DNA from: a virus
IMG/VR virus record: IMGVR_UViG_3300033571_003152
Span: 1-22,967 of that record
Strand: one strand, 5' to 3'
DNA: 22,967 nt
The translations under genes and the position numbers were made by a program. A model generated the notes under the pieces. The model did not search any database. It saw only the letters and a list, made by a program, of their open reading frames with translations, and had not been told where the DNA came from. This document shows positions 1-22,967 of this stretch, in pieces (position 1 is the first letter of the stretch; every line of letters begins with the position of its first letter).

Positions 1-700
1 CAGAATCCCTGTATCAGCTTCTAAAAAAGGTGCAGAGAAATATGTTGATGGTGATATTTCAACAGCTGAATACACTACTAAAACAAGCGGAAAAACAGGC
101 GACGTTAAAAACGGCAACGGCGGTGGTTACAAAACAGGCGGTGTTGTCTTAGGTAACGGCGGTGGTTATAAAACAGGTGGTGTAGCTCTTGGTAATGCAG
201 GTGGTTACAAAAAAGGTGGCGCATCAAAAAAAGCGTATGCTAGTGGTGGATCAGTGCAAGATGAAGGCAAAGCCACTAGTATGCCACAAGGTGCAAAGAA
301 GCCTTCAGCTCCTGTAGCAATTAATATGCTTTCAGGAACTTTCAAAAAGGGAGGCAATGTATCTTCAAAAAAGTTACAAAGCGTCTTTAAGAAAGAAAAT
401 GCACCCGCAATGAAAGAAGCAAAAGCCAAACTTTTGGATAAGTATTCACCTTATCAAAAAGCAGGTGGTGGTCAAGTTAGTGACAGCGAGTATCAGTCTG
501 TTATGCAAGCTGAAAAAGCAGGTAAAAAAACTATGATTGACAAACCTGTAAAAGGTAAAGGTGCTACTTCTGACAAGGAACGTAGATACCCATCAGGTTT
601 AACTGATATGGATATTGATCGATTTATGGGTTCTAAAGAAATGCAAGAAGCAGTAACTCATAATGTTGATAAAAAACGTGGCGGTAAAGTAGGTAAATAA
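1..700 (+). CDS. Gly/Lys-rich repeat protein, 3' end only
   Basis: The reading frame (codons starting at base 2) is open from the left edge to TAA at 698-700, so the gene begins before the window. The GTG at 254 and the ATG at 284 are internal codons, not convincing starts. The visible 232 residues begin RIPVSASKKGAEKYVDGD. A 13-residue tandem repeat (GGGYKTGGVxLGN) follows, then a lysine-rich soluble part ending DKKRGGKVGK. Short GG motifs recur: YKKGGA, YASGGSV, FKKGGNV and KAGGGQV. No enzyme motif or membrane segment is seen. Its place ahead of virion genes suggests a structural or DNA-associated virion protein, but the family is not recognised. Coding status is secure because frame and composition are consistent and the stop is followed by an intergenic gap. 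Confidence 0.85.
   Translation, partial: RIPVSASKKGAEKYVDGDISTAEYTTKTSGKTGDVKNGNGGGYKTGGVVLGNGGGYKTGGVALGNAGGYKKGGASKKAYASGGSVQDEGKATSMPQGAKKPSAPVAINMLSGTFKKGGNVSSKKLQSVFKKENAPAMKEAKAKLLDKYSPYQKAGGGQVSDSEYQSVMQAEKAGKKTMIDKPVKGKGATSDKERRYPSGLTDMDIDRFMGSKEMQEAVTHNVDKKRGGKVGK
92..223 (+). repeat. 39-bp in-frame tandem repeat (13-residue unit)
   Basis: Two full copies lie at 119-157 and 158-196 and encode GGGYKTGGVVLGN and GGGYKTGGVALGN. A degenerate copy precedes them at 92-118 (KTGDVKNGN) and a partial one follows at 197-223 (AGGYKKGGA). The copies differ at several third codon positions, so the protein repeat is preserved better than the DNA. Confidence 0.85.
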
Positions 701-705
701 GGATA

Positions 706-721
706 GGGGAGGAAACTCCCC
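706..721 (+). terminator. GC hairpin with GAAA loop, possible weak terminator
   Basis: GGGGAG at 706-711 pairs perfectly with CTCCCC at 716-721 around a GAAA tetraloop, six bases after the stop of the upstream gene. A T6 run lies at 731-736, nine bases beyond the stem, so it is not a classical intrinsic terminator. It could equally be a 3'-end-stabilising or processing hairpin between the first gene and the rest of the late operon. It is the only clear GC hairpin I see in an intergenic gap. Confidence 0.4.
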
Positions 722-747
722 TTCCACTAATTTTTTAAGGATTAATT

Positions 748-1158
748 ATGGCAGACGCAGTCACATCTCAAACGCTACTTGACGGTGAGCGTTTGGCAAT
801 TATGAAATTTACAAACATTAGCGATGGCACAGGAGAAAATGCTGTTACTAAAGTTAATGTATCCACATTAAACCCAAGCGCATCAGGCGGCGCATGTAAT
901 GGCGTTACAGTCACAAAAATAACTTCAGTATGTCATGGCATGGAAGTTAGAATGCTTTGGGATGCTTCAACGGACGTTCCATTCTTTTTGAGTACAATAA
1001 ACACAAATTATGAAAATGATTTTTCAAATTTTGGTGGAATTACAAATAATTCAGGCGCAGGTAAAAATGGAAACATATTATTTACTACATCAGATGCTTC
1101 AGCAGGTGATACATATACTGTTGTTTTAGAGATGGTTAAACATTATGCGAGCGTATAA
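748..1158 (+). CDS. probable phage virion protein, possibly head decoration
   Basis: A 136-residue protein beginning [25 protein letters not shown] at 737-741 lies six bases before the ATG, which supports this start. The sequence is acidic to neutral, rich in Thr, Asn, Gly and Val, with no membrane segment, and is predicted by eye to be mostly beta. The C-terminal part (residues about 105-136) reads like a beta-sandwich edge ([20 protein letters not shown]). I recall similar short proteins next to head and neck genes of marine and freshwater phages. A decoration or minor capsid role is therefore plausible but is inference. It follows the hairpin at 706-721 and is two bases before the next gene. 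Confidence 0.82.
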
Positions 1159-1160
1159 TC

Positions 1161-1418
1161 ATGCCATTAATCAAATCAAAATCTAAACAAGCTTTTGCTA
1201 AAAACATTAAAGCTGAAATCAAAGCAGGTAAACCACAAAAGCAAGCTGTAGCTATTGCTTATTCAGTTAAGCGTTCAGCTAAAAAAGCAGAAGGTGGTGA
1301 TGTTGCACAAGATAAAAAGATGATTAAAAAAGCTTTTGCAATGCACGACAAACAACAACACGAAGATAAAAAAACAAATTTATCTAAACTTAAACGTGGC
1401 GGTTCATGCCAATGGTAA
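1161..1418 (+). CDS. small basic phage protein with GG motifs
   Basis: An 85-residue, very lysine-rich protein. Residues 1-40 ([18 protein letters not shown], then [19 protein letters not shown]) match a small-protein pattern I have seen in many aquatic phage genomes, sometimes near DUF6496-type annotations. That assignment is from memory and not certain. The second half carries AEGGDV and ends LKRGGSCQW, sharing the GG motif style of the neighbouring genes. There are no transmembrane segments or catalytic motifs. The next gene starts inside its last codons, so translation is probably coupled. The high positive charge would suit nucleic-acid contact in the virion, but no function is established. 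Confidence 0.78.
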
Positions 1419-1807
1419 AGAGAGGATTATATGCAAACATTCATGCAAAACGTGAAAGAATTGCTCACGGCAGTGGCGAACGTATGCGTAAAGTGGGTTC
1501 AGCAGGCGCTCCTACACATAAAGATTTCGTGGAGTCTGCTAAGACAGCCAAAGCAAGTGGCGGAAACGTCAGTCTCTCAGTTGGAAGAGGAGAAAAACTC
1601 TCCACAGAACGAGGAGCAGGCTTAACCGCTAAAGGTAGAGCTAAATTAAACAGAGAAACAGGATCAAACTTAAAAGCACCACAACCTCAAGGAGGCTCAC
1701 GCAAGAAAAGCTTTTGTGCTCGTATGTCAGGTGTTGTAGAACACTCTAAAGGCGACGCACCAAGAGCTAAAGCATCTTTAAGACGTTGGAATTGCTCAGG
1801 TTGGTAA
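1406..1807 (+). CDS. small basic phage protein ([10 protein letters not shown] family type)
   Basis: A 133-residue basic protein. The start is either ATG 1406 or ATG 1412; the latter gives [17 protein letters not shown], the N-terminus I recall for this group. Three parts are visible: [20 protein letters not shown] with [11 protein letters not shown] (residues about 7-40), a Gly/Arg-rich linker with ASGGNV, and a C-terminal module (residues about 98-133) with [10 protein letters not shown], two cysteines and RRWNCSGW. The C-terminal module is common in small proteins of aquatic phages; its function is unknown. The start overlaps the end of the previous gene by 7-13 bases, so coupling is likely. 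An alternative frame from 1431 with a better Shine-Dalgarno sequence was considered and rejected. Confidence 0.8.
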
Positions 1808-1816
1808 AGGAAAAAC

Positions 1817-2890
1817 ATGGCTTACTCAGGCACGGTAGGAACCACAGTTGTAAATGTACAAGAAGTTATTGACCACGCAGCTCGACGTTGTGGAAAATTA
1901 GCTGAAGAATTAACTTCAGAACAACAAATCACAGCTAGACAATCTCTTTATTATTTTTTATCAAGCTTAATTAATATTGGTATTCAATATTGGGCAATTA
2001 GTAAAGAAGTTATTGGTCTAACGCCCGATAAATACATATATGAATTACCATTAGGTGCAAACGATGCACTTAACGTACTTTATCGCACCATGAATCGTCC
2101 TAGTGGCGAATACACATCATCAGCAGGTGGTGTAGTAGCAAATGTTTACGATGGTAACACTAGCACTTATTGCCAACAAACTTCACCTAACGGAAATATT
2201 TCAGTATTTTATGGTACAAACGACCCTATTTACGCAGGTTCTATAGGTATTTTACCGTATGTAGCAGGCGGTGGATCTTCATTATGGTCAGTCATTTACG
2301 AGTACTCTACTGACAATATTACATGGAATACATTAGATGATTTAGGTCAAGTCTTAGTGACTGATAATCAATGGATTTGGACTGATATTGACCCTGGTCA
2401 AAATGTAGAATACTACAGAGTTCGTGTATATAACGGTACTACAATGGCTCTTCGTGAGCTTTATATCGGTAATAACAGCCGTGAAATTCAAATGTCACGC
2501 TTAAATCGCGATGATTACACAAACTTACCAAACAAAAACTTTACAGCTAATCAACCATACCAATTTTGGTTTGACAGAACAATCCCTGTACCAAAAATCT
2601 ATTTATGGCCAACACCATCAGACGCATTCGTGCAAATGACTGTTTGGTATTCACGCCAAATTATGGATGTGGGAGCTCTTACAGATGAGTTAGAAATTCC
2701 ACAAAGATGGTATGAAGCGATTATAATGAATTTGGCACATCGTTTAAGCTTAGAATTGCCACAAGTTCCTATGGATAGGGTAGCATATCTTGAAAGAATG
2801 GCTGCTCAATATCTTAATGAAGCAGAGCAAGAAGAGAGAGACAAGTCTCCAATTTATTGGGCGCCTAATATTAGTGTGTATACAAAATAA
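1817..2890 (+). CDS. head-tail neck/adaptor protein (P22 gp4/SU10 type) with inserted discoidin-like domain
   Basis: 357 residues. Residues 1-95 are mainly helical (VQEVIDHAARRCGKLAEELT, then SLYYFLSSLINIG). Residues about 225-357 have the pattern of podovirus tail accessory/adaptor proteins: PVPKIYLWPTPSDAFVQMTV, PQRWYEAIIMNLAHRL and a helical C-terminus. Between them, residues about 100-218 form a separate beta-rich unit with VVANVYDGNTSTYCQ, WSVIYEYSTDNITWNTL, YYRVRVYNGTT and LRELYIGNN. This is the hallmark layout of an F5/8 type C (discoidin) carbohydrate-binding fold. The neck role follows from family knowledge and position. A surface-exposed sugar-binding insertion is inference. The stop overlaps the next ATG by one base (TAATG). 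Confidence 0.85.
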   Translation: MAYSGTVGTTVVNVQEVIDHAARRCGKLAEELTSEQQITARQSLYYFLSSLINIGIQYWAISKEVIGLTPDKYIYELPLGANDALNVLYRTMNRPSGEYTSSAGGVVANVYDGNTSTYCQQTSPNGNISVFYGTNDPIYAGSIGILPYVAGGGSSLWSVIYEYSTDNITWNTLDDLGQVLVTDNQWIWTDIDPGQNVEYYRVRVYNGTTMALRELYIGNNSREIQMSRLNRDDYTNLPNKNFTANQPYQFWFDRTIPVPKIYLWPTPSDAFVQMTVWYSRQIMDVGALTDELEIPQRWYEAIIMNLAHRLSLELPQVPMDRVAYLERMAAQYLNEAEQEERDKSPIYWAPNISVYTK

Positions 2891-3231
2891 TGCCTGTATT
2901 CATGGACACAGAAGGATTAGCAAGTCTTGCAATAGCGGTATGTGATCGATGCAAGATGAAGAGAGCGTTAGTTAATCTAATGCCCGATAGCAACTTCCCA
3001 GGCTTACGCGTATGCAACGAAGGATGTAGAGATCAACTTGATCCTTATCGCTTGCCCGCAAGACAGACTGAAAGAATTAACCTTAGATTTCCACGTCCTG
3101 ATGTAAGTGTGGCAGTCACTGATAACAGCATTATAACTACAGGTTATGGTGGTTATGTTGTATCACCTGAACAAAACACACAAGATCCTGAGAATAATGG
3201 AAACCTCGATAACTTAACCGTGAGCCCTTAA
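2890..3231 (+). CDS. four-cysteine (zinc-finger-like) phage protein
   Basis: 113 residues. C18 and C21 (CDRC) and C42 and C46 (CNEGC) form a CxxC...CxxxC arrangement that probably binds one zinc. LPARQTERINLRFPRPDVSV follows, then an acidic, disordered tail. I associate this layout (CDRCKMK, then DPYRLPARQTE) with a small conserved protein beside the neck gene in aquatic podoviruses, although no function is known. It starts within the stop codon of the neck protein and the next gene follows after three bases, so it should be co-translated with structural genes. Role in assembly or connection is inferred from context only. Confidence 0.82.
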   Translation: MPVFMDTEGLASLAIAVCDRCKMKRALVNLMPDSNFPGLRVCNEGCRDQLDPYRLPARQTERINLRFPRPDVSVAVTDNSIITTGYGGYVVSPEQNTQDPENNGNLDNLTVSP

Positions 3232-3234
3232 AAC

Positions 3235-6200
3235 ATGGCAAATGTACAAATAACCCAATTACCTAACGCGGGTGCAATAACAGGCACCGAAGCAGTACCC
3301 ATAGTACAAAATGGCGTAACCGTTCAAACAACAACAGCCGCGCTTGCAGGTGCTCCTACTTTAACAGCATCATTTTTAGAAGTTAGTAACTCTGTTACAA
3401 CACCAAACTCAAGATTTTTTGCGGTAGGTTCAGGATTAACCACAACTGATGGTGGAGCCGCGAGTTCATTTACAGTTAGTTTAACAGGTGCATTAGCTAA
3501 TTTAAATACACTAGGTAATGGTCTTGTAGCAAAAACAAGCACAAGTGTTCTCGCAAATAGAACAATTACAGCAGGTACTGTAGGCTTATCACTCACTAAT
3601 GGTGATGGTGTATCAGGTAATCCAACAGTTAGTCTTACAGGATTACCATTAAGTTTAGCTCAATTAACAGGATCAGGTATCCTTACATACAGTGGTTCTA
3701 CATTTAATCCGCGCACAATTACAGGTACCTCAGATCAAATTACAGTAGCTAATGGTACAGGGGTTAGTGGTGATCCAACTATTTCTATTACAAGCAATCC
3801 AATACTACCAGGTACAGGATCAGTCACTGTTCCTATTGGTACAACAGGTCAAAGACCCGTAGGAAATAATGGACAGTTAAGATATAACTCAACTACGGGT
3901 AATTATGAAGCTTACAGTGGTGGTTCATGGCAACAATTTACTGTTGGTGGTGTTCAAACATTTAGCGCAGGAAGCACAGGATTACAACCGTCATCTCCAA
4001 CGTCAGGTACAGTAACGCTTAGTGGTACATTAAACGTATCAAACGGCGGAACAGGAGCTACGACATTAACAGGTTATGTATACGGTAATGGCACATCAGC
4101 TATGACTGCATCAACCACAATCCCAAATACAGACATTACAGGTTTGGGAACAATGTCAACTCAAAATGCAAGCTCTGTAAATATTACAGGAGGATCTCTT
4201 ACAGGAGTAACAGTAACCACAGGATCAATTAACGACACTCCAATTGGTGCAACAACACCATCTACAGGAGCGTTTACATCATTAACATCTAATGGTGTTG
4301 GAGTAGCAACAGCTTCAAGTACAACCACATTTACTAACAAATCAATTGATGGATCAACTAATACACTAACAAATATTCCTAATTCAGCATTAGTTTATAG
4401 CTCACTGACAGTTAACGGAACTACAATTTCATTAGGTGGAACAGGAACAATCAGCTCAGTATTGGGTGGTGCTTTAACTGTAGGTACAGGATTACAATAT
4501 AACAGTGGAACTACTTATGATGGATCAACACCAAAAACAATTTCGATTGATTCAACTGTTGCTACGCTTACGGGGTCTCAAACTCTTACGAACAAGACGT
4601 TAACATCACCTGTAATTTCTACTATTACAAATACAGGTACATTAACTTTACCAACATCTACTGACACATTAGTCGGTCGCGCGACTACAGATACACTTAC
4701 TAATAAATCTATCAGTGGATCTACGAACACATTATCTAACATTGGTAATTCATCACTAACAAATAGTTCTGTCACTATCAATGGATCTACAATTAGCTTG
4801 GGAGGAACTGCAACAATTACTGCGGTTAATCCAAGTGCATTAACTATTGGTACAGGATTAACAGGAACATCTTACAACGGATCTTCTGCTGTCACTGTTG
4901 CAATTGATACATCTACTGTAGCCACATTAACAGCGGCACAAGTATTAACAAACAAAACAATTGATGCAGGTTTAAATACATTAAGCAATATTCCTAATAG
5001 CGCATTAACAAATAGCACAATTACTATTGGTACAACTCCTGTAGCACTTGGTGGTTCTACATTAACACCTGCAGGATTAACTTCTGTTACAGTTACACAA
5101 AATCCAACACTAGATTTACAACTAGCAACAAAAGCATACGTAGACGCTGCTGTTTCTAATGTTAATTATCACGAACCCGTTGAAGTAGCTTCTACAGTAG
5201 CTTACACAGTCACTTATAACAATGGTGCATCAGGGGTGGGAGCTACACTTACAAATGCAGGAGCACAAACAGCGCTTGTAGTTGATGGTGTCACAATGAC
5301 TGCAACAGATGTAACAAACGCTACTCGTATCTTAATTAAAAACCAAGCAAGTGGCGCACAAAACGGCGTATATGTACTAACCAATCAAGGATCAGCATCA
5401 ACTAATTGGTCTATGGTTAGATCCACAGACATGGATACAACAGGTGCAGGATCCAATAATGTAGGGCCAGGTGATACATTCTATGTTATTGCAGGAACTT
5501 CACAAGCCACAACAACATGGGTTCAAACTACTAAAAATCCTATCACTATTGGAACTACAGCACTTGTATTTACACAAGTAGGCGGTCCTTCAGGTGGTTA
5601 TACATGGGGAACAGGATTACAACTTATAGGATCTACTGTAAGTATTTCAGATACTACAGTGACTGCAGGTGCTTACACTCTTGGTAACTTTACAGTTAAT
5701 GCGCAAGGTCAATTAACCGCTGCTTCTTCTAGCGCAACTACAGGTACAGGCAATGTAGTCTTATCTACATCTCCAACATTAGTTACACCTAATCTTGGAA
5801 CTCCAACATCAGCCACATTGACTAATGCAACAGGATTACCAATCAGTACAGGCGTAAGTGGTTTAGGTACAGGTGTAGCAACATTCTTAGCGACACCATC
5901 ATCACTTAACTTGCTTAATGCAATGACTGATGAAACAGGCACAGGTTCTCTCGTATTCGCTACATCACCTACTTTAGTGACGCCTGTTTTAGGTACACCA
6001 ACTTCAGTGACATTAACTAATGCTACAGGACTTCCTTTATCCACAGGGGTTACAGGAACACTTGGAATTGCTAATGGTGGTACGGGTCAAACAACAGCGG
6101 GAGCAGCGTTTAATGCATTAAGCCCAATTACTACAACAGGTGACTTAATCATTGGTACAGGCGTTAATACCGCAAGTAGGCTTGGCATAGGAACAAACGG

Positions 6201-6726
6201 TTATGTATTGACGTCTAACGGTACAACCGCAACATGGGCGGCTACATCAAGTGGTGTAACTTCATTTAGTGCAGGAAGCACGGGATTTACCCCATCAACA
6301 GCTACAAGTGGCGCTGTTACTTTAGCAGGAACTTTAGCTACTACTAATGGCGGTACAGGCTTAACATCATTTACAACTAATGGTGCAGTTTATGCCACAG
6401 GAACATCAACATTAACTACAGGTACACTTCCTGTAACAGGTGGTGGTATTGGTGTAGCAACATTAACAGGTGTAGCTTATGGTAATGGTACATCGGCATT
6501 TACAGCGGCAACAGGATCACAAATTGCTACAGCAATTGGTACAGACGCTGTAACAAACGCAACAAATGCAACAAATACAGCGATTACAACAGGTTCAGCA
6601 ACCACAAATTACTTGACTTTTGTAACCGCAACAACAGGTAATTTACCACAACTAACCAATACAGGATTAACCTATAACGGCACTACAAACGCAATTACAG
6701 GTGGTATTAGTGGTGGAACTTTCTAA
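3235..6726 (+). CDS. large repetitive tail fibre protein
   Basis: 1163 residues, rich in Thr, Ser, Gly and Asn, and nearly devoid of Cys. The N-terminus (ANVQITQLPNAGAITGTEAV, residues 2-21, up to about 60) resembles virion-attachment segments of aquatic phage fibres. Then come long beta repeats: TLTNKT/TLTNKS units at about residues 360-620, and a globular-looking domain at about 640-785 (KAYVDAAVSNVNYHEP, RILIKNQASGAQNGVYVLTN). Two SPTLVTPxLGTP-type units follow at about 840-950, then NGGTG units. It ends in ITGGISGGTF, a tail shared with the fibre at 14856. Such repeats are typical of trimeric fibre shafts. It is separated from the next fibre gene by 35 bases. Its receptor is not predictable. 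Confidence 0.88.
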   Translation: MANVQITQLPNAGAITGTEAVPIVQNGVTVQTTTAALAGAPTLTASFLEVSNSVTTPNSRFFAVGSGLTTTDGGAASSFTVSLTGALANLNTLGNGLVAKTSTSVLANRTITAGTVGLSLTNGDGVSGNPTVSLTGLPLSLAQLTGSGILTYSGSTFNPRTITGTSDQITVANGTGVSGDPTISITSNPILPGTGSVTVPIGTTGQRPVGNNGQLRYNSTTGNYEAYSGGSWQQFTVGGVQTFSAGSTGLQPSSPTSGTVTLSGTLNVSNGGTGATTLTGYVYGNGTSAMTASTTIPNTDITGLGTMSTQNASSVNITGGSLTGVTVTTGSINDTPIGATTPSTGAFTSLTSNGVGVATASSTTTFTNKSIDGSTNTLTNIPNSALVYSSLTVNGTTISLGGTGTISSVLGGALTVGTGLQYNSGTTYDGSTPKTISIDSTVATLTGSQTLTNKTLTSPVISTITNTGTLTLPTSTDTLVGRATTDTLTNKSISGSTNTLSNIGNSSLTNSSVTINGSTISLGGTATITAVNPSALTIGTGLTGTSYNGSSAVTVAIDTSTVATLTAAQVLTNKTIDAGLNTLSNIPNSALTNSTITIGTTPVALGGSTLTPAGLTSVTVTQNPTLDLQLATKAYVDAAVSNVNYHEPVEVASTVAYTVTYNNGASGVGATLTNAGAQTALVVDGVTMTATDVTNATRILIKNQASGAQNGVYVLTNQGSASTNWSMVRSTDMDTTGAGSNNVGPGDTFYVIAGTSQATTTWVQTTKNPITIGTTALVFTQVGGPSGGYTWGTGLQLIGSTVSISDTTVTAGAYTLGNFTVNAQGQLTAASSSATTGTGNVVLSTSPTLVTPNLGTPTSATLTNATGLPISTGVSGLGTGVATFLATPSSLNLLNAMTDETGTGSLVFATSPTLVTPVLGTPTSVTLTNATGLPLSTGVTGTLGIANGGTGQTTAGAAFNALSPITTTGDLIIGTGVNTASRLGIGTNGYVLTSNGTTATWAATSSGVTSFSAGSTGFTPSTATSGAVTLAGTLATTNGGTGLTSFTTNGAVYATGTSTLTTGTLPVTGGGIGVATLTGVAYGNGTSAFTAATGSQIATAIGTDAVTNATNATNTAITTGSATTNYLTFVTATTGNLPQLTNTGLTYNGTTNAITGGISGGTF

Positions 6727-7965
6727 TTTATGTTAAACTTTACGCATCAAAGGAATTAACTATGGCACAAACAGGATATACCCCAATACAACTTTACTAT
6801 AGCTCCACAGCTACTAATATTCCAACTTCAGGAAATTTAGTGAGCGGAGAATTAGCGCTTAATATTGCTGACGAAAAGCTATACTTTAAAAATGCTTCAG
6901 GTACAGTTAAATTGCTTGCGTCTAACGCATCGACTGTGGATGGTGTAACTGTTGGAACAACTACTGTTACAAGTGGTACATCAGGATATATTCTTTACAA
7001 TAATGCAGGTACCCTAGGAAACCTAGCAACGACAGGAACAGGTAATGTGGTATTAGCAACCTCACCTACATTAACTACACCTAATTTAGGTACACCAAGT
7101 GCTATTACACTAACAAACGCAACAGGCTTACCTCTTACTACAGGTGTAACAGGCACGCTAGGTGCTACCAATGGCGGTACAGGAACAGCGACATACGCTA
7201 CAGGTGATACACTTTACGCATCAGCATCGAACACATTATCTAAACTTACTATCGGTACAAGCGGTCAAGTGCTTACTGTTTCAGGCGGTGTTCCAACATG
7301 GTCAACACCTGCATCTACAGGATTAACTGTAGGTTCAACATCAGTCACAAGCGGTACAAACGGATACATCTTATACAACAACGCAGGAACTTTAGGTAAC
7401 CTTGCTACTACAGGTTCAGGTTCTGTTGTTCTAGCAACATCACCAACATTAGTGACTCCTGCGCTAGGAACTCCTTCTTCAGGTACACTTACAAGCTGTA
7501 CAGGTCTTCCATTAACTACAGGCGTAACAGGTACATTAGCTATAGCCAATGGTGGTACAAATATTACTACTTACACAACAGGCGATATACTTTATGCATC
7601 CGCTACAAACGTATTATCTAAACTAGCTGTAGGTACTAACGGTCAAGTATTAACATTAGCCTCAGGCATTCCTTCATGGGCAACTGCAAGTGGTGGTGTA
7701 ACAACTATCAGCTTTGGTTCTACAGGTCTTACGCCATCAACCGCAACATCAGGAGCTGTTTCTGTAGCAGGTACACTAGCCGTAGCAAACGGAGGAACGG
7801 GTGTGACAACATCAACAGGTACAGGAGCAGGCGTTCATGCAACATCTCCAACACTTGTAACCCCCGTATTAGGCACACCAACTTCTGTAACACTTACAAA
7901 CGCAACAGGTCTTCCATTGTCAACAGGTGTGACAGGAACCCTTCCTGTAGGTAATGGTGGTCTTG
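5740..7965 (+). repeat. fibre repeat family shared by two adjacent genes
   Basis: Five copies of a unit encoding SPTLVTPxLGTPxSxTLTN followed by ATGLPLSTGVTGTL lie at roughly 5740-5865 and 5935-6090 in the first fibre gene and 7033-7185, 7410-7560 and 7816-7965 in the second. The copies keep the protein pattern but differ widely in third codon positions. They give two adjacent genes blocks of homology that could support recombination or domain shuffling. Confidence 0.8.
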
Positions 7966-8702
7966 GTATTACAACTACACCAACAAACGGTCAAATTCCA
8001 ATTGGTAACGGTACAAATTATACAGCCGCAACTTTAACTGCAGGCACAGGTATCACAATCACCAACACATCAGGTGCAATTACAATTACAAACTCAGCGT
8101 CAGGTACTGTAACGCCTTTTAATAACAGAGTATATAACTCTTCACAAACTTACACACCGTCATCAGGATACAAATATATTTATGTTTCATTGTCAGCACC
8201 TGGTGGTGGCGGTGGTGGTATTGCTAATTTTGGGCAAGGTACAGGCGGTTCAGGCAATGCAGGATCATCCGCAACATTTGGATCCTTTATTACATGTAAC
8301 GGAGGTGGTGGAGGTGCGGGTTCCGTAAATAGTACCACAGGAAACACAGGTAGCACAGGTAACGCTTCTTACAATGCAGGTATTACACTTGTTTCAGCTA
8401 ATGCTACAACAACAGCTACAAACGGTGTCATTACCCTAAACACAGCAGGTGGTGGTAGTGGTGGTGGTGGATCACGAGCATATTATGAAGGTTGTCAAGG
8501 TTGGACCGGTGGAACAGGAGGTTCAGGAGGAAGAATGGTTGGTTTAGCAAACAGTGCAACGATTGGAAATTCAGGTATCTCCATCACTATTGGAACCGCA
8601 GGTAACGGAGGCTCTAACAACCAAAATGCCTACGCACAATTTTGTGATTTGGCAAGTGCAGGTAATATTGGACAATGTCTTATTACGGAATTTTTTGCTT
8701 AA
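6762..8702 (+). CDS. tail fibre/adhesin with glycine-rich tip
   Basis: 646 residues. An AAGGAA Shine-Dalgarno sequence sits just before the ATG at 6762. The N-terminal domain (residues 1-52: QLYYSSTATNIPTSGNLVSG, then ELALNIADEKLYFKNASG) is the short module found at the N-terminus of many fibres and in Mtd-like proteins. Residues about 60-455 are shaft repeats related to those of the preceding gene, including a 126-residue tandem duplication. Residues about 455-646 form the tip. It has LSAPGGGGGG, GGGGGAGS and GGGSGGGGS loops, scattered aromatics and four cysteines, as in T-even gp38-type polyglycine adhesins. The tip is the likely receptor-binding part. The gene is followed within four bases by the oxygenase island. 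Tip function rests on composition, not on a search. Confidence 0.88.
   Translation: MAQTGYTPIQLYYSSTATNIPTSGNLVSGELALNIADEKLYFKNASGTVKLLASNASTVDGVTVGTTTVTSGTSGYILYNNAGTLGNLATTGTGNVVLATSPTLTTPNLGTPSAITLTNATGLPLTTGVTGTLGATNGGTGTATYATGDTLYASASNTLSKLTIGTSGQVLTVSGGVPTWSTPASTGLTVGSTSVTSGTNGYILYNNAGTLGNLATTGSGSVVLATSPTLVTPALGTPSSGTLTSCTGLPLTTGVTGTLAIANGGTNITTYTTGDILYASATNVLSKLAVGTNGQVLTLASGIPSWATASGGVTTISFGSTGLTPSTATSGAVSVAGTLAVANGGTGVTTSTGTGAGVHATSPTLVTPVLGTPTSVTLTNATGLPLSTGVTGTLPVGNGGLGITTTPTNGQIPIGNGTNYTAATLTAGTGITITNTSGAITITNSASGTVTPFNNRVYNSSQTYTPSSGYKYIYVSLSAPGGGGGGIANFGQGTGGSGNAGSSATFGSFITCNGGGGGAGSVNSTTGNTGSTGNASYNAGITLVSANATTTATNGVITLNTAGGGSGGGGSRAYYEGCQGWTGGTGGSGGRMVGLANSATIGNSGISITIGTAGNGGSNNQNAYAQFCDLASAGNIGQCLITEFFA
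6951..7706 (+). repeat. 378-bp tandem duplication inside the adhesin gene
   Basis: Unit A (6951-7328) and unit B (7329-7706) each encode 126 residues beginning VG(T/S)T(T/S)VTSGT(S/N)GYILYNN. The spacing of the landmark ACAAG(T/C)GG sequence (6969 and 7347) is exactly 378 bases. In the identical stretch YILYNNAGTLGNLATTG, 13 of 17 codons differ synonymously between copies, so this is not a recent duplication. A third, degenerate unit follows. Confidence 0.85.
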
Positions 8703-8705
8703 TCA

Positions 8706-9341
8706 ATGCAAGAAATTAAGATAGAACTTATACAAGATCCATTCCCTCACGCCATTATAAGAAATTTTTATAATAAAGAAGAACTCTCTTTAATTTGGAG
8801 AGAGCTTGACTTTTACACATCCCCATCAAAATTAGTGGATGCAATGTCTTTACTTGGAGCTATGGATCCAAAAACTCTACTACCATTACCAAAACATTAT
8901 GGCATTGATTTAGATCGTGTTCATGCAAGTAAACGTGAAATATCTGACATACTGACATTAAACAGAAAAATCTTTGATCCATCTATTACCAACACTCTCC
9001 TACAATTAAGTCCATTAATTTGGGATCTAAAGCAAATTAATGCTGACTTCACAAAAATAAAATATTATGAAGATGGGGAGTATTATAAATCTCATACGGA
9101 CAGAGCAAGGTTTACTTTTTTAACTTATTTGTATAAAGAACCAAAATCTTTTATCGGTGGAGATTTGTATTTTAAAGAATTTAATTATACAATCCCAATT
9201 CAAAACAACACCGTTGTATTTTTTAAAGGGTGCATAGAGCATGAATCCACAGACATTAAAATGACAGATCATATTAATGAAAAATTTTCAGGATATGGAA
9301 AATATACAATTACTCAATTTTTAGATATAAGGGATACTTAA
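8706..9341 (+). CDS. 2OG-Fe(II) dioxygenase, first of four
   Basis: 211 residues. The C-terminal half has the double-stranded beta-helix signature of prolyl-hydroxylase-like oxygenases. Iron ligands are H130 and D132 (KSHTDRARFTFLTYLY) and H179 (KGCIEHEST). K199 in GKYTITQF is the probable 2-oxoglutarate carboxylate anchor, where many phage members have Arg and collagen-type prolyl hydroxylases have Lys. The reaction expected for the family is oxidation (often hydroxylation) of a protein, nucleic acid or small-molecule substrate with 2-oxoglutarate and O2. The substrate is unknown here. The N-terminal 110 residues are family-specific. It starts four bases after the adhesin stop, suggesting linkage to fibre or surface modification. 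Base composition is AT-richer than in the fibres. Confidence 0.85.
   Translation: MQEIKIELIQDPFPHAIIRNFYNKEELSLIWRELDFYTSPSKLVDAMSLLGAMDPKTLLPLPKHYGIDLDRVHASKREISDILTLNRKIFDPSITNTLLQLSPLIWDLKQINADFTKIKYYEDGEYYKSHTDRARFTFLTYLYKEPKSFIGGDLYFKEFNYTIPIQNNTVVFFKGCIEHESTDIKMTDHINEKFSGYGKYTITQFLDIRDT
9329..9333 (+). promoter_or_regulatory. Shine-Dalgarno sequence supporting an ATT start at 9343
   Basis: AAGGG lies inside the end of the preceding oxygenase gene with nine bases between it and ATT 9343. The alternative start ATA 9334 would directly abut it, and no in-frame ATG, GTG or TTG occurs between the stop at 9328-9330 and a coding-like N-terminal region. Confidence 0.5.
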
Positions 9342-9342
9342 A

Positions 9343-9837
9343 ATTAATATACAAGTTTTTAGAAATTTTTTAAGTAGTAGTGATTTAGATTATATAGAAA
9401 AGAAGATACTCGAGCCAAAATGGTCTTGCAATCATTCGTCAACAGAAAATGGCTCTTTATTTTGGCAAATGAGTGATTTAGAGAATGATGAGTTTTTTTC
9501 TGAATATCTATTAAATAAGATTAAAGAAATTACAAAAGAAAATTTTACAATTGAACGCATTTATTTTAATGGTCACAATGCATGTAGCCAAGGTTATCCA
9601 CATAAAGATTCAGAACAAGAAAATGGACGAACATTTTTAATTTATTGTAATAGGTCTTGGGATTTAGCTCTAGGAGGGTCAACTAACATCATTGTTGATA
9701 ATGAGGTTCAGTCATTTTTTCCATACCCAAAGTCAGCAATATATTTTAAAAATAACTATTTTCATTTAGCAAGCCCTATAAGCAAAGACTTTAAGGGAGT
9801 TAGAGTTACATTAGCTTTTAAATTATACAAGATATAA
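9343..9837 (+). CDS. 2OG-Fe(II) dioxygenase with probable non-ATG start, second of four
   Basis: The first in-frame ATG is at 9469, but the frame is open from 9331, and the extra upstream residues (INIQVFRNFLSSSDLDYI, then EKKILEPKWSC) look like the usual N-terminus of short phage oxygenases. I place the start at ATT 9343 (164 residues); ATA 9334 is the alternative. In that numbering the iron ligands are H87 and D89 (GYPHKDSE) and H141 (NYFHLASP), with R154 (GVRVTLAF) as 2OG anchor. It lacks a long N-terminal domain, as many phage members do. It sits between the first oxygenase (start overlapping its RBS region) and the zinc-ribbon gene (one-base overlap). A sequencing error that removed an ATG cannot be excluded. 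Substrate unknown. Confidence 0.78.
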   Translation: MNIQVFRNFLSSSDLDYIEKKILEPKWSCNHSSTENGSLFWQMSDLENDEFFSEYLLNKIKEITKENFTIERIYFNGHNACSQGYPHKDSEQENGRTFLIYCNRSWDLALGGSTNIIVDNEVQSFFPYPKSAIYFKNNYFHLASPISKDFKGVRVTLAFKLYKI

Positions 9838-10013
9838 TGGAAGACCGTTTTATAGAAGAAAGGTTGCGCATCTGTAAGCAATGTCCTAAAGTAAAAGAAG
9901 CTTTAGGTGTTATGCAATGTGATGTTTGTAAATGCGTAATGAATATAAAAGCAAGATTTGAAAAAAGCCAATGCCCACTTGGAAAATGGCCAATTAGAAA
10001 AGGTAAACCTTAA
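9837..10013 (+). CDS. 58-aa zinc-ribbon protein (DUF6171-like)
   Basis: This short gene starts in the TAATG overlap with the oxygenase and stops at TAA 10011-10013, two bases before the next ATG. Its six cysteines are C13 and C16 (CKQC), C28, C31 and C33 (CDVCKC) and C46 in SQCPLGKW. This matches my memory of the small CxxC...CxxCxC...CPLGKW proteins of large phages annotated as DUF6171. A structural zinc-binding role is likely; partner and function are unknown. The minus-strand frame over it is a shadow. Confidence 0.8.
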   Translation: MEDRFIEERLRICKQCPKVKEALGVMQCDVCKCVMNIKARFEKSQCPLGKWPIRKGKP

Positions 10014-10015
10014 AA

Positions 10016-10552
10016 ATGAAATATAGTATATTCCATACATCCCATTGTGGATCCACTTTGTTATCTTGTTTGTTAAGTAAATCATTGCCTACACTGACTG
10101 AACCCTCATGGTCTCATGAGGCAAAAAGTTTTTTAGATTTAGATGAAAAAGTAGATTTTGTAAAAAAACATCATCAAGATAATTACTTGGTTAAATATCC
10201 AAGCACGTTAACCGACGTCATTCCTCATATGGAAGGTAAAAAAATTTTCCTGTATAGAAATTTTGAAGATCATATAAGAAAAATGATAGCAATAAAAATT
10301 GAAGGCGATTACCTTGTACAACAAGATGGAGTTTTTTGGTCGCAAAGATTTTTATGGGCATGTGTATCTCAAGATACTATTTTTATGCAATCGGATTTTT
10401 TATTCAATAATCAACAAGACGCAGCTAGAATTGCTTGTGAACATTTTGGTGTGGAGTATGTTCCTGTAGAAAATATAAATTTTCATGTAAAAGAAAAGGG
10501 GTATAACCATCAAGACGAACCAATTAATTTAGATAAAAATGATATTGCATAG
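10016..10552 (+). CDS. sulfotransferase-like P-loop protein
   Basis: 178 residues. The N-terminal beta strand and loop YSIFHTSHCGSTLLSCLLS (residues 3-21) matches the 5'-phosphosulfate-binding loop pattern (xxSGSTxL) of PAPS-dependent sulfotransferases. EPSW (29-32) follows at the usual place. KKIFLYRNFEDHIRKM (residues 75-90) corresponds to the 3'-phosphate-binding strand, with R81 as candidate contact. The protein is shorter than most sulfotransferases (usually above 250 residues), and the canonical Ser after the Arg is not obvious, so the transfer activity is uncertain. The family would move sulfate from PAPS to a hydroxyl or amine. A PAPS-forming kinase homologue lies two genes downstream, which strengthens the call. 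It overlaps the next gene by 14 bases. Confidence 0.72.
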   Translation: MKYSIFHTSHCGSTLLSCLLSKSLPTLTEPSWSHEAKSFLDLDEKVDFVKKHHQDNYLVKYPSTLTDVIPHMEGKKIFLYRNFEDHIRKMIAIKIEGDYLVQQDGVFWSQRFLWACVSQDTIFMQSDFLFNNQQDAARIACEHFGVEYVPVENINFHVKEKGYNHQDEPINLDKNDIA

Positions 10553-11090
10553 AGGCTCTTTATCTATTGAAGATAAAAAAGCCATATATTTGGCTGTAGA
10601 AGAAGAGAATTTGTTTCCTTGGTATTGGCAAGAAAAAACAATTAATAAAGAGGATATTTATCAATTAGGTGGATTTTCGCATTTCTTTTTTAAAGAACTA
10701 GAAATAACATCTAAAAAGTATTTTTATCTAGTTAAAATAATTTTAAAAGAACTTATTACAAAAGAAGAAATTAAAAATAAAATTAAATTTAAAAACATTA
10801 TAAGAGCACAAGCAAATTTTATATGTAATGTTGAAAACGATGAAAAAAATACTATACATATGGACTTTAAAAATGAAAATTATTTTTCAATTGTATATTA
10901 CGTTATAGATTCTGATGGGGATACATTAATTTACAACGAACAAAAAGATATAATTGATAGAGAATCTCCTAGAGCAGGTCATTATATTATAATTAAATCA
11001 AATCAATTGCATGGCGTACAAACTCCAAAACATCACAAAAAAAGAATTGTTTTTAATATTGTACTTTCAGGTGAAATTGTAAATTCATGA
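10539..11090 (+). CDS. 2OG-Fe(II) dioxygenase, third of four
   Basis: 183 residues. Iron ligands are H107 and D109 (NTIHMDFKNENYFSIVYYV) and H158 (NQLHGVQTP); R169 (KKRIVFNIVL) is the 2OG anchor. GDTLIYNE precedes the distal His as expected. The N-terminal motif ENLFPWYWQEKT (residues 23-34) is characteristic of a phage and cyanobacterial subgroup. The gene is notably AT-rich: the 60 bases from 10741 contain only six G or C. It overlaps the sulfotransferase-like gene by 14 bases and the kinase gene by four (ATGA), so these three are probably translated together. Substrate unknown; the pairing suggests a shared target or sequential reactions. Confidence 0.85.
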   Translation: MILHRGSLSIEDKKAIYLAVEEENLFPWYWQEKTINKEDIYQLGGFSHFFFKELEITSKKYFYLVKIILKELITKEEIKNKIKFKNIIRAQANFICNVENDEKNTIHMDFKNENYFSIVYYVIDSDGDTLIYNEQKDIIDRESPRAGHYIIIKSNQLHGVQTPKHHKKRIVFNIVLSGEIVNS

Positions 11091-11512
11091 AAATACTAAT
11101 CATGGGTTTATCGGGCTCAGGAAAGTCTGAATTAGCCAAAGAATTACATAGTTTGTTTCAAGAGCATGAAATGTCATCCACAAGAATCAACGGAGATGAG
11201 GTAAGACAGTCCTATAGAGATTGGGACTTTAGCCCTGATGGAAGATTAAGACAGGCAGAAAGAATGGCTCGATTAGCTAAAAAAAGCGATGCTCAATTTG
11301 TGATAGCTGACTTTATAGCTCCTACAAAACAAATTAGAGACATTTTTAGTCCTGATATGTTAATATGGCTTGATACTGTGAAATCTAGCAAGTATACTAA
11401 TACAGATGTGGTTTTTCAAAACCCAAAGAATTACCAATTTAAAATAAACAAAAAAGATTCAAAAAAATGGGCTAAAACCATTTTTGATAAAATAAACAAG
11501 GATTTATCATGA
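11087..11512 (+). CDS. adenylylsulfate (APS) kinase-like P-loop kinase
   Basis: 141 residues. Walker A is GLSGSGKS (7-14). INGDEVR (34-40) replaces the CysC motif LDGDNxR. DFSPDGRLRQAERMARLAKK (47-66) matches the CysC segment that follows it, and FVIADFIAPTKQIRD (71-85) matches the second conserved block. KYTNTDVVFQNPKNYQFKI near the C-terminus fits short CysC-like proteins. Canonical APS kinases are about 200 residues and have a basic lid (KARAGxIKxFTG); that lid is missing here. The expected reaction is APS plus ATP to PAPS, the donor for sulfotransferases such as the homologue upstream. An alternative is a CysC-like kinase acting on another substrate. It overlaps both neighbours by four bases. 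Confidence 0.8.
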   Translation: MKILIMGLSGSGKSELAKELHSLFQEHEMSSTRINGDEVRQSYRDWDFSPDGRLRQAERMARLAKKSDAQFVIADFIAPTKQIRDIFSPDMLIWLDTVKSSKYTNTDVVFQNPKNYQFKINKKDSKKWAKTIFDKINKDLS

Positions 11513-11913
11513 AAAATGCTTTAATTAACCCTACAGATTTAGTTGATGGAAAACCTATTGTAGTTGATGTTCAAGACACTCAATATGAAACATCTACTCA
11601 ATATTTTTGGGTTCCATGTGATGATACTGTTCAAATCCATTATCTTTATGATAACGGAGAGTTTTTACCACCACCATTACCAACGGTTGATGAATCTAGT
11701 AATGATGAATACATCAAAGATTGGGCTATTAGAAAATTAAGTTATACGGATTGGGTTGAAATTCCAAGTGTTGGTGATATTAACAACACGCCACATCTTG
11801 TAAACAAAGATGAATTTATAGCATACAGAAATGAATTAAGAAAAATAGCTTTAAACCCAAGTTTATTTACAGGCACTATGCCTCCAAAACCTCAGGAGCA
11901 ATGGTCTAATTAA
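11509..11913 (+). CDS. tail fibre assembly chaperone-like protein
   Basis: 134 residues, soluble and acidic. The C-terminal part has the pattern of phage tail assembly chaperones (XkdW/DUF4376 type). This part includes IRKLSYTDWVEIP, then a spacer, NKDEFIAYRNELRKIALNPS, then a proline-rich end (MPPKPQEQWSN). The middle (YFWVPCDDTVQIHYLYDNGE) suits a small beta domain. These proteins help fold or trimerise tail fibres, and their genes usually sit next to the fibre they serve. Here about 2.8 kb of oxygenase and sulfation genes separate it from the adhesin at 6762. It overlaps the kinase by four bases and the next oxygenase by one. Confidence 0.7.
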   Translation: MKNALINPTDLVDGKPIVVDVQDTQYETSTQYFWVPCDDTVQIHYLYDNGEFLPPPLPTVDESSNDEYIKDWAIRKLSYTDWVEIPSVGDINNTPHLVNKDEFIAYRNELRKIALNPSLFTGTMPPKPQEQWSN

Positions 11914-12524
11914 TGGAAAATCAAGAGATTCAAGATAATCAAGAAATTAAATGCTCGTTTAAAGATTTTATTGGTATTTTTGAAGGTGCTGTTCCTGATA
12001 CATTATGTGACCGTATAATTGAAAAATTAAATTTGCATATGGATCAACACCCTTCCGAAGTAAGAAATGGTAAGACTCAATTTAAAAACCAAGAAAACGG
12101 AAGAAAAGATTACTCGGTTTTTGCTAATAAAATTTGGGGTGGCATATGTTTAGAAATAAATGAAGCGCTAGATAAATGCGCTCAAGCATATTCAGATGAG
12201 TTTTTTACAATAAAAAACCTTGCTCAACTAAGGTCTGATGAAATAAAAGTACAGTTAACTCCTCCTCGAGGTGGTTATCATGTTTGGCATTGTGAGCAAG
12301 CATCAAAAGAAGTTGCCGATAGAGTTCTTGTTTGGACAATATATCTAAATGATATTCCTAACGGAGAAGGTGAAACAGAATTTTTATGGCAAGGTATAAA
12401 ATTACAACCTAAAAAAGGATTGGTGTGTATTTTTCCTGCGGCATTTACACATACACATAGAGGTAATCCTGTGTATTCTTGCGATAAATATATAGCAACA
12501 GGTTGGTATAATTTTAATGAGTAA
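11913..12524 (+). CDS. 2OG-Fe(II) dioxygenase with HxE motif, fourth of four
   Basis: 203 residues. A prolyl-4-hydroxylase-type core occupies residues about 105-203. H126 and E128 (VWHCEQA) form HxE rather than HxD; H182 (THRGNPVYS) is the distal ligand; K192 (DKYIATGWYNF) is the 2OG anchor. GETEFLWQGIKLQPKKG is the usual strand before the distal His. Members with this WHxE and HRGNP pattern are common beside fibre genes in aquatic phages. A structural-protein or surface-glycan substrate is possible but unproven. It differs clearly from the three upstream oxygenases, so the four are not recent duplicates. A T8 run follows its stop without a stem. Confidence 0.85.
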   Translation: MENQEIQDNQEIKCSFKDFIGIFEGAVPDTLCDRIIEKLNLHMDQHPSEVRNGKTQFKNQENGRKDYSVFANKIWGGICLEINEALDKCAQAYSDEFFTIKNLAQLRSDEIKVQLTPPRGGYHVWHCEQASKEVADRVLVWTIYLNDIPNGEGETEFLWQGIKLQPKKGLVCIFPAAFTHTHRGNPVYSCDKYIATGWYNFNE

Positions 12525-12547
12525 TTTTTTTTAACTTGGAGATATAA

Positions 12548-12748
12548 ATGAACGAAAACATTAATTTAGTTTTAACTTTAGACGAAGCAAATTTACTTTT
12601 AGCAAACATGGGCAGATTACCATATGATCAAGTACATATCTTGATTAAAAAAATTCAAGAACAAGGTGCACCACAAGCTGAAGCAATTATTAAAGCACGT
12701 GAAGAAGCACAAAAATCAGCAGAAGCTACATCAGCAGAAGCTGAATAA
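12548..12748 (+). CDS. small conserved-type phage protein, unknown function
   Basis: 66 residues. TTGGAG lies about six bases before the ATG. The sequence is NLVLTLDEANLLLANMGRLP, then YDQVHILIKKIQEQ, then an Ala/Glu-rich tail (AEATSAEAE). It predicts one or two short helices with leucine heptad spacing and no membrane segment. I recall similar 60-70 aa proteins (LSLEEVNxVLxxLGRLPY) next to lysis genes in aquatic phages, without a function. It probably opens the transcription block leading to the lysis cassette. Confidence 0.75.
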   Translation: MNENINLVLTLDEANLLLANMGRLPYDQVHILIKKIQEQGAPQAEAIIKAREEAQKSAEATSAEAE

Positions 12749-12766
12749 CTATGTAGAGGAAAAATC

Positions 12767-12829
12767 ATGGAACTTAAAGACGGTGAAAGCGTTGTGAGAC
12801 GCGTACCAAATATGCAAGGAAGGAAATAG
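12767..12829 (+). CDS. 20-aa peptide, tentative
   Basis: A short frame, MELKDGESVVRRVPNMQGRK, is preceded by AGAGGA about six bases upstream and ends one base before the ATG of the XhlA-like gene. It fills the gap exactly between two genes in a densely coding region, which is the main argument for it. It may instead be a leader that couples translation of the lysis genes. Confidence 0.4.
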   Translation: MELKDGESVVRRVPNMQGRK

Positions 12830-12830
12830 T

Positions 12831-12995
12831 ATGTCATCACAACCCGAAGAAATAGCAAGCCGTCTTTCTACCCATGAAGAGGTTTGTTCAATTCGTTATG
12901 AAGCAATCAACGCAAGACTCAAAAGATTAGAAAGTATCCTAATGGCATCTGCGGGTGCCATTATTCTTTTATTATTAAGCATTGTTTTAAAATAA
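12831..12995 (+). CDS. XhlA-like small membrane protein (lysis cassette)
   Basis: 54 residues. GGAAGGAAA lies just upstream of the ATG. The N-terminal half is an amphipathic helix (EEIASRLSTHEEVCSIRYEA, then INARLKRLES), and the C-terminal half is one transmembrane segment (ILMASAGAIILLLLSIVL, residues 36-53). This helix-then-anchor layout, with a HE...RLxxLE pattern, resembles hemolysin XhlA proteins that cooperate with holins in phage lysis. It is followed by two more membrane proteins and an endolysin. A lysis accessory or holin role is inferred from topology and context. Confidence 0.75.
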   Translation: MSSQPEEIASRLSTHEEVCSIRYEAINARLKRLESILMASAGAIILLLLSIVLK

Positions 12996-13003
12996 GGATA
13001 AAA

Positions 13004-13276
13004 ATGGATCTATCTAAACTAACTAGCATGATGTTTCCTGTAATAGTTTCTGCTATTGCATGGATGCTTTCATCATTATCAGGAATGCAAGCTGATCTTA
13101 TTGATATTAAATCAAAGATGCCTGCACTTATAACCCCTCAAGGTGTTCCTACTGATAGTCCTTTATCAGCAGAAGCAAGAGGAAAGCTTAAAGAAGAATT
13201 AAAAGGTCAAATAGCTGAATTATCTATTCGTGTAAGATTATTAGAAGAACACGAAAAAACTAAAGGATACAAATAA
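13004..13276 (+). CDS. membrane-anchored coiled-coil protein, holin or spanin-like
   Basis: 90 residues. AAGGA occurs in the gap before the ATG. One hydrophobic segment lies near the N-terminus (MMFPVIVSAIAWMLSSLSG, residues 9-27). It is followed by a soluble part with PALITPQGVPTDSPLS (linker) and a charged coiled coil (KLKEELKGQIAELSIRVRLL, then EEHEK). No lipobox Cys is present. An N-terminal anchor with a following coiled coil fits an inner-membrane spanin, but this combination is also seen in phage proteins listed as holin-like. It overlaps the 3TM holin gene by one base. Confidence 0.7.
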   Translation: MDLSKLTSMMFPVIVSAIAWMLSSLSGMQADLIDIKSKMPALITPQGVPTDSPLSAEARGKLKEELKGQIAELSIRVRLLEEHEKTKGYK

Positions 13277-13767
13277 TGTTTAGCTTACTCGGATCGTTAT
13301 TAGGATTTACTACGTCCGCACTCCCGTCAGTGCTTAACTTCTTTCAACAAAAATCTGACCAAAAACATGAACGTGAAATGGCTCAATTACAAATTGACCG
13401 TGAACTTGCAATGGCTGAAAAAGGTTTTGCATCACAAGAAAAAATAGAAGCTATTAAATTAGAAGAAATACAAACACAATCACAAGCTGATGAGATGGTT
13501 GCTTTATATGCTAACGATTCAAAAATATCAGAAGATGACAAAGCAGCGCCATGGATTCATACAGCAAGAGCCGCTGTTAGACCTGTAATCTCATTAGGAT
13601 TATTTGCCTTGTTTGTAGTTATAGAAATTGCTAGTTTTATATATGGATGGAATAAAGGCATGGATGCAGGCGCTTTAATTGACATTATTTGGGATGATCA
13701 AACACAACAAATTTGGTCTGCTATCATCATGTTTCATTTTGGTTCACGAGCTTTTGCAAGGAAATAA
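13276..13767 (+). CDS. 3TM-type holin
   Basis: 163 residues. A hydrophobic or amphipathic N-terminus (FSLLGSLLGFTTSALPSVLNF, residues 2-22 region) is followed by a long charged coiled coil (about 24-75). VRPVISLGLFALFVVIEIAS with FIYGW (101-125) is a strong membrane segment, and a third hydrophobic patch IWSAIIMFHFGSRAF lies at 146-160. The WIHTARAAVRPVI motif before the second segment is characteristic of the Holin_3TMs/GTA-holin family. Holins open the inner membrane so that the endolysin can reach the cell wall. The endolysin starts immediately after this gene's stop. Confidence 0.8.
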   Translation: MFSLLGSLLGFTTSALPSVLNFFQQKSDQKHEREMAQLQIDRELAMAEKGFASQEKIEAIKLEEIQTQSQADEMVALYANDSKISEDDKAAPWIHTARAAVRPVISLGLFALFVVIEIASFIYGWNKGMDAGALIDIIWDDQTQQIWSAIIMFHFGSRAFARK

Positions 13768-14214
13768 ATGCGTGTTTCAAGTGAAGGACTTAGGCTTATT
13801 AAGCACCATGAGGGCGTTAGAGCAAAGCCTTACAAAGATTGTATTGGCTTATGGACAGTTGGAGTTGGTCACCTTATTGGCAACGGCAAGTCTCTTCCTG
13901 ACGCTTGGGATAGAGTACTTACTTTAGATGAAATAGATGCGCTCCTTGTACGGGATCTCAATAGATTTGAAAGAGGAGTTGCTTTGCAACTTCCTGTGTC
14001 TCTTAGACAATGTGAATTTGATAGTCTTGTGTCTTTTGCTTTTAACCTTGGTTTGGGCACACTACAAAGATCAACCCTCCGTCAAAAGATCCTTAGAGGC
14101 GATAAAAAGGGCGCTTCAGAACAGATTTTAAGGTATAATAGGGCAGGCGGGAAGATTGTAAAAGGTCTTGTAAAACGTCGTAACGATGAATATCAATTAT
14201 TTTTACGAGGTTAA
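13768..14214 (+). CDS. endolysin, GH24 T4-type lysozyme
   Basis: 148 residues, typical for the P22/T4 lysozyme family. Catalytic residues are E15 (IKHHEG), D24 (YKDCIG) and T30 in LWTVGVGH. C-terminal family features include FDSLVSFAFNLGLGTLQRST and a basic end, GLVKRRNDEYQLFLRG. It hydrolyses the beta-1,4 bond between MurNAc and GlcNAc in peptidoglycan. There is no N-terminal signal or SAR-type hydrophobic segment, so release should depend on the holin upstream. It begins directly after the holin stop and ends three bases before the adaptor gene. Confidence in the family is high. Confidence 0.93.
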   Translation: MRVSSEGLRLIKHHEGVRAKPYKDCIGLWTVGVGHLIGNGKSLPDAWDRVLTLDEIDALLVRDLNRFERGVALQLPVSLRQCEFDSLVSFAFNLGLGTLQRSTLRQKILRGDKKGASEQILRYNRAGGKIVKGLVKRRNDEYQLFLRG

Positions 14215-14217
14215 GTA

Positions 14218-14853
14218 ATGACCACCGCAGTAGCAATGACCTATGACAGTTTGGTCGAAAACATTCAATCTTATTTAGAGCGTACAGACTTAGCTACATT
14301 AGAGAAGATACCTCTTTTCATTATGTTGGCTGAGCAAGTTATTGCTTCTGAAATAAAATTTCTAGGCAATTTAAATGTGGCTAATTCAGTTATGGTCACA
14401 GGCTCAAACTTAATTCAAAAACCTGCCCGATGGCACAAAACTGTGTCTATGAACGTCACTGTTGATGGTGTAAGAAACCCTGTATTACTTAGAACTTATG
14501 AATACCTTCGTGAGTATTGGCCTAATGACACAGACACATCCATACCAAAATTCTACTGTGATTACAACTACGATCATTGGTTAGTTGCTCCTACACCTGA
14601 CTCTAATTATTCTTTTGAGGTTTTATACTACGAGAGAGTACAGCCATTAGATTCTACAAACCAAACAAATTGGTTCACTATTTATGCACCACAAGCATTG
14701 CTTTATGGCTCACTATTACAAGCTATGCCTTTCCTAAAAAATGATGAGCGTACACCTATGTGGCAACAACAATATACAGCCATTATGAATACACTCAAAA
14801 CTGAAAACACTCAACGTATTGGAGACAGACAGGCAACTGTTCTTGACACTTAA
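14218..14853 (+). CDS. head-tail adaptor protein, SU10 type
   Basis: 211 residues. AMTYDSLVENIQSYLERTDL (residues 7-26) starts a helical bundle. PARWHKTVSMNV, YEYLREYWPNDTD and IPKFYCDYNYDHWLVAPTP mark the central beta part; FEVLYYERVQPLDSTNQTNW and LLYGSLLQAMPFLKNDERTP complete the pattern known from adaptor proteins under the portal of phage SU10 and relatives. The family links portal to tail nozzle. The gene follows the endolysin with GAGG near its start. The 1817 protein has a related general plan, so the phage may have two neck-type proteins. Confidence 0.87.
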   Translation: MTTAVAMTYDSLVENIQSYLERTDLATLEKIPLFIMLAEQVIASEIKFLGNLNVANSVMVTGSNLIQKPARWHKTVSMNVTVDGVRNPVLLRTYEYLREYWPNDTDTSIPKFYCDYNYDHWLVAPTPDSNYSFEVLYYERVQPLDSTNQTNWFTIYAPQALLYGSLLQAMPFLKNDERTPMWQQQYTAIMNTLKTENTQRIGDRQATVLDT

Positions 14854-14855
14854 TT

Positions 14856-16097
14856 ATGACTACATACAACTCACCTTTTGCAGGGGACGTCATACAACCA
14901 ACGGACGTCAGTTACGCATCGTATGACTTAGATACCGCAAGTATACAGCTCGTATGGCCTATTAACGGCAACGTATCGACCGATGTAGCGGCTCGTATTA
15001 TGGACATCGATGTTACTGTTGCATCACGAACATTGACCATGCCTCCTGCTAATCAAATATCGGTAGGTCAAGACGCTCTTATTAGAAATGTAGGTTCTGT
15101 ATCTTTTATTGTTGATGATTTTGATGGTAATCCAATTTGCAGTATTGACTCAGGCGCATCTAAATACATCTACGTTACTGACAATGCAACTACAGCAGGA
15201 ACATGGGGTGTTGTGGAGTTTGGTATTGGAACATCATCTCCTGACGCAGCTACCTTACAAGGTTTAGGTTTACTAGCAATTGGTACAACATTAAATCAAT
15301 CGCATCCAACATCATCAGTTACAGATTTATATACCTTTGTAGACTCAGACCGAGCACAAATGAAAATTTGGGGTGGTGGTACAGGTACAGCAGAACTTCC
15401 AATAGCATCTTCACTTGGTGATAATTGGTTCTGTTTCTTTAAAAATAATGGAACAGGCTCATATACCATTTCAACAACAGGCTCAGATACAATTGACTTA
15501 GCTTCAACAAAATTATTTCAGCCTAATGAGGCTTGTATTATTGTTTGTACAGGCGGTGAATATGTCACAGTAGGTTACGGAACAAGTACAAACTTCTTTT
15601 TTACCGCGCTCGTTAAAAACGTTACAAGTGGAACATACACATTATCCACATCAGAAGCTACAACAATCATTCAAGAATATGTAGGAAATTTAACAGGTAA
15701 TGTAATTGTTCAATATCCTCCTGTGGTAGCGCTTTATGTGGTAAGTAATCAAACTACATCAGGTGGATTTACTTTAACTTTAACAACAGGTGTACCTGGT
15801 GGTGCAACAGCTACAGTATCCCCTGGCAACCAAGCAACACTTGTGTGTGATGGTACAAACTTTTTTAATGCAAATACTGTACAAGCGGGTGCATCAGTAA
15901 GTTCTCTAGCTGATGGTAGCGTTTCAAACCCATCACTTTATTTTGCAGCAGAACCAACCACAGGTGTTTATAGACCTGGTGCAGGATGGTTTGGTATTAC
16001 AATTCTTGGGACAAATATTGCAGGTTTTAGCTCAACAGGGTTGCAAGTTTATGGTACAGGAAACTTTACAGGGGGAGTTCTTGGGGGAACTTTCTAA
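14856..16097 (+). CDS. tail fibre/spike protein, third fibre
   Basis: 413 residues. The N-terminal domain (residues about 1-125) includes TASIQLVWPINGNVSTDVAA, LTMPPANQISVGQDALIRNV and TAGTWGVVEFG. It is an attachment-type domain seen in phage fibres. A beta-rich middle follows (IWGGGTGTAEL, FKNNGTGSYTISTTGSDTI). Residues about 350-400 have the repeated fibre motif DGSVSNPSLYFAAEPTTGVY followed by RPGAGW. It ends TGNFTGGVLGGTF, matching the end of the 3235 fibre. There is no visible enzymatic (depolymerase) motif. It lies between adaptor and gp10-like genes and overlaps the latter by one base. Confidence 0.85.
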   Translation: MTTYNSPFAGDVIQPTDVSYASYDLDTASIQLVWPINGNVSTDVAARIMDIDVTVASRTLTMPPANQISVGQDALIRNVGSVSFIVDDFDGNPICSIDSGASKYIYVTDNATTAGTWGVVEFGIGTSSPDAATLQGLGLLAIGTTLNQSHPTSSVTDLYTFVDSDRAQMKIWGGGTGTAELPIASSLGDNWFCFFKNNGTGSYTISTTGSDTIDLASTKLFQPNEACIIVCTGGEYVTVGYGTSTNFFFTALVKNVTSGTYTLSTSEATTIIQEYVGNLTGNVIVQYPPVVALYVVSNQTTSGGFTLTLTTGVPGGATATVSPGNQATLVCDGTNFFNANTVQAGASVSSLADGSVSNPSLYFAAEPTTGVYRPGAGWFGITILGTNIAGFSSTGLQVYGTGNFTGGVLGGTF

Positions 16098-18364
16098 TGA
16101 CCAAAAAGGTCTTTGCTCCCGATACCCAACCTGGCATTCAACGCGATGGTACAGTCTTAGATAGAAACTACTATCAAGACGGTCAATGGGTTCGCTTTCA
16201 ACGCGGTCGTCCAAGAAAAATTCAAGGTTATCAAGAAATTTCAGAGTTCTTTGCGGGTCCATCTCGAGGTGTTTACTTAGATCCACAAGGTGAATTTAAC
16301 GCAGTATTCAACGGATTTAATAATGGAATGCAACGACTAGATATTAATAATCTAGGTGTTGGAACAGGCGTTATTGACATGACATTATCAGATTTTACAC
16401 CCGACGATAGAAATCTTTGGCAAATTGATTCAACATTTGATTCTCAAGGTACAAATCAACAAACATTACTAGCACACCCTGGTCTTAATTTAGCTAATAT
16501 TGCAAGCGAAATAAACTCCCCTGTTTTAGGTGGTGATATTACAGGAACTGCGCTGTCAAACATTGGTGTATTTAGTCTTACGGGCACATCAGATGGAACT
16601 GATACTATAATTTTATCAGCTACAACTTCTCTTGTTGGAGCAGGGCAATTAGTAACAGGAACAAGTGTTCCTTCTAATACTTATGTTGTATCAATCACAA
16701 GTGGAACTACTGTTGTGCTTACCAATCCTATTGGTGGAAGCATAGCTACTCAATCAATTCATAGTGCAGGATCATCATATACCAACGGAACATACACAAA
16801 TCAATCATTAGTAGGCGGATCAGGAACAGGAGCCGTTGCAACTATTGTTGTATCAGGTGGCGTAGTAACAACAGTCACTATGACCAACAATGGATCAGGG
16901 TACTTTCCAAATGAATTTTTAACTTGTCCGACACTTCCTGTTGGAACAGGATTTCAATTAGAAGTGTTGACTGTATCATCAAGCATATCATTTACTTTTA
17001 ATAATCAGATTAATGTTTCAGGTGGTGTTGTTGTTCTTCATCCATATACATTCGTGTATGGCAACAATGGATTAATTAAAAATAATTCAGCAGGAAATCT
17101 TAATGATTGGGTGTCAGCAGATTCTAATGAGACAAACGTATCTTCTACAAAAATAGTAAAAGGCTTGCCTGTTCGAGGTGGTACAAACGCTCCATCAGGT
17201 TTGTTTTGGGCTTTAGATTCATTAATTCGTGTTTCTTATGCTCCAACAACAACATCAGCAGGTGGCGTGGCATCCACATTTTATTGGCGTTATGACGTCA
17301 TTTCATCACAGACATCTATTCTTTCCTCTCAGTCAGTTATTGAATATGACGGTATTTACTATTGGTGTGGTGTGGATAGATTCTTGCTTTATAACGGTGT
17401 CGTAAAAGAAATTCCAAATAATTTTAATCAAAACTATTTTTTTGATAACTTAAATTATCAACAACGTCAAAAAGTTTGGGCAACTAAAGTGCCTCGTTAC
17501 GGTGAAATTTGGTGGTTCTATCCACGTGGTAATGCAACTGAATGTACTGACGCAATTATTTATAACATCCGTGAAAACTGTTGGTATGATTTAGGTCAAG
17601 CTGAAGGAGCAAGACGATCAGCGGGATACTTCTCACAAGTATTTGCTCGCCCAATCGCAATGGATTGGCAAATTAATAGATCACCTAGTGGAGAAGGTTC
17701 ATTAGCTAACTATATATCTATATTTAATGCAGGTAGCGGCTATACAGATGGTACTTATTATCAATTACCACTAGACAGCGCGTCAGGGTCAGGAATGGGA
17801 GCTTTTGCAAACATAACAGTATCAGGCGGAGCTGTTACAGAGGTTGCTATATTAGCTAAAGGATCAGGTTATGCTGTAGGAGATGTATTAGAATGTTCTG
17901 CGTTAGATTATTATGCAGGCGGTATGGGATATAACAGCGTTCTAACAATTACAGATGTACAAAATTTAGTTACATTATATCAGAATGAAGTTGGTTATAA
18001 TGCAGTTATACAAAACCAAGTGTATGCAATTCCTAGCTTTTTTGAGACTTCTAATTTAGGTTGGGTGTCAGGTGGTCCTGCACAACAATCACCTGAAGGA
18101 GCTAATTATTGGCTTAGATTAGAGCGGGTAGAGCCTGACTTTTTACAAACAGGGGATATGAGCCTATATGTTACAGGTCGTAAATTTGCTCAATCCGAAG
18201 ATGACACTACAGGTCCTTATGTATTTTCGCCCGATACAGGAAAGATAGATATGAGAGAGCAACGTCGAGAATTAAGATTAAAATTTGAAAGCAATGTGGT
18301 TGATGGTAATTACGAATTGGGTTATTTACTACTATCAGCAGACATTGGCGATGTGAGACCATAA
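16097..18364 (+). CDS. P22 gp10-like tail hub/DNA-stabilisation protein
   Basis: 755 residues. The N-terminus FAPDTQPGIQRDGTVLDRNY and WVRFQRGRPRKIQGYQEI matches the phage stabilisation proteins (P22 gp10-like). These extend the tail below the adaptor and hold packaged DNA. Beta-propeller-like segments follow: GIYYWCGVDRFLLYNGVVKE, VWATKVPRYGEIWWFYPRG and IIYNIRENCWYDLGQAEG. The C-terminus ends in a beta region (DMREQRRELRLKFESNVVDG). Two copies of an extra module (residues 223-280 and 544-604) and an SDGTDTIILSA-type unit (about 155-220) interrupt the fold, making it longer than P22 gp10 (about 470 residues). The start overlaps the fibre stop (TAATG). Confidence 0.86.
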   Translation: MTKKVFAPDTQPGIQRDGTVLDRNYYQDGQWVRFQRGRPRKIQGYQEISEFFAGPSRGVYLDPQGEFNAVFNGFNNGMQRLDINNLGVGTGVIDMTLSDFTPDDRNLWQIDSTFDSQGTNQQTLLAHPGLNLANIASEINSPVLGGDITGTALSNIGVFSLTGTSDGTDTIILSATTSLVGAGQLVTGTSVPSNTYVVSITSGTTVVLTNPIGGSIATQSIHSAGSSYTNGTYTNQSLVGGSGTGAVATIVVSGGVVTTVTMTNNGSGYFPNEFLTCPTLPVGTGFQLEVLTVSSSISFTFNNQINVSGGVVVLHPYTFVYGNNGLIKNNSAGNLNDWVSADSNETNVSSTKIVKGLPVRGGTNAPSGLFWALDSLIRVSYAPTTTSAGGVASTFYWRYDVISSQTSILSSQSVIEYDGIYYWCGVDRFLLYNGVVKEIPNNFNQNYFFDNLNYQQRQKVWATKVPRYGEIWWFYPRGNATECTDAIIYNIRENCWYDLGQAEGARRSAGYFSQVFARPIAMDWQINRSPSGEGSLANYISIFNAGSGYTDGTYYQLPLDSASGSGMGAFANITVSGGAVTEVAILAKGSGYAVGDVLECSALDYYAGGMGYNSVLTITDVQNLVTLYQNEVGYNAVIQNQVYAIPSFFETSNLGWVSGGPAQQSPEGANYWLRLERVEPDFLQTGDMSLYVTGRKFAQSEDDTTGPYVFSPDTGKIDMREQRRELRLKFESNVVDGNYELGYLLLSADIGDVRP
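16763..17908 (+). repeat. duplicated GSGYT module in the gp10-like gene
   Basis: Copy 1 is at 16763-16938 (residues 223-280) and copy 2 at 17726-17908 (544-604). Shared pattern: AGSxYTxGTYxxxxL, SGxGxxAxxxVSGGxVTxV, GSGYxxxxxLxC. The copies are separated by about 790 bases of conserved propeller-like sequence, so they look like two insertions of one mobile beta module. Confidence 0.85.
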
Positions 18365-18633
18365 TGGCAATTTCTTTAACCTACGACCCTCGTTTCCACA
18401 CGTTTGAATCATGGGCTTCTTTAATGACAGAAGCTTACGCATCACAACAATTACAAATTCCTAATGAAGAATTAAATTGGCAAGATTGGGCTGTAGGCAT
18501 GAGTGGTATTGATATATTTTCTAATCAAGGTATGCCAAACCCTTACAATTATGATAATTGGCAAACATGGGCAGAACATACTGTAAACGTCATTCAAGGG
18601 TTAACTAACGAGGGCAATAATATATTGCAATAG
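18364..18633 (+). CDS. small Trp-rich phage protein, unknown function
   Basis: 89 residues with aromatic-rich repeats: FHTFESWASLMTEAY, ELNWQDWAVGMSG and NYDNWQTWAEHTVNVIQG. The W-x2-W spacing recurs at regular intervals, giving an impression of three related helix-turn units. It starts in the last base of the gp10-like gene (ATAATG) and probably belongs to the tail. I recall similar short proteins behind gp10-like genes in marine phages but know no function. Confidence 0.75.
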   Translation: MAISLTYDPRFHTFESWASLMTEAYASQQLQIPNEELNWQDWAVGMSGIDIFSNQGMPNPYNYDNWQTWAEHTVNVIQGLTNEGNNILQ

Positions 18634-18635
18634 CT

Positions 18636-19082
18636 ATGCCAAAAAGCGCAAAACCAAGAAAGCAATATCAACCACCAAAGCAAAAAAATCCTTTGCATGG
18701 TTCAGGAACTATGACTACACAAGAGATTGTGCAACATAGCGCTGAAAAATATTATCCTGATCGTGATTGGAGACAGATTTATACTTGGGCTTATAAAGCA
18801 ATTCAAAGTAATGAATACAGAATGCTTAGAGAGCACAACACATTATTTTTATATAAGATTAATGGCGACACAGCAGAGCATTGTTTTTTATTTACGGCAG
18901 ACGACACAAAGAAAATTGTTACAGCATTTAAGAATGGATGTAAAGCGTTAAAGATAGCAGGATTCAAACGAATAGAAACAGAAGTATTAGATCCCCAAAT
19001 CATTAGATTAGCGAGGCTTGCAAAGCTTGAGGTTCATAATGAATTAAGGGATGGCGTTCAACATTTAGAAGTGACTTTATAA
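18636..19082 (+). CDS. unknown phage protein, possibly GNAT-fold
   Basis: 148 residues. A basic, disordered N-terminus (PKSAKPRKQYQPPKQKNP) precedes a compact domain. NTLFLYKINGDTAEHCFLFT, FKNGCKALKIAGFKRIETEV and RLARLAKLEVHNELRDGVQH follow the strand/helix order of small acetyltransferase-like virion-associated proteins in aquatic phages. I see no clear acetyl-CoA P-loop, so catalysis is doubtful. It is two bases after the previous gene and just before the large virion proteins, suggesting an assembly or internal virion role. Confidence 0.68.
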   Translation: MPKSAKPRKQYQPPKQKNPLHGSGTMTTQEIVQHSAEKYYPDRDWRQIYTWAYKAIQSNEYRMLREHNTLFLYKINGDTAEHCFLFTADDTKKIVTAFKNGCKALKIAGFKRIETEVLDPQIIRLARLAKLEVHNELRDGVQHLEVTL

Positions 19083-19083
19083 A

Positions 19084-20922
19084 ATGTCAAATCCATTAGG
19101 AGCCGTATTTGATGCAATAGGAAGTGTTGCCGAGTTTGTTATCGACAATGCTTTACCTATTATTGAAACGGTTGCATTGTCTTATGCATTAGGTCCTGCA
19201 GGATTTGCATTACAAGGAACAGATTTATTAGTTGCAAAAGCAATAGGAAGTGCAGCTATTTCAGCAATTAATGGGGGAAGTGTATTAAGCATAGCCACAG
19301 CAGGATTAATGCCATTTATCAATTCACCAGGGTGGATGAAAGAAAATCTTGGTATTGACTTTAATCCATCAGGAATGATTTCAAAACCAATTGCAGAGGC
19401 TCTAGGCAATACAGACTTTGCTAATGTTATTGCATCAGCTGCGGGTTCAGCTACCATGGGAGGTTTAGTTGGTGCAATCACAGGCGCTGATATTGCTCAA
19501 GCTGCTTTAGGTGCGGGGCTTGGATCTATCACAAGTCAAGCTATATCTAAAACATGGACAACTATTCAAAATAATTTACCTAAACTAACTAATTTACAAA
19601 ATAATTATGAGGCAACTTACGACCAAGTAAAAGACCTTATACCTCAATATCAAGGTTACCAAGAGTGCTTGGCAGATATGAATGATGCTGCAACGACATA
19701 TAATGATTATGTTAATGGAAAAGATTTTGCTAATTCAAAATTAGCATATGATGCATTAAAATCTCAATTTGACACAGCTAAAGCAAGTTATGAAACAGCA
19801 AGAGCAGCAAATGATGTATCTGCTGCAAATAGTTATGCGAAGACAGCAAATGCTTTAGTAGAGCAAATGAATAATGGTGATGTTGGAAAAGCATATCAAG
19901 CTAATATCAGCCAAGCAAATAATTTATTTCAGGCTTATGAAACTACTGTTGATACAGTAACAAGAGATTACATAAATAATCCTGAATTTCAATATAAAGC
20001 GCAAGTATATGCACCTGTGTTTGAAGATCTTGCAAAACAACAAGCCCAATATAATTTACTCACAAATCAGACACAAGCAGACTATTCTAATTACCAAATG
20101 GCTGATGCCTTAACTAAAGGCAATTATCAAGACGCGGCTAAAGCTTACACAGATTTACAAAAATACAATCAAGATATATTGGCATCTAACCCAAATGCAC
20201 AAGTAGCTACACCAAGCTTGTCTACTACACAAGCTGATTTCTTGAGTAAATACGCTACTGATCCAACACAGTATGGATCGCAAGCTTCACAAGTTTTTGC
20301 TAATTATACTGCCAACTATACGCCAACGACAGGTACAGGAACAGACACAAGCACTAGCACACAAACAGGAACAGGTACATCAACTAATCCATACGATAAC
20401 TTACCTAAATATCCTGACACGGGTACTACAACTACAAGCACAGGTACAACAACACCTATTACACCCACTACACCGACCACGCCCACAACGCCAACTACAC
20501 CAACTACACCAACGACACCTATACAAGACATAGGAAATAAACTTGTAGATGCTTTTGGAAATGCAATTAAGGGTGGTATTGTAGGTAACTTAACAGGACA
20601 AATAGTTAACTCTATTACAAATCAGCCTGACCCTAGACAGCCCACAGTAAAACCAACTGTTAGAGTTCCGCCCAAAAAAGTAGATGTAAGCACATTAACA
20701 CCATTTACAGGTCAATTACCTGCACAATTAACAGGTACAACAACACCTACAGGCGGTCTAGGACAGACATCAAATACCAACCAAACCACTACCCAAACAG
20801 GTAATAGTGGGTTACCATCAACTACACAACCGAAAACTCCTGCTCAGAAAGTAGATGTCAGCACACTCAAGCCTGTGACTGATACAAATTGGCTAAAGAG
20901 TATAGGCTTAGTACAAGGATAA
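19084..20922 (+). CDS. large virion protein, probable internal/ejection protein
   Basis: 612 residues. Residues 1-165 are Ala/Gly-rich with hydrophobic stretches (ETVALSYALGPAGFALQGTD and MGGLVGAITGADIAQAALGA), like membrane-active ejection proteins. Residues about 165-390 are a long helical, Gln/Ala-rich region (LQNNYEATYDQVKDLI, AYDALKSQFDTAKASYETAR). A Thr/Gly/Ser linker and a TPT repeat (460-479) follow. The C-terminus has two KVDVSTL motifs (about 532 and 589), each after a proline-rich stretch. The role of crossing the envelope during DNA entry is inference from composition and late position. No lytic transglycosylase motif was found. Confidence 0.82.
   Translation: MSNPLGAVFDAIGSVAEFVIDNALPIIETVALSYALGPAGFALQGTDLLVAKAIGSAAISAINGGSVLSIATAGLMPFINSPGWMKENLGIDFNPSGMISKPIAEALGNTDFANVIASAAGSATMGGLVGAITGADIAQAALGAGLGSITSQAISKTWTTIQNNLPKLTNLQNNYEATYDQVKDLIPQYQGYQECLADMNDAATTYNDYVNGKDFANSKLAYDALKSQFDTAKASYETARAANDVSAANSYAKTANALVEQMNNGDVGKAYQANISQANNLFQAYETTVDTVTRDYINNPEFQYKAQVYAPVFEDLAKQQAQYNLLTNQTQADYSNYQMADALTKGNYQDAAKAYTDLQKYNQDILASNPNAQVATPSLSTTQADFLSKYATDPTQYGSQASQVFANYTANYTPTTGTGTDTSTSTQTGTGTSTNPYDNLPKYPDTGTTTTSTGTTTPITPTTPTTPTTPTTPTTPTTPIQDIGNKLVDAFGNAIKGGIVGNLTGQIVNSITNQPDPRQPTVKPTVRVPPKKVDVSTLTPFTGQLPAQLTGTTTPTGGLGQTSNTNQTTTQTGNSGLPSTTQPKTPAQKVDVSTLKPVTDTNWLKSIGLVQG
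20461..20520 (+). repeat. 9-bp Thr-Pro-Thr coding repeat
   Basis: Six consecutive triplets of pattern TPT plus a final TP (residues 460-479) are encoded by varied ACN CCN ACN codons. Extended linkers of this kind are rigid and disordered. Minus-strand frames over it read as valine/glycine repeats and are artefacts. Confidence 0.85.
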
Positions 20923-20925
20923 TTT

Positions 20926-22967
20926 ATGGCACTTCCCCAATCAGTCGATCCAACAACCCTAAACCTTAGTGGCAAGCCTACGATGGCTACTGCTCCTACC
21001 ACTACTACATCAGAAGCTTCTACAGGGATGCCAAATCCAACTATAGTTCAAGAAAAAAGCAATGTATCTCCATTGTTAGGTGCTTTGTTTGGTGGTGCGC
21101 TAGGTATGAAATATGCTAATAGTCAAGCAGGAAAAGCAGGCACAGGAACAGGCGCAACTAATACAAGTGGCTCAGGAAGTTTATTAAGTGATCTTATTAA
21201 GGCAGTTACTAGTGGTAAAGGAACACCAACAGGCAACATAGGTAGTGTTAGTAATGTAATTGTTCCTTCAGGTATGTCAGGAACAGAGGCGCAGAATTGG
21301 CTTAATCAAAATTACGGAACAACCAATGGTCAACCTAATTATGTTGTATCAGGTACAAACTTATCCACAGGTGAAATTGTAGGTCTTCCAAACGATAAAA
21401 TTGGCGGAACTAATTTAGGTACTAACACAGGTAATTTTGGTCATACCGCTGATGGTACATCAAGTGGAACTACTACAGGTGGAACTACAGGTGGTACAAC
21501 AAATACAGGCACACTTACCAACATTGGTAGTGGCTATTTCATGGATGACAATAGTAACGTCTATGATTCAAACGGAACTTTAATTTATCAAAATCCAAGC
21601 ATACCTAACACAGGCACACAAACCGAACCTAGTGGCGGTGGCTATGATCCTGCACAAGATCAATACTTTCAAGATTCATCAGGTGACATTTATGATGGCT
21701 TAGGTAATCTTGTATTAGCTTATAACAATGGCTATTACTACGAACCTGATACAGGTAATTTTTATGACTCTAGTACATGGGATGTAGTGGATGATAGCTT
21801 TGATCCATATACAGACTACTTTAATATTCCTACAACAGATGATTTTTTTGGTTCAGGATGGACAGACTCAGGTGGTAGCGTTGATATGGGCGGTTATGGT
21901 ACTGATTGGACAACTACATGGGTTAAAGACGGCGGATCAATTAACAAAGGCGGATTGCCTACCCCATTATTTGCTAATGGAGGCGGTGTGAAAGGTTATG
22001 CTGATGGATCGATTATTGAAGCAGCTACTAATATGGCTCCAAGCTCACAACTAGGATCAACTTCAACTCCTGTAGCTACAGCATCAACAACTGCAAACAC
22101 AACATCAAATACATCAGGCACAGGAAATATTTTAGATTCTATTTTAGGTTTTGCACAAAATAATCCAACGCTTACGGGTGCAGGATTAGGTGCGCTACTT
22201 ACACAATTAATTAATTCAAATGCATCATACCCTGTTAACAAAGGTGTAGACATGGCTGCGTTAGGCGCATTTAAACCACGCACAACACCAACAGGCGCAG
22301 CTCGATTTGTTCCTTATTCAGAATATGGTACACCTACAAGCGCATTCGATTACTCAACTTTATATAACAACTTAGGCGTTTCTCCTTTTGGTGGCGGAGC
22401 CGTATCTCCAAGTACTCCAACTTCCGCGGCTCCAACGCCAACTATGCCTGTAACAGCACCAACAGGTGGATTGCCTACAGGAACAACGCCTGTATCACCA
22501 ACATCACCAACTGTAACAACACCAACAACATCAACACCAACATATTTTGCTGATGCTGATGGCAACATTTATGACGCTGATGGCAATTTAGTTTACGACG
22601 CAACAACAGGAACATCGACAGGTTCTACGGGAACTGCCGTAGCTCCTACAGCAAGCACAACACCATCTAGCGGATTAGCTGTGCCTTCATTACCAACTAC
22701 AACAATTGCTGATGCATCTTATTCTTATGGCACACCTGTATCACCTTCTGAAATATTAGGCTCTAAAAAAGGTGGATTAGCCGTTAAGAAAATGGCTGAC
22801 GGTGGCATGAGTGACTTAGCAGTGACTTCATTAGATTACACGCCATACTATGATAAATTTATCTCAAGTTATGATCCTTCAGGAAATACAACAAGACAAA
22901 GCATTATAGATACAATACATAAATTAAATCCTTATATGCTTGATTCCGATATAGATAACATGGTTGC
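20926..22967 (+). CDS. large low-complexity virion protein, 5' part (runs off the window)
   Basis: The frame starts at ATG 20926, three bases after the previous stop, and stays open to the right edge (680 complete codons). Residues 1-45 are Thr/Ser-rich, then SPLLGALFGGALGMKYANSQ (about 46-65) is hydrophobic and could insert in a membrane. Gly/Thr/Asn-rich low complexity follows. Acidic repeats with YFxDxxGxIYD pattern occur at about residues 204-222, 247-264, 270-285 and 540-558. Two GG-motif clusters are present: KDGGSINKGG with FANGGGVKGYADGS (about 333-363), and SKKGG with MADGGMSD (about 612-630). Together with the previous gene it likely forms the internal or ejection protein set. Because it lacks a stop here, total length is unknown. 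Confidence 0.83.
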   Translation, partial: MALPQSVDPTTLNLSGKPTMATAPTTTTSEASTGMPNPTIVQEKSNVSPLLGALFGGALGMKYANSQAGKAGTGTGATNTSGSGSLLSDLIKAVTSGKGTPTGNIGSVSNVIVPSGMSGTEAQNWLNQNYGTTNGQPNYVVSGTNLSTGEIVGLPNDKIGGTNLGTNTGNFGHTADGTSSGTTTGGTTGGTTNTGTLTNIGSGYFMDDNSNVYDSNGTLIYQNPSIPNTGTQTEPSGGGYDPAQDQYFQDSSGDIYDGLGNLVLAYNNGYYYEPDTGNFYDSSTWDVVDDSFDPYTDYFNIPTTDDFFGSGWTDSGGSVDMGGYGTDWTTTWVKDGGSINKGGLPTPLFANGGGVKGYADGSIIEAATNMAPSSQLGSTSTPVATASTTANTTSNTSGTGNILDSILGFAQNNPTLTGAGLGALLTQLINSNASYPVNKGVDMAALGAFKPRTTPTGAARFVPYSEYGTPTSAFDYSTLYNNLGVSPFGGGAVSPSTPTSAAPTPTMPVTAPTGGLPTGTTPVSPTSPTVTTPTTSTPTYFADADGNIYDADGNLVYDATTGTSTGSTGTAVAPTASTTPSSGLAVPSLPTTTIADASYSYGTPVSPSEILGSKKGGLAVKKMADGGMSDLAVTSLDYTPYYDKFISSYDPSGNTTRQSIIDTIHKLNPYMLDSDIDNMV
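21535..22599 (+). repeat. acidic YFxDxxGxIYD repeats
   Basis: Copies at 21535-21591 (YFMDDNSNVYDSNGTLIYQ), 21664-21720 (YFQDSSGDIYDGLGNLVLA), about 21736-21790 (YYEPDTGNFYDSSTWDVV) and 22543-22599 (YFADADGNIYDADGNLVYD). The DxDxN/G spacing resembles short calcium-binding loops, but no metal site can be shown from sequence alone. Confidence 0.75.

Follow-up and report, generated by a model that had tools for sequence, protein, structure and literature searches.

A phage gene cassette of 2OG-Fe(II) oxygenases, a sulfotransferase-like protein and an APS-kinase homologue linked to a tail fibre gene

A 22,967-nucleotide stretch of viral DNA (IMG/VR record IMGVR_UViG_3300033571_003152, positions 1-22,967; the whole stretch is called the window) carries, between a glycine-rich fibre gene (fibreB) and the lysis genes, an island that codes for four 2OG-Fe(II) oxygenases (oxy1 to oxy4), together with a protein resembling sulfotransferases (ST) and one resembling APS kinases (kin); a small zinc-ribbon-like protein and what is probably a chaperone for fibre assembly complete it. 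The combination of oxygenase, ST and kin is not a chance one, and we give slightly better than even odds (about 0.52) to the whole cassette forming one module for hydroxylation and sulfation, expressed late and associated with the tail fibre. APS kinases make PAPS, which sulfotransferases use. In the proposed module, kin would phosphorylate host-made APS to PAPS, ST, as a stripped-down sulfotransferase, would move sulfate from PAPS to an acceptor, and the oxygenases would add hydroxyl groups to residues of that acceptor or of neighbouring ones, with oxy4, a homologue of prolyl 4-hydroxylase, presumably acting on one such substrate. The acceptor would most likely be the fibre/adhesin encoded directly upstream, and less likely a host surface glycan, so that the chemistry and charge of the fibre tip may be tuned for receptor binding.

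Gene content of the island

The oxygenase and sulfation island of the original prediction, spanning positions 8706-12524, is real, and all eight of its genes lie where they had been placed, on one strand and overlapping or almost touching (Table 1). The GC content of the island is 27-32%, versus 37-41% in most flanking intervals. One gene boundary had to be moved: oxy2 has no ATG before 9469, and the codons preceding it are conserved in a related locus (L004), so the gene starts ahead of its first ATG, most probably with an AUU codon at 9343. Neither the region nor ST gave a match among INPHARED phages (megablast, tblastn).

Table 1. Features of the island and its borders (positions in the window)
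Feature	Position	Strand	Matches and remarks
fibreB, glycine-rich tail fibre/adhesin	6762..8702	+	phrog_31660 tail fiber 3e-4; C-terminus ...LITEFFA; anchor gene of the cassette
oxy1, 2OG-Fe(II) oxygenase	8706..9341	+	PF13640 4e-7 (over cut-off); phrog_61 2e-18
oxy2, 2OG-Fe(II) oxygenase	9343..9837	+	PF13640 0.004; phrog_274 1e-27
Zinc-ribbon-like small protein (DUF6171-like)	9837..10013	+	PF19668 1e-5; phrog_13558 3e-13
ST, minimal sulfotransferase-like P-loop protein	10016..10552	+	motifs HTSHCGSTLL, EPSW, KYPS, YR....K
oxy3, 2OG-Fe(II) oxygenase	10539..11090	+	PF13640 2e-5; phrog_274 9e-24
kin, APS-kinase-like P-loop kinase, shortened lid	11087..11512	+	PF01583 6e-12
Probable tail-fibre assembly chaperone	11509..11913	+	phrog_4697 0.0015 (weak)
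oxy4, prolyl-4-hydroxylase-like 2OG-Fe(II) oxygenase	11913..12524	+	PF13640 5e-10 (over cut-off); phrog_61 2e-45
Phage lysozyme	13768..14214	+	PF00959 1e-34; downstream boundary of the variable site; control anchor

The four oxygenases all keep intact metal-binding motifs, which family alignments show to be invariant across relatives: H130-D132-H179 in oxy1, H87-D89-H141-R154 in oxy2, H107-D109-H158-R169 in oxy3 and H126-E128-H180/H182 in oxy4. Each family thus combines an HxD/E...H triad with a basic 2OG-binding residue, R in oxy2 and oxy3 and K in oxy1 and oxy4. The oxygenase identity of oxy2 and oxy3, whose PF13640 matches are weak, is backed by their matches to phrog_274, a family also matched weakly by oxy1 and oxy4; its name, 'DNA endonuclease V', was treated as a bare label and not as a function, the members being 2OG oxygenases by motif. 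The nearest solved relative of oxy2 is OGFOD1 (E 0.001). Among related loci oxy2 mostly lies directly upstream of ST, and oxy3 is an optional insert between ST and kin, missing from most of them.

By sequence and fold kin is, as anticipated, an APS-kinase homologue, and it is predicted to convert APS to PAPS. It passes the cut-off of Pfam APS_kinase (PF01583; 46.3 bits against 21.1) and falls far under that of NCBIfam apsK (TIGR00455; 43 bits against 138.7). The best 40 Foldseek PDB matches of its AF2 model (pLDDT 95) are all APS kinases (TM 0.75-0.86), and hhalign aligns it with CysC over 141 columns (E 5e-17); a nucleotide-salvage kinase was dismissed on the fold ranking. The catalytic core (P-loop, (D/N)GDxVR, F, R) is invariant or nearly so in 38 relatives, and kin shares with the APS kinase domain of CysC and PAPSS the Walker A motif, D37 and R40 within (D/N)GDxVR, F48 and R53. 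The substrate-binding Asn and the lid have established roles in APS kinase structures, and it is here that the substrate pocket departs from expectation: an invariant Gln56 replaces the APS-binding Asn, the lid helix is absent and the aligned protein is some 30 residues shorter overall, although the aromatic lid residue (Y102) is retained and an aromatic-TxTD..F..P segment aligns with FTGID..YE.P of the APS kinase lid. In some relatives, about 245-286 aa long, the kinase is joined to a cytidylyltransferase-like domain. The idea that kin is restricted to this module was abandoned, since more than 400 viral stretches hold relatives.

ST appears to be a divergent sulfotransferase-like protein whose own sulfate-donor pocket, as read from the alignment, would deviate from the textbook one. 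The window protein passes no family cut-off and matches no Pfam sulfotransferase profile; relatives 43-45% identical to it (L020, L026, L027) do pass the PF00685 cut-off. The Foldseek PDB list for its predicted structure (AF2, pLDDT 92) has TPST, SULT and 3-OST among the top matches (TM 0.4-0.6, E below 1e-3), together with P-loop kinases such as Fap7, adenylate and shikimate kinases, and the BFVD list is headed by named viral sulfotransferases. In profile-profile comparison with canonical sulfotransferases the match is local and C-terminal, at 67% probability, so that membership in this group rests on transitivity. Compared with PF00685 and PF13469 sulfotransferases, the nearest named ones being TPST1/2, window-type STs share the GST loop and the C-terminal segment but measure just 161-252 aa. 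Across 28 aligned members the C-G-S-T of the 5'-phosphosulfate loop is invariant, the loop Arg/Lys before GST is replaced by a variable residue (H in 19, Q in 5, F in 2, L in 1; R in 1), the 3'-phosphate Arg (R81) is present in 24 and lost in 4, and the 3'-phosphate Ser position holds Lys in nearly all. Cellular homologues occur in three Prochlorococcus genomes, and neither kin nor a 2OG-ST pair was found beside ST in the two inspected.

The predicted fibre chaperone has a weak phrog match and no Pfam match, but is made probable by homologues in L004, L014, L017 and L021 and by L167, L203 and L204, which encode related proteins in the corresponding position. The zinc-ribbon-like gene exists as predicted (26 bits against DUF6171, PF19668, just below the cut-off of 27) and is better regarded as an accessory: it was rejected as a core part of the cassette, being present in the window and L021 only and absent from most related loci.

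Linkage and exchange of the cassette

A 2OG oxygenase lies within two genes upstream of ST in 37 of 38 viral ST loci (immediately upstream in 34), and kin within two genes downstream in 27, the oxygenase-ST-kin order being fixed across divergent backbones. Of the loci in which sequence continues past ST, nine lack kin; an APS kinase was absent from all eight kin-less records tested, which would then need host PAPS.

An independent set of 49 kin-bearing viral records without window-type ST was compared with 49 lysozyme-anchored control records. A canonical PF13469 sulfotransferase lies 0.2-6.3 kb from kin in 24 of the former (upstream in 22 of the 24; after clustering of kin at 70% identity, in 11 of the 25 clusters) and near the anchor in none of the controls. 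Conversely, kin is downstream in 29 of 80 canonical ST loci, with six gaps below 80 bp. Co-occurrence no higher than chance had been set beforehand as a refutation; it is instead far above chance, with two sulfotransferase types. The proposed check of the PAPS pockets has a mixed outcome: the canonical partners of other phages retain the textbook PAPS motifs, which vary in window-type ST. These partners resemble protein-tyrosine sulfotransferases (match at 6e-13). The gene order in L034 and L046-type phages is a virion/tail-fibre-like gene, ST, one gene and kin, and many other uncultured phages have related cassettes next to fibre genes of unrelated kinds.

Moreover, the cassette has been exchanged. 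Between the window and the L017 contig, g1817, g2890, g13004, g13276 and the lysozyme share 94-99% aa identity, against 49% for ST, 49% for the chaperone, 64% for oxy1, 59% for oxy2 and 89% for kin; the fibreB tip has diverged in L017 and L004 while the distant backbone is still similar. Fibre tip and chaperone are exchanged along with the cassette. The pN/pS values of ST (0.14-0.26) and kin (0.09-0.17) indicate purifying selection. The site between the fibre and lysis genes varies among related phages, holding zero to four oxygenases, a methyltransferase, a cupin or a radical SAM protein. In a sister phage this site carries a radical-SAM/oxygenase set, next to which lie short fibre-like proteins with Cys-Asn repeats.

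The acceptor and alternative readings

The fibre as target, suggested originally, is favoured by the linkage, by the swapping with the fibre tip and by the nearest solved relatives, which modify protein (prolyl 4-hydroxylase for oxy4, protein-tyrosine sulfotransferase for the partner ST); residue-level evidence names no acceptor. FibreB shares its C-terminal motif [IV]TEFF[AG] with L004, L014, L017 and L021. The tips adjoining the cassette are of several unrelated types, so that no shared acceptor sequence is evident, and no acceptor signal was found in fibre-tip Tyr/Pro composition. In its fullest form, a dedicated, horizontally swapped cassette that sulfates and hydroxylates the phage's own fibre from its own PAPS supply and tunes host range, in a site that is a general fibre-modification hot spot, the proposal is tentative.

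The same PAPS-ST chemistry could instead be aimed at a glycan or lipid on the surface of the host, whose receptor would be sulfated late against progeny sticking to debris or against rivals. Such an acceptor would suit the kin relatives of L039, L059 and L084, which sit beside carbamoyltransferase, heptosyltransferase-family, FkbM methyltransferase and glycosyltransferase genes, as well as the sulfotransferase of cyanophage S-SRM01, adjoining a glycosyltransferase and a nucleotide-sugar epimerase, and the sharing of one cassette by unrelated fibre tips. We nevertheless consider it unlikely, as the window island has no glycosyltransferase, a protein substrate agrees better with the presence of four oxygenases and a fibre chaperone, the nearest solved relatives act on protein, and the cassette lies late in a structural operon. 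Less credible is that the genes are independent accessories of a variable cargo site, with different small-molecule or protein targets and only a late operon in common: the differing content of the site among related phages speaks for it, but the oxygenase-ST-kin order is fixed across divergent backbones and the ST-kin linkage recurs with unrelated sulfotransferases. More doubtful still is the reading in which kin, like Campylobacter Cj1415, phosphorylates the 3' position of a different nucleoside-diphosphate-X and ST transfers a different group. The cytidylyltransferase-like fusions, the lid and Asn/Gln changes of kin and the pocket deviations of ST would accord with this, whereas the window island has no nucleotidyltransferase, and the PF13469 proteins found beside kin in those 24 records carry textbook PAPS motifs even next to fused forms (L048, L073, L083).

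Phage surveys usually class sulfotransferases and cysC-like genes as metabolic add-ons. The recurrent grouping of sulfotransferase, APS-kinase-like and fibre genes points instead to a single modification connected with host recognition, for which these genes would both supply the donor and transfer the group, and the 49-record comparison makes this a concrete, testable module. If the fibre-linked module is real, the receptor-binding proteins of many uncultured phages would be chemically modified, in a way that fibre expression and sequence-based host-range prediction would miss.

Relation to known systems

No described system with this oxygenase-ST-kin-fibre combination was found in the literature searched. 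Bacterial prolyl 4-hydroxylases (3itq, 5hv0) are matched by the oxy4 profile over its length at E 2.5e-9, and differ from oxy4 in its metal motif, HxE instead of HxD. Campylobacter Cj1415 is a CysC homologue. In the Campylobacter MeOPN capsule pathway (Cj1415-1418, Cj1421/1422) a kinase step likewise leads to a 3'-phosphonucleotide group donor for surface decoration, Cj1415-1418 making CDP-phosphoramidate 3'-phosphate (PMC11800397); the window lacks the glutamine kinase, hydrolase and nucleotidyltransferase of that pathway, which itself has neither oxygenases nor fibre linkage. Phage-borne sulfotransferases are already known from cyanophages S-SKS1 and S-SRM01 and from OM43 phages, with a role that their authors call unclear (PMC10580990). 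These are PF13469-type proteins of a subfamily different from window ST. No kinase is annotated within the stretches of S-SKS1 and S-SRM01 inspected; as in the window cassette, the S-SRM01 gene has a 2OG oxygenase and a gene for a long tail fibre in its vicinity.

The gene string between fibre and lysozyme

In this 22,967-base IMG/VR virus record, the glycine-rich fibre gene is followed by two 2OG-Fe(II) oxygenases (oxy1, oxy2), a zinc-ribbon-like protein, the sulfotransferase-like P-loop protein (ST), oxy3, the APS-kinase-like protein (kin), a probable chaperone and oxy4, all eight on the plus strand with neighbours that overlap or almost touch, and small genes fill the stretch from oxy4 to the lysozyme. 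GC content is 27-32% inside the string versus 37-41% in most flanking windows. The oxygenase and kinase string originally predicted behind the adhesin gene is indeed there, with the four oxygenases and kin backed by Pfam, PHROGs and NCBIfam, in which ST has no match of its own. From gene position alone, the cassette would be expressed late. Repeated units (TNATGLPLSTGVTGTL and similar) make up most of both fibre proteins of the window; the two proteins have them in common with each other and with other phages, and they are a likely recombination substrate.

Alignments with relatives revealed that HxD (HxE in oxy4) and the distal His are invariant in each of the four oxygenase families, which all offer a basic candidate residue for 2OG binding. 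The oxy4 profile matched solved prolyl 4-hydroxylases (2.5e-9) and that of oxy2, weakly, the prolyl hydroxylase OGFOD1 (0.001); oxy1 found no match among solved structures. Since ATG, GTG and TTG are absent upstream of 9469, coding similarity continues back to where oxy1 stops, both in the window and in L004, and the junction AAA ATT AAT AT(A/T) is kept in both phages, oxy2 likely starts with AUU at 9343, directly after the stop codon of oxy1. As phrog_274, labelled 'DNA endonuclease V', matches oxy2 and oxy3 with their HxD...H...R motifs intact, this family probably comprises 2OG oxygenases and its label is likely an annotation error.

Coordinates of features in the window and in related records
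Feature	Record	Position	Strand	Remark
Two fibre genes	window	3235-8702		
Fibre gene, glycine-rich, 646 aa	window	6762-8702	+	upstream border of island
oxy1/oxy2 junction	window	9339-9345		
oxy1/oxy2 junction	L004	about 5885-5896		
Lysozyme	window	13768-14214	+	downstream border of variable site
kin fused to CTP_transf_like	L048	8001-8804		
kin fused to CTP_transf_like	L083	3307-4167		
kin fused to CTP_transf_like	L094	7992-8729		
kin fused to CTP_transf_like	L096	8001-8732		
Sulfotransferase-kin cluster	L039	3550-8456		
Sulfotransferase-kin cluster	L059	4551-8420		
Site equivalent to island	L143	1257-6781		
Cellular ST homologue	L118	5883-6641		
Cellular ST homologue	L119	8001-8762		
Cellular ST homologue	L123			

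The kinase and its sulfotransferase-like partner

The AlphaFold2 model of kin (pLDDT 95, 38 relatives in the input) had APS kinases as its first 40 PDB matches (40/40), in agreement with the alignment of 141/141 columns to CysC sequences by hhalign (E 5e-17), which upholds the proposed CysC-like kinase. Walker A, D37/R40, F48 and R53 are retained, and an aromatic-T-x-T-D segment aligns on the FTGID motif of CysC, whose Asn is replaced by an invariant Gln56 and whose lid helix is absent. In APS kinase structures the adenine of APS lies between these two aromatics, and the way in which the enzyme binds its nucleotide therefore appears to be kept in kin. Relatives of kin are common (405 viral stretches). 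Some, including those from cultured members of the Casjensviridae and from Stenotrophomonas phage DLP_6, are fused to a cytidylyltransferase-like (CTP_transf_like nucleotidylyltransferase) domain; such a fusion might serve as a small PAPS synthase or else activate a different group.

For the AlphaFold2 model of ST (pLDDT 92, 20 relatives in the input), the Foldseek list mixes P-loop kinases and sulfotransferases, including tyrosylprotein sulfotransferase with PAP and peptide; its first three matches in a viral structure library are annotated sulfotransferases, and three relatives exceed the PF00685 cut-off. Among 28 aligned members H7-T8-S9-C11-G12-S13-T14, E29-P30, K60, S63, F78 and W108 are invariant, Glu29 presumably occupying the position of the catalytic Glu in Stf0 and TPST, and the sulfate-donor site is atypical. 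For the PAPS pockets proposed as a check on both P-loop proteins the picture is mixed: the core residues of kin and the GST of ST are kept, and Gln56, the lost lid and other residues of the ST donor site deviate. Cellular ST homologues are rare (2/121 family genomes) and come from Prochlorococcus single-cell genomes, as lone genes of ~253 aa in the two loci inspected.

Linkage and turnover across phages

Scans of the viral collection with ST, pooled with the ST genes that turned up next to kin, gave 38 distinct viral loci. An oxygenase lies at most two genes upstream of ST in 37/38 and kin at most two genes downstream in 27/38, and the order oxygenase-ST-(oxygenase)-kin is maintained despite divergent lysis and tail genes. 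Kin is missing from nine ST loci in which the sequence continues past ST, and a search of eight of these records found no APS kinase. Moreover, when canonical sulfotransferases (PF13469) were searched in 49 kin records without the window-type ST, 25 matched, 24 over the cut-off, always 0.2-6.3 kb from kin (median 2.7 kb) and with 22 of the genes upstream of it, versus 0 of 49 lysozyme-anchored control records of the window's own phage kind, a phage type differing from that of the kin records. Co-occurrence is therefore above chance, as predicted. In large records (0.7 kb apart in one of 372 kb) the chance of such proximity is about 1e-6 for six lineages combined, a closeness that makes an outside control unnecessary. 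With the canonical enzyme as anchor, kin lies downstream in 29/80 loci, a fraction that is not unbiased as the query was made from kin-linked members. The canonical partners retain LPRSGSTLL and R...S; among solved proteins, protein-tyrosine sulfotransferases come closest to them (6e-13).

Genes upstream of the cassette are mostly fibres, with at least three unrelated C-terminal types. A canonical-type locus (L046) runs virion structural protein, tail-fibre-like protein, sulfotransferase, one gene and kin, and L034 is similar. When the window is compared with the contig of L017, protein identity is 94-99% for several backbone genes that flank the cassette on either side, versus 49-68% for fibre tip, ST, oxygenases and chaperone and 89% for kin, so the cassette turns over together with the fibre. 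ST and kin are under clear purifying selection. Further relatives carry methyltransferase, cupin and chaperone genes at this site, and that of the sister phage L143 holds three 2OG-like oxygenases, a radical SAM enzyme (PF04055 1.6e-7), two unknown proteins and three short fibre-like proteins with Cys-Asn repeats at the end (CNCACNC/CNCNCNC), a set for which RiPP-like maturation of fibre peptides is possible.

Readings of the module and known systems

The most economical reading is a module that would make PAPS and then sulfate an acceptor coupled to host recognition. Some form of PAPS-based sulfation is probable (about 0.7), and for the fibre protein as its main acceptor the odds are close to even, leaning in favour. 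The main rival places the sulfate on a host glycan instead. In this regard, the L039 and L059 clusters combine a sulfotransferase, a glycosyltransferase-9, a NodU-like carbamoyltransferase and kin, with an additional FkbM methyltransferase in L039, and resemble Nod-factor-type glycan decoration. Another rival, a CDP-X product, would be modelled on Campylobacter, where Cj1415-1418 make CDP-phosphoramidate 3'-phosphate (PMC11800397).

In line with the original view that the complete combination is not known as a named system, the literature searched, with most subscription journals and preprints outside its coverage, holds no description of the oxygenase, sulfotransferase, kinase and fibre combination. 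Phage sulfotransferases themselves were already reported, their function being called unclear (PMC10580990), and they occur in the cyanophages S-SKS1, S-SRM01 and S-SCSM1.
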